Shown here piece after piece: positions 1-64,000 of a stretch of DNA of 64,000 nucleotides. Below the pieces are notes generated by a model that saw only the letters and a list, made by a program, of their open reading frames with translations, searched no databases and was not told the DNA's origin. Origin of the DNA: Rhodococcus sp. W8901 (GTDB lineage: Bacteria > Actinomycetota > Actinomycetes > Mycobacteriales > Mycobacteriaceae); the NCBI RefSeq assembly GCF_013348805.1, contig NZ_CP054690.1:4216001-4280000 (forward strand), written 5' to 3'. Both the position numbers and the translations under genes were made by a program. How positions within the stretch are numbered: the first letter of the stretch is position 1; each line of letters starts with the position of its first letter.

Positions 1-686
1 TCGATGCGCCAGCCCGCGTCGGTGTCGAACGCCTTGCCGCGGTACGACCACCACGAGTACGGGCCGTCGACCTCGGGGTGCAGCGTCCTCACAACGTCGA
101 CCCAGGCCCCGTCGGCGAGGAGGGCGTCGACCCAGGCACGCTCGCCCGGCAGGAAACCGGACTTCTTGACATTGCCCTTCCAGTTCTTGATGTCCCGCTC
201 GGTGTGGGCGATGTTCCAGTCACCGCACACGAGAACGTCGCGTCCCGCCGCGGCGGACGACTCGGCGCTGCGGTTCAGGTGCGCCGCGAACGACGCCATG
301 AAGCGTTCCTTCTGCTCCTGCTTGGGCGTCTCGGCCTCACCGGTGGGCAGATACAGGCTGCCGACGGTCAGGGTGTCGAAGTCGGCCTCGATGTAGCGCC
401 CGGCGTCGGCGAACTCGTCGTCACCGAACCCGATCCGCACGGCGTCGGCGGCGCGACGGGACAGCACCGCGACACCGTTGCGACCCTTCGCGGACGGCTC
501 CGCGGAGGCGAGGTGCCAGCCGGCATCGAGCGCCGGCGCGAGGGTCTCGTGGAGCTGCTTGTCCGACGCGCGGGTCTCCTGCAGGCACACGACGTCCGCC
601 TGCGAGCCCTCGAGCCACTCGAGCAACCCCTTGCGGGCGGCAGCGCGGACGCCGTTGACATTGACCGTGGTGATGATATGTGGCAC
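1..686 (-). CDS. xthA: Exodeoxyribonuclease III / AP endonuclease, 3' end missing
   Basis: ExoIII-family enzyme that cuts DNA beside abasic sites in base excision repair. From a GTG at 686 the frame opens VPHIITTVNVNG, then shows the metal-binding LQETRASD (Glu about residue 36), YLPTGE, and GDWNIAHTE near residues 155-163, all family hallmarks. About 228 codons are visible; the C-terminus lies beyond the left edge (family about 260-290 residues). The GTG is chosen because it leads straight into the conserved first strand. The gene follows the MFS gene by 29 bases on the same strand, so readthrough from it is possible. The family call is firm; the full length cannot be judged. Confidence 0.9.
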   Translation of the reverse strand, partial: MPHIITTVNVNGVRAAARKGLLEWLEGSQADVVCLQETRASDKQLHETLAPALDAGWHLASAEPSAKGRNGVAVLSRRAADAVRIGFGDDEFADAGRYIEADFDTLTVGSLYLPTGEAETPKQEQKERFMASFAAHLNRSAESSAAAGRDVLVCGDWNIAHTERDIKNWKGNVKKSGFLPGERAWVDALLADGAWVDVVRTLHPEVDGPYSWWSYRGKAFDTDAGWRI

Positions 687-715
687 GCGAAGAACCGTAG
701 CCGAACGGGCCGACG

Positions 716-1915
716 CTATCGGCGGGCCGTCACCACCGCGACGGCGAGGACCGCGATGCCCGTCAGGGCCAGCAGCGAACCCACCAGGGCGGGGGCGGTG
801 TAGCCGAATCCGGCCGCGATGACGACACCACCGATCCACGCGCCGAACGCGTTCGCGATGTTCAACGCGGAGTGGTTGAGGGCCGCTGCGAGGGTCTGTG
901 CGTCCGCGGCGACGTCCATCAGCCGGGTCTGGAGTCCGGGCACCAGCGCCGATCCGGCGGCGGCGACGAGGAACAGCACGATCATCGCCGTGTACGGGTT
1001 GTGCGCGGCGACGGCGAAGAGCGCGAGCAGCACCACCAACGCGCCCATCATGACGAACAGTCCGCGGGTGAGGGCACGGTCCGCGAGCCGGCCGCCGAGG
1101 AGGTTTCCGGCGACCATGCCGAGCCCGTAGACCATCAGCGCGAGCGGCACCAGGGACATCGGCAGCCCGGCGACCTCCGTCATCGTCGAGCTCACGTAGG
1201 TGTAGACGGCGAACATGCCGCCGAAGCCGACCATGCCCACCACCAGGGTCAGCCACACCTGGCCCCGCCACAGTGCGCCGAGTTCGGTGGCCGGGTTGCT
1301 GGTGCGGATCGCGTGCAGTGGCGGAACCCACACGGTGATCGCGGCGACGGTGACGGCGCCGATGACGGCGACCACCGCGAATGCGCTGCGCCAGCCCAAG
1401 CCCTGCCCGATCCAGGTGGCGGCCGGCACGCCGACGACGTTGGCGACCGCGAGACCCGACATCACCATCGCCACCGCCTTCGCGCGGTGGCCGGGTCCCG
1501 CCAGGTGGGCGGCCACGAGCGAGGCCACACCGAAGTAGGCGCCGTGTGGCAGACCGGCGACGAAACGCGCGACCATCAGCCCGCCGTAGTTCGGGGCCAC
1601 GATCGCGGCCGCGTTCCCGACGGTGAAGGCGATCATCAGGCCGATGAGCAGCGCCCGGCGCGGCATCCGCGCGGTGAGCGCCGCGATCAGCGGCGCGCCC
1701 ACCACGACACCCAGCGCGTACGCGGTGATGACGTGCCCGGCGGTGGGCTCGGAGACGCCCAGGCCGCCGGCGATCTGCGGCAGCAGGCCCATCGCCACGA
1801 ACTCGGTGGTGCCGATGCCGAAGCCACCCATCGCGAGCGCCAGCATCGCGCGGCGGCGGCCGGTGGGTGAGAGGAACACGTCCGTGGACGTCTGGGCGGG
1901 GGCCGAGATGGTCAA
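716..1915 (-). CDS. MFS drug or sugar efflux transporter (AraJ/CmlR-like)
   Basis: Twelve-helix major facilitator of the DHA1/AraJ group, 399 residues from a TTG at 1915. The first helix carries GGFGIGTTEFVAMGLLPQIA, the signature of this efflux group (chloramphenicol and arabinose-type exporters), and loop 2-3 has the basic RMPRRALLIG motif. The reading frame is open further upstream, but the TTG is preferred because GAAAGG lies 9 bases before it and the added N-terminus would be unlike a membrane protein. Start codon and substrate are inferred; chloramphenicol is only one possibility. Its upstream region overlaps the icd terminator. Confidence 0.8.
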   Translation of the reverse strand: MTISAPAQTSTDVFLSPTGRRRAMLALAMGGFGIGTTEFVAMGLLPQIAGGLGVSEPTAGHVITAYALGVVVGAPLIAALTARMPRRALLIGLMIAFTVGNAAAIVAPNYGGLMVARFVAGLPHGAYFGVASLVAAHLAGPGHRAKAVAMVMSGLAVANVVGVPAATWIGQGLGWRSAFAVVAVIGAVTVAAITVWVPPLHAIRTSNPATELGALWRGQVWLTLVVGMVGFGGMFAVYTYVSSTMTEVAGLPMSLVPLALMVYGLGMVAGNLLGGRLADRALTRGLFVMMGALVVLLALFAVAAHNPYTAMIVLFLVAAAGSALVPGLQTRLMDVAADAQTLAAALNHSALNIANAFGAWIGGVVIAAGFGYTAPALVGSLLALTGIAVLAVAVVTARR

Positions 1916-1976
1916 GAAGAGATGCCTTTCGGGGCACGGTGAAAACAGCAGACGTTCGACGGTACCGACCGAAAGA

Positions 1977-2011
1977 AAACGGGACGTTCCCACGAGGGGA
2001 ACGTCCCGTTT
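1977..2011 (-). terminator. Terminator of icd
   Basis: Perfect 15-bp inverted repeat (arm AAACGGGACGTTCCC, 1977-1991 and 1997-2011) with a 5-base loop, 20 bases past the icd stop. Read on the minus strand it ends in GTTTTCTTTC, a T-rich tail. It lies just upstream of the MFS gene. Confidence 0.85.
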
Positions 2012-2031
2012 CAGCTGAAGTCAGCGACGCA

Positions 2032-3255
2032 TCAGCGTGACGCGCGAGCCTTCTGCAGGTTCTCGTCCAGCGTGGAGAGGAACTCCTCGGTGGTCTGCCA
2101 ACCCTGGTCGGGTCCGATCAGCAGAGCGAGGTCCTTCGTCATCTGACCGTTCTCGACGGTCTTGATGACGACGTCCTCGAGCTGCTGCGCGAAGTCGATG
2201 ACCTCGGGGGTGTTGTCCAGCTTGCCGCGGTGCTCGAGGCCCCGGGTCCACGCGAAGATGGACGCGATCGGGTTCGTCGAGGTGGGCTTGCCCTGCTGGT
2301 GCTGACGGTAGTGGCGCGTGACGGTGCCGTGTGCGGCCTCCGCCTCGACCGTGCGGCCGTCCGGGGTCATCAGCACGGAGGTCATCAGACCCAGCGAGCC
2401 GTAGCCCTGCGCAACCGTGTCCGACTGCACATCGCCGTCGTAGTTCTTGCAGGCCCAGACGTAGCCACCCTCCCACTTGAGCGAGGAGGCGACCATGTCG
2501 TCGATGAGGCGGTGCTCGTAGGTCAGACCTGCGGCATCGAACTCGGCCTTGAACTCGGTCTCGTAGATGTTCTGGAACTCGTCCTTGAACATGCCGTCGT
2601 AGGCCTTGAGGATGGTGTTCTTCGTGGAGAGGTACACCGGGTAGTTCTGCTGCAGGCCGTACGCGAGCGAGGCGCGGGCGAAGTCCTGGATGGACTTCTT
2701 GTAGTTGTACATCCCCATGACGACGCCGCCGTCCTCGGGAATCTTGCACACCTCGTGCTGGATCGGCTCGGAGCCGTCCTCGGGGGTGTAGGTGATGGTG
2801 ACGGTGCCGGCGCCGGGGACCTTGAAGTCCGTAGCGCGGTACTGGTCACCGAACGCGTGACGTCCGACGATGACCGGCTTGGTCCAACCCGGGACCAGAC
2901 GCGGGACGTTGGAGATCAGGATCGGCGCACGGAAGATGGTGCCGCCCAGGATGTTACGGATGGTGCCGTTCGGGGAACGCCACATCTTCTTCAGGCCGAA
3001 TTCCTCGACCCGGGCCTCGTCCGGGGTGATCGTCGCGCACTTGACGCCGACGCCGTGCTTCTTGATCGCTTCTGCAGCGTCGATCGTCACCTGGTCGTCG
3101 GTCGCATCGCGATGCTCGATCCCCAGGTCGTAGTACTCCAGGTCGACATCCAGGTAGGGATGGACCAGCTTGTCTTTGATGAACTGCCAGATGATGCGAG
3201 TCATCTCGTCGCCGTCGAGTTCGACGACCTTACCTTCGACCTTGATCTTGGACAT
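2032..3255 (-). CDS. icd: NADP-dependent isocitrate dehydrogenase (homodimeric type)
   Basis: TCA-cycle enzyme converting isocitrate to 2-oxoglutarate with NADPH formation. At 407 residues it matches the eukaryote-like dimeric family, not the 740-residue monomeric enzyme of some actinobacteria. Visible motifs: the N-terminal GDEMTRIIW, the substrate-binding [17 protein letters not shown] near residue 100, and the [15 protein letters not shown] and [14 protein letters not shown] blocks near the metal and cofactor site. The start [11 protein letters not shown] is chosen over an upstream in-frame ATG because family members begin there and GGAGG lies about 15 bases before it. It is monocistronic, with a strong terminator downstream. 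Confidence 0.95.
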
Positions 3256-3471
3256 GGGGGCTTCGTGTCCTCCTAGGAAGTTTCCCTGGTTCCACGTGCA
3301 CGGACCACTTTGTGGGCGGGTCCGCCAACGGTTCAATTATCAAACGTATACGGTCCGGATCTCCCGCGTGAGGGCCGATCCAAACATGACGAGCGTACTG
3401 CTATCCGCCCGGACCGCAACCACCGGGCCGAAAGCCGCACACCCTACCGTTCAGTAACCAGACTTCCGCAG

Positions 3472-3501
3472 AGGGCCGCCGCGATTGCGCGCGGCGACCC
3501 T
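3472..3501 (-). terminator. Probable hutH terminator
   Basis: Twelve-bp GC-rich stem with one mismatch (AGGGCCGCCGCG against CGCGGCGACCCT, 6-base loop), 12 bases past the hutH stop. There is no T tract, which is usual for high-GC actinobacteria. The rest of 3256-3512 holds the icd promoter region; no clear box was recognised. Confidence 0.5.
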
Positions 3502-3512
3502 CCGTCGGCCGA

Positions 3513-5099
3513 TCAGCCGAGTTCGCCGACGACGGCCTCGGCGCTACCGAGCAGCGCACCCGACGCAACCAACTGCACCGCAGCCTCGATTTCGGGGGCC
3601 AGGTAGCGGTCCGTGCCGGGACCCTCGACGTGCTCGCGGAGGGTGTCGCGCACGGCACCGGTCGCCGGCGACGGCTGCAGGGGCGCCCGCAGGTCGAGAC
3701 CACGCGCCGAGGTGAGAGCCTCGATGGCCAGCACCCGGGTGAGTCCGTCGATCGCGCGGCGCAGCTTGCGCGCCCCCGACCAACCCATCGACACGTGATC
3801 CTCCTGCATCGCCGAGGACGGAATCGAGTCCACGCTCGACGGCGCGGCGAGGCGCTTGAGCTCGGAGACGATCGCAGCCTGGGTGTACTGAGCGATCATG
3901 TGTCCACTGTCGACGCCCGGATCGTCGGCCAGGAACGGCGGCAGCCCGTGGTTGCGCGCCTTGTCCAGGAACCGGTCCGTCCGGCGCTCACTCATGCTCG
4001 CCACGTCGGCGACGACGATCGCCAGGAAGTCCAGTACGTAGGCCACGGGCGCACCGTGGAAGTTGCCGTTCGACTCGACCCGGCCGTCGAGGGTGACGAC
4101 CGGATTGTCGACCGCACTCGCCAGCTCGTAGGACGCGATCCGCTCCGCGTGGGCGAGGGTGTCGCGCGCACCGCCCGCGACCTGGGGCGCGCATCGCAGG
4201 GAGTAGGCATCCTGGACGACGGTGCAGTCCGGGTTGGCGTGGCTGGCGACGATCTCCGAGCCGGCGAGGATCCGGGTCATGTTTGCGGCCGCGACCGCCT
4301 GCCCGGGCTGCGGGCGCAGCGCCTGGAGGTCCGCGGCGAAGACCTTGTCCGTTCCGAGCAGGCCCTCGACGCTCATCGCCGCGGTGATGTCGGCGAGCGA
4401 GAGCAGCTTGTGCAGATCGTGGCAGGCGAGGACCAGCTGGCCCAGCATGCCGTCGGTGCCGTTGATGAGGGCGAGGCCCTCCTTCTCCTCGAGCTGGACG
4501 GGCTCGATCCCGGCCGCGGCCAGCGCCTCGGCGGTGGGCATCAGCTCGCCGTCGGCGTTCCGCACGGTGCCTTCCCCGATGACGACGAGCGCGACGTGCG
4601 CCAGCGGCGCGAGGTCGCCGGAACAGCCGAGGCTGCCGTACTCGTGGACCACCGGGGTGATGCCGGACGACAGCAGCGCCGCGTAGACCTGCGCCACCTC
4701 CGGGCGAACCCCGGTGCGGCCGGTCGCGAGCGTCGACAGGCGCAGCAGCATCAGCGCCCGGACCACCTCACGCTCCACCTCGGGACCGGACCCGGCGGCG
4801 TGCGAGCGGATCAGGCTGCGCTGCAACTGTGCCCGCAGCTCCAGCGGAATGTGCCGGGTGGCCAGGGCACCGAAACCGGTGGACACTCCGTAGACCGGCT
4901 TCGGATCCTCGGCGAGTGCCCGGATACGGGCGCGGCTCTCGCCGATGGCCGACAGGGCCTCCTCGGACAGTTGCACCGTCGCACCGAATCGTGCGACGCG
5001 CACGACTTCCTCGGGCGTCACCGCGCCGACACCGACAACGACAGGTGCGATCTCCTTCGCTGCCTGGTCTGCGGTACGCGGGAGGGTGTTCGTGCTCAT
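3513..5099 (-). CDS. hutH: Histidine ammonia-lyase
   Basis: Deaminates L-histidine to urocanate, the first step of histidine use. 528 residues. YGVSTGFG places the catalytic Tyr at residue 70. The prosthetic MIO group forms from residues 159-161 in GSLGCSGDLAPLAH; here the triad is Cys-Ser-Gly rather than the usual Ala-Ser-Gly. QDAYSLRC, the HGNFHG-like SNGNFHG and the Glu/Gln-rich AMQEDHVSMG block complete the family pattern. GGAGAA lies 6 bases before the ATG. It follows the permease by 52 bases, so the two are probably one operon for histidine uptake and breakdown. No hutU, hutI or hutG is in the window. Confidence 0.93.
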   Translation of the reverse strand: MSTNTLPRTADQAAKEIAPVVVGVGAVTPEEVVRVARFGATVQLSEEALSAIGESRARIRALAEDPKPVYGVSTGFGALATRHIPLELRAQLQRSLIRSHAAGSGPEVEREVVRALMLLRLSTLATGRTGVRPEVAQVYAALLSSGITPVVHEYGSLGCSGDLAPLAHVALVVIGEGTVRNADGELMPTAEALAAAGIEPVQLEEKEGLALINGTDGMLGQLVLACHDLHKLLSLADITAAMSVEGLLGTDKVFAADLQALRPQPGQAVAAANMTRILAGSEIVASHANPDCTVVQDAYSLRCAPQVAGGARDTLAHAERIASYELASAVDNPVVTLDGRVESNGNFHGAPVAYVLDFLAIVVADVASMSERRTDRFLDKARNHGLPPFLADDPGVDSGHMIAQYTQAAIVSELKRLAAPSSVDSIPSSAMQEDHVSMGWSGARKLRRAIDGLTRVLAIEALTSARGLDLRAPLQPSPATGAVRDTLREHVEGPGTDRYLAPEIEAAVQLVASGALLGSAEAVVGELG

Positions 5100-5151
5100 C
5101 TTTGTTCTCCGTTTCGAAAAGTAAGGGTCGTGCTCGAAGTTGTGGTCGGTG

Positions 5152-6543
5152 TCAGACGGGATCGACGAGGATCTCGTCCTCGACTACGGGCTCCGGGCGC
5201 GCCCAGCGGCGGTAGGCCAAGGCGAGCAGCACCAGCCACACCGCGCCGACCACGAGTGCCACTCGAGAGTCGGCGTCGAAGGCCAGCACGGCGATGACGA
5301 AGACCAGGAAGCCGATCGCGATCAGCTGCCCGTACGGCCAGAACGGCACCGGGAACTTCAGTGCCGCAACCTCGTCCGCGCTCATCTGCTTCCGCGAGCG
5401 GTACTGGGCGAACAGGATCATCAGCCAGACGAAGACCGTCGCGAAGGTCGCGATCGACGCGATGACGAGGAAGACCCGGTCCGGCATCGTGTAGTTCAGC
5501 AAGACGCCGACCAACAGTGCGGCGACCATGATCACCACCGTCATCCACGGGACCCCGTTGCGGGAGACCCGGCTCATCACCTTCGGCGCGTACCCACGCT
5601 GCGCCATTCCGTACATCATGCGGCCGGCGCCGAAAATGTCGCTGTTGATCGCGGACAGCGCAGCGGTGATCACCACGACGTTCAGCACCGTCGCGGCCGG
5701 ACCGATGCCGAGTCCCTGGAAGATCTGCACGAAGGGGCTGCCCTCGGACCCGATGTTCTGCCACGGGGTGATCGCCATGATCACGGCGAGTGTGAGCACG
5801 TAGAAGACGATGATCCGGATGGGCACGGTGTTGATCGCTCGCGGAATGGTCTTCTTCGGGTCCTCGGCCTCGCCCGCTGTGATGCCGATGATCTCGGTGC
5901 CACCGAATGCGAACATCACGATCGCGAAGCAGCCGAGGAACCCGCCGAGCCCAGTGGCGAAGAACCCGCCCTCGTTCCACAGGTTCGACACTCCCTCGCT
6001 GGTGTCGTGAAGACCGAACCCGAAGATCAGAACCGCGATACCTCCGGCGATCATCGCCACGATCGCCACGATCTTGACGATCGTGAACCAGAACTCCACC
6101 TCACCGAAGACCTTGACGCTGAGCAGGTTGATCGCGCCGATGAAGAAGATGACCGACAACACCCAGATCCACCGCGGGACATCCGGAAACCAGAAACCCA
6201 TGTAGACGCCGAAGGCCGTCACGTCGGCCAGACAGACCACGATCATCTCGAACGTGTAGGTCCAGCCGGTCGCGAATCCCGCGAGCGGACCCAGATACTT
6301 GCTCGCGTACTCGCCGAACGAACCCGAGACCGGGTTGCTCACCGCCATCTCGCCGAGCGCACGGAGCACGATGTAGATCACCGCGCCGCCGATCAAGTAG
6401 GCCAGCAAGACGGACGGCCCCGCCTGGCTTATCGCCTCCGCGGAGCCGTAGAAGAGGCCGGTGCCTATGGCGGAACCGAGGGCGATGAAGCGGATATGGC
6501 GCGCTGTGAGACCTCGGGTCAGCGCCGGGGCAGTGTCTGTCAC
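5152..6543 (-). CDS. APC-family amino-acid permease, probably for histidine
   Basis: Twelve-helix amino acid-proton symporter, 463 residues from GTG (GGGAG 7 bases before). The N-terminus has [22 protein letters not shown], the substrate-site signature of the amino-acid transporter family, followed by [17 protein letters not shown]. This is the AAT/GABA-permease group (ProY, HutT, GabP-like). Histidine is inferred from the hutH gene 52 bases downstream on the same strand; proline or GABA cannot be excluded from the sequence. A perfect palindrome 112 bases upstream may be the operator for the pair. Confidence 0.85.
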
Positions 6544-6654
6544 AATCGAACTCCCTGGACGGTGGCGTTATCGGCGGACGCAGCGCGGATCGGAAACCCA
6601 CAGTTTTGTGCGAGTTTTGTGCCCTGCGTCACAACCTGCGGCACATGTTTAGTC

Positions 6655-6666
6655 CTGTATATACAG
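6655..6666. promoter_or_regulatory. Perfect palindrome, possible GntR/HutC-type operator
   Basis: CTGTATATACAG is a perfect 12-base palindrome, 112 bases upstream of the permease-hutH operon and 104 bases before the riboswitch. TGTATATACA-like sites are typical of the GntR family, which includes HutC. Also here: AGTTTTGTGC occurs twice, at 6602-6611 and 6613-6622. Assignment to histidine control is inference from position. Confidence 0.45.
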
Positions 6667-6758
6667 CTAAGTCAAGTGGGGCTCGTCACTTTCCCTTCTC
6701 GACGCGCTTGCCTGCCCTCCTTCCAACCGCGCGGTCGATACCGCTACTATCGGCGGCA

Positions 6759-6905
6759 GGTCATGAGTGCCAGCGTCAAGCCCCGGCTCGCTGGTCGGCA
6801 ACCCTCCAACCGCGGTGGGGTGCCCCGGGTGATGACCAGGTTTCCCGGCGAGAGTCGGGTGACAAGCGCGGGTCCGCTGGGACGGACCCACTGACCGGGC
6901 CATGC
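6759..6905 (+). ncRNA. SAM-IV riboswitch upstream of metY
   Basis: S-adenosylmethionine-binding leader of the actinobacterial SAM-IV class. P1 pairs GGTCAT (6759-6764) with ATGACC (6832-6837). Inside lie GCCAGCG / CGCTGGT (P2), the core GGCAACCCTCCAACCGCGG and GGGGTGCCCCGGG. A 3' hairpin GGGTCCG / CGGACCC near 6870-6889 fits the extra SAM-IV helices. It sits about 110 bases before metY, whose enzyme makes homocysteine for SAM synthesis, so high SAM should shut metY-metX down. The 3' boundary is approximate. Confidence 0.88.
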
Positions 6906-6922
6906 CCCACCGGAGGTTTCTC

Positions 6923-6943
6923 ATGTGTTGTTGTCGCAGATAG
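6923..6943 (+). CDS. Six-codon cysteine-rich leader peptide (Met-Cys-Cys-Cys-Arg-Arg)
   Basis: ATG, three TGT codons, CGC, AGA, TAG: a peptide MCCCRR lying between the SAM-IV riboswitch and metY. CGGAGG (6911-6916) sits 6 bases before the ATG, a near-ideal ribosome site. An in-frame ATG at 6902 would give the 13-residue MPHRRFLMCCCRR, but it has no good ribosome site. Three consecutive Cys codons make it a likely sensor of cysteinyl-tRNA supply; poly-Cys upstream ORFs acting as attenuators are known in mycobacteria. The link to metY expression is inference. The 69 bases to metY can form GC-rich hairpins, for example around 6953-6977. Confidence 0.6.
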   Translation: MCCCRR

Positions 6944-7012
6944 CCCAGTCATTCCGGCGCGCGGACGCCGCAGCGCCGACTCATCACCTCCCCAACCTGG
7001 AGTAGACGACTC

Positions 7013-8326
7013 ATGACCGACATCACGGACGCCGCGACCGATCCGACGGCCGACTGGAGCTTCGAGACCAAGCAGATCCACGCTGGCCAGTTGCCGGACG
7101 GCACCACCAACGCGCGCGCGTTGCCGATCTACCAGACCACCTCGTACACGTTCAACAGCACCGACCACGCCGCCGCGCTGTTCGGGCTGGCAGAGCCGGG
7201 CAACATCTACACCCGCATCATGAACCCGACGCAGGACGCCGTCGAGCAGCGGATCGCCGCGCTCGAGGGTGGCGTGGCAGCGCTGCTGCTCGCGTCCGGT
7301 CAGGCCGCCGAGACGTTCGCGATCCTCAACCTCGCCGAGGCCGGCGACCACATCGTGTCGAGCCCGCGCCTGTACGGCGGCACGTACAACCTGTTCCACT
7401 ACTCGCTGCGCAAGCTGGGCATCGAGGTCTCGTTCGTCGAGGATCCCGACGACATCGAGCAGTGGCGCGCCGCCATCCGCCCGAACACCAAGGCGTTCTA
7501 CGGTGAGTCCATCTCGAACCCGCGCAACGACGTGCTGGACATCCCCGGCATCTCGAAGGTCGCGCACGAGAACGGCATCCCGCTGATCGTCGACAACACG
7601 GTCGCGACCCCGTACCTGATCCGTCCGCTCGAGTTCGGCGCGGACATCGTCGTCCACTCGGCCACCAAGTACCTCGGCGGCCACGGCACCGCGGTCGCCG
7701 GCGTGATCGTCGACGGCGGCAACTTCGACTGGACACAGGGCCGCCACACCAACTTCACCACCGCCGACCCGAGCTACCACGGCGTCGTCTACGCGGATCT
7801 CGGCGCACCGGCATTCGCGCTCAAGGCCCGCGTGCAGCTGCTGCGCGACCTGGGTGCGGCCATCTCGCCGTTCAACGCGTTCCTCATCTCGCAGGGCATC
7901 GAGACGCTGAGCCTGCGCATGGAGCGCCACGTCGCGAACGCGAAGGCCGTCGCCGAGTACCTCGAGGCCCGCCCCGAGGTGACCTCGGTGTCGTACGCCG
8001 GTCTGCCGTCGTCGCCGTGGCACGAGCGCGGCAAGACGCTGGCCCCCCGCGGCACCGGCGCCATCGTGGCGTTCGAGCTCGCCGGTGGCGTGGACGCGGG
8101 CAAGAAGTTCGTCAACGCCCTCACCCTGCACAGCCATGTCGCCAACATCGGTGACGTGCGGTCGCTGGTGATCCACCCCGCCTCGACGACGCACTCGCAG
8201 CTGACTCCCGCAGAGCAGCTCGCCTCCGGCGTCACCCCGGGTCTCGTCCGCCTCGCCGTCGGGATCGAAGGCCTCGACGACATCCTCGCCGACCTAGATG
8301 CCGGGTTTGCGGCGGCGGCATCTTGA
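7013..8326 (+). CDS. metY: O-acetylhomoserine sulfhydrylase (MetY/MetZ type)
   Basis: PLP enzyme of the Cys/Met metabolism family that joins O-acetylhomoserine and sulfide to give homocysteine. 437 residues, typical of the long MetY form. The N-terminus has [10 protein letters not shown], the substrate-phosphate region YTRIMNPT (residues 66-72), and [10 protein letters not shown] with the PLP lysine at 219. GGAG lies upstream of the ATG. The stop overlaps the metX start by 4 bases (TTGA), so the genes are translationally coupled. It is downstream of the SAM-IV riboswitch and the Cys leader ORF. The enzyme uses sulfide directly, so cysteine sensing upstream makes physiological sense. Confidence 0.95.
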
Positions 8327-9462
8327 CCGTCAGCCCCGTTCGCAACGCCCGTCCGGCCGGATTCCCTCCGCCGGACGGGCAGTTGGGCACTGTCCACATC
8401 GGCTCGATCGAACTCGAGAGCGGTGCGGTGCTGCCCGACGTCACGCTGGCCGTCCAGCGGTGGGGTGAACTGGCGCCCAACCGCGACAACGTGATCCTGG
8501 TCGAGCACGCCCTGACCGGCGATTCGCACGTGACCGGGCCGGCGGACGCCGAACACCCCTCCCCCGGCTGGTGGGACGGCATGGTCGGGCCCGGCGCGCC
8601 GATCGACACCAACGAGTGGTGCGTGCTCGCCACCAACGTGCTGGGCGGCTGCCGCGGCACCACCGGCCCGGGTTCACTCGCGGCCGACGGGTCGCCGTGG
8701 GGTTCACGGTTCCCCGCGATCTCCATCCGCGATCAGGTGACCGCCGAGATCGCGCTCGCGGACCTGCTCGGCATCGAGCGCCTGTCCTCCGTCGTCGGCG
8801 GGTCGATGGGTGGCATGCGCGCACTCGAATGGGTCGTCGGGCGCCCCGATCGGGTCGATTCGGCGCTGATCCTCGCGGTGGGTGCGCGTGCAACCGCCGA
8901 CCAGATCGGCACCCAGACCACCCAGATCGCGGCCATCGAGGCCGACCCCGACTGGCAGGGCGGCAACTATCACGGCACCGGCCGCGTCCCGGCCACCGGA
9001 CTGCGCCTCGCCCGCCGGATTGCACACCTGACGTACCGCACGGAGAACGAGCTGGACTCGCGCTTCGCGAACGACGGCCAGGGCGACGAGAACCCTTGGG
9101 ACGGCGGACGTTACGCAGTCCAGAGCTACCTCGAACACCAGGCCGACAAGCTGGTCTCCCGGTTCGACCCGAGCACGTACGTGCTGCTGACCGAGGCCAT
9201 GAACCGGCACGACGTCGGACGCGGACGCGGCGGTATCGAGGCGGCGCTCGCGTCGACCGACGTTCCGGTGATCGTCGGTGGCGTCGACTCGGATCGGCTG
9301 TACCCGCTGCGGCTGCAGAAGGAGCTCGCGGACGGCCTGCCCGGCTGCGACCGGCTGCGGGTCCTCGAGTCGAAGGACGGCCACGACGGCTTCCTCACCG
9401 AGGCCGACGCGGTGGCCGAACTGCTGAAGGAAACGATGGAGTTGGCGCGCGCGGCGCGCTGA
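8323..9462 (+). CDS. metX: Homoserine O-acetyltransferase
   Basis: Alpha/beta-hydrolase-fold acyltransferase that activates homoserine with acetyl-CoA to supply MetY. 379 residues from a TTG that overlaps the metY stop. Motifs: [10 protein letters not shown] near residue 61, the oxyanion region [12 protein letters not shown], the nucleophile in [14 protein letters not shown] (Ser161), then VDSDRLYPL and KDGHDGFL carrying the Asp and His of the triad. With metY it forms the direct-sulfhydrylation branch of methionine synthesis. Confidence 0.95.
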
Positions 9463-9498
9463 TCCGGTAGAGCAGGTCCCGGCGGTCCGCTCGGCGCG

Positions 9499-9786
9499 TC
9501 AGTCGGTGCCGAGCGGATCGATCGAGACCGCCAGCGCGAGGATCGTGACGCCGACGACCGCCATGGCCGCGACGTCGAACCCCTTGCCCCGCACGGCCAG
9601 CAGCCCGACCCGGTCGGGCGAGAGGATGCCGCGCAGGAACGCCGCGAGCAGCATGGCGCCTCCGAGCACGAAGGCGCCACGCCGCCAGCGGTCGGCGAGG
9701 ACCAGCACGAATGCGGCCGCCACCACGAGGAGGACGGCCAGCATCGGGAGGTTCTGTCGCACGAACCGCGTCACAGGCTGGGACAC
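9499..9786 (-). CDS. DUF3017 small membrane protein
   Basis: 95 residues from GTG with three hydrophobic segments (about residues 12-30, 36-51 and 69-87) and a short polar tail. Sequence and position, 9 bases after folD on the same strand, match the DUF3017 family that accompanies folD in actinobacteria. No function is established. It converges with metX across 36 bases that hold nothing obvious. Confidence 0.8.
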   Translation of the reverse strand: MSQPVTRFVRQNLPMLAVLLVVAAAFVLVLADRWRRGAFVLGGAMLLAAFLRGILSPDRVGLLAVRGKGFDVAAMAVVGVTILALAVSIDPLGTD

Positions 9787-9795
9787 TGGGCGAGC

Positions 9796-10665
9796 CTAGT
9801 CGCGCAGACCGGCGAGCTGCTCGGCGCGCTCCACGACGTTGGTGAGCAGGAATGCACGGGTGAGGGGTCCGACGCCACCGGGGTTCGGGGAGATGAATCC
9901 GGCGACCTCGCGGACGTCGGGGGCGACGTCACCCTTGAGTCCGTCGGCGGTGCGGCTGACACCCACGTCGAGCACCGCGGCACCCGGCTTGACCATGTCG
10001 GCGGTGATCAGTCCCGGCACGCCCGCGGCGGCGATGACGATGTCTGCCTGGCGCACCTGCGCCGCGAGATCGCGGGTTCCGGTGTGGCACAGGGTGACCG
10101 TCGCGTTCTCCGATCGGCGGGTGAGCAGCAGGCCGATGGGACGGCCGACCGTGACGCCACGACCGACGACGGCGACGTGCGCGCCGGCGATCGGGACCTC
10201 GTAGCGGCGCAGCAGGTGGACGATGCCGCGCGGGGTGCACGGCAGCGGGGCCTCCTTGCCGAGGACCAGACGACCCAGGTTCACCGGGTGCAGACCGTCG
10301 GCGTCCTTCTCGGGGTCGATGCGCTCGAGGGCCGCGTTCTCGTCGAGGTGCTTGGGCAGCGGGAGCTGCACGATGTAGCCGGTGCACTCGGGGTTGGCGT
10401 TGAGTTCGTCGATGGTGGCCTCGAGGTCGGCCTGGGTGATGTCGGCGGGCAGGTCGCGGCGGATGGAGGTGATTCCGACCTTGGCGCAGTCGTTGTGCTT
10501 GCCACGGACGTAGGCCGCCGAGCCGGGGTCGTCACCGACGAGGACGGTACCGAGTCCGGGCGTGATGCCCCTCTCCTTCAGGGCCGCCACCCTGGCCTCG
10601 AGGTCCTCGAAAATCTCGTCGCGGGTTGCTTTGCCATCCAGGATCGTTGCAGTCACGGCGACCAT
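9796..10665 (-). CDS. folD: Bifunctional methylenetetrahydrofolate dehydrogenase / cyclohydrolase
   Basis: Interconverts methylene-, methenyl- and formyl-tetrahydrofolate with NADP. 289 residues. YVRGKHNDC carries the catalytic Lys, [10 protein letters not shown] and the [11 protein letters not shown] folate-site block follow, and [14 protein letters not shown] is the dinucleotide-binding loop. The ATG at 10665 reads [11 protein letters not shown]; a start a few codons later is also possible. It supplies one-carbon units for purine and methionine synthesis. DUF3017 follows in the same operon. Confidence 0.95.
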
Positions 10666-10713
10666 TGTTCCAGGCTGGAGTGACTCCGCGTCACCGGCTC
10701 CGAATCTTCGCGG

Positions 10714-11322
10714 TCACCACGGCTCGACGACGAGTCCCATCGCGGTCGCGTAGGCCACCGCCTGGGTGAGTTCCACCTGGGTCTTGTCGAGCTTCGCGGT
10801 GGTCCACAGCCCGGCGTCGACGTGGGCTCCCCGCAGGTCGGCGCCCTCGAGTCGCGCACCCTCGACGCGGGCGCCGAGCAGGTCCACCGACCGCAGGATC
10901 GCGCCGCGCAGGTCCGCCTGCACCAGGTTGGCCTCGCGGAACCGGGAGTCGGTGAAGTCGAGCCCGCGCAGGTCGGCGCCGCCCATCGAGACCAGCGTGA
11001 AGTCCACCTCGTCGATCAGCAGCGGCCGCAGCTGACAGTCGACGAACACCGATCCGAGCAGACTGCAATTACGGAAGCTGCTGTGCCACATGGTGGTCCG
11101 CGCGAACATGCACGACCGGAACGCACTGCCGTGATGATGCGAGTCGGTGAGATCGGCACCGGTGAAGTCGCATTCGGTGAAGACGGCGAACTCGGTGTGC
11201 AGCTCGGACAGGTCGGCGTCCCGGAACGAGCACGCGGTGTAGTGCTGCCGGTTCCAGTTCTCCCGCGACATGCGGGCGTCGGAGAAGTCCTCCCCGACGA
11301 TCTCCACGAGTTCTCCCGTCAT
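10714..11322 (-). CDS. Pentapeptide-repeat protein
   Basis: 202 residues with A(D/N)LXX repeats across most of the length, for example ADLSELHTE, GADLTDSHH, GADLRGLDF, ANLVQADLRGAIL and GADLRGAHV. Such repeats fold into a right-handed quadrilateral beta helix. Some relatives (MfpA, Qnr) mimic DNA and protect gyrase; most have no known role. Length is close to MfpA (about 190), but the repeat register is irregular in residues 30-90, so a gyrase role is only a possibility. It lies between folD and a small unknown gene on the same strand. Confidence 0.85.
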   Translation of the reverse strand: MTGELVEIVGEDFSDARMSRENWNRQHYTACSFRDADLSELHTEFAVFTECDFTGADLTDSHHHGSAFRSCMFARTTMWHSSFRNCSLLGSVFVDCQLRPLLIDEVDFTLVSMGGADLRGLDFTDSRFREANLVQADLRGAILRSVDLLGARVEGARLEGADLRGAHVDAGLWTTAKLDKTQVELTQAVAYATAMGLVVEPW

Positions 11323-11365
11323 ACGTCCATGCTGCCCTCGGGTACCGACAATTACGACCGGTCCT

Positions 11366-11716
11366 CTAGCAGTTGTCGAACTGCCAGCGATCGTCGATCA
11401 GCGTCCAGGTGCGCGGCTCCATCGCGTGCGCGGGTGCGTTCGGGTCCGCGTCCACCGTGACCACCTGGCCCGACGATCCGATCACGCGAACGGTCCAGCT
11501 GGTCGGCCGCGGGTCCCGGCCTGCATAGAAGGCGTCGAGCAGACGACGGTAAGACTCGACGTCCCCGATCTCCGCCTGGCATCGCTGCGAATAGAAGTCC
11601 CAGGCAGTGTCGGCGTCCTTTGCGGCGGCGGCCCGATCGAGCGCCACGGCCGCATCCCCGAAACGGTACCCGAGGCCGCCGCGCCCGAGTATCCGAGCAC
11701 CTCCGGCGCCTGGCAA
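11366..11716 (-). CDS. Small hypothetical protein
   Basis: I do not recognise a family with certainty. From a TTG at 11716 it gives 116 residues; a GTG about 20 codons in is another candidate, and the frame stays open to 11776, which would overlap trmL. The core reads AWDFYSQRCQAEIGD, then RLLDAFYAGRDP, and ends TWTLIDDRWQFDNC. The pattern of short helix plus strand pairs ending in a WRF-type strand resembles NTF2/SnoaL-like folds, a weak guess. It is divergent from trmL with almost no promoter space. Confidence 0.5.
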   Translation of the reverse strand: MPGAGGARILGRGGLGYRFGDAAVALDRAAAAKDADTAWDFYSQRCQAEIGDVESYRRLLDAFYAGRDPRPTSWTVRVIGSSGQVVTVDADPNAPAHAMEPRTWTLIDDRWQFDNC

Positions 11717-11726
11717 GCTGAACGCC

Positions 11727-12191
11727 GTGTTCCGAGTGATGTTCCACGAGCCCCGCATTCCCCCCAATACCGGCAACGCGATCCGGATGGTCGCCGGTAC
11801 CGGCTGCGAACTGCACCTCGTGGGACCGCTCGGGTTCGACCTGTCGGAGCCGAAGCTTCGCCGCGCCGGCCTCGACTACCACGACCTGGCCTCGGTCACC
11901 GTGCACGAGGATCTCGATGCGGCGTGGGCGGCGCTGAATCCGGACCGGGTGTTCGCGTTCACCGCGCACGCGTCGACGTCGTACGCCGACATCGCGTACC
12001 AGCCGGGCGACGTCCTGCTGTTCGGTCCCGAGCCGACGGGCCTGTCGGAGGAGGTTCTCGCCGATCCGCACGTGACCGCACACGTGCGGATCCCGATGGT
12101 TCCGGGCAGGCGGTCGCTGAATCTGTCCAACGCCGCCGCCGTCGTGACGTACGAGGCGTGGCGTCAGCACGGATTCGCCGGAGGCGTCTGA
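11727..12191 (+). CDS. trmL: tRNA (cytidine/uridine-34-2'-O)-methyltransferase
   Basis: SPOUT-family enzyme that methylates the wobble ribose in certain leucine tRNAs. 154 residues, the normal size. VMFHEPRIPPNTGNAIRM opens the protein, LVGPLGF follows, and the trefoil-knot SAM site shows as DVLLFGPEPTGL, IPMVPGRRSLNLSNAAAVVTYE. The GTG at 11727 is preferred over the longer open frame because the family starts at the RVMFHEP strand; an ATG at 11739 is the alternative. Confidence 0.9.
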   Translation: MFRVMFHEPRIPPNTGNAIRMVAGTGCELHLVGPLGFDLSEPKLRRAGLDYHDLASVTVHEDLDAAWAALNPDRVFAFTAHASTSYADIAYQPGDVLLFGPEPTGLSEEVLADPHVTAHVRIPMVPGRRSLNLSNAAAVVTYEAWRQHGFAGGV

Positions 12192-12317
12192 GTCCCGAGT
12201 TGGACACTTGACCGATCCGGTGTACGACGACCGGGTCACACGCGCTACAGTGCCCTCGAAAACCTGAATTAGCAGGGGGAATGCGTGTTAGCGCGCGTCG
12301 CAGGTATGTCGGGTGCC

Positions 12318-12340
12318 ACCCCTCGGAGTGGCTGAGGGGT
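12318..12340 (+). promoter_or_regulatory. Hairpin covering the ribosome site of the mycolyltransferase
   Basis: ACCCCTC (12318-12324) pairs perfectly with GAGGGGT (12334-12340) across a 9-base loop. The right arm holds GAGGGG, the only Shine-Dalgarno-like stretch before the ATG at 12345, so the hairpin would mask it. Upstream, TTGGAC (about 12199) and TACGAC 17 bases later form a weak promoter guess. Confidence 0.4.
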
Positions 12341-12344
12341 CACC

Positions 12345-13364
12345 ATGCGTACTGAAGCAGTGCACCGTCTGCGGAACGCCTGCGCCGCGGTACTGTCCGT
12401 GACGGCACTCGTCGTGACCGGGCTCCTTGCCCAGGCACCCGCGGCGAGCGCCGAACCCGCACCGCGCGTGACCCGAGTGGACGACGACGGCTCACGTGCG
12501 GTCACCGCACAGGTCTACTCCCCGTCGATGGACCGGGTGATCCCCGTTCGTGTGCTGCTGCCCGCGGAGACCTCGACTCCTCGCCCGACGCTCTACCTGC
12601 TCAACGGCGCCGGCGGCGGGAATACGGACGCGACGTGGCAGGAGAACACCGACGTCACCGAGTTCTTCGCCCACAAGCACGTCAACGTGGTCACCCCGAT
12701 GGACGGCGCCGCGAGCTACTACACCGACTGGGAGCGCGACGATCCGATCCTGGGCCGCAACAAGTGGCAGACGTTCCTGACCCGCGAGCTGCCCCCGATC
12801 ATCGACTCCGAGTTCGGTGGCAACGGAAACAATTCGATCGCCGCCATCTCGATGACCGCGACGTCGGTCCTGAACCTGGCCATCGCCGCTCCCGGCCTGT
12901 ACAAGGGTGTCGGGTCGTACAGCGGTTGCGCCGAAACGAGCAGCCCCGCCGGTACCGCGTTCGTCGACCTGGTCGTCCGATCGGCGAAGGGTGCCGACCC
13001 GACGAACATGTGGGGGCCCGTCGGCGGGCCGGGCTGGATCGCCAACGATCCCGTGGTGAACGCCGAGAAACTCCGGGGCACCGCCCTGTTCGTCTCGTCC
13101 GGCTCGGGGCTGCCGGGACAGTACGACCACCTCGGCGCCCCCGGAGTGGACGGCGACCTGGTTGCCTTCGCGCGGCAGGTCGCCGTCGGCGGCGTCATCG
13201 AGGCCGCCACCAACATGTGCACGCACAACCTCGCGAATCGCTTGCAGCAGCTCGACATTCCGGCCACCTTCGATTTCGCACCCTCGGGCTCGCATTCGTG
13301 GTTGTACTGGCAGGACGATCTGCACCAGTCGTGGCCGCTGTTGGCGCGTGCGATGGGGATCTGA
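12345..13364 (+). CDS. Secreted mycolyltransferase-like esterase (antigen 85 / Cmt family)
   Basis: 339 residues with a Sec signal peptide (basic NVHRLR region, hydrophobic core, cleavage likely after ASA at residue 36). The alpha/beta-hydrolase domain has LYLLNGAGGG, the nucleophile in AAISMTATS (Ser169, replacing the GLSMSG of classical Ag85), the YSGC strand after it and GSHSWLYW with the catalytic His at 317. Family members move mycolic acids between trehalose and arabinogalactan in the mycomembrane. Mycolic-acid bacteria carry many paralogues, so acceptor preference is unknown. Confidence 0.85.
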   Translation: MRTEAVHRLRNACAAVLSVTALVVTGLLAQAPAASAEPAPRVTRVDDDGSRAVTAQVYSPSMDRVIPVRVLLPAETSTPRPTLYLLNGAGGGNTDATWQENTDVTEFFAHKHVNVVTPMDGAASYYTDWERDDPILGRNKWQTFLTRELPPIIDSEFGGNGNNSIAAISMTATSVLNLAIAAPGLYKGVGSYSGCAETSSPAGTAFVDLVVRSAKGADPTNMWGPVGGPGWIANDPVVNAEKLRGTALFVSSGSGLPGQYDHLGAPGVDGDLVAFARQVAVGGVIEAATNMCTHNLANRLQQLDIPATFDFAPSGSHSWLYWQDDLHQSWPLLARAMGI

Positions 13365-13369
13365 CTCCC

Positions 13370-13384
13370 GCCCGGATTCCGGGC
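13370..13384. terminator. Shared hairpin between convergent genes
   Basis: GCCCGG and CCGGGC with a 3-base loop, framed by CTGAC and GTCAG further out. It lies in the 26-base gap between the mycolyltransferase and LysR stops, so it could end both transcripts. The stem is short and has no T tract. Confidence 0.4.
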
Positions 13385-13390
13385 CTGTGG

Positions 13391-14284
13391 TCAGCTTCCC
13401 GTGCGGGCGATCTCGAGGAAGTCGCGGGCGGCTCCGCGCAGTCCGCGGGACTCGTCCCACACCGCGAGCAGCCGTCGCGGCATCCGCAGACCCTCCACCT
13501 CGACGGACGAGAGCCGACCGTCGTTGAGGTCCGCTTCGACCGCGAGCGACGACACGACGGCTGGAGCGTTGCCGGCCACGACGGCCGCCTTGACCGCCGT
13601 GCACGACGTCAGTTCCAGCAGCGGCTCGACGCATCCGGGCACCGCGTGCTCGAGTGTCGTTCGGGTGCCGGACCCCGATTCCCGCTGGATCAGTGCCGTG
13701 GCCGCGAGTTCACTCGCGGCGATCGGTGCGCGTGAGATCCAGGTATGGCCGGGCGGGACGATCACGACCAGTTCGTCCCGGGCCACCTCGACCGACCGGA
13801 GGCCGTCCGGGACCACGGGCCCCTCGACGAAACCGAGGTCGGCCTCCCCCGCCCGTACCTGCGCGGCGACGTCGGTGGAGTTGAGCAGCCGAATCGAGGT
13901 GACGACGTTCGGGTGCTTGCGCCGCATCGTGACCGTCCAGGCGGGCACGAGGTACTCGGCGATGGTCATGCTGGCCGCGACGGTGAGGTTGGCCTCCATC
14001 TCGCCGCGCAGCGCGGCGACTCCGGACGCGAGCTCCTCCGCGGAGTCGAGGATCGCGGACGCCCATTCCAGGATCAGTGCGCCCTCGGCGGTGGGCTGGA
14101 CGCCGCCGGAGCCGCGGTCGAACACGCGGATCCCGAGCTGGCGTTCCGCGGAGCGCACGCGCGCGCTGACGGCCTGCTGGCTGAGTCCGTGCTCGCGCCC
14201 CGCGGCCCCCATGCTCCCGAGCCGACCCACCGCGACCAGCACGTCCAGCGCGGCGAGTTCGGGTACGCGGTTCGAAAGCGGCAT
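13391..14284 (-). CDS. LysR-family transcriptional regulator
   Basis: 297 residues. The N-terminal winged helix reads LDVLVAVGRLGSMGAAGREHGLSQQAVSARVRS, then the linker helix and a periplasmic-binding-like effector domain from about residue 90 (LTVAASMTIAEYLVPAW). It is divergent from the TDT transporter with 91 bases between, the usual layout of a LysR regulator and its target. Effector unknown; small organic or sulfur oxyanions are possible given the exporter. Confidence 0.9.
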   Translation of the reverse strand: MPLSNRVPELAALDVLVAVGRLGSMGAAGREHGLSQQAVSARVRSAERQLGIRVFDRGSGGVQPTAEGALILEWASAILDSAEELASGVAALRGEMEANLTVAASMTIAEYLVPAWTVTMRRKHPNVVTSIRLLNSTDVAAQVRAGEADLGFVEGPVVPDGLRSVEVARDELVVIVPPGHTWISRAPIAASELAATALIQRESGSGTRTTLEHAVPGCVEPLLELTSCTAVKAAVVAGNAPAVVSSLAVEADLNDGRLSSVEVEGLRMPRRLLAVWDESRGLRGAARDFLEIARTGS

Positions 14285-14302
14285 ACCACCAAGGCTAGCC
14301 CC

Positions 14303-14317
14303 ACAAAGCGCGTTTGT
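14303..14317. promoter_or_regulatory. Inverted repeat between LysR and TDT genes
   Basis: ACAAA and TTTGT with a 5-base spacer, in the middle of the 91-base divergent spacer. Short dyads of this size are typical recognition half-sites for LysR proteins. Confidence 0.4.
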
Positions 14318-14375
14318 ACCCCATCTACCCCAAGGCTTCTACCGGGGACAACGACCAGACGGGAGAGTTGGTGTC

Positions 14376-15440
14376 ATGCTCACAGCTTCACGTCTGGCAC
14401 ACCTGACCCCCAATTGGTTCGCCATGGTGATGGGCACGGGAATCATCGCCGTCGCCACGTCGTCGCTCCCGGTCGACCTCCCCGGACGGCGCGGAATCGC
14501 GCTCGCGTTCTGGCTGCTGGCGACGGCCCTGCTGGTCGTGCTGGTGACCGCGTTCGTCATCCACTGGGTCCGCCACACCGAGCACGCCCGCGGTTACGCC
14601 CGCAGCGCCACCATGTTCCCCTTCTACGGCGCGCTGCCGATGGCCGTGCTCACCGTGGGAGCCGGGACCGCGGCCGTCGGGTCCACCGTGATCAACGCCG
14701 ATGCGGCCTTCGCCATCGCGGGCACGCTCTGGGCAATCGGCACCGCGGGAGGACTCGTGACGAGCGCGGTGATGGGGATGCGGTTGCGGTCGGTCGCCGA
14801 TCGCGGCACTCCGGTGCCCGCTTGGCTCATGCCGGTGGTGCCGCCGATGGTGTCGGCCGCGACCGGCGCCGCCCTGGTGAACCACCTGCCGGAGGGCTGG
14901 CCGCGTGTGGCGATGCTGACCGGCTGCTATGCGCTGTTCACGGTCGCCCTGGTCTTCGCGCTGGTCATCGCCACGATGGTCGGACGCGAGTTCGGCGAGC
15001 GGGGACTCCCGCCGCTGCAGGCCCTGCCGACCATGTGGATTCCGCTCGGCATCGTCGGACAGTCGATCGCGGCGGCGAACCTGCTGGGCACGGCGGCGGA
15101 GGGGGCCGTCGGTCACGACGTCGCCGACGCCCTGCACATCTTCGGGCTCGGGTACGGACTGCTGATGGGCACCATCATGATCGTCGCGCTGACCGCGGTC
15201 GGCGTGGTCACGGCCCGCGCGTTCCGCAACGGTCTGACCTTCACGATGAGCTGGTGGAGCTTCACCTTCCCGGTCGGTGCCTGCGCGGTCGGGATGGGAG
15301 CATTCGGTGTCGCGGGTGACTTCGAGATCCCGCGAGTGTTGTCGGCCGGACTGCTGTGCGCCCTGGTCGTCGCCTGGTGCGTGGTGGCAGTGCACACCGC
15401 ACACAAGGTTCGGACCAGGGCGCTTCCGGCCCCGGCCTGA
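14376..15440 (+). CDS. TDT-family (TehA/SLAC1-like) transporter
   Basis: 354 residues with about ten hydrophobic helices. LTPNWFAMVMGTGIIAVA at the N-terminus is the family signature shared with tellurite/dicarboxylate transporters and the yeast sulfite pump SSU1. GGGAGAG lies 9 bases before the ATG. The open frame extends far upstream, but that part overlaps the LysR gene and is not coding. Divergent LysR neighbour suggests inducer control; the adjacent sulfur-stress cluster makes sulfite export a reasonable guess, not a demonstrated role. Confidence 0.8.
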   Translation: MLTASRLAHLTPNWFAMVMGTGIIAVATSSLPVDLPGRRGIALAFWLLATALLVVLVTAFVIHWVRHTEHARGYARSATMFPFYGALPMAVLTVGAGTAAVGSTVINADAAFAIAGTLWAIGTAGGLVTSAVMGMRLRSVADRGTPVPAWLMPVVPPMVSAATGAALVNHLPEGWPRVAMLTGCYALFTVALVFALVIATMVGREFGERGLPPLQALPTMWIPLGIVGQSIAAANLLGTAAEGAVGHDVADALHIFGLGYGLLMGTIMIVALTAVGVVTARAFRNGLTFTMSWWSFTFPVGACAVGMGAFGVAGDFEIPRVLSAGLLCALVVAWCVVAVHTAHKVRTRALPAPA

Positions 15441-15458
15441 GCCGGGCCGAACCGTCGG

Positions 15459-15845
15459 TCAGGCGAGGGCGTCGATGGCAGCCTGGAGTCGGATCGTGGC
15501 CTCGTCGGCGACGGACTCGAGTCCGGGCTCCTTGGTCACCTCGACCATCAGCGCGGGGTTCATGGCCTCGACGATCACGCCGTCACCGTCGGCGCGGACG
15601 ACGACGTTGCACGGCAGCAGCAGGCCGATCTGACGATCCACCCCGACCGCGCGGTGCGCGAGCTGCGGATTGCAGGCTCCGAGGATGACGTACTGCTCCA
15701 TCTCGGCGCCGATCTTCGTCTTCAGCGTGGCCTGCATGTCGATCTCGGTGAGGACACCGAAACCCTGCTCCTGCAACGCGGCCCGCGTCTTGGCGATCGC
15801 GTCGTCGAACTCGGTGTTCAAGCGGGTCGAGATTCCCAGATCCAT
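15459..15845 (-). CDS. DUF302 protein
   Basis: 128 residues. The DUF302 pattern is clear: paired helix-strand units with GFGVLTEIDMQATLKTKIG and YVILGACNPQLAHRAV, then LLPCNVVVRADGDGVIVEAMNP. No enzyme activity is established for the family; it often sits beside CsoR-type regulators, rhodaneses and sulfur genes, as here. Two cysteines (in GACNP and LPCNV) are conserved in many members. It lies 39 bases after the CstR-like gene on the same strand, with GGAG before the ATG. Confidence 0.85.
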   Translation of the reverse strand: MDLGISTRLNTEFDDAIAKTRAALQEQGFGVLTEIDMQATLKTKIGAEMEQYVILGACNPQLAHRAVGVDRQIGLLLPCNVVVRADGDGVIVEAMNPALMVEVTKEPGLESVADEATIRLQAAIDALA

Positions 15846-15884
15846 GACGGACTCCTCACGGTTGTCGGTTCGGTTTCCCGGCGA

Positions 15885-18418
<2,534 letters not shown>

Positions 18419-18442
18419 GAGCTTGCCCTTCATGGTTCGAAA

Positions 18443-18458
18443 ATACGGGTGGGGGTAT
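18443..18458. promoter_or_regulatory. CsoR-family operator before the MMPL gene
   Basis: ATACGG-GTGG-GGGTAT: same 6-4-6 layout with two mismatches in one arm, 25 bases upstream of the MMPL start. Weaker than the other three copies but in the same position relative to its gene. Confidence 0.5.
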
Positions 18459-18517
18459 ATGAACGACCGAAGAAACCCGGCCGAGTACGTGACGACCTCG
18501 ACCGGGTCCGGAGGAGA

Positions 18518-18826
18518 CTAGCTGCCGGCGTCGACGGCGCGGCCGGACTGCATCCAGGCCATGGTGCCGCCGGCGACGTTGACGGCGTCGACGCCGCGGG
18601 CCACGAGGTATTCGGCAGCCTGGCCGCTGCGGCCGCCGACCGCGCAGATCATGTACACGGTGGCGTCCGCGGGAACCTCGTCGACGCGCGCGACGAACTC
18701 GCTCAGCGGGATCGAGACGGCACCCGGGACGTGCCCGCCGGCGAACTCGTCCGCCTCCCGGACGTCGACGAGCGGGGCGCCCGAGGCCAACACCGATTCG
18801 AGTTCGGTCACGTCAATTTCACGCAT
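18518..18826 (-). CDS. Single-domain rhodanese
   Basis: 102 residues. Rhodanese fold with LVDVREADEFAGGHVPGAVSIPL and the active-site loop ICAVGGRS, catalytic Cys61. It moves sulfane sulfur from persulfides to an acceptor. GGAAGG precedes the ATG. It lies 49 bases after the CoA-disulfide-reductase fusion and 99 before MMPL, all on the minus strand, so it is probably co-transcribed with the fusion gene. Confidence 0.93.
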   Translation of the reverse strand: MREIDVTELESVLASGAPLVDVREADEFAGGHVPGAVSIPLSEFVARVDEVPADATVYMICAVGGRSGQAAEYLVARGVDAVNVAGGTMAWMQSGRAVDAGS

Positions 18827-18875
18827 GGGGTTCCTTCCGGATGTTCTTCAGCAGTCGTTCGATTGTCGCGGTTCG

Positions 18876-20516
18876 TCACGAGACGGTGGCCGGCGCGTTC
18901 ACACGCCGTCCCGCGTCCCACGTCTTGTAGCCGCCGTCGAGGTTGGCCGCGGGCCGACCCAGCTGTCCGAGCAGGCGCACCGCGGTGTGACCACGCTGGC
19001 CCACCTGGCAGTGCACGACCAGGTCACCGGCCGGCAGTTCACCGACACGGTCCCGGAGCTCGTCGAGCGGAACGTTGACGGCACCGGGGATGGCGCCGGC
19101 CGCGAACTCGTCGGCGGTGCGGACGTCGACCAGCGACGCACCGTCGGCGACCAGGGTATCGAGTTCGTGCCACTGGACGGTGCGGGTGGAGTCGGTGCGC
19201 AGGTTGTCGGCGATGTAGCCGAGCATGTTCACCGGGTCCTTCGCCGAACCGAACTGCGGCGCGTACGCCAGTTCGAGGTCGGCCAGATCCGACGCCGTCA
19301 GCCCACCGGCCATCGCGGTGGCGATGATGTCGATCCGCTTGTCGACGCCGTCACCGCCCACGGCCTGGGCGCCGAGGATCGCGTCGGTCTCGGGATCGAC
19401 CAGCAGCTTGATCGACATCTGCTGCGCGCCCGGGTAGTAGCCGGCGTGCGACTGCGGATGGGTGTGGATGGCCCGGTACGGGCGGCCCGCGGCCCGCAGC
19501 CGCTTCTCGTTCCAGCCGGTCGCGGTGACGACGAGCCCGAAGACCCCGACCACTGCGGTGCCCGACGACGAGCGCGCGTGCACGGGTCGGCCCGCGATGA
19601 CGTCGGCCACCAGGCGGCCCTGACGGTTCGCCGGGTTGGCCAGCGGGATCAGCGCTGCGCTGTCGCCGATCGCGTCGTGTTTCTCGACGGTGTCGCCGAC
19701 CGCGAAGATGTGCGGGACCGAGGTGCGCATCTGATCGTCGACCGCGACGCCGCCACGCTCCCCCAGCTTCAGTCCGGCCATCTTCGCGAGCGCAGTCTCG
19801 GGCCGGACACCGATCGCCATGACCACGACGTCGGCCGGGACGGTGCGCCCGTCGGCCAGGTCGGCGGTGGTCGCGTCGATGCGGGTGAGCTGGGTGCCCA
19901 GCTCGAGGTTCACCCCGTTCTGGCGCATGCGGTCGGCGACCGGTGCGGCCATCTCGGGGTCGAGGGGCGCGAGCACCTGATCGGCGAGCTCGACGACGGT
20001 GACGTCCAGGTCGCGGTGACGGAGGTTCTCGGCGAGTTCGACGCCGATGAACCCGGCCCCGACGATGACCGCGCTGCGCGCCGTCTCCATCTGCCCGACC
20101 AGGCGGTCGACGTCCTCGACGTCGCGCAGGATCAGGGCGCGCTCGACGCCGGGCAGCGGCGGCACGATGGGGCTCGCGCCGGTGCTCAGGACCAGTTCGT
20201 CGTAGCTCTCGACGTAGGTGTTCCCGGACTCCAGGTCGCGGACCGTGACGGTGCGCGCGTCGGCGTCGATGGAGACGACCTCGCTGCGGACCCGGACGTC
20301 CAGGCGGAAGCGGGCGCCGAGACTCTCGGGGGTCTGCAGCAGCAGTTCGTCGCGGTCCTCGATGACGCCGCCCGCATAGTAGGGCAGACCGCAGTTCGCG
20401 AACGACACGTGTGCGCCGCGCTCGAACACGACGATCTCCGCCGACTCGTCCAGACGACGCATGCGGGTGGCCGCGGACATGCCGCCGGCGACACCTCCGA
20501 CGATGACAACCTTCAC
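18876..20516 (-). CDS. CoA-disulfide reductase / rhodanese fusion
   Basis: 546 residues from GTG (GGAGGT before it). Residues 1-450 are an FAD/NAD(P)H disulfide reductase of the single-cysteine CoADR type: VVIVGGVAGGMSAATR at the FAD site and SFANCGLPYYAGG with Cys42. VIVGAGFIGVELAEN binds NAD(P)H and HIFAVGD closes the FAD site. Residues about 460-546 are a rhodanese domain with VVHCQVGQRG, Cys503. Known fusions of this kind reduce persulfides and polysulfides or CoA persulfide. It carries the cleanest operator of the cluster and probably heads the operon. Confidence 0.9.
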   Translation of the reverse strand: MKVVIVGGVAGGMSAATRMRRLDESAEIVVFERGAHVSFANCGLPYYAGGVIEDRDELLLQTPESLGARFRLDVRVRSEVVSIDADARTVTVRDLESGNTYVESYDELVLSTGASPIVPPLPGVERALILRDVEDVDRLVGQMETARSAVIVGAGFIGVELAENLRHRDLDVTVVELADQVLAPLDPEMAAPVADRMRQNGVNLELGTQLTRIDATTADLADGRTVPADVVVMAIGVRPETALAKMAGLKLGERGGVAVDDQMRTSVPHIFAVGDTVEKHDAIGDSAALIPLANPANRQGRLVADVIAGRPVHARSSSGTAVVGVFGLVVTATGWNEKRLRAAGRPYRAIHTHPQSHAGYYPGAQQMSIKLLVDPETDAILGAQAVGGDGVDKRIDIIATAMAGGLTASDLADLELAYAPQFGSAKDPVNMLGYIADNLRTDSTRTVQWHELDTLVADGASLVDVRTADEFAAGAIPGAVNVPLDELRDRVGELPAGDLVVHCQVGQRGHTAVRLLGQLGRPAANLDGGYKTWDAGRRVNAPATVS

Positions 20517-20545
20517 GATCTACCTCCTCGATGTTGGAGTCGAGC

Positions 20546-20561
20546 ATACCCCAGGGGGTAT
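20546..20561. promoter_or_regulatory. CsoR-family operator before the CoADR-rhodanese gene
   Basis: ATACCC-CAGG-GGGTAT, a perfect 6-4-6 dyad, 30 bases upstream of the start and overlapping the probable promoter. Confidence 0.75.
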
Positions 20562-20583
20562 ATGGTGGGGTGTGAAGCTGCTC

Positions 20584-23500
20584 TCAGCGGAAGTCCCGGG
20601 ACTTCGTCGGCATCCGCAGGTCCATCAACTGGAGATGGTCCGCGACGATCGTCACCGCGCCCTCCGCGTTCTGCACCCGCCCGCGCACCAGCAGCGCCGG
20701 GGCACTGTTCGCGAGCCTGCGATACTTCGCCCACAGGCCAACCGAGCACACGACGTTGACCATTCCGGTCTCGTCCTCGAGATTGACGAAGGTCACCCCG
20801 GCGGCCGTCGCGGGACGCTGGCGGTGCGTGACCGCTCCCCCGACCAGCACCCGGTCCCCGTCGGGGACGTCCAGCAGTCGCGACGCGGGAATCACCCCGA
20901 GGGCCTCGAGCTGTGGGCGCAGGAACTCGGTCGGATAGGTGTCCGGCGAGATCCCGGTGGCCCACACGTCGGCGGCGGCGAGTTCGATGTCGCTCATGCC
21001 GGGCAGCGTCGGCGCCCGTGTCGACGCCCCCATTCCCGGCAACCGGTCCGGGCGCTCCCCCGCCGCGGCACCCGCCGCCCACAGCGCCTCCCGCCGCGAG
21101 ATCCCGAAGCAGCCCAGTGCCCCGGACGTGGCCAGCGACTCGGCCTGCGCCGTGCTCAGTTCCACCCGCCCGGTCAGGTTCAGGAACGAGGTGAACGGCC
21201 CGTCCTCGTCGCGGGCCGCGACGATCCGCTCGGCCAACGCGGTCCCGATGTTGCGGACCTCCCCCAACCCCAGCCGCACCTCGGTGCCGGCCGCCTCCAC
21301 CGTCGCGTGCGGGAGGCTCGCGTTGACGTCCGCCCCGTGCACCGTCACCCCGTGCCGCCGGGCGTCGGCCACCAGCGACTGCGGCGAGTAGAAGCCCATC
21401 GGCTGCGCCCGCAGCAGCCCGGCACAGAACGCCGCCGGATGGTGCAGCTTGAACCACGACGAGTAGAAGACCAGCGACGCGAAGCTCTGCGAATGACTCT
21501 CGGGGAAACCGAAGTTCGCGAACGCGTACAGCTTCTCGTAGATCCGGTCGGCCACCTCGCCGGTGATGCCGTGCAGCTCCCGCATGCCGTCGTAGAGCCG
21601 CCCGCGCAGGCGTTCCATCTTCTCCGGTGAGCGCTTGGACCCCATCGCCCGCCGCAATTGGTCGGCCTCGGCGGCGGTGAATCCGGCGACGTCGACGGCC
21701 ATCTGCATGAGCTGCTCCTGGAACAGCGGAACCCCCAGCGTCCGTTCCAGTGCCTTCTCGAGACACGGATGGTCGTACGTGACGGGTTCGCGGCCGTTGC
21801 GGCGTCGGATGTAGGGGTGCACCGAGCCGCCCTGGATCGGCCCGGGGCGGATCAGCGCGACCTCCACGACGAGGTCGTAGAAGTTGCGGGGCTTCAGCCG
21901 CGGCAGCGTCGCCATCTGGGCGCGGGACTCCACCTGGAACACGCCCACCGAGTCGGCCCGCTGCAGCATCTCGTACACCGCCTGCTCGGACAGGTCGAGT
22001 TGCGCCAGGTCCACGGCGATCCCCTTGTGCTCGGCGACCAGGTCGATCATGTAGTGCAGCGCCGAGAGCATGCCGAGGCCCAGCAGGTCGAACTTCACCA
22101 GTCCCACTGCGGCGCAGTCGTCCTTGTCCCACTGCAGGACGCTGCGGTTCTCCATGTGCGCCCATTCCACCGGGCACACGTCGGCGATGGGCCGGTCGCA
22201 GATCACCATGCCGCCGGAGTGGATCCCGAGGTGTCGTGGGAAGCCCTCGATCTGGGCGGCCAACTCCAGGACCGCCGAGGGGATGTCGGTGCCGGTCTCC
22301 GCGCCGACACCGCTCCACCTGCTGACCTGTTTGCTCCACGCGTCCTGCTGCCCCTGCGAGAAGCCGAGCGCGCGGGCCATGTCCCGCACCGACGACCTGC
22401 CCCGGTAGGTGATGACGTTGGCGACCTGCGCGGCGTACTCGCGGCCGTACTTGGTGTAGACGTGCTGGATGGCCTCCTCCCGGCGGTCGGATTCGATGTC
22501 GACGTCGATGTCGGGCGGGCCGTCGCGTTCGGGCGAGAGGAACCGTTCGAACAGCAACTGGTTGCGCACCGGGTCCACGTTGGTGATGCCGATCGCGTAG
22601 CAGACGGCCGAGTTGGCCGCCGATCCTCTTCCCTGACAGAGGATGTCGTTGTCCTTGCAGAACGAGACGATGTCGTGGACCACGAGGAAGTACCCGGGAA
22701 AGTTGAGCCTCTCGATGATTCCGAGTTCGTGTTCGATCTGCTCGTAGGCGGCCGAATTCGATGACGGCGGCCCGTAACGCCGACGCGCACCCCGCATGGC
22801 GAGCTCACGCAGCCAACTCGCCTCGGTGTGCCCGTCCGGGACGTCGAACGGCGGCAGTTGCGGCGCGATCAGCCGCAGGTCGAACGCGCACTCGAGCCCC
22901 AACTCGGCCGCACCCGACACGGCTTGCGGGTACTGCGCGAACAGTCGCGCCATCTCCACCCCCGACCGCAGGTGCGCGCCGCCGGTGGGAGCGAGCCAGC
23001 CCGCCGCCTCGTCGAGACTCTGCCGGGCCCGCACCGCGGCCATCGCCATCGCGAGCCGTCGCCGTGACGGTCCCGCGAAGTGCGCAGCCGTGGAGGCGAT
23101 CACGGAAAGGCCTTGCCGCCCGGCCAGTTCTGCGAGCCGCGCGTTGATCTCGTCGTCCTCCGGCAGCCCACGATGCGTCAGTTCGACCGTCACCCGATCC
23201 GCACCGAAGCGGTCGACGAGATCATGTAGGGCGGCGGCGGCCGCTTCGGGGCCACCCGCCGCGAGCGCGCTCCGCACGTGACCCTTGCGGCAGCCGGTGA
23301 GGATCTGCCAGTGCCCGCCGGCGGCCTCCGTGAGCGCGTCGTAGTCGTAGCGCGGCTTGCCCTTCTCACCGCCGGCCAGGTGCGCGGCCGCGATCTGACG
23401 GGACAGTCGCCGGTAGCCCTCCTGCCCGCGCGCCAGCACCAGCAGGTGGGTACCGTCCGGATCGGGGATGCCGGTACGCGGCGCCGCGTCGAGCGACAAC

Positions 23501-23862
23501 TCGGCCCCGAACACCGTCCGCATGTTCAGTTCCTTCGCGGCCTCGGCGAATCGGACCACCCCGTACAGCCCGTCGTGGTCCGTCAGCGCGATCGCGTCGA
23601 GACCGAGCCTCACCGCCTCCTCCACCAACTCCTCGGGCGGGCTGGCACCGTCGAGGAAGCTGAAGGCCGAGTGCGTGTGCAGTTCCGCGTAGGGAACGGT
23701 GGCACCGACGGGCCGGGACGTCGCCCCTCGATAGTCTCCGCGCTTACGGGACCACGCGGGACTGTCGCCGCCGTCGCCCGGGAACTCCGAATCCCGACGC
23801 GGCCGCCCCGACAGCACCCGCTCCATCTCCGCCCACGTCGGCGGACCGTTGCCCCATCCCAT
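20584..23862 (-). CDS. dnaE2: Error-prone DNA polymerase III alpha subunit
   Basis: 1092 residues, the size of DnaE2. The N-terminal PHP domain reads ELHTHSAFSFLDGASPPEEL and IALTDHDGLYG. The C-family palm has the carboxylate-rich PDIDVDIESDRREE, and a C-terminal OB fold includes VTFVNLEDETGMVNVVCS. It makes mutagenic lesion bypass during SOS with ImuA' and ImuB, both encoded 30 kb away. A consensus LexA box lies 70 bases upstream. Start MGWGN follows GAGGG directly, with GGAAGG further up. The short 67-base gap downstream holds the CoADR operator. Confidence 0.95.
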   Translation of the reverse strand: MGWGNGPPTWAEMERVLSGRPRRDSEFPGDGGDSPAWSRKRGDYRGATSRPVGATVPYAELHTHSAFSFLDGASPPEELVEEAVRLGLDAIALTDHDGLYGVVRFAEAAKELNMRTVFGAELSLDAAPRTGIPDPDGTHLLVLARGQEGYRRLSRQIAAAHLAGGEKGKPRYDYDALTEAAGGHWQILTGCRKGHVRSALAAGGPEAAAAALHDLVDRFGADRVTVELTHRGLPEDDEINARLAELAGRQGLSVIASTAAHFAGPSRRRLAMAMAAVRARQSLDEAAGWLAPTGGAHLRSGVEMARLFAQYPQAVSGAAELGLECAFDLRLIAPQLPPFDVPDGHTEASWLRELAMRGARRRYGPPSSNSAAYEQIEHELGIIERLNFPGYFLVVHDIVSFCKDNDILCQGRGSAANSAVCYAIGITNVDPVRNQLLFERFLSPERDGPPDIDVDIESDRREEAIQHVYTKYGREYAAQVANVITYRGRSSVRDMARALGFSQGQQDAWSKQVSRWSGVGAETGTDIPSAVLELAAQIEGFPRHLGIHSGGMVICDRPIADVCPVEWAHMENRSVLQWDKDDCAAVGLVKFDLLGLGMLSALHYMIDLVAEHKGIAVDLAQLDLSEQAVYEMLQRADSVGVFQVESRAQMATLPRLKPRNFYDLVVEVALIRPGPIQGGSVHPYIRRRNGREPVTYDHPCLEKALERTLGVPLFQEQLMQMAVDVAGFTAAEADQLRRAMGSKRSPEKMERLRGRLYDGMRELHGITGEVADRIYEKLYAFANFGFPESHSQSFASLVFYSSWFKLHHPAAFCAGLLRAQPMGFYSPQSLVADARRHGVTVHGADVNASLPHATVEAAGTEVRLGLGEVRNIGTALAERIVAARDEDGPFTSFLNLTGRVELSTAQAESLATSGALGCFGISRREALWAAGAAAGERPDRLPGMGASTRAPTLPGMSDIELAAADVWATGISPDTYPTEFLRPQLEALGVIPASRLLDVPDGDRVLVGGAVTHRQRPATAAGVTFVNLEDETGMVNVVCSVGLWAKYRRLANSAPALLVRGRVQNAEGAVTIVADHLQLMDLRMPTKSRDFR

Positions 23863-23931
23863 CCCTCTGCAGCCTTCCCGCAGGCACCAGCCCGCACATC
23901 AGGGAAGATGCCGACGAGGAAGACGCATCTT

Positions 23932-23947
23932 TCGAACTCGTGTTCGA
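23932..23947. promoter_or_regulatory. LexA (SOS) box of dnaE2
   Basis: TCGAAC-TCGT-GTTCGA, a perfect actinobacterial LexA site, 70 bases before dnaE2. A 7-bp dyad AAGATGC / GCATCTT (23905-23931) lies between box and gene and could fold in the leader RNA. Confidence 0.9.
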
Positions 23948-24007
23948 TTGATTCGAGTCTGACACGTGCGCCCGGCGGGGTCAACGCGGACCCAGCCGGG
24001 CAACCGC

Positions 24008-25198
24008 CTATTTCCGGTCGAGGCTGCGATAGGTGATGGTCTCGAAGTCGAGATAGCCCCCTATCGACGCCGGGTCGACGAACGGCAGGATCTGCGTCGC
24101 CCAGAATCCGGCGATACCGCTGCGTCGGTCGATCCAGTAGTAGAGGTTCGCGAGCCCGGCCCAGCCGAGAGACCCGGCCGGCCGGCCCGTCGGCGCGTCC
24201 TCGTCGTTGACCATGAACGTGTACGCCCACGACTTGCGCCGGCCGGGGAAGAACTCCGCGTCGTGCGAGAGTTCGGGCTCGACGCCGGGCAGCATCGTCA
24301 CCTGCTGACCGTCCAACCCGTTCAGCACGGCCTGCCGCACAGTGTCCGGAGCGAGGACACGCCCGTGCTCGCCCGCCCCGTCACCGAGCCACATGCGGAG
24401 GAACTTCGTGTAGTCACCGGCCGTCGAGTAGAGCCCGTGCCCACCCATGTGCACCTCGGGATCCTGCGGCAGCACCAGATCCAGCGGTTCCAGGGTCCCG
24501 TCGGGCCGGCGTTGGTGGATCGTGGCGCGACGCGAGTTCATCGTCGGGTCGAGTGTGAACGCGGTGTCCGTCATCCCCAGCGGGGCGAAGATGCGTTCGG
24601 CCATCACGTCACCCAACCGCTCACCTCTGACAGCCTCGACCACGAGGCCGGCCCAGTCGATGTTCGAACCGTACTGCCAGCGTTCACCGGGCTCGAACAG
24701 CAGCGGCGTCTCCAACGACGCCCGGGTCCCGGTGATGATGCTGGGCTGACCGTGCTCGACCGCCAGGCGGTGGTAGGTCTCGTCGAAGAAGGAGTATCCG
24801 AGTCCCGCGGTGTGCAGCAACAGCATGCGCGTGGTGATCTCACGCCGGGGCGCCCGCAGCACCGGGGCCCCCGACGCATCGAACCCGTCGATCACCTGGA
24901 GCTTTCCGATCTCCGGGAGGTAACGTGCTGCCGGCGCATCCAGGTCGACGAGCCCCTCCTCCACGCACTGCAGCACGGCGGTGCCGGTGATCGCCTTCGT
25001 CGTCGAGAACATCGCGAAGACCGTGTCGAGGGTCATCGGCTGCTGTGTGTCACCGACCGATCGGAGCCCGGCCGCACCCTCGAACACGGTGCCGTTCCGG
25101 TCCGTCAGCATCGCGACCACACCGGGCACCTGCCCGGCACCGCCGGCCGCCGTCACGTCACGCAGGACGGCGTTCAGTTCCGAATCACGTTGGCCCAT
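24008..25198 (-). CDS. Beta-lactamase-fold serine hydrolase (class C / EstB type)
   Basis: 396 residues, no signal peptide, so probably cytoplasmic. FSTTK gives the nucleophile Ser65 and Lys68, YGSN is the Tyr-x-Asn motif, and the third box is replaced by a Gly-rich segment near the C-terminus. Other conserved blocks: [13 protein letters not shown] and GMTDTAF. Such proteins are usually esterases or amidases rather than true beta-lactamases. GGAGA precedes the ATG. An AraC regulator lies 118 bases upstream on the same strand and may control it. Confidence 0.88.
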
Positions 25199-25316
25199 GG
25201 TTTTTCTCCTGTCGGCGAGAAGTCGTTGCAGGAGAGCAACCTACGAGGATCTGCGCGGCACCCATGTCCCCGATCGGCAACACCCGTCCCGAATCGGCAG
25301 CCGTTCGTGAGCCGCG

Positions 25317-26306
25317 TCACCCCTGCGCGCGACTCAGGGTGTCCGACGGATTCTCGCCGAATCGCCGCCGGTAGGCGGCTGCGAACACACCCATGTTCAC
25401 GTACCCCCACGCACCGGCGGCGGCAGCGACCGTGGATGTCGACGACGACAGTTCTCGCCGCACCCCCTGCAACCGCTGCTCCCGCAGACAGTCTCGCGGC
25501 GTGATCCCGAGGTACTCACGGAACGCGCCGGACAGGGCACGCACGCTGACACCGACCGACCCCGCAACCTCCGACACGGTCGGTAGGTCCTGCGCATTGT
25601 CCTCGATGTAGCGCACGGCGCGCCGGACATAGCCCGGGGCACGCACACCGCTGGTCGACACCGGATCGATGCCGGCGTCGGCGGCCCACTCGGCGAGCAG
25701 CTGCGCGGCGATCAGTTCCTGCAGGTTCAGCCGGACACGTTCGTGATCGACCAGGTTCCGTGCACTCGACAGGGTGCGAGTGACGTACTCCATCAACCCG
25801 AGCCACGGGCCGCCCGGCCCACCGATGACGCACTTGTGCCGCCACAATCGGTCGTCGGGCATCCACCCCCACCAGCTCAGTGCCAGATCGGCGAGCATTC
25901 GGTGCGGAATCGTGAGGTTCAGTTGCAGGTGCGCGGCGTCCGCGTCGAACCGGTAGTCGACCCGACTGCAGTCGGCGACGAAGGTCTCCCCGGTCGTCAG
26001 ATCGACACTCGACTTCGCAGTGATCTCGTGCCGCGTCCACCCGGCGAGTGTGGTGAGCACCAGGATGTTGCCCGCCTCCGGGGCGAACTCGCCGATCGTC
26101 ACCGGGATTCCGTAGCTGAACCGGGTCAACGTCATCTCACCGATCTCCGCCGAGAACATGCTGGACGCAGGGGCGAGCGCGCGGCCGACCGGTCGCACCT
26201 CGTACGGCATGTAGACCGCGTCCGACCACTGCTTGATCTCGTCCCAGTCGGTGACCAGTCCCGCCGCCCGCTCATCGCGGGTCCGGGGATCGAATGTCGA
26301 TGACAC
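25317..26306 (-). CDS. AraC-family transcriptional regulator
   Basis: 329 residues from a GTG at 26306; the frame is open further but the extra part is low-complexity and unlike the family. Residues about 30-215 form an AraC-binding-like domain of the type beginning with SDAVYMPYEVRPV. The last 100 residues hold two helix-turn-helices: LPTVSEVAGSVGVSVRALSGAF and AGAWGYVNMGVFAAAYRRRFGENPS. It is upstream of the serine hydrolase gene in the same direction. Confidence 0.85.
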   Translation of the reverse strand: MSSTFDPRTRDERAAGLVTDWDEIKQWSDAVYMPYEVRPVGRALAPASSMFSAEIGEMTLTRFSYGIPVTIGEFAPEAGNILVLTTLAGWTRHEITAKSSVDLTTGETFVADCSRVDYRFDADAAHLQLNLTIPHRMLADLALSWWGWMPDDRLWRHKCVIGGPGGPWLGLMEYVTRTLSSARNLVDHERVRLNLQELIAAQLLAEWAADAGIDPVSTSGVRAPGYVRRAVRYIEDNAQDLPTVSEVAGSVGVSVRALSGAFREYLGITPRDCLREQRLQGVRRELSSSTSTVAAAAGAWGYVNMGVFAAAYRRRFGENPSDTLSRAQG

Positions 26307-26371
26307 ACCGGGAGCATAGGCAGCTTCGCCCCGACCGGGAACCTCCTCGGCGTCCCGGCGCCGTTCGCGGA

Positions 26372-26971
26372 TCAGGAATCGGCGATCCACGTGTCCCAGG
26401 CAGGCCGGGTCAGTTCTGCGAGCTCCCGGTACCCACCGCTGTCCGGGTGTGCGCCGTCGCCGTTGCGTACCTCCTCCGCCCAGACCGCGTTGCCCGACAA
26501 CTCCGCGAACACCGCGACGTACGGCACCCCGGCACCGAGGCACACGTCGGCGAAGGATCGGTCCAATCGTGCCGTCCGCTCGTTCTGCCCGACGTCCGCG
26601 ATCGGCGGCGGTCCGACGACCAGCGCCCGCCACCCGACGCTGCCGCATTCCTTCAGTACCGCGGCCAGATTCTCCACGGACCGGGCAGGGTCGACCCGCA
26701 CCGATCCGTTCTCGACGGTCGTGTCGTTGACGCCGAACGAGAACACCACGCGCCCTTCGCAACCGGACGGCAGTCGGGGCGTGCACTCCCCCAGCCAGCG
26801 GTCGCGGATCTCGCTCGACGTCTGCCGGCGCACCCCGAGGTTGTAGGCCGTCAGACCCGCCCGCGCCGTTCCCGCCGCGAGTCGGCCCGCCCACCCCAGG
26901 TACTCGGAATCACCGACCCCCGCAACGAAGGAGTCGCCGACGAAACACACCCGCACATCATTCATAGCCAT
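26372..26971 (-). CDS. SGNH/GDSL-family hydrolase
   Basis: 199 residues. The four SGNH blocks are visible: VCFVGDSFVAGVGD (nucleophile Ser), YNLGVRRQTSSEI (Gly), VVFSFGVNDTT (Asn) and NGDGAHPDSGGY (Asp and His). There is no signal peptide from this start. ATG at 26971 or 26965 are both possible; neither has a strong ribosome site. It begins 7 bases after the DUF4261 gene, so the two are co-transcribed. Substrate unknown; likely a small ester. Confidence 0.88.
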   Translation of the reverse strand: MAMNDVRVCFVGDSFVAGVGDSEYLGWAGRLAAGTARAGLTAYNLGVRRQTSSEIRDRWLGECTPRLPSGCEGRVVFSFGVNDTTVENGSVRVDPARSVENLAAVLKECGSVGWRALVVGPPPIADVGQNERTARLDRSFADVCLGAGVPYVAVFAELSGNAVWAEEVRNGDGAHPDSGGYRELAELTRPAWDTWIADS

Positions 26972-26978
26972 GATGATG

Positions 26979-27800
26979 TCAGCGTCGACGTCCGAACCAA
27001 CCCCGCTTGCGCTTGCTCTGCCCGGCATCGAACCTCAGCCGTAGGACGGTGCGTTCGGGATCGATGTCGCTCGGGGCGTGATCGACGACGATCTCGGCGA
27101 CCTCGGTGCTCCCGATCGTGTCGCCGTCGTTGATGACGGGGCCTTCCTCGAGAAGGTACGAGGTGATGCCGGTGAGACGGTCGAACGTGTCGCCGGCGGA
27201 CTCGGGGGTGTCCGGGATCTCGATGTCCGGGAGGTCGAGCATGTCGAGACCTCGTGTGTGACCGGTCATCACGCCGTCGGGGCGCCGGCCGACGTTGATC
27301 GCGACCCAGGCGAGCAACGGCGGCTCGGGCAGCACGTCCTTCACGAGGTCACGGAACAGTGCGGGCAGGATGATGTGATTCGCACTGCCGAAGTACACGG
27401 CGCGGATGGTGCCGCTGAGCGCGACGAGCGACGCGACGACACGGGACAACAACACCGCGTCCGCGATCGCGTCCTCGTCGGCGCTTCCCGGACGGAGCAC
27501 GGTGACGATCGTGTGCGCGGTGTAGTCGGTAGGAGCGGGCACCTCCTTCGGCCACAGCCGACTGTGCCCGGCGATGTCGGCGACGTCGTCGCCCACCGGG
27601 GAAGGAACCGTGAGCAGCGCAATCATCCTGCCGTCCAGGTCGAGACACACCGGCCCGTCCCGGTCTGCGGACTCGTCCCGATCGACGGCAAGGCCGGAGA
27701 GTTCGACGTCCGGCCAGTCCAGCCGCATTTGCGCGGTGAGCGCTTCGGCAGTGACGTCGGCGTCGAGCCGGTCCCGGAACAGCATCGCGAGCGCGGGCAT
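26979..27800 (-). CDS. DUF4261-like protein
   Basis: 273 residues, soluble. MIALLTVPSPV, the HTIVTVLR strand and AVYFGSANHIILPALF resemble the DUF4261 family, whose role is unknown. The C-terminus is very basic (KRKRGWFGRRR). It is followed immediately by the SGNH hydrolase gene. The 149 bases between it and the flavohemoglobin gene show no clear signal. Confidence 0.6.
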   Translation of the reverse strand: MPALAMLFRDRLDADVTAEALTAQMRLDWPDVELSGLAVDRDESADRDGPVCLDLDGRMIALLTVPSPVGDDVADIAGHSRLWPKEVPAPTDYTAHTIVTVLRPGSADEDAIADAVLLSRVVASLVALSGTIRAVYFGSANHIILPALFRDLVKDVLPEPPLLAWVAINVGRRPDGVMTGHTRGLDMLDLPDIEIPDTPESAGDTFDRLTGITSYLLEEGPVINDGDTIGSTEVAEIVVDHAPSDIDPERTVLRLRFDAGQSKRKRGWFGRRR

Positions 27801-27949
27801 GGGCTCCCTCGGAGAATCGTGTGCGTATTGACGCGATCGGCGACCGCACGGGATGCTTCCAGGACCGCGTCGCGCTACACCCTATCCGCGGACCGGACAT
27901 CCTCGACATTCTGCCCACGCGGCGGACAGCCGACGACCCCGCGACCGAA

Positions 27950-29221
27950 TCAGTCGAACCCGAACCACGAATCCGGCGCGAACACCTCGTAGTGGACCTT
28001 CTCCGGCGAAATACCTTTGACGACAGCGATCCTGCGAACCTGTCGCATGAATCGCGGTGATCCGCACAGGTATACCTCAGCGCCGCTGTCCCATTCGCGG
28101 TCACGCAGAAGTGGCACCGCCTCCTCCGCGTCGTCGACGTAGTACGTCTCGAGCCACGAATAGCCGGGATACGCCTCGAGGAGACCGAGGATTCGATTCC
28201 GATGAGCGAACGACTGCTCGTCCTTGTCGACGTGCACCACATAGACCGGCCGGGTGTCCCGCACGGCGATCATCTCCTGCAGGATCGCGACGGTCAGCGA
28301 CGAGCCGACACCGGACGAGCCGAGCACGACCGGGTTGTCGTTCCGGACCGGGTACGCGGTCCCGGACGGGATGGACACCACCAGCGGATATCCGATCCCG
28401 GCCTCGGCGATCAGCTTGTTCGACACCAGACCGCCCGGCATGGGGTCGACGGTAATCTCCCACGTGTCCGGCTCGTCCCCCGACATCACCGTGTACTGAC
28501 GGATCTGCCGAGCGCCGTCGCCGACGATCATTGCGACCGAAATATACTGTCCAGCAGAATAGTTCACCATCGAAACACCCGTACCGCCTGCCAGCGTGAA
28601 CGTCCACACTCCCGGCGCGACCTCATGGCGACCGACCACCGTGAGCACATGCCACACGCGTCCTGCCGCAACCTCGGCCCGGTCGTACATCGCCGCTTCC
28701 TGCGCGATCAGCGAGTCGGCCATCAGCCAGTACACCTCGTCCCAGGCAGCCGCGACCTCCGGGGTCACGGCGTCACCGAGCACGTCGCCGATGGCCCTGA
28801 ACAGCGCCCGGTGCACCAGGTCGTAGTGCACCCGCGAGATACCCAGGGACGCATGCTTCGCGGCGATCCGCGACATCACCCGGTCGACCGGCGGTGCATC
28901 CTCGGTGACCAGCAGGGTGGCGAACGCCGCGATCGAACCGGCCAGGGCCTTCTGCTGCTCGCCGTTCGCCTGATTGGACCTGTTGAACAGGTCGGACTCC
29001 AGCGCGGGCACCCCGTCGAACAGATGACGGTAGAAGACCTCACTGATCTCCCCCAGGTGCTCCCCCACCACCGGCAACGTAGCCTCGATGATCGGAAGCG
29101 AGTCCGGCGACAGCAGAGACGAATTCGGTGCGGACGCCCTCCCGGTTCCGGTGTCGCCGGCGCCCACGACGACGGAGGGCGCGACAGTGGAGATGCCGAC
29201 GGGGGCGACTACGATAGACAT
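27950..29221 (-). CDS. hmp: Flavohemoglobin (nitric oxide dioxygenase)
   Basis: 423 residues: globin (about 38-180), FAD domain (about 190-290), NAD domain (about 300-423). It oxidises NO to nitrate. Tyr64 (FYRHLF) and Gln84 (SNQANGEQ) fit the distal pocket, His123 (AAKHASLG) is the heme ligand. The FAD motif is RQYTVM rather than RQYSLS. The NAD region has GSSGVGSS. An extra 38 or so residues, rich in Val, Gly and Ser, precede the globin domain; either a real extension or a later GTG start. Type II actinobacterial flavohemoglobins often deviate at the FAD site. Confidence 0.88.
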   Translation of the reverse strand: MSIVVAPVGISTVAPSVVVGAGDTGTGRASAPNSSLLSPDSLPIIEATLPVVGEHLGEISEVFYRHLFDGVPALESDLFNRSNQANGEQQKALAGSIAAFATLLVTEDAPPVDRVMSRIAAKHASLGISRVHYDLVHRALFRAIGDVLGDAVTPEVAAAWDEVYWLMADSLIAQEAAMYDRAEVAAGRVWHVLTVVGRHEVAPGVWTFTLAGGTGVSMVNYSAGQYISVAMIVGDGARQIRQYTVMSGDEPDTWEITVDPMPGGLVSNKLIAEAGIGYPLVVSIPSGTAYPVRNDNPVVLGSSGVGSSLTVAILQEMIAVRDTRPVYVVHVDKDEQSFAHRNRILGLLEAYPGYSWLETYYVDDAEEAVPLLRDREWDSGAEVYLCGSPRFMRQVRRIAVVKGISPEKVHYEVFAPDSWFGFD

Positions 29222-29307
29222 GAGGAAATCAGAGACCTTTCGGGACCGACCGGTTACCGCAATACAGCATCACCGATCCCCCCACGACAGGCAATTTGTG
29301 AAGTTCG

Positions 29308-29319
29308 GGGCAATTGCCC
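29308..29319. promoter_or_regulatory. Perfect 12-base palindrome upstream of hmp
   Basis: GGGCAATTGCCC, 87 bases before the hmp start and 124 before the RpiR start. A plausible regulator site for hmp; no known family motif was recognised. Confidence 0.35.
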
Positions 29320-29327
29320 GGTTTAGA

Positions 29328-29403
29328 TCGGCCTGAGCGCCCACTCTTCGTCCTGATCCGCGGGATCCCGTCTCGAACCCGCGGGAACGGGCGCTCAGGC
29401 CGA
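29328..29403. repeat. Long nested inverted repeat between hmp and rpiR-like gene
   Basis: Outer arms TCGGCCTGAGCGCCC (29328-29342) and its exact complement (29389-29403), 15 bp with a 46-base interior. Inside, CCGCGGG (29358-29364) pairs with CCCGCGG (29378-29384). The RpiR start is 40 bases to the right. It can form a cruciform, or a structured 5' leader if the RpiR promoter lies left of it. Confidence 0.6.
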
Positions 29404-29442
29404 CAGGATCAGCCGTTCACCGGCGTGTGTTATCCAGAAGCC

Positions 29443-30366
29443 ATGAGCGCAGGTTCCCCCGAATCAGAGTCAGCTTCCGGCACGCAGTTTCCGATCGGCA
29501 CGACGACCGCGACCATCCGGGCGATGGCGGCAGGGCTCGCGCCGAGCGAACGCCGCGTCGCCGACGTGTGCGTGGAGCGGCCGCGCGAGGTGGCGTGGTG
29601 GTCCGCGGCGGATCTCGCGGAGGCGGCATCGACGTCGACCGCGACCGTGGTGCGCGCGTGCCAGAATCTCGGTTTCACCGGCTTCCAGCACGTCCGGATG
29701 CTGCTGCTGCGCGACCTCGGCGCGGAGACCTCCACGACGCCGCAGGACGCCTCGCCGCCGGGCAGCATCGGCGTGCTGCAGGCGATCGTCTCGGAGGTCG
29801 GTTCGGACCTGTCCGGAGGTCTGGCGCCGCTGTCGGAGAAGTCCTTCGACGACACGGTGCGCGTACTCGCGAACGCGCGGCGAATCTTCGTCGTCGCGAA
29901 CGGCGGCTCGGCACCGGCAGCCGCCGCCTTCGCGGTTCGGATGCTGGTCAACGGCAGGATCGCCGAGGCACCCACCGACACCGTCGTCCAACTGTTCGCG
30001 GCGCGGACCCTGACCGCCGACGACGTCTGCGTCGCGGTCAGCGACTCGGGCATGAACGCGTACACGATCGACGCGACGAGGGCCGCCCGCGCGGCCGGCG
30101 CGTACGTCGTCGGCGTGACCGGCCATGCCCGGTCCACGTTGGTCGAACTGTCGGACTCCGCGCTGGTGATCGGGAACGGGTCGGGCCCGTACGCCGGGCA
30201 CGGGGTGTCGGCGACAATCATCCAGCTGACGTTCCTGTTGGGGCTACAGGTCGCGGTGTCCGAGGTCGACGGGGCGACCACCGACGCCGCCACGAAGAGC
30301 CTGGAACACTTTGCCGCCCTGATGAATCCGCCGATCATCGAGAACGAGCCGACGGACCGCATCTAG
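29443..30366 (+). CDS. MurR/RpiR-family transcriptional regulator
   Basis: 307 residues. N-terminal helix-turn-helix (LAPSERRVADVCVERP, then AADLAEAASTSTATVVRACQ) and a SIS sugar-phosphate-binding domain from about residue 130 (RRIFVVANGGSAPAAAAFAVRM and VCVAVSDSGMNAYTIDATR). It most likely senses a phosphosugar or glycerol-phosphate-type ligand and controls the transporter operon 129 bases downstream on the same strand. The ATG at 29443 is chosen because it matches the family N-terminus; the frame upstream covers the inverted repeat. Confidence 0.9.
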   Translation: MSAGSPESESASGTQFPIGTTTATIRAMAAGLAPSERRVADVCVERPREVAWWSAADLAEAASTSTATVVRACQNLGFTGFQHVRMLLLRDLGAETSTTPQDASPPGSIGVLQAIVSEVGSDLSGGLAPLSEKSFDDTVRVLANARRIFVVANGGSAPAAAAFAVRMLVNGRIAEAPTDTVVQLFAARTLTADDVCVAVSDSGMNAYTIDATRAARAAGAYVVGVTGHARSTLVELSDSALVIGNGSGPYAGHGVSATIIQLTFLLGLQVAVSEVDGATTDAATKSLEHFAALMNPPIIENEPTDRI

Positions 30367-30449
30367 CCCACCAAACCTCATCGTTCGTTGCTGGACCATT
30401 CAGTTCACGTTCACCTTCGACTGGCTAACTACTCGATGTAATGAGAATT

Positions 30450-30468
30450 CCGAATCGAGCCGATTCGG
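30450..30468. promoter_or_regulatory. Dyad before the transporter operon, candidate RpiR operator
   Basis: CCGAATC-GAGCC-GATTCGG, perfect 7-bp arms, 28 bases before the ATPase start. TAACTA at about 30425 could be the -10 element. Confidence 0.5.
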
Positions 30469-30495
30469 GTAATCACGTTTCATCGGGAGAGGGTC

Positions 30496-31621
<1,126 letters not shown>

Positions 31622-31629
<8 letters not shown>

Positions 31630-32977
31630 ACGCACCACCGGCCTGGCGCTGCTGTCGCTGGCCGCCCTCACCCTCACCGGATGCGCCACCGGCGCCGGCG
31701 CCTCGAGTTCGTCGTCCGACGGCGTCGTGCCCGAACTCGACCCCGACCAGAAGGTCGAGATCACCTTCGAGTCCTACAACCTGACACAGGCAGGTCCGTG
31801 GACGGACACCATCACCGGATTGATCGCCGACTTCGAGGCCGAACATCCCAACATCGATGTCAAACCCCAACCACCGCAAGGAACATCGGCCGCGGGAAGC
31901 GGAACGGCGAGCAGCGTGCAGACCCAGTTGCTCGCCGGAACCCCGCCCGACGTGGCGCAGTTGACCTTCGACACGCTCGACTTCGCCGTCAACGAGCTGG
32001 GTGCCCGTTCCCTCGACTCGATGGTCGGCGCCGATGCCGTCGACGAGCATCTCGCAGGCGCGCACCCCTATCACCCGCGGGCCGCGACCCTCGGCGACTG
32101 GGAGGGCCAGACGTACGGCATGCCGTACGTCTTCTCCACCCCGGTCCTGTTCTACAACGCCACCGCGTTCCAGAAGGCGGGCCTGCCGGCCGACACCGAA
32201 CTGTCGACGTGGACCGATGTCGCGGCGGCCGCGAAGAAGATCACCGCGACGACAGGCAAGCCGGCGCTGACGATCTCGTGCGCGGTCAAGGGCGGCAACT
32301 GGTGCATGCAGGGACTGTTCCGGTCGGCCGGCGGCAATGTGCTGTCCGAGGACCGCAGCACCGTCGAGTTCGCGAGCGACGATTCGCTCGCGGCGGTGCA
32401 GATGCTGCGCGACCTGTACGACCAGGGCGTGCTCGCCAACCAGGACTCGGCGGGCCAGATGGAGAGCTTCATGAAGGGCGACAGCTCGATCCAGCTGCAG
32501 TCCTCGGCGGTCCAGGGCATGCTGCTGGGCGCGTCGAAGGCCGCCGGCTGGGAACTGCGGGCCGCGGCGATGCCCGCGTTCGCCGGCGGCGAGGCGGTGC
32601 CCACCAACTCCGGCTCGGCGCTGTTCGTGTTCTCCCAGGATCCCGCGAAGCAGCGCGCATCGTGGGAGCTGATCAAGTTCATGACGAGCGATCACGCGTA
32701 CACCGAGATCTCGTCCAAGATCGGCTACCTGCCGCTGCGCACGTCGCTGACCACCGACCCCACGGCACTGAAGGCCTGGGCCGACGGCAACCCGCTCCTC
32801 GCCCCCAATCTCAAGCAGTTGGACCGGCTCGAGCCGTGGCAGTCCTACCCGGGCAACAGCTACGTTCAGATCGACGACATCCTCGCCACCGCGATCGAGG
32901 AGTCGGTCTTCTACGGCAAGGACCCCGCCTCCACGATGGCCGCTGCCCAGCAGCGCGCCCAGGACCTGATCGGCTGA
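31622..32977 (+). CDS. Solute-binding lipoprotein of an ABC importer (UgpB-like)
   Basis: 451 residues. Signal peptide with lipobox LTGC, Cys21 lipidated, followed by a Ser-rich linker. Family-1 binding-protein features: FEAEHPNIDVKPQPP, ALDFAVNELG-like FDTLDFAVNELGARSL, and SGSALFVFS near residue 330. It captures the substrate outside the membrane. The glycerophosphodiester or sugar-phosphate class is inferred from its similarity to UgpB and from the phosphatase and phosphodiesterase genes that follow. It is the only binding protein in the operon. Confidence 0.88.
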
Positions 32978-32988
32978 GTGAAACGAAC

Positions 32989-33753
32989 ATGACGACCAAC
33001 CTCGACCGCACCCCGTCCCGCCGCCTCCCGGCCCGCGGTGTGCACAACCTCCGCGATGTCGGCGGATATCCGACAGTGTCGAACCTGACGACCAAGTGGG
33101 GCAAGCTCTTCCGCTCGGACGCCCTGCACGGAATCGACGCCGACGGCCGGGCCGAACTGGCGGGCCGCGGCCTGGCGCTCGTCATCGACCTGCGGGAGAC
33201 GGACGAACGGACCAGCGCACCGAACGCACTCGACGGCGTCGGGCACCGCGAGGTGCACCTGCCCGTCTACCGCGACGGACTCGGCACCCGCGGCGCGACC
33301 TACACCGCCGAGACCCTAGACCTCGGCGGGATCTACACCTGGATGCTCGACGACCACGGCGCCGCCCTGACCGACGCCGTCCGCCTCATCGCCGACTCCG
33401 GAAGCGACCCGGTCCTGGTGCACTGCACCGCCGGCAAGGACCGCACCGGCCTTGTGATCGCCCTGGCCCTGGCGGCCGTCGGCGTCGACGACCGCGACAT
33501 CGCCGCCGACTACTCCCTGTCCGAGCTGATGCTGGCCGGCGAGTGGGTGGACGCGATGACCGCCGTGATGGCGGCGCGCGGCCTGCCCGCCGGAACCGAC
33601 ATCACCCAGATCGTCGCCTCCAGCCCGGCCCCCCTGATGCTCGCCACACTCGCGTCACTGCGCGAGCGCCACGGCGACGTGCCCGGCTACCTGCGCGCGC
33701 ACGGCATGACCGACACCGAACTCGACAATCTGCGCGTCTGCCTCCTCGGCTGA
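32989..33753 (+). CDS. Tyrosine-phosphatase-family phosphatase (PtpB-like)
   Basis: 254 residues, cytoplasmic. NLRDVGGYPT near residue 20 and the P-loop VHCTAGKDRTG (Cys146, Arg152) identify the PtpB-type dual or lipid phosphatase family. It starts 11 bases after the binding-protein gene and is followed 33 bases on by the phosphodiesterase. In this operon it more likely dephosphorylates an imported small molecule or lipid than a protein, which is inference from context. Confidence 0.88.
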   Translation: MTTNLDRTPSRRLPARGVHNLRDVGGYPTVSNLTTKWGKLFRSDALHGIDADGRAELAGRGLALVIDLRETDERTSAPNALDGVGHREVHLPVYRDGLGTRGATYTAETLDLGGIYTWMLDDHGAALTDAVRLIADSGSDPVLVHCTAGKDRTGLVIALALAAVGVDDRDIAADYSLSELMLAGEWVDAMTAVMAARGLPAGTDITQIVASSPAPLMLATLASLRERHGDVPGYLRAHGMTDTELDNLRVCLLG

Positions 33754-33786
33754 CCCCCACCCTCACGAACCCGAAGGAAGACAACC

Positions 33787-34686
33787 ATGTCCACGAACGG
33801 ACAGTACGGCGCCACCGAACACTTCGTCCTGCACATCAGCGACACCCACTTCGTCGGCGACGGCGAGTTGCTCCACGGCAGCGTCGACAGCGACGCCAAC
33901 CTGGGCCGCCTGTTCGACCGCCTCGACCGCGCCGGGCAGCGACCCGAGGCGATCGTGTTCACCGGCGACCTCGCCGACGCCGGCAACCCGCAGGCGTACG
34001 CCCGACTGCGGGACATGGTCGAGCCGGCGGCGGAGAAGCTGGGCGCCCAGGTGATCTGGGTGATCGGCAACCACGACAGCCGGCCCGAGTTCCGCGCGGG
34101 CCTGCTCGGCACCGAGCCCACACAGGAGTCGGTGGACATGGTCCACGACATCGACGGCCTGCGGATCATCGCGCTCGACAGCACCGTTCCCGGCCACCAT
34201 CACGGCGAGATCACCGACGAGCAGATCGATTGGCTCCGTGATGTTCTCGCGACTCCTGCCCCGCACGGCACGCTGCTGGCGCTGCATCACCCGCCGGTGC
34301 CGAGCCCGCTGGAACTGCTCGAGTCCGTCGAACTGCGCGACCAGCACCGGCTCGAGGACGTGCTGCGCGGCACCGACGTCCGCGGCATCCTCGGCGGCCA
34401 CCTGCACTACTCGACCACCTGCACCTTCGCAGGCATCCCGGTGTCCGTCGCATCGGCCACCTGCTACACCCAGGACCTGTTCCCTGCGGGCGGCGGCATG
34501 CGCGGCCAGGACAGCGGGCAGTCGTTCAACCTGGTGCACGTGTACTCCGACCGGATCCTGCACACCGTCGTACCGGTCGAGGAGGGCCCGACGCTGTACG
34601 AGGTGACGATGGAGCAGCTGCGCTACTACCAGTCGCTGTCCCCCGAGGAGCAGCTCGCGGTCATGGCCGACGCGTCGAACCACTGA
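33787..34686 (+). CDS. Metallophosphodiesterase (GpdQ/CpdA/Rv0805-like)
   Basis: 299 residues, no signal peptide. The dimetal site is complete: ISDTH (Asp19, His21), FTGDLAD (Asp61), GNHD (Asn95, His96), LHHPP and GGHLH. This class-III family splits glycerophosphodiesters, cyclic nucleotides and similar diesters. GGAAG precedes the ATG. Placement between the binding protein and the permeases argues that an imported phosphodiester is its substrate. The phosphatase upstream could then take the monoester. Confidence 0.9.
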
Positions 34687-34716
34687 TCCGACCCCGAAAC
34701 CGATTGCGAGTATTCG

Positions 34717-35682
34717 ATGTTCGTCGAAGTTCCGGCGAGCGCTGAGCCGCGGAGCGTCACCCCGGCCCTGCCTGTGCAGGCAGGGCCGGGGTGGCGGTCA
34801 CGCGCAGCACGGCGCGCCATCCCCTACATGTTCCTGCTGCCCGCGGTCGTCCTGCTCGTGATGTGGACCTACAAGCCGCTCGCCGAGACGGTGGGGCTGT
34901 CGTTCTACAAATGGAACATGATCCCGACCAGCCCGAAGACGCCGGTCGGCCTGGACAACTACGTCACCGTGCTCTCGCTCCCCGAACTGCACCAGGCACT
35001 GTGGAACACCGCCCTCTACATCGGCGCGTTCATGGTGTTCTCCCTGGTTCTCCCGCTCGCGATCGCGCTCCTGTCCGCCCGGGTGAGCGGCCGGGCCCGC
35101 ACGTTCTACCAAGCGCTGATCTTCGTCCCGTTCCTCGTGACTCCCGTTGCGAGCAGCGCCATCTGGCGCTGGCTGTTCAATCCCGACAACGGCATGATCG
35201 CCCGCATCTCGGCGACGATGGGTCACGACCTCGGCAACGTGTTCCGTGATCCGAAGCTCGCGCTGATCGGCGTGGTCGTGATCGTCGGATGGCAGATGCT
35301 CGGCTTCGGCGTTCTCGTCATCTCTGCGGGAATGGCGGGGATCAGCCCCGACTACGGCCACGCGGCCGCGCTCGACGGCGCCACGCCGTCGACGATCACG
35401 CGCCGGATCACGCTGCCGCTGCTCTCCCCCACCCTGCTGTTCCTGGCGATGATGACGATCCTGCTCAGCGCGCAGTGGACCTACCCGGTGATCGACGTCC
35501 TCACGCAGGGCGGACCCAGCGGCTCCTCGACCAACATCTACTACCTGTTGTACGAGTTCGGTTTCCGCAACTTCGATGCCGGCATGTCGGCCGCCGCGGG
35601 CACCCTGTTCTTCCTCGGCTTCGGCGTCATCGCGCTCGTGTTCGTGCGGCTGACCGAGCGCCTGAGCTTCTACGACAACTAG
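34717..35682 (+). CDS. ABC importer permease (UgpA-like)
   Basis: 321 residues, six helices. The basic N-terminus RSRAARRAIPYMFLLPA precedes helix 1, and the ATPase-coupling EAA loop reads HAAALDGATPSTITRRITLPLLSPT. The start is uncertain: codons 14-26 are encoded by a 17-bp perfect hairpin, but the downstream ATG at 34828 would lose the conserved basic N-terminus, so 34717 is kept. It pairs with the next permease. Confidence 0.85.
   Translation: MFVEVPASAEPRSVTPALPVQAGPGWRSRAARRAIPYMFLLPAVVLLVMWTYKPLAETVGLSFYKWNMIPTSPKTPVGLDNYVTVLSLPELHQALWNTALYIGAFMVFSLVLPLAIALLSARVSGRARTFYQALIFVPFLVTPVASSAIWRWLFNPDNGMIARISATMGHDLGNVFRDPKLALIGVVVIVGWQMLGFGVLVISAGMAGISPDYGHAAALDGATPSTITRRITLPLLSPTLLFLAMMTILLSAQWTYPVIDVLTQGGPSGSSTNIYYLLYEFGFRNFDAGMSAAAGTLFFLGFGVIALVFVRLTERLSFYDN
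34758..34793 (+). terminator. 17-bp hairpin inside the start of the permease gene
   Basis: CACCCCGGCCCTGCCTG (34758-34774) is matched exactly by its complement at 34777-34793. It looks like an intergenic attenuator or terminator but falls within the annotated coding start. It could lower permease expression relative to the binding protein and the two phosphatases. Confidence 0.55.
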
Positions 35683-35691
35683 GAACCAGTC

Positions 35692-36585
35692 ATGGCCTTC
35701 GTCCTCCTCGACCCGCCCAAAGTGCCCACTGCAACCAACGCACCCACCGCGCCGTCCGGATCGCCCGAACCACAGCGCAGGAGCGGTCGCCGAGTCGCGC
35801 TCGGTCACGTGGCGCTCGCAGCGCTCGCGGTGTTCAGTGTCTTCCCGGTGTACTGGATGTTCGCCACCGCGTTCCGCCGACCGGAGGACACGTTGTCCGG
35901 CAGCCCGGTCCCGTGGCCGCTGAGTACCGAGAGCTTCCGGTACGTGTTCGACACCATCCCGATGCTGTCGATGCTCCTCAACACCTTCGCGATGGCGTTC
36001 GTGGTCGCGGTCAGTCAGCTACTGGTAGCCCTGCTCGCGTCGTACGCGTTCGCACGCTGGGACTTCGTCGGCAAGCGCCTGCTGTTCCTTCTGTTCGTCG
36101 GATCCTGGCTGGTGCCGTTCCAGGTCACGATGATCCCGAACTACCTGTTGATCTCGCAGATGGGCCTGCTCGACACCGTGGCCGGCGTGGTGATCCCCAA
36201 CCTGTGCTCGGCGTTCGGCGTCATGCTGCTGCGCCAGCACATGGAGGCATTCCCGCGTGAGTTGCTCGACGCGAGCGAGATGGACGGGCAGGGTGCGTGG
36301 GCGTCGCTCTGGCGTGTGATCGTGCCGAACATGCGACCGGCACTCGCGGCCCTGGGCATCATGCTGTTCATCTCGGCGTGGAACGAGTACCTCTGGCCGT
36401 CGCTGATCCTGCGGAACTCCGATGCCCTGGTGCAGATCGGTATCCGCAGCTTCCTCGGCGCGGAGGGCAACAACTGGGGCGCGGTGATGGCCGCCTCCGG
36501 CATAGCATGTCTACCGATCTTCCTGATCTACATGTTCCTGCAGCGGCACGTCGTGGACGCCTTCGTGCGATCCGGGTTGAAGTGA
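35692..36585 (+). CDS. ABC importer permease (UgpE-like)
   Basis: 297 residues, six helices. VFSVFPVYWMFATAFRRPED follows helix 1, and the EAA loop is DASEMDGQGAWASLWRVIVPNMRPALA. It starts 9 bases after the first permease. Together with the ATPase and lipoprotein it completes the importer. The operon ends here; it converges with the DUF5313 gene across 23 bases. Confidence 0.92.
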   Translation: MAFVLLDPPKVPTATNAPTAPSGSPEPQRRSGRRVALGHVALAALAVFSVFPVYWMFATAFRRPEDTLSGSPVPWPLSTESFRYVFDTIPMLSMLLNTFAMAFVVAVSQLLVALLASYAFARWDFVGKRLLFLLFVGSWLVPFQVTMIPNYLLISQMGLLDTVAGVVIPNLCSAFGVMLLRQHMEAFPRELLDASEMDGQGAWASLWRVIVPNMRPALAALGIMLFISAWNEYLWPSLILRNSDALVQIGIRSFLGAEGNNWGAVMAASGIACLPIFLIYMFLQRHVVDAFVRSGLK

Positions 36586-36608
36586 CCGGCGCCTGACAGC
36601 TCGGGTGG

Positions 36609-37016
36609 TCAAGCTCCGTGGCGGTAACGCGATTCGTAGGCGTCTCGTTCCTGGCCGAGTCGCTGTTGTTTGTGGGCGTTGAGCAGTTCCGGGTCGAGAC
36701 CGTGGCTGACGAGGCGGTGTCGAAGGTAGATCGCCTTCAGCGCCAGCAGGAAGTACACGAAGGGCAGAAACAGCAACAGCACCATGCCGATTCGGATGAT
36801 CCACGGTCCGGGGATCAACAGCAGGGCAACCAGGATCGGGACCAGCGGAACCAGACAACGGATCGCGTAGCGCCGGGTGGCGCCCGGCCCGGTGATGTCC
36901 CGGACAACCCACTCGTGCAGGTGGTCGGGAAGCGTCCTGCCCAGGATGTAGCCGAGGCGCTGACCGCCGGTGGGCGCCAGCGAACTCGGCCTCGCCGGAA
37001 ATGTGCTGTGTGTCAT
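36609..37016 (-). CDS. DUF5313 membrane protein
   Basis: 135 residues. GYILGRTLPDHLHEWVVRDITGPGATRRYAIR is the family-like N-terminal block, cut here as LGRTLPDHLHEWVVRDI then GPGATRRYA. Two hydrophobic helices (about 52-68 and 70-92) form a hairpin, followed by a basic cytoplasmic tail. Role unknown. It starts 2 bases after the SulP stop, so it belongs to the SulP transcript. Confidence 0.7.
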   Translation of the reverse strand: MTHSTFPARPSSLAPTGGQRLGYILGRTLPDHLHEWVVRDITGPGATRRYAIRCLVPLVPILVALLLIPGPWIIRIGMVLLLFLPFVYFLLALKAIYLRHRLVSHGLDPELLNAHKQQRLGQERDAYESRYRHGA

Positions 37017-37018
37017 CG

Positions 37019-38743
37019 TCAGTCCTCGCTGGCAATCGTTGGATGGCGGGTATCGGCGAAGACGATTGCGCGTGCGTGCTCGATCGCTTCGGGGGTGGTG
37101 GCGAAGAGTCGGCGGCTCTCGCCGTCACTGGTGGTGAACACGCCGAGCGCGGCCAGGGGGCGCAGATGCTCGGGTTTGGCACCGGCGATCAGGACGGTGA
37201 TCTGACGATTCTCGAGCTTCGCGATGACGTCCTGGAGTACGAGGGTGCCGGTGGCGTCGAGGGCGGTGATCCGCGACATTCGCAGGATCACCACCTTGAC
37301 GTCGGAGACTTCGGCGAGTTCGAGCAGGAATCGATGCGCAGCGGCGAAGAACAGGGCACCGTCGATCCGGTACGCGACGATGTGCTCGCGCAGCAGTTCG
37401 TGTTCCTCGGCCAGGTGATCGCCGGTCTCGTCGAGCGGGACCTGTTCGATGCGGGCGGAGCGCGCGACTGCACGCAGCGCAAGGATCGCGGCGAACCCGA
37501 CGCCGACGGCAACAGCCGCGACCAGGTCGAACACGACGGTGACCAGGAACGTCGCCACCATGACGATCGTGTCGGCCCTGGTGGCGCGCACGATCGCGAG
37601 AATGGACGCGGTCTCGACCATCCGGACAGTGGTAGCCAGGAGAACTCCGGCGAGTGCGGCCAACGGGATCTCGGCGACCAGTCCGGCGGCGAGGTAGACG
37701 ATGGCGGCGAGGATTGCCGCATGGGTGAGCGCGGCCAGGCGCGTGCGGGCACCGGATCGAACATTGACCGCGGTCCGGGCGATCGCCCCCGTGGCGGGCA
37801 CTCCGCCGAAGAGGGGTGCGGCGATGTTCGCCAGGCCCTGACCGAGCAGTTCACGGTCCGGGTTGTGGCGTGTTCCCACCGCCATCGAGTCGGCGGCGGT
37901 CGCGGACAGCAGCGATTCGAGGGCGCCGAGGGCGGCGACGGCGAGGGCGGGCGCCAGCAGTGAGGTCACCTCACCGGGATGCAGGAAATCCAGGGACGGG
38001 GCCGCGAATCCGGAAGGGATGGAACCGATCCGCGCGAGATCGAGGTGGAACAGCTGCGCCACGATCGTGGCGACAGCGACCGCCAGAAGCGAGAACGGCA
38101 CTCGGGGCAGGTAGCGGCCGCCGACGAGGATCACGGCGGCCACGCACAGCGCGGTCGCTGGAGTCAGGACCGACGGGTTCTCCAGGTAGCGGCGAACAGC
38201 GTCGAAGGCGCTCTGCCACACCTTCTCCCCCTCCGCGCCCGAAACACCGAGCGCGGCCGGAACCTGCTGCAGGGCGATGACGACGGCGATGCCCGCGGTG
38301 AACCCCTCGATCACCGGGGCAGGCACAAAGCGCACGGCCCGCCCGACGCCCGCGAACGCCAGCAGCACCAGGATGATGCCGGCGATCAAGCCGACAGCGA
38401 GCACTCCGGTCGGCCCGTACTGGGCGACGATCGGGACCAGGACGACGGTCATCGCACCGGTCGGCCCCGACACCTGGAACCGCGAACCGCCGAAGACTGC
38501 GGCGACCACACCGGCGACGACCGCTGTCGTCAAGCCTGCTGCGGCGCCGAGACCGGAACTGATTCCGAATCCCAACGCGAGTGGCAGTGCGACGAGCGCG
38601 ACGATGAGTCCGGCGAGCAGATCGGCGCCCGGCGCGCGGACAGCGGGGCTCCAGTCGCTCCAGCGCGGCATCAAGACGACTGCGGCGCGCGCGGCGTCGG
38701 CGATGCGGCCGCCCGAGGCAAGAACGGAACGAGGTTCAGACAT
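37019..38743 (-). CDS. SulP-family anion transporter with STAS domain
   Basis: 574 residues. About 12-14 helices over residues 30-430 (LLAGLIVALVALPLALGFGISSGLGAAAGL begins the family core; GGSRFQVSGPTGAMTVVL is the anion-site signature), then a C-terminal STAS domain from about 460 (KVVILRMSRITALDATGTLVLQDV). Family members carry sulfate, bicarbonate or dicarboxylates. AGGA lies 9 bases before the ATG. Upstream are two hairpins that end pckG. Confidence 0.9.
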   Translation of the reverse strand: MSEPRSVLASGGRIADAARAAVVLMPRWSDWSPAVRAPGADLLAGLIVALVALPLALGFGISSGLGAAAGLTTAVVAGVVAAVFGGSRFQVSGPTGAMTVVLVPIVAQYGPTGVLAVGLIAGIILVLLAFAGVGRAVRFVPAPVIEGFTAGIAVVIALQQVPAALGVSGAEGEKVWQSAFDAVRRYLENPSVLTPATALCVAAVILVGGRYLPRVPFSLLAVAVATIVAQLFHLDLARIGSIPSGFAAPSLDFLHPGEVTSLLAPALAVAALGALESLLSATAADSMAVGTRHNPDRELLGQGLANIAAPLFGGVPATGAIARTAVNVRSGARTRLAALTHAAILAAIVYLAAGLVAEIPLAALAGVLLATTVRMVETASILAIVRATRADTIVMVATFLVTVVFDLVAAVAVGVGFAAILALRAVARSARIEQVPLDETGDHLAEEHELLREHIVAYRIDGALFFAAAHRFLLELAEVSDVKVVILRMSRITALDATGTLVLQDVIAKLENRQITVLIAGAKPEHLRPLAALGVFTTSDGESRRLFATTPEAIEHARAIVFADTRHPTIASED

Positions 38744-38774
38744 TCACGGTGATCCTGGTAGATGGGCTGAGGGT

Positions 38775-38862
38775 GGCCCGACCCGAGTCGAGATCGGTTC
38801 GGCTCGGGTCGGGCCGAGAGGCGTGGAGCGCAGGGGGATCGACGTGACGCACTCCACGCCTC
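38775..38862 (-). terminator. Tandem hairpins after pckG
   Basis: Two perfect stems: GGCCCGACCCGAG / complement (38775-38787, 38803-38815, 13 bp) and GAGGCGTGGAG / complement (38818-38828, 38852-38862, 11 bp). Both lie between the pckG stop and the SulP start. Confidence 0.7.
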
Positions 38863-38899
38863 GTCATGGACGGGGCGTTCTACCCCGATTGCGGGCGCG

Positions 38900-40786
38900 T
38901 CACCGCTCGTCGCGACGAACCCGGCTGAAGTGCTCGTCGCGCACCGGCACCGGATCACCGAGCAGGTCCCGGCCGGACAGTCGCAGCTTGAGGGCCGCGA
39001 GTTCATCGCGAAGCGCGTCGGGCAGGGTGTTGCCGCCGATGGTGGCGAACCACTCGTCGATCAGTCGAGTCTCGGTGATCCACTCGTCGGGATCGACGTT
39101 CAGCGCCGCCGCCACCTCGGCCTTGTCGACCGTCAGGCCATTCAGGTCCAAGTCGTCGACGGCGGGCACGTTCCCGATCGGCGTCGCCTCGGCCCCAGCC
39201 GCGCCGTCGATCCGGCGCAACGCCCATTCGAGGATCCGGGCGTTCTCGCCGAACCCGGGCCACAGGAAGCGTCCGTCGTCACCGCGGCGGAACCAGTTGA
39301 CATAGAAGATCCTCGGAAGCAGCGACGGGTCGGTCTTGGTGCCGATGTCGAGCCAGTGCGCGAAGTAGTCACCGACGTGGTAACCGAGGAACGGCAGCAT
39401 CGCCATCGGGTCACGGCGCACCACACCGACGTTGCCGGTGGCCGCGGCGGTCGTCTCCGACGACAGGGTGGAGGCGAGGAACACGCCGTGCTGCCAGCTC
39501 GAGGCCTCGGTGACCAGGGGAACGGTGGTGCCGCGGCGGCCGCCGAAGAAGATCGCCGAGATCGGTACGCCGGCGGGGTCGTTCCATTCCGGCGCGACGG
39601 TCGGGCACTGCGCGATGGGGGTGCAGTACCGGGAGTTCGGGTGGGCCGCAGGCTCGCCGGAGTTCGGGGTCCAGTCCCGACGCCGCCAGTCCGTCAGATG
39701 TGCGGGCGGTTGATCGGTCATGCCCTCCCACCAGATGTCGCCGTCGTCGGTGAGCGCGACGTTGGTGAAGATCGAACTGCCTCGCTCGATGGTCGCCATC
39801 GCGTGCGGGTTCGTGTGCGCGCCGGTGCCCGGTGCGACACCGAAGAACCCGGCCTCCGGGTTGACGGCGTACAGCCGACCGTCCTGCCCGAATCTCATCC
39901 AGGCGATGTCGTCGCCGATGGTCTCGGCGGTCCACCCGTCGAGGGCGGGCTCGAGCATCGCGAGGTTCGTCTTGCCGCACGAGGACGGGAACGCCGCCGC
40001 GATGTAGCGGACCTCGTGCGAGGGAGAGGTGAGCTTGAGGATGAGCATGTGCTCGGCCAGCCAGCCCTCGTCCTTGGCCATCTTCGACGCGATCCGCAGC
40101 GAATAGCACTTCTTCCCGAGCAGTGCGTTGCCGCCGTAGCCGGAGCCGTAACTCCAGATCATGCGTTCCTCGGGGAAGTGCGAGATGTACTTGGTGTGAT
40201 CGCACGGCCACGTCGCGTCTGCCTGGCCGGGGCGCAGAGGGGCCCCGACCGAATGCAGGCATTTGACGAATTCTGTTCCGGCGGTGAGCTTGTCCCACAC
40301 CGGCGCACCGGATCGGGTCATGATCTGCATCGACACGGCGACGTATTCGGAGTCGGTGACCTGAACACCGAACTTCGGCTCAGCGGCGTCCAGCGGACCC
40401 ATACAAAAGGCGATGACGTACATCGTGCGCCCGGCCATGGCCCCGCGGTACTGCTCGGTCATCACCGTCTTCATGTCGACGGGGTCCATCCAGTTGTTGG
40501 TCGGCCCGGCATCGGACTGCGATGCCGAGCAAATGAACGTGCGGTCCTCCACCCGCGCGACATCCGCCGGGTCCGAGGCACACCAGAACGAATTGGGTTT
40601 GCCCTCGAGTCGAACGAAGGTGCCCTTGTCGACCAGTAGCGCGGTCAAACGGTCCCATTCGGCGGCGGAACCGTCGCACCACACCACGTTCTCCGGTTCG
40701 GTGAGTGCGGCGACATCGGCCACCCACGAGACGATCTCCGGGTGTCCGGTTGCAGTGCATGCCGATCCGGCAGGGGTACTCGTCAT
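38900..40786 (-). CDS. pckG: Phosphoenolpyruvate carboxykinase (GTP)
   Basis: Gluconeogenic enzyme that turns oxaloacetate into PEP with GTP. 628 residues, the GTP-family size. The P-loop is [12 protein letters not shown] with the reactive Cys of the family, the active-site lid region is near [13 protein letters not shown], and [30 protein letters not shown] is the metal and PEP block, of which [10 protein letters not shown] is typical. GAGGAGAG lies before the ATG. A motif shared with the ArsR upstream region lies 104 bases upstream. Confidence 0.95.
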
Positions 40787-40889
40787 GACGTCTCTCCTCG
40801 TCCAGGGCTCGTGAACCGACCACCCGACGACGAGGCCGGCTGCGTGTTCACCACGATCGATATCGAATCACAGAAGATAAGAAGTTTAG

Positions 40890-40906
40890 AAAGTTCGCAA
40901 CTAGTG
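40890..40906 (-). promoter_or_regulatory. Motif upstream of pckG shared with the arsR upstream region
   Basis: On the minus strand CACTAGTTGCGAACTTT; 14 of 17 positions match the site at 41416-41432. The region 40787-40939 is AT-rich by local standards and holds the pckG promoter. Confidence 0.45.
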
Positions 40907-40939
40907 AGTAGCGGTGGACCGCCCGAAGAAGACATCAAC

Positions 40940-41305
40940 TCAGCCCCGCGACTCGCCTGACAGCACCGACACCTGGGGGGCCTCCTCGAGAAGCTCGGCC
41001 TGGCCGGCGACCACACCGGTGAGGATCTCTCGCGCGGTCTTCAACAGTTCGGCAACTCGGGGTGAGGTCAGCGCATACGACACCGACAGCCCCTCCCGCC
41101 GGGCCGTGACCAATCCTGCCCGCCGGAGGATCGATAGCTGCTGGGACAGGTTCGCCGGCTCGATTCCAACCTCGGGCAGCATTTCGGAAACGGCATGCTC
41201 GCGCTCACTCAACAACTCGAGAACCCTGATCCGGGCTGGATGCCCGAGGGTCTTGAAGAAATCAGCCTTCATCCGATACAGCGGCTGGTGCGAGTTCGCG
41301 ACCAT
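40940..41305 (-). CDS. ArsR-family transcriptional regulator
   Basis: 121 residues. Winged helix: KTLGHPARIRVLELLSEREHAVSEML, recognition helix NLSQQLSILRRAGLV, wing REGLSVSYAL. No cysteine is present, so it is not a classical arsenic or cysteine-based metal sensor. AGGAGG sits 5 bases before the ATG at 41305, deciding against the ATG at 41326. It is upstream of pckG in the same direction and divergent from the thiolase gene. ArsR genes often accompany SulP genes, so SulP may also be a target. Confidence 0.9.
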   Translation of the reverse strand: MVANSHQPLYRMKADFFKTLGHPARIRVLELLSEREHAVSEMLPEVGIEPANLSQQLSILRRAGLVTARREGLSVSYALTSPRVAELLKTAREILTGVVAGQAELLEEAPQVSVLSGESRG

Positions 41306-41415
41306 GTCACCTCCTGTCGTGCCCATTGAAATCAGCAACTCTCCACCGAGAGGTGCACACCCTGCCCGGACAGCACGGCAGACCCGCCGTCCGCAAACTA
41401 TGCTACACATTAATG

Positions 41416-41432
41416 CACTACTTGCGAATCTT
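41416..41432 (+). promoter_or_regulatory. Motif upstream of arsR, candidate ArsR site
   Basis: CACTACTTGCGAATCTT, matching the pckG-upstream motif at 14 of 17 positions. The dyad TTGCGAATCTTAGCAA runs over it. About 111 bases before the arsR start. Confidence 0.45.
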
Positions 41433-41564
41433 AGCAATTTGCCATGCCTCATCTGTCGCCACCCGTCGGCCACCACCACAGGTCGTCCCCTGCTGTTCCA
41501 ATCCGGCCCTGGATATCTCCCGAATCCTCTTGCCATATCGACTTTTTGATGTGCCGCTGATATG

Positions 41565-41578
41565 AAGAACACGTTCTA
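41565..41578. promoter_or_regulatory. KstR-like operator before the thiolase gene
   Basis: AAGAACACGTTCTA fits the cholesterol-regulator consensus TNNAACNNGTTNNA except at the first base; arms AGAAC / GTTCT are perfect. It lies 28 bases before the thiolase ATG, where a repressor would act. Confidence 0.5.
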
Positions 41579-41582
41579 GTAG

Positions 41583-42770
<1,188 letters not shown>

Positions 42771-42825
42771 TCGTGCGGCCGCGTCGATGAACCGGCGAGG
42801 CCGCCGCTAGTCGCCGTGGCCGCCA

Positions 42826-42848
42826 CCGTTCCGGCCACCGAAAGCCGC
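42826..42848 (+). terminator. Possible thiolase terminator
   Basis: GTGGCCG and CGGCCAC pair perfectly with a 9-base loop, 55 bases past the thiolase stop. Short stem, no T tract. Confidence 0.35.
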
Positions 42849-42870
42849 CCCGATTACCCTGGCACCACTC

Positions 42871-42886
42871 CTTACTTCGGAGTAAG
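42871..42886. promoter_or_regulatory. Dyad before the acyl-CoA reductase gene
   Basis: CTTACT-TCGG-AGTAAG, a perfect 6-4-6 palindrome ending 8 bases before the ATG. TTACTN4AGTAA-like sites are common for TetR-family regulators; as RNA it is a stable TTCGG hairpin at the ribosome site. Confidence 0.45.
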
Positions 42887-42894
42887 TTCCGGGT

Positions 42895-44895
42895 ATGGCC
42901 ACGTACATCGTCACGGGCGGCACCGGGTTCCTCGGCAGACACACGATCGAACGGCTGCTCGAGCGCGATCCTGCCGCCGAGATCCACGTCCTGGTCCGCC
43001 CCGGGTCGGTGTCGAAGCTCGAACGGATGTCGCACTCCTGGCCGGGCGGCGAGCGCGTCCACGCGCTGGTCGGGGACCTCACCGAGCCCGGGCTGGGACT
43101 CGACGCCCCACCTCCGGACGCCGATCACGTGCTGCATCTCGGCGCGATCTACGACCTCACCGCCGGGGACGAGCAGGCGTCGACGAACATCGACGGCACC
43201 CGATCGGTGATCGAGCTGACCGCCCGGATCGGCGCGACGCTGCACCATGTCTCGTCGATCGCGGTGGCCGGTGATCACCGCGGACGGTTCACCGAGAGCG
43301 ACTTCGATCTGGGCCAGGGATTCCCGACGCCGTACCACCGCACCAAGTTCGAGGCCGAGCGGCTGGTGCGGACGTCGACGGTGCCGTGGCGCATCTACCG
43401 GCCGGCGGCCGTGGTGGGCAGCTCGGTCACCGGCGAAATGGACAAGATCGACGGGCCGTACTACTTCTTCCCCGCCCTCGCCGCACTCGCGAAGCTTCCG
43501 TCCATCCTTCCCGTCGCGGTCCCGAGACTCGGATACACCAACGTGGTTCCGGTGGACTTCGTCGCGGCCGCGATCGTCGAACTCATGCTCCGACCCGGCC
43601 TCGACGGCCGCGCCTTCCACCTCGTCTCTCCCGAGTCGCAACCGATCCGGCAGATCTACGCCGCGCTCGCCGAGGCCGCCCACGCGCCGACACCGGTAGC
43701 CGATCTACCCGGTTCACTGGCCGCACCCCTGCTGAACCCTCCGGATCGGATACGGCCCACCCGCAACCTCGTGCTGCGGCGCATGGGCATCCCGCCGGTG
43801 CTGCTCGACCACCTCACCCTGCCGACCCGGTTCACCACCGAGCAGACCCGGGAAGCCCTGCAGGACAGCGGAATCGCAGTACCCCCGTTCCCGTCGTACG
43901 CGGCGAGGCTGTGGTCGTACTGGCGTGAGCACCTCGACCCCGACCGGGCCCGCCGCGACGATCCGGCCGGTCCGCTCGTGAACCGTCACGTCGTCATCAC
44001 CGGCGCCTCCTCCGGCATCGGACGGGCCGCCGCGATCGCCACCGCCGCGAAGGGCGCGACCGTGCTGCTTCTCGCTCGTCGCGCCGACGAACTGGACGCC
44101 GTGGTGTCGCAGATCCGCGAGGCCGGCGGGTCCGCGTTCGGGTACCCGTGCGACCTCACCGACACCGAGGCGGTCGACCGTACCGTCAAGTCGATCCTCA
44201 CCGAACACGATCACGTGGACATGCTCGTGAACAATGCGGGTCGGTCCATCCGCCGAGGCCTCTACCGCTCGACCGACCGCCTGCACGACTTCGAGCGCAC
44301 CATGGCCGTCAACTACTTCGGGGCTGTCCGCATGGTCCTCGCGCTGCTACCGCACATGCGCGAGCGACGCTTCGGCCACATCGTCGACATCAGCACCGCC
44401 GGCGTCCAGGCCCGGACGCCGCGGTTCGCGGCCTACGTCGCGAGCAAGTCCGCGCTCGACGCCTTCGCCGACGTGGCCGCGGCCGAGACCCTGTCGGACG
44501 GGATCACGTTCACCACGATCCACATGCCGCTCGTGGAAACCCCGATGATCGCGCCGACCGGGCAGTACAACGCCGGCCGCGCGGTGAGTGCCGAGAAGGC
44601 TGCGGCGATGGTGGTCCGCGCCCTGATCGAACGCCCCAAGCGCATCGACGTCCCCATCGGAACCCTGGCCGAGTTCGGTGCCATCTTCGCGCCGCGAATG
44701 AAGGACCTCGCACTATCTCGGATGTATCACGCCTTCCCGGACTCCCCGGCCGCCCGCGGCGAGGCCGGCCCCGCACCCCGGCCGGAACCCCTCCTCGAGG
44801 CCCCGCGGGACGCCCGCCGACCGACCGGTCCGACAGCGTCGGCGGCCCGCTTCGCCCGTCGTCTCACCCGACTGGTTCCGGGCGTGCACTGGTGA
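42895..44895 (+). CDS. Fused acyl-CoA reductase / short-chain dehydrogenase (AcrA1-like)
   Basis: 666 residues, two Rossmann enzymes in one chain. Residues 1-340: extended SDR with GGTGFLGR (8-15), LHHVSSIAVAG and YHRTK (Tyr147, Lys151), the fatty acyl-CoA reductase type. Residues 360-620: classical SDR with GASSGIGR (369-376), NNAG and YVASK (Tyr514, Lys518). The C-terminal tail is basic. The architecture and length match mycobacterial AcrA1 (about 650), which reduces long acyl-CoA to aldehyde or alcohol for wax and lipid synthesis. The exact product is inferred. Confidence 0.88.
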   Translation: MATYIVTGGTGFLGRHTIERLLERDPAAEIHVLVRPGSVSKLERMSHSWPGGERVHALVGDLTEPGLGLDAPPPDADHVLHLGAIYDLTAGDEQASTNIDGTRSVIELTARIGATLHHVSSIAVAGDHRGRFTESDFDLGQGFPTPYHRTKFEAERLVRTSTVPWRIYRPAAVVGSSVTGEMDKIDGPYYFFPALAALAKLPSILPVAVPRLGYTNVVPVDFVAAAIVELMLRPGLDGRAFHLVSPESQPIRQIYAALAEAAHAPTPVADLPGSLAAPLLNPPDRIRPTRNLVLRRMGIPPVLLDHLTLPTRFTTEQTREALQDSGIAVPPFPSYAARLWSYWREHLDPDRARRDDPAGPLVNRHVVITGASSGIGRAAAIATAAKGATVLLLARRADELDAVVSQIREAGGSAFGYPCDLTDTEAVDRTVKSILTEHDHVDMLVNNAGRSIRRGLYRSTDRLHDFERTMAVNYFGAVRMVLALLPHMRERRFGHIVDISTAGVQARTPRFAAYVASKSALDAFADVAAAETLSDGITFTTIHMPLVETPMIAPTGQYNAGRAVSAEKAAAMVVRALIERPKRIDVPIGTLAEFGAIFAPRMKDLALSRMYHAFPDSPAARGEAGPAPRPEPLLEAPRDARRPTGPTASAARFARRLTRLVPGVHW

Positions 44896-45034
44896 CGCAT
44901 ATGCGCTGGTGAACCGCCCTATTTCGCCCCGAAGATCGCACAGAATTTCGATTCCGAACGAGCCGCCGAGTTCGCCAAACCGTCTTTCGCTGTGCTAAGC
45001 AAGATAGGGGACCAACGAAAATAGGGAGAAGACT

Positions 45035-46516
45035 TTGACGCCAAGGATCGCGATTTTGGGAGCCGGTCCGAGCGGCCTCGCACAGTTGAGGGCATTCGAG
45101 TCGGCACGTAAATCAGGTCTTGGGTCGATGCCCGAAATTGTTTGTTACGAAAAGCAGAGCGATCTGGGCGGCATGTGGAACTACACGTGGCGCACCGGGC
45201 TCGACCAAAACGGCGAACCAGTGCACGGAAGCATGTACCGCTTCCTCTGGTCGAACGGACCGAAGGAATGCCTGGAGTTCGCCGACTATTCTTTCGAGGA
45301 ACATTTCGGCCGACCGATTCCGTCGTACCCGCCGCGTGCCGTCGTACACGACTACATCATGGGCCGGGTCGATCAGAGCGACGTGCGCAAGTACATCCGC
45401 TTCGACACCGCCGTCCGCTGGGTGGAGTACGTCGAACCCGAGAGCGAGGGTGACACCGGAAAGTTCGCGGTGACCGTCGCCGACCACAAGTCCGGCTCGC
45501 TCGAGACCGAACTCTTCGACTATGTCGTGGTCGGAACCGGACATTTCTCCACTCCGAATGTTCCGCACTTCGAGGGCCTCGACGACTTCCCGGGCCGCGT
45601 GCTGCATGCTCACGACTTCCGTGACGCCCGAGAATTCACAGGTAAACGGCTTCTGCTGATCGGCAGCAGTTACTCGGCCGAGGACATCGGGACGCAGTGC
45701 TTCAAGTACGGCGCCGCCGAGGTCACCTTCAGCTACCGCTCGGCGCCCATGGGCCACGACTGGCCCGAGGGCTTCTCCGAGGTGCCCGTGCTGACCGGGA
45801 TCGACGGCCACACCGCACGTTTCCAGGACGGCAGCACCCGCGAGGTCGACGCGATCGTCCTGTGCACCGGCTACCAGCACCACTTCCCGTTCCTGCCCGA
45901 CGAGCTGGCGTTGCGCACGAACAACCGCCTGTACCCGACCGGCATGTACAAGGGCGTCGTCTCGCAGGAGAACTCGCGTCTGTTCTTCCTCGGCATGCAG
46001 GACCAGTACTTCACGTTCAACATGTTCGATGCGCAGGCCTGGTTTGCGCGCGACGTCATTCTCGGCCGGATCGAATTGCCAGACACCGAGACGCGGGAAC
46101 GGGATATCCAGGAATGGCGGGCCCGCGAGGAAGAACTTTCGACTGCCGTCGAGGAAATCGATTTCCAGGCCGCTTACATTCGCGATCTGGTGGATCGGAC
46201 CGACTACCCCGAATTCCACGTCGAAAAGCAGGGCGAGCTTTTCAAGCAGTGGAAGAAGGACAAGAAGGCCGACATCATGGGCTACCGGAATTGCAGCTAC
46301 GTGTCGACGCTGACCGGCACGATTGCCCCGCCGTTGCACGACGAGTGGCTGAACATTCTCGACGATTCCGCGGAATCGTTCCTGAACAACGATTTCGGCA
46401 CGGGCGATTCGGCGAAGCAGGATTCACCCGCGCCGCGGAACGTGACGCCCATCGGACCTCGGATCACGCGGGCGCACCCGCCGCGGACCGAACGCTCGAC
46501 CGAACTGTCCGGCTGA
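45035..46516 (+). CDS. Flavin-containing monooxygenase, trimethylamine monooxygenase-like
   Basis: 493 residues from TTG (AGGGAGAAG before it). FAD site GAGPSGL (9-15), FMO signature [22 protein letters not shown] site [13 protein letters not shown] (from residue 210) and [12 protein letters not shown], all close to bacterial trimethylamine monooxygenase, which makes trimethylamine N-oxide. The last 40 or so residues are a Pro/Arg/Thr-rich tail beyond the usual 445-460. The 139-base leader has relatively low GC. No demethylase or methylamine genes are adjacent, so the amine or sulfide substrate remains open. Confidence 0.88.
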
Positions 46517-46526
46517 GCCGACGTCG

Positions 46527-47444
46527 CTAGGAACTCCCCGCCGGCACCTCGGCGGGGAGTTCCTGCATGCTCACCGCCACCACCGGCCGCACGAGCTTGG
46601 CCTCGGCGCCGCAGCTCGCGGGGCGGGCCGCGAGCTCCCGCTGCTCGAGTGAGACTCGCCACCGTCGACCGTCGCGGTGTGCCACCACCGGATCGGCGGT
46701 CCGTTCGTCGACCACCAGCTCGTCAGTACGGGCCGGCACGTCCTGTCGCACCGTCACCTCGGCGACCTGGCCGCGCGGGCTCCAGATGCTCCGTCCCCGC
46801 AGTCCCGGCAGGTACACCCGACCGTCCGCGGCGGCCTGGACGGCCCGCGCGCTGTCGTCCGGGCCCAGCCGCCCGTACGTGTTGCCGCTGGGCAGCAGGA
46901 TCAACGACGGCGCGAACCGGTGGCCACCGGTGTGCGAGCACTCCCACACGGCGTCGCCGAACTCCGCGGTGAGCGCCGCCGCCACCGGACGTCCGAGCAC
47001 CGCGCAGCACTGATCCCTTTTGCCGTGCGCGCACACCAGCACCACCGGCCCGGGCACCCGCTCCCCCAGCCCGGGTGCGCGGCCACGAACCTGCATCAGA
47101 TCGACGTCGAGCAGGTCGGAGACATCTCCGATTTCGAGGCGCTCGCACCACGAGTGGTCCGGGTGCGAGTTCGCCAACAGCACCGTGCGACCGCCGCGCG
47201 CCACCTCGCTGCGTCCGGGACGGCGGATGAACATGATGCGCACCCCCGCCGCGTCGGCGCGGTCCGCCAGCTCACCGGCCAGTTCCGCGCCCAGCGCGGT
47301 GCCGTCGAGGACGTCGCGGCCCCACGCGCCCGGGTACTCGATGCACACCCAGCCCGCGACCTGAGCCGCGGTGCCCGGCAGCGGTTCGTCCGCCGACAGC
47401 ACGGAGCACGTGTTGGGGCCGGCCTGCGGTACCGATTCACTCAC
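46527..47444 (-). CDS. Sucrase/ferredoxin-like family protein
   Basis: 305 residues from GTG. Thioredoxin-like ferredoxin fold with VCAHGKRDQCCAVLGRP and ECSHTGGHRFAPSLILLP; the cysteine cluster (CAHGKRDQCC and an earlier NTCSVLSAD) is the putative [2Fe-2S] site of the family. Role unknown, probably redox. Its last codons form half of the terminator hairpin. Upstream neighbour YdeI runs in the same direction, 21 bases away. Confidence 0.8.
   Translation of the reverse strand: MSESVPQAGPNTCSVLSADEPLPGTAAQVAGWVCIEYPGAWGRDVLDGTALGAELAGELADRADAAGVRIMFIRRPGRSEVARGGRTVLLANSHPDHSWCERLEIGDVSDLLDVDLMQVRGRAPGLGERVPGPVVLVCAHGKRDQCCAVLGRPVAAALTAEFGDAVWECSHTGGHRFAPSLILLPSGNTYGRLGPDDSARAVQAAADGRVYLPGLRGRSIWSPRGQVAEVTVRQDVPARTDELVVDERTADPVVAHRDGRRWRVSLEQRELAARPASCGAEAKLVRPVVAVSMQELPAEVPAGSS
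46529..46564. terminator. Bidirectional terminator overlapping a coding end
   Basis: Perfect 15-bp stem AGGAACTCCCCGCCG / complement, loop GCACCT. It begins 13 bases after the monooxygenase stop and includes the stop and last dozen codons of the convergent minus-strand gene. Confidence 0.8.
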
Positions 47445-47465
47445 CCCGCCATTGTGTACCGGCGC

Positions 47466-48038
47466 TCACTCGTAGAACCTGCGGCCCTCGGCGAACTGTT
47501 CGACGAAGGTGGCGATCCGCCGGGCCCGCGTCTCGGGACGCTTCGCGTCCTGGATTCGGTACAGCGCCGCGAATCGGTTGCGACTGTCGAGGGTCGCGAA
47601 GAACGCCTCCGCGGCCGGGTTCGCGGCGAGGGCGTCGAGCAGGTCCTGCGGCACCTGTGCCGTCTTCGGCCCCGCGTACGCCCGGTCCCACCGGCCGTCG
47701 GCCTTGGCCGCCTCCACCGCCGCCAGCCCCTCCGGTTCCACCAGGCCGCGCTCGATCAACGCCTCCACGGCATCCCTGTTGCGCTCGGACCAGGGGCTGC
47801 GGGCGGTGCGCGGCGTGAACCGCTGCACCCGGAAGTCCTCGTCGAGCCTGCGGGCCTGACTGTCGATCCAGCCGAAGCACAGCGCAACCTCGACCGCCTC
47901 GGCGTACGTCACGGACGTGTGCCGAGAATCCTTGCGGGCGATCTTCACGAGCACACCGGGCGACGACACGTTGGCGCGCAGCCACTCTCGGAACTCGGCC
48001 TGGTCGGCGAAGTACTCGACGGGCAGTTCGGCCGCCAC
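47466..48038 (-). CDS. YdeI/OmpD-associated family protein
   Basis: 190 residues from a GTG 2 bases after the upstream stop. FREWLRANVSSPGVLVKIARKDS, SVTYAEAVEVALCFGWIDSQ and RFTPRTARSPWSERN are characteristic of the YdeI family, along with the C-terminal KRPETRARRIATFVEQF. The family is linked to peptide-stress resistance in some bacteria, with no biochemical role fixed. Close coupling with the next gene upstream suggests one transcript. Confidence 0.85.
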   Translation of the reverse strand: MAAELPVEYFADQAEFREWLRANVSSPGVLVKIARKDSRHTSVTYAEAVEVALCFGWIDSQARRLDEDFRVQRFTPRTARSPWSERNRDAVEALIERGLVEPEGLAAVEAAKADGRWDRAYAGPKTAQVPQDLLDALAANPAAEAFFATLDSRNRFAALYRIQDAKRPETRARRIATFVEQFAEGRRFYE

Positions 48039-48040
48039 GA

Positions 48041-48541
48041 TCAGCGCCTCGCCCAGACCCGCACGAAACCCTGCGCCAGATACGCGAAGGCGCCGAGCCC
48101 GAGGACCCACTTGGTGGTGCTGACCGCGGTGGCGGCCCGCACGGTGGTGTCGCTGATGCGGTCCCGGTGATCGAGCAGGTAGAGCCCGGCGACGTTCTCG
48201 ACGTAGTCGCCCGCGGCCGCGGCGACGGGAGCCGCGAGCAGCATCCGCTTCGTCGCCGGGGACAGCGGCGTCAGCTCGTCGAGCCGCCGGGCCCCCACCC
48301 GCAGCGCGGTGGCGTAGATGACGGGGTGCACGAAGTCCGGGTAGAAGTGGCTGCGGTAGCGCGCGATCTCGCCCGCGTCCATGCCGTCCAGCACCGCCCG
48401 GTACGCCCGCGCCGACGGCGCCGTCTGCGTCTTCAGCAGCTTCACCCCGACCGGGCCGAGCAGGCGCGCGATGTTGGCCTGCGACACGACATACGCCACC
48501 GACCACGCGATGAGCTTCCGATCTGCACGAAGGAATGCCAT
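48041..48541 (-). CDS. Hypothetical membrane-associated protein
   Basis: 166 residues from MAFLRAD; an ATG three codons earlier is equally possible, and the long frame further up is not coding. I do not recognise the family. It has a weak hydrophobic stretch near residue 12-25, PVAAAAGDYVENVAGLYLLDHR in the middle, written here as AAAGDYVENVAG, and a C-terminal helix WVLGLGAFAYLAQGF. The D-Y-x-E-N motif and the fold of helices recall small four-helix membrane proteins of unknown role. It overlaps nothing and precedes the YdeI gene by 2 bases. Confidence 0.65.
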   Translation of the reverse strand: MAFLRADRKLIAWSVAYVVSQANIARLLGPVGVKLLKTQTAPSARAYRAVLDGMDAGEIARYRSHFYPDFVHPVIYATALRVGARRLDELTPLSPATKRMLLAAPVAAAAGDYVENVAGLYLLDHRDRISDTTVRAATAVSTTKWVLGLGAFAYLAQGFVRVWARR

Positions 48542-48570
48542 GTCCCGCATACTGCCACGCGGGACCGACG

Positions 48571-49344
48571 TCAGTGCGCCATCAGGAACGGCAGGACCGC
48601 GGCCTCGAAGTCCCGGTACCGGTCGCGATGGATGCTGTGCCCGCTCGTGAACGACACCACCTCGCAGTCGCGGATCGCGGTGACCGCGGCGTCGAGCAGC
48701 ACCGGATCCACCATGCCGGTGGGGCCACCGCGCAGGATCAGCGTCCGCGCCTCGATGTCCGGGAGCCGTTGCCACCACGACGGATTGGGCTCGTGGAACT
48801 GGGTGAGCGCCGACGCCGTCATCGACCGGTCGAACGCCCACACCGCCCGCGGGCTGCGCAACATGCTGGAGGCGGCGTGCCACAGTTCCACCAACGACGG
48901 CAGCCTGCCGCCGAAGTTCGGGATCGGATCGCCGGGGCGCAACGGCAACGGTGCTTCCTCGAGCACGAGGCGACGGACCAGGTCCGGACGCTGCTGCGCG
49001 ACCAGCGAGACGGCGTGCCCGCCGAGCGAGTGCCCCACCAGGTCCACGCTGCCGAAGCCGAGGTCCTCGCACAGGCCGAGAATGTCGTCGCCGAACTCCC
49101 CGAACAGGTACGACTCGGCGTGCGCGCTGCGGCCGTGACCGCGCAGGTCCACCGCCAGCACCCGCCGCCCACGACCGGCGACGGCCCGCGCGAACCGGTC
49201 CCACGTGCGACTGTCGCCGCCCATCCCGTGCACCAGGATCACCGGAACAGGATGTGCCACAGCAGATCCTGTGGCACCACTGTCGCGGTAGGCGATCGTG
49301 TGGCCACTCCGGGTGACTGTCGTCTCGGTCATCTCCACGATCAT
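48571..49344 (-). CDS. Alpha/beta hydrolase
   Basis: 257 residues. VILVHGMGGDSRTWDRF (oxyanion), DLRGHGRS, nucleophile elbow LVGHSLGGHA, and FTSGHSIHRD carrying the His. Start ATG at 49344 overlaps the copper ATPase stop (ATGA), so it is translationally coupled to it; an ATG at 49332 is the alternative. Substrate unknown. Coupling to a copper pump is unusual and offers no obvious shared chemistry. Confidence 0.88.
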   Translation of the reverse strand: MIVEMTETTVTRSGHTIAYRDSGATGSAVAHPVPVILVHGMGGDSRTWDRFARAVAGRGRRVLAVDLRGHGRSAHAESYLFGEFGDDILGLCEDLGFGSVDLVGHSLGGHAVSLVAQQRPDLVRRLVLEEAPLPLRPGDPIPNFGGRLPSLVELWHAASSMLRSPRAVWAFDRSMTASALTQFHEPNPSWWQRLPDIEARTLILRGGPTGMVDPVLLDAAVTAIRDCEVVSFTSGHSIHRDRYRDFEAAVLPFLMAH

Positions 49345-51437
49345 CGAGCGTAATCGTGCTCCCGTTCCGGAACCGAGCGGGTCAGCCGTTGCGGTTCGAG
49401 CTTCAACCGGCGCAGCAACTGTGCGTTCGCCGCGACGACGACGGTGGACGCCGACATCAGGATCGCGCCCACCTCCATCGGCAGCACGAACCCGACCGGC
49501 GCGAGGACACCGGCCGCGAGCGGCACCGAGATCACGTTGTAGCCCGCCGCCCACGCCAGGTTCTGCACCATCTTCCGGTACGTCGCGTGGGACAGTTCGA
49601 TCACCGACACCACCGCACGGGGATCGTCGCTGACCAGCACCACCCCGGCCGACGCGATCGCGACGTCGGTGCCGGCACCGATCGCGATGCCGACGTCGGC
49701 CTGCGCGAGCGCGGGCGCATCGTTGACGCCGTCGCCCACCATCGCGACCCTGCGCCCCGCGGCCTGCAACTCCTTGACCTTGGCGCCCTTGTCCTGCGGC
49801 AGCACGCCGAGGTCGTCGCCCACGGCCCGCGCGACCGCCTCCGCATCGCCGGTGAGCATCACGACGCGTACCCCGCGGGCATGCAGCGCCTCGATCGCGT
49901 CGCGAGACTCGGGCCGGATCTCGTCGGCCAGCGCGACCGCACCGATCACCCGACCGTCGCGGAGCACGTGCAGCACCGTCGAGCCGTGCGACGCCCACTC
50001 CTCCGTCTCGGGCAGGGCGGACGCACGGTGGCTGTGGAGCATGCCGGGCCCGCCGACGCTGACGCTCGCGCCGTCGACGGTAGCCGTGACGCCGACGCCG
50101 TTGCGGGCCTGAAACTCGGTGGCCTGCGGGACGTGCAACCCGCGATGCTCGGCGGCCGCGACGATCGCGCGGCCCAGCGGATGCTCGCTGTCGCGCTCCA
50201 CCGCGGCCGCGAGCGCGATGACGGTGCCGTCGTCCCGTCCGGCGACCGCGGTGGCCGCGACCAGCGCCGGTTCGCCCTTGGTGAGGGTGCCGGTCTTGTC
50301 GAACAGCACGGTGTCGACGGTGCGCATGGCCTCGAGCGCACGCCGGTCGGTGATCAGCACACCGGCACGGGCCGCGCGCTCGGTCGCGATCGACACCACC
50401 AGCGGAATCGCCAGACCGAGGGCGTGCGGGCACGCGATGACCAGGACCGTGATGGTCCGGGTGATGGCCTCGTCGGGGGTACCGAAGATCGACCACACCG
50501 CCAGCGTGACCACCGCGGCGCCCAGCGCGAACCAGAACAGCATGGCCGCGGCCCGATCGGCGAGGACCTGCGCCCGCGACGACGAGTTCTGTGCCTCGGC
50601 GACCAGACGCTGGATGCCGGCGAGCACGGTGTCGTCGCCGACCGCGGTGATCTCGATCCGCAGCGCGGAATCCGTCGACACCGTGCCCGCGACGACCGTG
50701 TCGCCCAGCCCGCGGCGCACCGTGCGGGACTCGCCGGTGATCATGGATTCGTCCAGGTCACCGGCGCCCTCGACGATCCGGCCGTCGGCGGGGATGCGGC
50801 CGCCGGGGCGCACCATCACGACATCGCCGGCCACGAGATCGGCGGTCGAGACCGTGGTGACAGCGCCGTCGTCGCCGATGCGCTCGGCCTCGTCGGGCAG
50901 CAGGGCGGCGAGCGAATCCAACGCACTCGAGGCCTGCCCCAGCGACCGCATCTCGATCCAGTGCCCGAGCAGCATGATCACGATGAGGAGGGCCAGTTCC
51001 CACCAGAAGTCCAGGTCGTGGCCCAGGATGCCGAGGCTCGACCCCCACGACGAGACGAATGCGACGGTGATCGCGAGCGCGATCAGCAGCATCATCCCGG
51101 GCTGCCGGGCACGGAGTTCGCTCACCGCGCCGGTCAGGAAGGGGCGGCCGCCCCACACGAACATGACAGTGCCGAGCAGCGGCGAAATCCATTCCACCGC
51201 AGGGTTGTCCGGCAACGTGTAGCCGACCAGATCCGCGAACATCATGTTCGCCCCGACGACGGGGACGGACAGAATCAGCATGATCCAGAAGAGCGTGCGG
51301 AACTGGGCGACGTGATCACCGTGACCGGAGTGCCCGCCGTGACCGGCGTGACCTGAATGATGCGCGTGTTCCGAACCCTCGTGACCGGAAGTATCCGCCG
51401 CGTGGTGTTCGTGAACTGCTTCTCCACTTGGGTTCAT
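49341..51437 (-). CDS. Copper-type P1B ATPase with CPH motif (CopB-like)
   Basis: 698 residues. A His-rich N-terminus (about 14 His in residues 8-45) replaces the CxxC domain of CopA. The helix-6 metal motif is Cys-Pro-His (336-338, VIACPHALGLAIPLV), the CopB class, for Cu(I)/Ag(I) or Cu(II) export. DKTGTLTKGE holds the phosphorylated Asp380; TGES, GDGVNDAPAL and HPLGRAI are also present. The ATG at 51437 follows GGTGGGT; the long upstream frame is not coding. A perfect CsoR-type operator lies 14 bases upstream. Confidence 0.92.
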   Translation of the reverse strand: MNPSGEAVHEHHAADTSGHEGSEHAHHSGHAGHGGHSGHGDHVAQFRTLFWIMLILSVPVVGANMMFADLVGYTLPDNPAVEWISPLLGTVMFVWGGRPFLTGAVSELRARQPGMMLLIALAITVAFVSSWGSSLGILGHDLDFWWELALLIVIMLLGHWIEMRSLGQASSALDSLAALLPDEAERIGDDGAVTTVSTADLVAGDVVMVRPGGRIPADGRIVEGAGDLDESMITGESRTVRRGLGDTVVAGTVSTDSALRIEITAVGDDTVLAGIQRLVAEAQNSSSRAQVLADRAAAMLFWFALGAAVVTLAVWSIFGTPDEAITRTITVLVIACPHALGLAIPLVVSIATERAARAGVLITDRRALEAMRTVDTVLFDKTGTLTKGEPALVAATAVAGRDDGTVIALAAAVERDSEHPLGRAIVAAAEHRGLHVPQATEFQARNGVGVTATVDGASVSVGGPGMLHSHRASALPETEEWASHGSTVLHVLRDGRVIGAVALADEIRPESRDAIEALHARGVRVVMLTGDAEAVARAVGDDLGVLPQDKGAKVKELQAAGRRVAMVGDGVNDAPALAQADVGIAIGAGTDVAIASAGVVLVSDDPRAVVSVIELSHATYRKMVQNLAWAAGYNVISVPLAAGVLAPVGFVLPMEVGAILMSASTVVVAANAQLLRRLKLEPQRLTRSVPEREHDYAR

Positions 51438-51450
51438 ACCCACCGAAGGT

Positions 51451-51466
51451 ATACCCCCATGGGTAT
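51451..51466. promoter_or_regulatory. CsoR-family operator before the copper ATPase
   Basis: ATACCC-CCAT-GGGTAT, a perfect 6-4-6 dyad, same design as the three sulfur-cluster sites. Usually the mark of copper-responsive CsoR. Confidence 0.75.
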
Positions 51467-51484
51467 AGGGCAAGGGTGAATCGG

Positions 51485-53041
51485 CTACTCGTAGATGCCC
51501 TCCACACCCCACCTTCCTCCCTCGCAGATCAGAAGCAACGCCCGCGACTCGGCGAGCAGCACCTGCGCGCGCGCGGCCGCCCGCGCCGCCGAGACGTCCC
51601 ACCAGCGTTCGTCCACCGGCCACGGTCCCGCCCACCCCTGCACCTCCCAGTCCCGGCTCCCCCACCGCAGCCGTGCGGGAACGGCGCTGAACTCCCCCCG
51701 CTCGGTGACCTGCACCGCACCACCCGCGCGGTCCTCGAGCGACACCGTCGGGATGTTCGGCAGCACCGTCGCCGGCGCCGGTTCGGGGAGTCGTCCCGGC
51801 CACGGCGCGGTGGGGTCGGATTCCGGTACCAGCTCGTCTCCCAACGGCACCAACGTGATTCGTTCCGCCGGCCCCCGACCGCCACTGAGCACACCCACCC
51901 GCACCGATTCGCCGCCGAGCAGACCCTGCACGCGGATCAGGGCCCGGCGGGCTCGTTCGTCCCCCTCTCCGACACCACCCCAGAGCCCCAGTTGCAGGGC
52001 CCCGGCAGCCACCACCTCCACCGGTTCGAGACGCAGGACGCTGATCCCCGCGGTGGGCCGGGACCCACTGCGGCCGGTGAGCCAACCGTCCAACTGCCAA
52101 CGCACCCGGTCCGCGGTGCCCTCCGGCGTCAGCGGTTCGGCGCACCGCCACGTCCGGGTCAGGTGCTCACCGTTGCCGGTGGTCGCCGACACCTGTAGTC
52201 GCGTACACACGACCGCGGCGCCCGACAGTTTCGCGTGCAGCCGCTCGGCCATGGCCCGGCCCGCGAAGGCCGCGGCGTCGATCCGGTCGATCGGCGGATC
52301 ACACTGCTGCTCCACCTCCAGGTCGGGGGGCAGCGCCCGCGCCGACGGTGGGCGTTCCGGTTCGCCGCGGGCAGTCCGGTGCGCGTGGACGGCGTCGGCG
52401 CCGAACCGCGACGCCACATCCACCCCGGACAGCGCCGCGAAGGATCCGACGGAGCGCAGCCCGAGTCGGCGCAGCAGATCGACCAGGTCGGCCCGGTCCG
52501 CTGCCGCGAGGCTGGGTTCGGCCGCGATCTCGGCGATCGGCAGCGGGGCCAGAAACCGCGCCCCCGCCCCGGCCGGCACCAGCGCCGCGTGGCGCGCCGC
52601 GATCACCGCGGTGGACAGTTCGTCAGCGATGCCGATCTGACACTCCGCACCGGCCGCCGCCACCACGTCCACCAACCGTTCGGCCGCGGCCTCCTCCGAG
52701 CCGAAGTACCGGCTCGCGCCGCGAGCCGTCAACACCAGCAGACCGGGGCGCAGCACCTCCACCCCGGGCGCGGCCTCGTCCACGGCGGCAGCGACGGGCT
52801 CGAACAGCCGCGCGTCACGCTCCGGATCGGCCTGCGCCACATGCAGTTCCGGACAACGCGCCTGCGCCTCCCGACGCCGCAGCCCACGACGCACCCCGTC
52901 CGCCCGGGCCGGCGCCGAGCACGCGATCACCCGATTGGCCAGCAACACCGCCACCGGCCGGGTGGCCGGCAGATCCGCCGCCGCGGCCGCGGCCACCGCG
53001 GGCCAGTCCGGGCACCACACCGCCAGCACCCGCGAGCTCAC
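51485..53041 (-). CDS. imuB: Catalytically inactive Y-family protein ImuB
   Basis: 518 residues from a GTG that overlaps the imuA' stop (GTGA). Y-polymerase-like fold starting [15 protein letters not shown], where the acidic catalytic residues of active polymerases are missing. A beta-clamp motif QLGLWGG (Gln350) is present, as required for mycobacterial ImuB, which bridges the clamp, ImuA' and DnaE2. The C-terminal third is the Ala/Arg-rich ImuA'-binding tail. Co-transcribed with imuA' from an SOS promoter. Confidence 0.92.
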
Positions 53042-53844
53042 AGCGCCACCACGTCCGGCGTGAGCGCGACCGCCTCCGGCACCCACTCGACGCGCCCCTG
53101 CATCGAACGCACATCCAGGCACGTGGTCCGCGGCCGGAAGGCCCGCCCCTGCGCCCGCACCGCCAACCGGACCGAACACACCCGGCCACGTCCGACGTCC
53201 GCGCCGCGCCCCACCCCGTCGTAGCCGCGCACCTGCGCGTCCAGCCGGACCTCCGCCCCGCCCCAGTGCCCGTCGGTGACCACCAACGTGGACTGCTTGC
53301 TGCGCGCGCGAGCCACCACGGCCCGGGCCCGCGACGGCGGCACCGACATCCCACCCAACCCCAGAACCACCAGGTCCATGCCGTCGAGCAGAACCGCCGC
53401 CACCTCCACCGGGTCCGGCCCCGGATCCGGCACGAACGCCATCCGCCGCAACTGAGCGCCCATCTCGGTGGCGGCGAGCAGCCCGAGCTGCGGACGACCG
53501 ATCACCGCGACGTGCCCACCCGCCGCCGTCACCGACGCCAGCAGCCCCAGGAGCAGCGACGACGCACCGGAAACGGAGACCACGGAACCGCGCGCCAGTC
53601 CGCCCTGCGGCAGGAGCGCGGCCAGCGGCCCGGGCACCGGCAGTACCCGCCGCGGACGCACTGCCGCGTCGACGACACTCGATTCGCCCTTCGCCGGCAC
53701 CGCCGCGATCCGCCGACGCAGGTATTCCAGGCGCTGCTGACGCGTCAGGCCCGACAACCCCGACAACCCCGATAACTCCGACACCCCCGACAACTCGGCG
53801 GAGACGGAAGGCGGGGATACAGGCAGCTGGGCTGGTTCGGTCAT
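53038..53844 (-). CDS. imuA': ImuA' mutasome protein (RecA-like)
   Basis: 268 residues; GGGGAG lies 6 bases before the ATG. A RecA-like core has [20 protein letters not shown], a degenerate Walker A, and VVLGLGGM in place of Walker B. It partners ImuB and DnaE2 in induced mutagenesis. Residues about 15-33 are a short Ser-Glu/Gly-Leu repeat ([18 protein letters not shown]) from near-identical 9-base DNA units around 53750-53797. Four-base overlap with imuB. Confidence 0.88.
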
Positions 53845-53918
53845 ATCTGCTCCCCGGGGCACACTTCTGGTTCTTCCGATGTTCGGCGCGCACGGGGAAG
53901 ACGCGGCACACAGTCTAT

Positions 53919-53934
53919 TCGAACATGTTTTCGA
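53919..53934. promoter_or_regulatory. LexA (SOS) box of imuA'-imuB
   Basis: TCGAAC-ATGT-TTTCGA, one base from the consensus TCGAACN4GTTCGA, 75 bases before imuA'. The divergent kinase start is 72 bases on the other side. Confidence 0.8.
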
Positions 53935-54005
53935 ATCAGTTCCAGTAAAGCTCCTGCGCGTCAGCACGTCAAGACGAACCCCGCCGATCCACTAACCTCG
54001 AATAC

Positions 54006-55244
54006 GTGACTGATCAGGAACCCACCCGAGCAGGCCGACGAAGCCGGGCGGTCATCGGGCCGGACTACCTGATGGCGGGCAGATACCGGCTGCGCTCCAA
54101 GCTCGGCGGCGGCGGCATGGGCGCGGTGTGGCTCGCGCACGACACGCTGCTCGACCGCGAGGTCGCCGTGAAACAGGTCACCTCCACCATCGGCATGGAC
54201 GAGGCGGCGGCCCGCACTGTCCGCCAGCGGGCCCTACGCGAGGGCCGCAACGCCGCGCAGCTGTCCCACGAGCACGCGATCGCGATGTACGACGTCGCGG
54301 TCGAATCCGGCGAGCCGTGGCTCGTCATGGAGTACCTGCCGTCGCGCAGCCTCGCCGAGGCCATGAATCTCGCGGACACCCTGCCGCCCCTCGAGGTCGC
54401 GCAGATCGGTGCGCAGATCGCGGCCGCGCTCACGGAGGCGCACGCGGCCGGCATCCTGCACCGCGACATCAAGCCGGGCAACATCCTCGTCGCCGACCGC
54501 GGCGAGGCCCTCGGCATCGTCAAGATCAGCGACTTCGGGATCGCCCGCGCGAAGGGTGACGCGCCCAGCGGCAAGCCGGGGGTCATCACCGGAACGCCCG
54601 CCTACTTCGCCCCCGAGGTCGCCCGCGGCGACGACCCCACCGAGGCCAGCGACGTCTTCTCGCTCGGCGCGACGCTGTACACCGTCGTCGAGGGCCAACC
54701 CCCGTTCGGCCTCGACACCGATCCCATCGCGCTGCTGCACCGGGTCGCGAAGGCCGAGATCTACCGACCGAGCCTCAGCGGTCCGCTCACCGACACGCTG
54801 CTGCACCTACTCGAGCCCGACCCGGCCCGCCGCCCCACGATGGCGCAGGCCCGCGACGCCCTCGCCGCCGTCGCACTCGGATCCGACGCCGGGACCGGGG
54901 CGGCCGCCGCCGACACGCTGATCGGCGCACCGGTGAAGGCGGCCGACGGCACGGTCCCCAACTGGGCCTACCGGTCGGCCCCGGCACCGATCCCGCGCCG
55001 CCGCATGGCCTCGACCACTGCGACGGATCTTCCTGCCGCGCAATCGAACACACCGTTGGGTGCGGTTCCGCGTCCCGCGGGGCGGGCGTGGCTCCGTCAG
55101 CTCACCGACGGTCTCACCGGCCCGCAGGCCCCGACCGACACGCGCGGCAAGATCGTCGCGGCCGCGCCGCTCGCGATGGCCGTCATGGTCGGCATCATCG
55201 TGCTCGCGTTCGTCGTGGTGCTGATCGTCGCGCTGGTTCTCTGA
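54006..55244 (+). CDS. Membrane-anchored serine/threonine protein kinase
   Basis: 412 residues from GTG. Kinase domain about 25-290: LGGGGMGAVW, Lys56 (VAVKQV), HRDIKPGN (Asp154), SDFGIA and GTPAYFAPE. A low-complexity linker with a KxGWLxR-free, Pro-rich stretch leads to one C-terminal helix (about 388-410) with almost nothing outside, so it lacks an extracellular sensor. The -10-like TAACCT ends 7 bases before the GTG, consistent with a leaderless mRNA. Divergent from imuA'. Confidence 0.92.
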   Translation: MTDQEPTRAGRRSRAVIGPDYLMAGRYRLRSKLGGGGMGAVWLAHDTLLDREVAVKQVTSTIGMDEAAARTVRQRALREGRNAAQLSHEHAIAMYDVAVESGEPWLVMEYLPSRSLAEAMNLADTLPPLEVAQIGAQIAAALTEAHAAGILHRDIKPGNILVADRGEALGIVKISDFGIARAKGDAPSGKPGVITGTPAYFAPEVARGDDPTEASDVFSLGATLYTVVEGQPPFGLDTDPIALLHRVAKAEIYRPSLSGPLTDTLLHLLEPDPARRPTMAQARDALAAVALGSDAGTGAAAADTLIGAPVKAADGTVPNWAYRSAPAPIPRRRMASTTATDLPAAQSNTPLGAVPRPAGRAWLRQLTDGLTGPQAPTDTRGKIVAAAPLAMAVMVGIIVLAFVVVLIVALVL

Positions 55245-55281
55245 GACAGCGTCCCGGTAACGACTTCTCAGTCGCGACGGC

Positions 55282-55956
55282 TCAGTCGATGCGGCGCCGG
55301 TGCGCCCACCGGGTGAGCGCATTTCGATTGGACTGCTGCGTCTTTCGCAGCACGTTCGACGCGTGGGTCTCCACGGTCTTCACCGAGATGACCAACTCCT
55401 CGGCGATCTCACGGTAGGTGTACCCGCGGGCGAGCAGGCGCAGCACCTCGAGTTCACGCGGGGTGAGCGAGTCCAGTTCCGGATCCAGAGGAGGCTCCGG
55501 AACATTCGAACGTCCGGTGAACGAGTCCAGCACGAAACCCGCGAGCCTCGGGCTGAACACCGCGTCGCCTCCGGCCACGCGGCGGACACCGTCCGCCAGT
55601 TCGGCACCCGAGATCGTCTTCGTCACATACCCGCGGGCGCCGGCCCGGATCACCGCGATCACGTCCTCGGCGGCGTCGGACACACTCAGCGCCAGACAGA
55701 CCGGGCCCGAGTCGATTCCGTTCAGCACCGCGACGCCGCCCCCGTCGGGCATGTGCACGTCGAGTAACACCACCTGGGGACGCAGCGCGTTGATGCCGGC
55801 CACGGCCTCGGCGACGCCACCGGCCTCACCGACGACCTCCATGTCGGACTCCCGACCGAGTTCGGCACGCACCCCGGCCCGGAACACCGCGTGGTCGTCG
55901 ACGAGGAATACCCGGAACTTGTCGGGGCTGGGTGCAGAGGAGGCCGAGAAAGTCAC
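55282..55956 (-). CDS. LuxR-type response regulator
   Basis: 224 residues from GTG. Receiver domain VFLVDDHAVFRAGV with phospho-Asp66 (LLDVHMPDG) and the switch Lys in GYVTKTISG; C-terminal LuxR helix-turn-helix LTPRELEVLRLLARGYTYREI then VKTVETHASNVLRK. It begins 9 bases after the kinase gene at 57279 and is its clear partner (LiaR/DesR-like). Target operon may be the facing PspC genes. Confidence 0.93.
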   Translation of the reverse strand: MTFSASSAPSPDKFRVFLVDDHAVFRAGVRAELGRESDMEVVGEAGGVAEAVAGINALRPQVVLLDVHMPDGGGVAVLNGIDSGPVCLALSVSDAAEDVIAVIRAGARGYVTKTISGAELADGVRRVAGGDAVFSPRLAGFVLDSFTGRSNVPEPPLDPELDSLTPRELEVLRLLARGYTYREIAEELVISVKTVETHASNVLRKTQQSNRNALTRWAHRRRID

Positions 55957-55965
55957 GGCCCCACC

Positions 55966-57279
55966 CTAGGACATCGGTTCGGCTTCGCTCGCGACGTCCG
56001 GGGCGATGTCTTCACTGTCCGGCGAGACCGGGCGCGGCATGTGGATCCGCACCTCGGTGCCCTTGCCCACCGTCGAGCGAACCTCCACCCGACCGCCGCG
56101 CCGCTCGATCCGGGCACGGATCGACTTGGCCAGCCCCTGCCGGTCCTCCGGCACCGTGTCGGGGTCGAAGCCCACGCCGCGGTCGCGGACGAAGATGCTG
56201 ACCTGGTCGCGTTCGGTCTCCGCGTACAGATCGATGCTCGAGACCCCCGCGTGCTTGGCGGCGTTGACGAGCGACTCCCGCGTGGCGCCGAGCAGCGCGG
56301 TGAAGCACTCCCGCGACAGCCCGGGCCCCTCCTTGCCGTCGGCAGCGAGTTCGACGTCGCCGACGGTGACCGGACGCACCGTCACCCCGTGCTGGTCCTC
56401 CACCTCACCGGCGATGGTCTGCAGTGCCTCCGACAGGCTCGTGTGCGCGGTCTCGCCGCCACCGAACAGCCACCGTCGCAGCTCCCGCTCCTGCCCGCGC
56501 GCCAGCCGGGTCACCTCCTGCGGCGACTCTGCCTGCTTCTGGATCAACGCGAGCGTCTGCAGCACCGAGTCGTGCAGGTGCGAGGCAATCTCCTCGCGCT
56601 CCTCGTTGCGGATGCGGGCCGCACGCTCCTCGCCCAGCGCCCGCCACAGCCGCAGCCACAGCGGCACCGTGAGCAGACCGGCACCGACCAGTGTCACGAC
56701 GACGGCGAGCAGCGACGACCGCAGCGCATCGATGTCCACCTGCGCGAGAATCACCACGCCGAGGCCGGTCACGATCAGCGTCACACCGCCCAGGACGCGG
56801 GCCCAGGTGAGCACCGTCGGGCGGTGCGGCAGGCCCAGCACCGAACGCGAACCGTCGGTGTCGAACTCCCGCCACACCAGCGCGGCACCGACCGCGACGA
56901 CGACGAACGGCGTGATCACCGACGCCGCCGTACCGTTGATCATCCAGGCCAGACCCGCACTGATCGCGAGTCCGATCACGGCCAGGCCCAGCGCGCGACG
57001 ACGCTCGGCGGCGCTGGGTTTCTCGGTGTCGGTGCCGGGCGGCGTGAAGATCCACAGCAGCCCGTACGCGACGATGCCCGCACCGGCGAGCGCGGCCAGC
57101 AGTGTGAATGCGACCCGCACCTTGAAGACGTCGACGCCGAGATGATCGGCGAGGCCGCCGGCGACACCGCCCACGATGCGGCCCCCGACTCGACGCTCGA
57201 GCCTGGGGTGGAGGGTTTCGTCCCGCACGGGATCCAGAGCCGTGTTCACGACCTGGTTGGGGTCGACCAGAGGTTGCAC
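55966..57279 (-). CDS. PspC-fused sensor histidine kinase
   Basis: 437 residues from GTG. Residues about 25-90 are a PspC domain (RRVGGRIVGGVAGGLADHLGVDVFKVRVAF, in part GGLADHLGVDVFKVR), four more helices follow to about 205, then the DHp motif SHLHDSVLQTL with His236 and a HATPase domain with ESLVNAAKHAG and DRGVGFDPDTV. It looks like an envelope-stress sensor of the LiaS/DesK type. It is divergent from the second PspC gene, 140 bases away. Confidence 0.92.
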   Translation of the reverse strand: MQPLVDPNQVVNTALDPVRDETLHPRLERRVGGRIVGGVAGGLADHLGVDVFKVRVAFTLLAALAGAGIVAYGLLWIFTPPGTDTEKPSAAERRRALGLAVIGLAISAGLAWMINGTAASVITPFVVVAVGAALVWREFDTDGSRSVLGLPHRPTVLTWARVLGGVTLIVTGLGVVILAQVDIDALRSSLLAVVVTLVGAGLLTVPLWLRLWRALGEERAARIRNEEREEIASHLHDSVLQTLALIQKQAESPQEVTRLARGQERELRRWLFGGGETAHTSLSEALQTIAGEVEDQHGVTVRPVTVGDVELAADGKEGPGLSRECFTALLGATRESLVNAAKHAGVSSIDLYAETERDQVSIFVRDRGVGFDPDTVPEDRQGLAKSIRARIERRGGRVEVRSTVGKGTEVRIHMPRPVSPDSEDIAPDVASEAEPMS

Positions 57280-57419
57280 AGTCCCGATCCTGGCACGGAT
57301 TCCCGCGGTCCGGCATCAGGGTCCGACCCTGATATCCGTGGACGCTCCGACCCGGGTTCAGGGAAAGATCAGGGTAGTTCCCGATGGTGCGGCGAGTCGC
57401 CGATCGCGACGATGGTTGC

Positions 57420-58781
57420 ATGAGCACTGAAGGGACCACCGGGAGCTTCTCCGATCAGCTTCACGACCTGTGGCGGACCCGCCCGATCCGGCTACCGGCG
57501 CACGGCCACATCGCCGGCGTCGCGGCGGGCATCGGCCACCGCTACGGCATCGACCCCGTCCTCGTGCGGGTCGCGTTCGTCGTCTCGACGATCTTCGGCG
57601 GCGCCGGCATCGTGTTGTATCTCGCATGCTGGCTGCTGCTCAGCAAGCCCGGCGACCAGGTCTCGCCCGCCGAGTCACTGCTCGGACGCGGCCAGAGTTC
57701 GCAATCCGGCACCAAGACCGTGGTGTTGCTGGTGGCGCTCGCGATCGCCGCGAGCACGCTCGGCCCGATCGGTGTCGGGATGGGCGGGTCGGGACTGATC
57801 AGCTTCGCGCTCATGCTCGGCGGCCTGTGGCTGCTGTACCAGCGCCGGCCGATTCCGCCGGCGCTGCCGGCGGGGGTGCCGCAGACCGTCGCCGGGTTCC
57901 CGGTGACGCCGTTCCAGACGGCGCCGACGGCCGCGTACCCCGGCCAGCCGTACACCGGGTACAGCGCGTACACGCCGTACACGCGACTGCCCGACCACTA
58001 CGAGCCCGAGTCGGAGCCCGCGTCCGAGTCCGAGTCCGGGGCCGCTCCGGATCGGCCGACCGTCCCGACGGATCCGGTGGCTACGACATCACCCGAGCCG
58101 ACTCCCCCGGCCTGGGACCCGCTCGGCGTGGCGCCGTTCGCGTGGGACCTGCCCGAGCCGGCCCGCGCACCGGAGCTGCCCGCGGAGCTGCCACGCAAGC
58201 CCCGCAGCCGATTCACGTCCGTCGTCCTCGGCCTCGCGGTCCTGGCCGCCGCCGCCGCGACCGGCGTGTGGGCCGCGACCGGCGCGGAATGGTTGACGCC
58301 CGCCCGGATCGGCGGCATCGCCCTCGCCGTGATCGGCGCCGGACTGCTGGTCGGAGCCTTTCTGCGGCGCGGCTACGGACTGCTCGTCGTCGGATTCCCG
58401 CTCGCCGGGTTCGTGATCCTCTCGTCGATCATCGGACCACTGAACTGGGACGGGTCGAAGGTCGGCCAACACACCTGGACCCCGCGATCGATGGGCGAAC
58501 TCACTGCGGTCTACGAGGGCACGGCCGGCGACTTCACCGTCGACCTACGCCAGCTCGATCTCACCGAGAACCGGGAGATGCGCCTCGACGGCACGTTCGG
58601 TAACTACACCGTGATCGTGCCCGAGAACATGAACGTCCGCACCGATTGCTCCGTCGTCGGCGGTACCACCGACTGCATCGGAGACGGATTCGTCGACGGT
58701 GGCGCCGACGGCACCAGCGGCCCGGTCCTGGACCTGAAGGTCGACAACAAGTTCGGAGAAGTGAGGGTCTACCGTGGCTGA
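57420..58781 (+). CDS. PspC-domain membrane protein with LiaF-like C-terminus
   Basis: 453 residues. PspC domain about 25-85 (HIAGVAAGIGHRYGIDPVLVRVAF, in part GIDPVLVRVAF), further helices, a Pro/Tyr-rich cytoplasmic-type linker (about 145-255), helices near 265-340, then a soluble beta-rich tail (FTVDLRQLDLTENREMRL) like cell-wall-active-antibiotic-response proteins. ATG at 57420 is chosen over the longer frame. Probably a partner or target of the divergent two-component system. Confidence 0.85.
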   Translation: MSTEGTTGSFSDQLHDLWRTRPIRLPAHGHIAGVAAGIGHRYGIDPVLVRVAFVVSTIFGGAGIVLYLACWLLLSKPGDQVSPAESLLGRGQSSQSGTKTVVLLVALAIAASTLGPIGVGMGGSGLISFALMLGGLWLLYQRRPIPPALPAGVPQTVAGFPVTPFQTAPTAAYPGQPYTGYSAYTPYTRLPDHYEPESEPASESESGAAPDRPTVPTDPVATTSPEPTPPAWDPLGVAPFAWDLPEPARAPELPAELPRKPRSRFTSVVLGLAVLAAAAATGVWAATGAEWLTPARIGGIALAVIGAGLLVGAFLRRGYGLLVVGFPLAGFVILSSIIGPLNWDGSKVGQHTWTPRSMGELTAVYEGTAGDFTVDLRQLDLTENREMRLDGTFGNYTVIVPENMNVRTDCSVVGGTTDCIGDGFVDGGADGTSGPVLDLKVDNKFGEVRVYRG

Positions 58782-59031
58782 ATACGCTGACAATCAGGAA
58801 ACCACCGAACGCATGTCGGACACCGACGAGCAGTCCACCGCGACACCGTCGCGATTCCCATCTATAGGCCTGCTCCTGGCCGGCATCGCCGCGCTGCTGG
58901 TCAGTGCGTGGGCCATCATCGGCCCGTTCACCCTCGACCCGCTCGCCAACGTCGGCGCCCGCTGGCTGTTCGTGATCGTCGCGGTCGGCATCGGCGCGGC
59001 GCTGGTGTTCTCCCCGGGTCGGCGGCGCTAG
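58774..59031 (+). CDS. Small two-helix membrane protein
   Basis: 85 residues from GTG, overlapping the PspC gene by 8 bases. A polar N-terminal third, two hydrophobic helices (about 30-50 and 60-79) and the tail SPGRRR. Not recognised as a family. Its coupling to the PspC gene suggests an accessory part of the envelope-stress operon. Confidence 0.75.
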   Translation: MAEYADNQETTERMSDTDEQSTATPSRFPSIGLLLAGIAALLVSAWAIIGPFTLDPLANVGARWLFVIVAVGIGAALVFSPGRRR

Positions 59032-59040
59032 CCGCACAGA

Positions 59041-59080
59041 CGACAGCGCCCCAGCCTGTGTGGTGGCCGGGGCGCTGTCG
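59041..59080. terminator. Bidirectional terminator between PspC operon and guaA
   Basis: CGACAGCGCCCC (59041-59052) pairs exactly with GGGGCGCTGTCG (59069-59080), 12 bp, 16-base loop, between convergent genes. Confidence 0.8.
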
Positions 59081-59096
59081 TGCGTTCAGTGCGGGA

Positions 59097-60668
59097 TCAC
59101 TCCCACTCGATCGTTCCCGGCGGCTTGCTGGTGACGTCGAGGACTACGCGGTTGACGTCCGCGACCTCGTTGGTGATCCGGGTGGAGATGCGCTCGAGCA
59201 CCTCGTACGGCAGCCGGGTCCAGTCGGCGGTCATCGCGTCCTCGCTGGAGACCGGGCGCAGCACGATCGGGTGCCCGTAGGTGCGGCCGTCGCCCTGGAC
59301 ACCGACGCTGCGGACGTCCGCGAGCAGCACGACGGGGCACTGCCAGATCTGGCCGTCCAGGCCGGCGGACGTGAGCTCTTCGCGCGCAATGGAATCCGCG
59401 TGGCGCAGGATCTCGAGACGCTCCTGCGTGACCTCACCGATGATGCGGATGCCCAGGCCCGGCCCGGGGAACGGCTGGCGTCCGACGATCTCCTCGGGCA
59501 GACCCAGCTCGCGACCGACGGCGCGCACCTCGTCCTTGAACAGCAGGCGCAGCGGCTCGACGAGCTTGAACTGCAGGTCCTCGGGCAGGCCGCCGACGTT
59601 GTGGTGACTCTTGATGTTCGCGGTACCGGTGCCGCCGCCGGACTCGACGACGTCCGGGTACAGGGTGCCCTGGACCAGGAAGTCGACGGTCTCGCCGTGC
59701 GCGGCGCTCTCGCCGAGCACCTCGGACACCGCGCCCTCGAAGCTGCGGATGAACTCGCGGCCGATGATCTTGCGCTTGGTCTCCGGATCGGACACGCCGG
59801 CCAGCTCGCGCAGGAACGTCTCCGACGCGTCGACGGTGATCAGGCGGGCGCCGGTCGCGGCGACGAAGTCCTTCTCGACCTGCTGGCGCTCACCGGCGCG
59901 CATCAGACCGTGATCGACGAACACGCAGGTGAGGCGGTCGCCGATCGCACGCTGCACCAGCGCGGCCGCGACAGCGGAGTCGACGCCACCGGACAGAGCG
60001 CAGATGGCCTTGCCGTCGCCGACCTGCTCGCGGACCTGCTCGATGAGCGATTCCGCGATGTTCGCCGCCGTCCACGCACCGGGGATCCCGGCGATCTCGT
60101 GCAGGAACCGGCTGAGCACCTGCTGGCCGTGCGGGGAGTGCATGACCTCGGGGTGGTACTGGACGCCGGCGAGCTTGCGGGCGCGGTCCTCGAACGCCGC
60201 GACCGGTGCACCGGCGCTGGACGCGGTGACCTCGAAGCCCTCGGGTGCGGCGGTGACGCCGTCGCCGTGGCTCATCCACACCGGCTGCGTCGCGGGCAGG
60301 CCGTCGTGCAGGATGCCGCCGCTGACGGTCATCTCGGTGCGGCCGTACTCGCGGCCGCCGGTGTGCGCGACGGTGCCGCCGAGCGCGTTCGCCATCGCCT
60401 GGAAGCCGTAGCAGATACCGAAGACGGGGATGCCCAGGTCGAACAGGGCGGCGTCGAGCTGCGGCGCACCCTCCTCGTACACGCTGGACGGCCCACCGGA
60501 CAGGACGACGGCGAGCGGCTTCTTCGCCGCGATCTCCTCGACGGTCGTGGTGTGCGGCACCACTTCCGAGTAGACCTTCGCCTCACGGACGCGGCGAGCG
60601 ATCAGCTGCGCGTACTGGGCACCGAAGTCGACGACGAGAACCGGCCTGTCCTGCTGGGTTTCTGACAC
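59097..60668 (-). CDS. guaA: GMP synthase (glutamine-hydrolysing)
   Basis: Makes GMP from XMP with glutamine and ATP. 523 residues from GTG. Class-I amidotransferase with GICYGFQ (Cys86) and the His-Glu pair near VQYHPEV, then the ATP-pyrophosphatase loop [10 protein letters not shown], and the C-terminal dimer domain ending [11 protein letters not shown]. It follows choD by 41 bases in the guaB2-guaB3-choD-guaA run. Confidence 0.96.
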
Positions 60669-60709
60669 CAGAACAGTCTAATATGCGCAGCTCCCGCGCC
60701 GTCCCCCGC

Positions 60710-62473
60710 CTAGGCGACCCCGCTCCCCGCCTCGGTGCCCTCCGGCTGCCCACCGGTCCGACCGCCACGGATCTCGACGATCGGCAGGGTCAGCGCGGCC
60801 GGCGCACCCGCCGGGACCACGGGATTCTTCGGCGCCACCGGGGCGATCCGGGAGTAGCCGGCGCCCTGCGCGGGACGATTGTCCTGCTCGCCCTTGTTGG
60901 GCCACAGCGACGCCGCCCGCTCGGCCTGCGCGCTGATCGTCAGCGACGGGTTCACGCCGAGGTTCGCGGAGACCGAGGCACCGTCGACGACGCTGAGCGT
61001 CGGGTAGCCGTACACGCGGTGGTAAGGGTCGATGACTCCGTGGTCGGCATCCGACCCGATGGTGCAACCGCCGAGGAAATGCGCGGTGAGCGGGATGTTG
61101 AACACCTCGCCCCACGTGCCGCCCGCGACACCGTCGATCTTCTCGGCGATCCGTCGGGTGGCCTCGTTGCCGGCCGGGATCCACGTGGGGTTGGGCTCGC
61201 CGTGGCCCTGCTTGCTGGTGACCTTGCGGCGGCCGAGGATCCCCTTCTTGGTGTACGTGGTGATCGAGTTGTCGAGGTTCTGCATCACGAGCGCGATGAT
61301 GGTGCGCTCGCTCCAGTTCTTCACGGTGAGCATCCGGAGCATCTGTCGCGGGTTGGCGGCGATCACCTTGAGCAGCTTGATCCAGCGCGGCGTGCTGCCG
61401 CCACCGTCCGTCATGAGCGTCTGCAGCAGACCCATCGCGTTGGAGCCCTTGCCGTACCGGACGGGCTCGATGTGCGTGTCCGACGTGGGATGGAACGACG
61501 ACGTGATCGCGACGCCGTGGGTGAGATCCATCGCCGGATCGATCTTGTACTTGCCCGCGCCGACGATGGACTCGGAGTTGGTGCGGGTGAGCTCGCCGAG
61601 GCGATTCGACAGCCGCGGCAACGTCCCGGTGTCCTTCATCCTGTGCAGCAGTTGCTGGGTGCCCCATGTGCCGGCCGCGACCACGACGTACTGGGCGGTG
61701 TAGGTCTTGCGGTGCTTGCGGACCTTCGCCCCGGTGCGGTGGGTCGCGACGTCCCACGTGCCGTCCGACCGCTCGTACAGCGACTCGACGGTGGTCATCG
61801 GGATGATCTCGGCGCCGGCCTTCTCCGCCAGGCCGAGGTAGTTCTTGATGAGGGTGTTCTTGGCGCCGTGGCGGCAGCCGGTCATGCACTCACCACACTC
61901 GATGCAGCCGGTGCGGTCGGGGCCGACGCCACCGAAGTACGGGTCCGAGACGGTCTTGCCGGGCTCCCCGAAGAACACACCGACCGGCGTCTGGATGAAC
62001 GTGTCACCCACGCCCATGTCCTCGGCGACCGACTTGATGACCTCGTCGGCGGGGGTCATGTGGGGGTTCTGGACGACACCGAGCATCTTGCGGGCCTGCT
62101 CGTAGTGCGGCGTGAGTTCGGAGTCCCAGTCGGTGATGTCGCGCCACTGCGGGTCCCGGAAGAACGACGACGGTGGCTTGTAGAGGGTGTTCGCGTAGTT
62201 CAGGGAACCGCCGCCGACACCCGCGCCGGCGAGGATCAGAACGTCGCGCAGCAGGTGCACGCGCTGGATGCCGTAGCAGCCCAACGCCGGTGCCCAGAGG
62301 AAGCGCTTGAGGTCCCAGCTGGTCTTCGCGAAGTCGGCGTCGGCGTAGCGGCGCCCGGCCTCGAGCACACCGACCTTGTAGCCCTTCTCCACCAGCCGGA
62401 GCGCGGTGACGCTTCCACCGAAGCCGGAGCCGACGATCAGCACGTCGTAGTCGGTCGCGCGCTGCTTGCCCAT
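60710..62473 (-). CDS. choD: GMC oxidoreductase, ChoD-type cholesterol oxidase family
   Basis: 587 residues. FAD motif VLIVGSGFGGSVTALRL (12-28), second block GAGVGGGSLNYAN, and a C-terminal HFLGGCTIG and NPSLTISAQAERAA. An unusual cysteine cluster, CIECGECMTGC, near residue 190 resembles an Fe-S or zinc site; it is seen in this branch of GMC proteins. Annotated ChoD in mycobacteria, but cholesterol activity of that branch is debated, so the substrate is uncertain. GGAGGTG before the ATG. Confidence 0.85.
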   Translation of the reverse strand: MGKQRATDYDVLIVGSGFGGSVTALRLVEKGYKVGVLEAGRRYADADFAKTSWDLKRFLWAPALGCYGIQRVHLLRDVLILAGAGVGGGSLNYANTLYKPPSSFFRDPQWRDITDWDSELTPHYEQARKMLGVVQNPHMTPADEVIKSVAEDMGVGDTFIQTPVGVFFGEPGKTVSDPYFGGVGPDRTGCIECGECMTGCRHGAKNTLIKNYLGLAEKAGAEIIPMTTVESLYERSDGTWDVATHRTGAKVRKHRKTYTAQYVVVAAGTWGTQQLLHRMKDTGTLPRLSNRLGELTRTNSESIVGAGKYKIDPAMDLTHGVAITSSFHPTSDTHIEPVRYGKGSNAMGLLQTLMTDGGGSTPRWIKLLKVIAANPRQMLRMLTVKNWSERTIIALVMQNLDNSITTYTKKGILGRRKVTSKQGHGEPNPTWIPAGNEATRRIAEKIDGVAGGTWGEVFNIPLTAHFLGGCTIGSDADHGVIDPYHRVYGYPTLSVVDGASVSANLGVNPSLTISAQAERAASLWPNKGEQDNRPAQGAGYSRIAPVAPKNPVVPAGAPAALTLPIVEIRGGRTGGQPEGTEAGSGVA

Positions 62474-62597
62474 AGGACACCTCCACCATGAACGGATTTG
62501 TTACTCGCCAGTATGCACCGCAGTCCTGTGACTCGTACCACAAGGGTGCCCTAACTGTAACCACCGGTCGCACGAACGGTGGCGGTTCCCCGAAACG

Positions 62598-62658
62598 CCT
62601 GTGGCCGAATGTCACACCGGTTCAGTTCAACTGAACGGATGTGACATTCGGCCACAGG
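62598..62658. repeat. 61-base near-perfect palindrome between guaB3 and choD
   Basis: Outer arms of 19 bp (CCTGTGGCCGAATGTCACA and complement, 62598-62616 and 62640-62658) and an inner 8-bp dyad GTTCAGTT / AACTGAAC around 62628. It starts 11 bases past the guaB3 stop and could serve as its terminator, though no T tract follows. The rest of 62474-62669 holds the choD promoter region. Confidence 0.75.
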
Positions 62659-62669
62659 AACGAGGTGGA

Positions 62670-63809
62670 TCAGGCGCGAACGCTCAGGCCGACCTTCTGG
62701 AACTCCTTGAGGTCGGAGTAGCCCGACTTCGCCATCGAGCGGCGCAGGCCGCCGACGAAGTTGAGCGAACCGTACGGGTCGTCCGACGGCCCGTTCAGGA
62801 CCTGGTCGAGCGCCGGACGCTCGCCGTACGAGACCGGCAGCAGCGAGCCACGCGGCATCGACGGGTGCGCGGCCGCGGACGGCCAGAACCAGCCACCGCC
62901 CGGAGCCTCCTGCGCCACCGCGAGGGGCGCACCGATGACGGCCGCGTCGGCACCGCATGCGATGGCCTTCGCGAAGTCGCCCGACGACGTGATGTCGCCG
63001 TCGGCGATGACGTGGACGTAGCGTCCGCCGGTCTCGTCGAGGTAGTCCCGGCGAGCCGCGGCGGCGTCGGCGATCGCCGTCGCCATCGGCACGCCGATGC
63101 CGAGCACCTCACGGGTGGTGGTGGCGCCCTCGGTGGAGCCGTAGCCCACGATGACGCCGGCCGCGCCCGTACGCATCAGATGCAGCGCGGTGCGGTGGTC
63201 GCTCACACCACCGGCGATGACCGGGACGTCCAACTCGGAGATGAACGTCTTGAGGTTCAGCGGCTCGCTCTCGCCGTGCGCGACGTGCTCGGCCGAGATG
63301 ATCGTGCCGTGGATGACCAGCAGGTCGATGCCGGCCTTCACGAGCGCCGGGGTGAGCGCGCGGGCGTTCTGCGGGCTGACGCGGACAGCTGTGGTGACAC
63401 CGGCGTCGCGGACCTGCGCGACCGCTGCCGCGAGCAGCTCGGGCTGCAGCGGCGCGGCGTGCAGTTCCTGCAGGCGTGCGACGGCTGCGTCGGGATCGAT
63501 CTCCTTCTCGGCCATCTCGGCGAGCTCGGCGAGCTTGACCTCGACGTCGGCGTGCCGACCCCACAGGCCCTCACCGTTGATGACACCGAGACCGCCGGCC
63601 TTGCCGAGCTCGATCGCGAACGACGGCGACACCAGCGCGTCGGTCGGATGAGCCAGGACGGGGATGTCGAAGCGGTACGCATCGATCTGCCAGGCCGTCG
63701 ACACCTCCTTCGAGGAACGGGTCCGGCGAGAGGGAACGATGTTGATGTCGTCCAACTCGTAGGTGCGTCGGGCAGTTCTGCCCATGCCGATTTCGACGAG
63801 GTCGCGCAC
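62670..63809 (-). CDS. guaB3: IMP dehydrogenase-family protein GuaB3
   Basis: 379 residues from GTG, no CBS domains. TIM barrel with DINIVPSRRTRSSKEV, HGTIISAEHV, and VIVGYGSTEGATTTREVLG at the phosphate and active-site loop. The catalytic Cys of true IMP dehydrogenases (GSICTTR) is replaced in the STEGATTTR stretch, so IMP oxidation by the normal mechanism is not expected. The role of GuaB3 is not settled. It follows guaB2 by 30 bases. Confidence 0.92.
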   Translation of the reverse strand: MRDLVEIGMGRTARRTYELDDINIVPSRRTRSSKEVSTAWQIDAYRFDIPVLAHPTDALVSPSFAIELGKAGGLGVINGEGLWGRHADVEVKLAELAEMAEKEIDPDAAVARLQELHAAPLQPELLAAAVAQVRDAGVTTAVRVSPQNARALTPALVKAGIDLLVIHGTIISAEHVAHGESEPLNLKTFISELDVPVIAGGVSDHRTALHLMRTGAAGVIVGYGSTEGATTTREVLGIGVPMATAIADAAAARRDYLDETGGRYVHVIADGDITSSGDFAKAIACGADAAVIGAPLAVAQEAPGGGWFWPSAAAHPSMPRGSLLPVSYGERPALDQVLNGPSDDPYGSLNFVGGLRRSMAKSGYSDLKEFQKVGLSVRA

Positions 63810-63839
63810 GCGCGCCCCTTTCTCGATTGTTATGAGTGC

Positions 63840-64000
<161 letters not shown>

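Follow-up and report, generated by a model that had tools for sequence, protein, structure and literature searches.

A cysteine-codon upstream open reading frame between a SAM-IV riboswitch and metY-metX in Rhodococcus sp. W8901, conserved in related actinobacteria

The 64,000-nucleotide stretch of DNA analysed here (the window) carries a SAM-IV riboswitch aptamer ahead of the methionine genes metY and metX, with a six-codon upstream open reading frame (uORF) between aptamer and metY. The elements of the locus are as follows:

6759..6874, + strand: complete SAM-IV riboswitch aptamer (Rfam RF00634, 120 bits against a gathering threshold of 38, E 1.1e-21; positions 1-116 of 116 in the covariance model)
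6867..6871, + strand: CGCGG, presumed 3' strand of pseudoknot PK-2, assigned by reading the sequence
6883..6889, + strand: CGGACCC, candidate anti-Shine-Dalgarno (anti-SD) arm of a predicted hairpin
6912..6916, + strand: GGAGG, Shine-Dalgarno (SD) sequence of the uORF in the sequence, with a 6-nt spacer to the ATG
6923..6943, + strand: uORF MCCCRR with stop (ATG TGT TGT TGT CGC AGA TAG), from sequence and conservation
6955..6978, + strand: predicted G+C-rich hairpin GGCGC...GCGCC in the uORF-metY interval, without a U tract
6999..7014, + strand: translation start region of metY in the sequence, GGAGUAGACGACUCAU
7013..8326, + strand: metY, bifunctional O-acetylhomoserine/O-acetylserine sulfhydrylase (NCBIfam NF005872, 863.6 bits, cut-off 703)
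8323..9462, + strand: metX, homoserine O-acetyltransferase (NF047917, 604.6 bits, cut-off 475)

The start of metX overlaps metY by 4 nt, and the SAM-IV aptamer is the sole Rfam match at the gathering threshold within the window. These assignments bear out a preliminary description of the locus, which had placed a SAM-IV riboswitch ahead of metY-metX and, between aptamer and metY, a six-codon ORF with a strong ribosome site and three cysteine codons; the combination of SAM-IV, cysteine-codon ORF and metY-metX is confirmed. The window contains the sequence ATGTGYTGYTGY, a start codon followed by three cysteine codons, a single time, where shuffles predict 0.03 occurrences, and the pattern of GGAGG, a spacer of 3-9 nt, ATG and three cysteine codons matches once in the whole 5.71-Mb genome, with no match for the reversed control pattern. 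The host genome holds one other SAM-IV match, which precedes a cysteine-desulfurase-like gene. An amino acid permease gene (PF00324; window positions 5152-6543, minus strand) lies divergent from the riboswitch leader.

Conservation of the uORF was assessed in 14 genomes of the genus, the window's own included. SAM-IV was present in all 14, and each metY leader carried, at the same place, an SD-led uORF with two or three cysteine codons, preceded by GGAGGT and ended by TAG. Codon 2 encodes cysteine in every genome (TGT in 11, TGC in 3), codon 3 in 11 (TGT in 9, TGC in 2; AGT for serine in the other 3) and codon 4 in 12 (always TGT; TCT for serine in the other 2). Codon 5, in turn, is R, H, L or P and codon 6 is R, T, E, P or H, in the pairs RR, RT, HE, LE, RE, PP and HH. 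The check put forward in the preliminary description, namely whether the cysteine codons are conserved while their flanks drift, thus came out in its favor across the genus, with codons 2-4 mostly cysteine and codons 5-6 varied.

The wider comparison covered 184 SAM-IV loci: 46 from among the matches listed in searches of the host's own genome, its genus and 301 host-family genomes, 80 chosen from further places among the score-ranked matches listed for the host family, and 58 named metY loci with SAM-IV at threshold (58 of 80; 15 + 17 + 14 + 12). Family and class searches used stricter filters and score-ranked lists, and the loci are a selection among the matches listed in which a species may be represented twice. 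The remaining 22 named metY loci, which include some from Rhodococcus and Nocardia, showed no SAM-IV at threshold, and some of these 22 have little upstream DNA. By tblastn, the gene downstream of the 184 aptamers was metY in 113 cases, a cysteine-desulfurase-like gene in 68 and neither in three. To be picked, a uORF had to match the SD over 4 nt or more and lie at most 110 nt from the aptamer; leaders whose gap did not exceed 85 nt were classed as uORF-less.

This automatic rule assigns an SD-led uORF to 59 of the 113 metY leaders; cysteine is present in 57 of those uORFs. A strict count, made after four exclusions and one re-assignment, finds cysteine in 55 of 55 SD-led uORFs, representing 37 distinct peptides. 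The exclusions were L081, where a TTG-started ORF was judged spurious and metY comes next, and the three loci L179, L184 and L200, where the intervening ORF looks rhodanese-like by eye; for L061, the count uses MCSCR, which starts with TTG, in place of a cysteine-less automatic pick. A further 14 long leaders lack an SD match; 11 of them have an ATG-led cysteine ORF, picked by hand and with its cysteines mostly near the stop, and the other three (L036, L155 and L169) have no cysteine ORF. A cysteine uORF candidate is thus present in 66 of the 113 metY leaders, 55 of which show an SD match while the other 11 are the hand-picked ones; another 41 have no uORF, metY being the first ORF after the aptamer, and six fall in neither class (three excluded leaders and the three long ones without a cysteine ORF). 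The arrangement recurs in Rhodococcus (MCCCTDTPR...), Antrihabitans (MCCCSG), Aldersonia (MSCCRR), Nocardia (MCCCPSIRPS), Mycobacterium and Mycolicibacterium (MRSCR and MCMCP) and other actinobacterial lineages, such as an uncultured actinobacterium with MCCLPCCC. The rhodanese-like ORF, seen by eye in L171 as well as in L179, L184 and L200, sits either in the interval from SAM-IV to metY or immediately 3' of SAM-IV.

Before exclusions, the 41 distinct uORF peptides contain 102 cysteines among 447 residues, with 39 peptides holding cysteine and 33 holding CC or CxC. Dinucleotide-shuffled leaders gave mean values of 34.8 cysteines in 956 residues, 21.0 cysteine-containing peptides (maximum 31) and 1.8 peptides with CC or CxC (maximum 6), and the two other frames gave 24 cysteines in 1044 residues and 28 in 1332; since the loci are related, these counts are not independent trials. 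SAM-IV leaders of desulfurase-like genes had an SD-led uORF in four of 68 cases and a cysteine-containing one in a single case, in leaders that are shorter (median gap 53 nt) and hence offer less room for a uORF. Within the 184-locus set, the cysteine ORF associates with metY rather than with SAM-IV as such. Judged by its SD sequence, the shuffles and this metY specificity, it is a short ORF that can be translated, is enriched in regulatory codons and lies ahead of a pathway operon. One could argue that the ORF is untranslated, or translated without regulatory effect, and that its cysteine codons are an accident of common descent, given that its translation is a prediction and that many loci are related. 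We regard this as very improbable, because cysteine is present in 55 of 55 uORFs over many genera, against 1 of 68 control leaders, and neighboring codons drift within the genus.

Placement makes a fair argument that the riboswitch acts on the uORF. The median distance from the aptamer to the first start codon is 48 nt (13-79) for the uORF and 44 nt (16-79) for a directly following metY, and among the 55 uORF leaders the SD match is longer for the uORF than for metY in 43, equal in seven and shorter in five, both comparisons being partly shaped by the picking rules given above. The argument from predicted folding is weak. In 51 of 59 loci, pairing of the post-aptamer stretch is stronger to the start region of the uORF than to that of metY (mean -12.7 versus -8.3 kcal/mol; -10.3 for shuffled uORF starts), but pairing of the arm with the SD beats shuffles at 5% in only 10 of the 59; in uORF-less leaders, post-aptamer pairing to the metY start passes the same level in 11 of 39. 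The 3' end of SAM-IV is described as forming PK-2 (PMC6890682). Blocking the presumed PK-2 strand lowered the mean predicted SD accessibility only from 0.39 to 0.33 in 49 uORF leaders, with a decrease in 35 of the 49, against 27 of 49 when 8 nt were blocked instead; in a set of 39 uORF-less leaders the mean fell from 0.38 to 0.34, and in 10 others it barely moved (0.42 to 0.41). Folding energy of the whole leader is ordinary (z -0.63), and an RNAalifold consensus of 15 leaders, in which one of 25 pairs had changes on both sides, was not used as support.

Some uORFs after SAM-IV lack cysteine. Outside the host family, 43 further SAM-IV loci were examined, and metY was the best match in 12 of them, one of which is doubtful (26% identity). 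Among the other 11, six have a very short SD-matched uORF just downstream of the aptamer (five with cysteine and one, MNHHRMRR, without), L240 carries a 29-residue SD-matched ORF without cysteine, and four show none. All eight desulfurase leaders examined in family f19 (L212, L214, L216, L218, L221, L222, L230 and L233) have a GTG-started, cysteine-less MSKRMR, MNQRMR or MSQRMR located 40-58 nt after SAM-IV. We call this family Streptomyces-like, partly on the basis of SAM-IV before a desulfurase, an arrangement described for S. lividans (PMC8079986). In all 15 hits of a uORF pattern outside the host family, at most 75 nt from the aptamer, an Arg-Met pair is encoded by exactly CGA-ATG although any CGN was allowed (L080, L096, L101, L119, L208, L210, L234, L237, L249 and six Streptomyces-like leaders). 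This invariance suggests that the uORF under SAM-IV may be older or more widespread than its cysteine content.

At least one other pairing of SAM-IV with a cysteine leader, of a different kind, seems to have arisen independently. In L246, a locus of another family (genome G344), SAM-IV is followed by a peptide matching NF042934 (..RRHVDLVRVASCTCR; 41.3 bits, cut-off 27) at roughly 16-135 nt and then by a luciferase-like monooxygenase gene. In the host genome, an NF042934 cysteine leader over the cut-off (L256; G000:C1:735572-735619) is positioned just 3' of the desulfurase-like gene of the second SAM-IV and before the next gene. A further NF042934 match over the cut-off in the same genome lies at 1124307, and a match below the cut-off (...RRHVDLKRVCSCCCLPCGV) precedes an ORF that looks sulfite reductase-like by eye. 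Desulfurase-like proteins under SAM-IV (L002 and 67 others) often start with MTAV..., and many have cysteine within their first 25 codons; perhaps such early cysteines allow codon-level control inside the desulfurase-like gene itself.

How a ribosome on the uORF would affect metY was approached through the downstream leader. A general helix between the cysteine codons and the downstream leader was rejected, as the mean z across 67 loci was -0.14 with only four loci below -2. In L044, the cysteine-codon stretch TGTTGTCGCTG is complementary without a mismatch to CAGCGACAACA, a little upstream of the metY start, which would give a local attenuator-like helix, and L143 shows near-perfect complementarity of the same kind. 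In the window, ACGACUCAU from the metY start and AUGUGUUGU from the uORF start could form a helix that includes G.U and a mismatch; the equivalent pairing is perfect in G033 and G074 and nearly so in G139. For these three genomes, no uORF-less metY start pairs equally well with the uORF start, and across the 14 genus leaders the number of uORF-less metY starts that equal the leader's own in this pairing is 2 to 9 of 41. This pairing is confined to the window's genus and a few relatives, and we discarded it as a universal output; within the genus it is a possibility. A hairpin resembling that at 6955..6978 was seen by eye in many of 19 aligned leaders. No intrinsic terminator was found in the leader, and a search for sigma-70-type promoters found none, with a model that is uninformative for the host's group. 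The uORF-metY interval contains more C than G in 58 of 62 loci, but the same is true of metY itself (54 of 62) and of desulfurase leaders (50 of 54), which leaves a Rho site as a possibility.

Part of this evidence could be read as a plain relay from riboswitch to metY without any cysteine sensing. The uORF would then matter by being translated, through protection from Rho or by freeing the metY start, and its cysteine codons would be kept for RNA reasons, as UGU repeats that leave the start accessible or base-pair at the beginning of metY. Consistent with such a role, TGT is strongly preferred in the 41 distinct uORFs (83 TGT to 19 TGC), while downstream metY stretches hold one TGT to seven TGC, a small sample; the complement of the uORF start at metY starts of the genus, the C-rich interval and the eight Streptomyces-like desulfurase leaders whose uORF has no cysteine fit as well. 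However, cysteine is also kept in lineages that lack the pairing, at varied codon positions and in differing sequence contexts (MRSCR, MSRCR, MCRDC, MCCLPCCC and MFSHRLCCSRR), and TGC is used too. We hence consider a relay blind to cysteine unlikely.

Together, these findings point to a two-input leader: it seems to us rather likely that SAM gates translation of the uORF, that the supply of cysteinyl-tRNA sets the dwell time of the ribosome on it, and that both jointly set metY-metX expression. The position and conservation of the uORF are observed, whereas we infer its translation, its responses to SAM and cysteine and the sign of the cysteine effect. The aptamer would govern the ribosome-binding site of the six-codon uORF and not metY directly. 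The CGGACCC arm has two predicted alternative partners, GGGUCCG (6870-6876) and the SD region of the uORF, and the candidate anti-anti-SD GGGUCC (6870-6875) overlaps the CGCGG of PK-2. With SAM bound, PK-2 would tie up the anti-anti-SD, leaving the anti-SD arm to cover GGAGG and the uORF untranslated. At low SAM, ribosomes would enter the uORF, and their dwell on the cysteine codons, as the conservation of these codons suggests, would report cysteinyl-tRNA supply. A held ribosome could stop the uORF start from pairing with the metY start, shield the leader from Rho, or both. Expression of metY-metX would be highest when SAM and cysteine are both short and would fall when either is plentiful, an output step and sign modeled on the polycysteine uORFs of mycobacteria.

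MetY makes homocysteine. As its family, going by the bifunctional name, may also make cysteine from O-acetylserine, both SAM and cysteine would be end products. The cysteine effect could also have the opposite sign: ample cysteine would speed uORF translation and thereby help metY through reinitiation or Rho protection, stalling would lower its expression, and metY would be on when sulfur is abundant and SAM low. Given MetY's use of sulfide, this would make chemical sense, and sequence does not reveal which sign applies. Still, we think the opposite sign quite unlikely, given that the polycysteine uORFs of mycobacteria are reportedly cysteine-responsive attenuators, as Canestrari is said to have described in 2020, and that a median of 73 nt separates the uORF stop from metY, a long way for reinitiation. 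With the pairing of SAM-IV and a cysteine ORF conserved in many relatives, metY is probably under the control of both methionine-derived SAM and cysteine supply, and the comparative evidence supports the dual-control reading of the preliminary description as a probable one.

Parts of this arrangement have precedents (counted for the mechanism: PMC11260477, PMC12810186, PMC4633059 and PMC9094748). SAM-IV ahead of an O-acetylhomoserine sulfhydrylase gene has already been reported in M. avium (PMC3774663), similarly a complete, high-scoring aptamer before a methionine gene; the word uORF is absent from the text of that paper, and in our case the first ORF under the switch is the cysteine-codon uORF and not the enzyme gene. 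Passages mentioning SAM-IV in PMC8079986, PMC3890552 and PMC2965389 describe no accompanying cysteine uORF. As the preliminary description had stated, poly-cysteine uORFs are known in mycobacteria, with conserved cysteine-rich uORFs and ribosome occupancy at one of them in M. smegmatis (PMC4633059), and cysteine leader peptides precede cys operons and cbs (PMC1262725). These actinobacterial elements share with ours a short ORF with a cysteine run before a sulfur-metabolism operon. Unlike leaderless polycysteine uORFs, the present uORF is SD-led within a riboswitch leader and has an N-terminal cysteine run; its start codon, located 3' of the aptamer and with its own SD, would not form the 5' end of the mRNA, although the sequence would also accommodate an internal transcription start giving a leaderless uORF. 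The NCBIfam leader-peptide profiles (NF042934 / Ms5788A / Ms4527A) assigned no family up to E 10 to three longer relatives of the uORF, which were used for this comparison since MCCCRR is too short to scan.

Riboswitches acting together with small uORFs are described in M. tuberculosis for B12 switches (PMC11260477) and for the Mbox, whose platform covers the uORF start (PMC12810186). The relevant passages do not present these uORFs as readers of amino acid supply, and the word cysteine is absent from PMC12810186, whereas here the codons suggest a second signal. Sensing of SAM and of tRNA charge on the same genes is described for SAM-I with a T-box(Met) before metX and metY (PMC9481103); that tandem uses a Met T-box RNA where our locus has a short cysteine-codon ORF, and the 64-kb window contains no T-box RNA at the Rfam gathering threshold. 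In the LEU element (PMC1262725), too, a stretch of regulatory codons is able to pair with the start region of the gene downstream, but these are leucine codons before leuA with no riboswitch, and its authors read mutation data as speaking against codon sensing. The suggestion that a tandem of SAM-IV and a cysteine leader may be undescribed is in line with our search, in which none appeared among the matches listed, judged by title or abstract start; this is not proof of absence, as most subscription papers lay outside the search. The locus thus appears to represent a riboswitch whose first regulated ORF is itself a cysteine-codon leader. Riboswitch-controlled uORFs and polycysteine attenuators are known separately, so that their combination would be the new aspect, and a relay from riboswitch to leader peptide was not found described as a class in the literature searched.

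More generally, we tentatively propose, at somewhat less than even confidence, that actinobacterial SAM-IV often acts on a tiny ORF at the position of the enzyme start, which would serve as a swappable second sensor (cysteine codons before metY, Lys/Gln-Arg-Met before the Streptomyces-like desulfurase) for a joint decision on SAM and aminoacyl-tRNA. Leaders in which SAM-IV directly precedes metY, those with a cysteine uORF and those with a cysteine-less uORF form a natural control set, and the question can be tested by codon swaps. If the proposed mechanism is true, an aptamer and a ribosome in series would let a single leader weigh SAM and cysteine, both of them sulfur end products, and the gene first assigned to many SAM-IV riboswitches would not be the first ORF that they act on.
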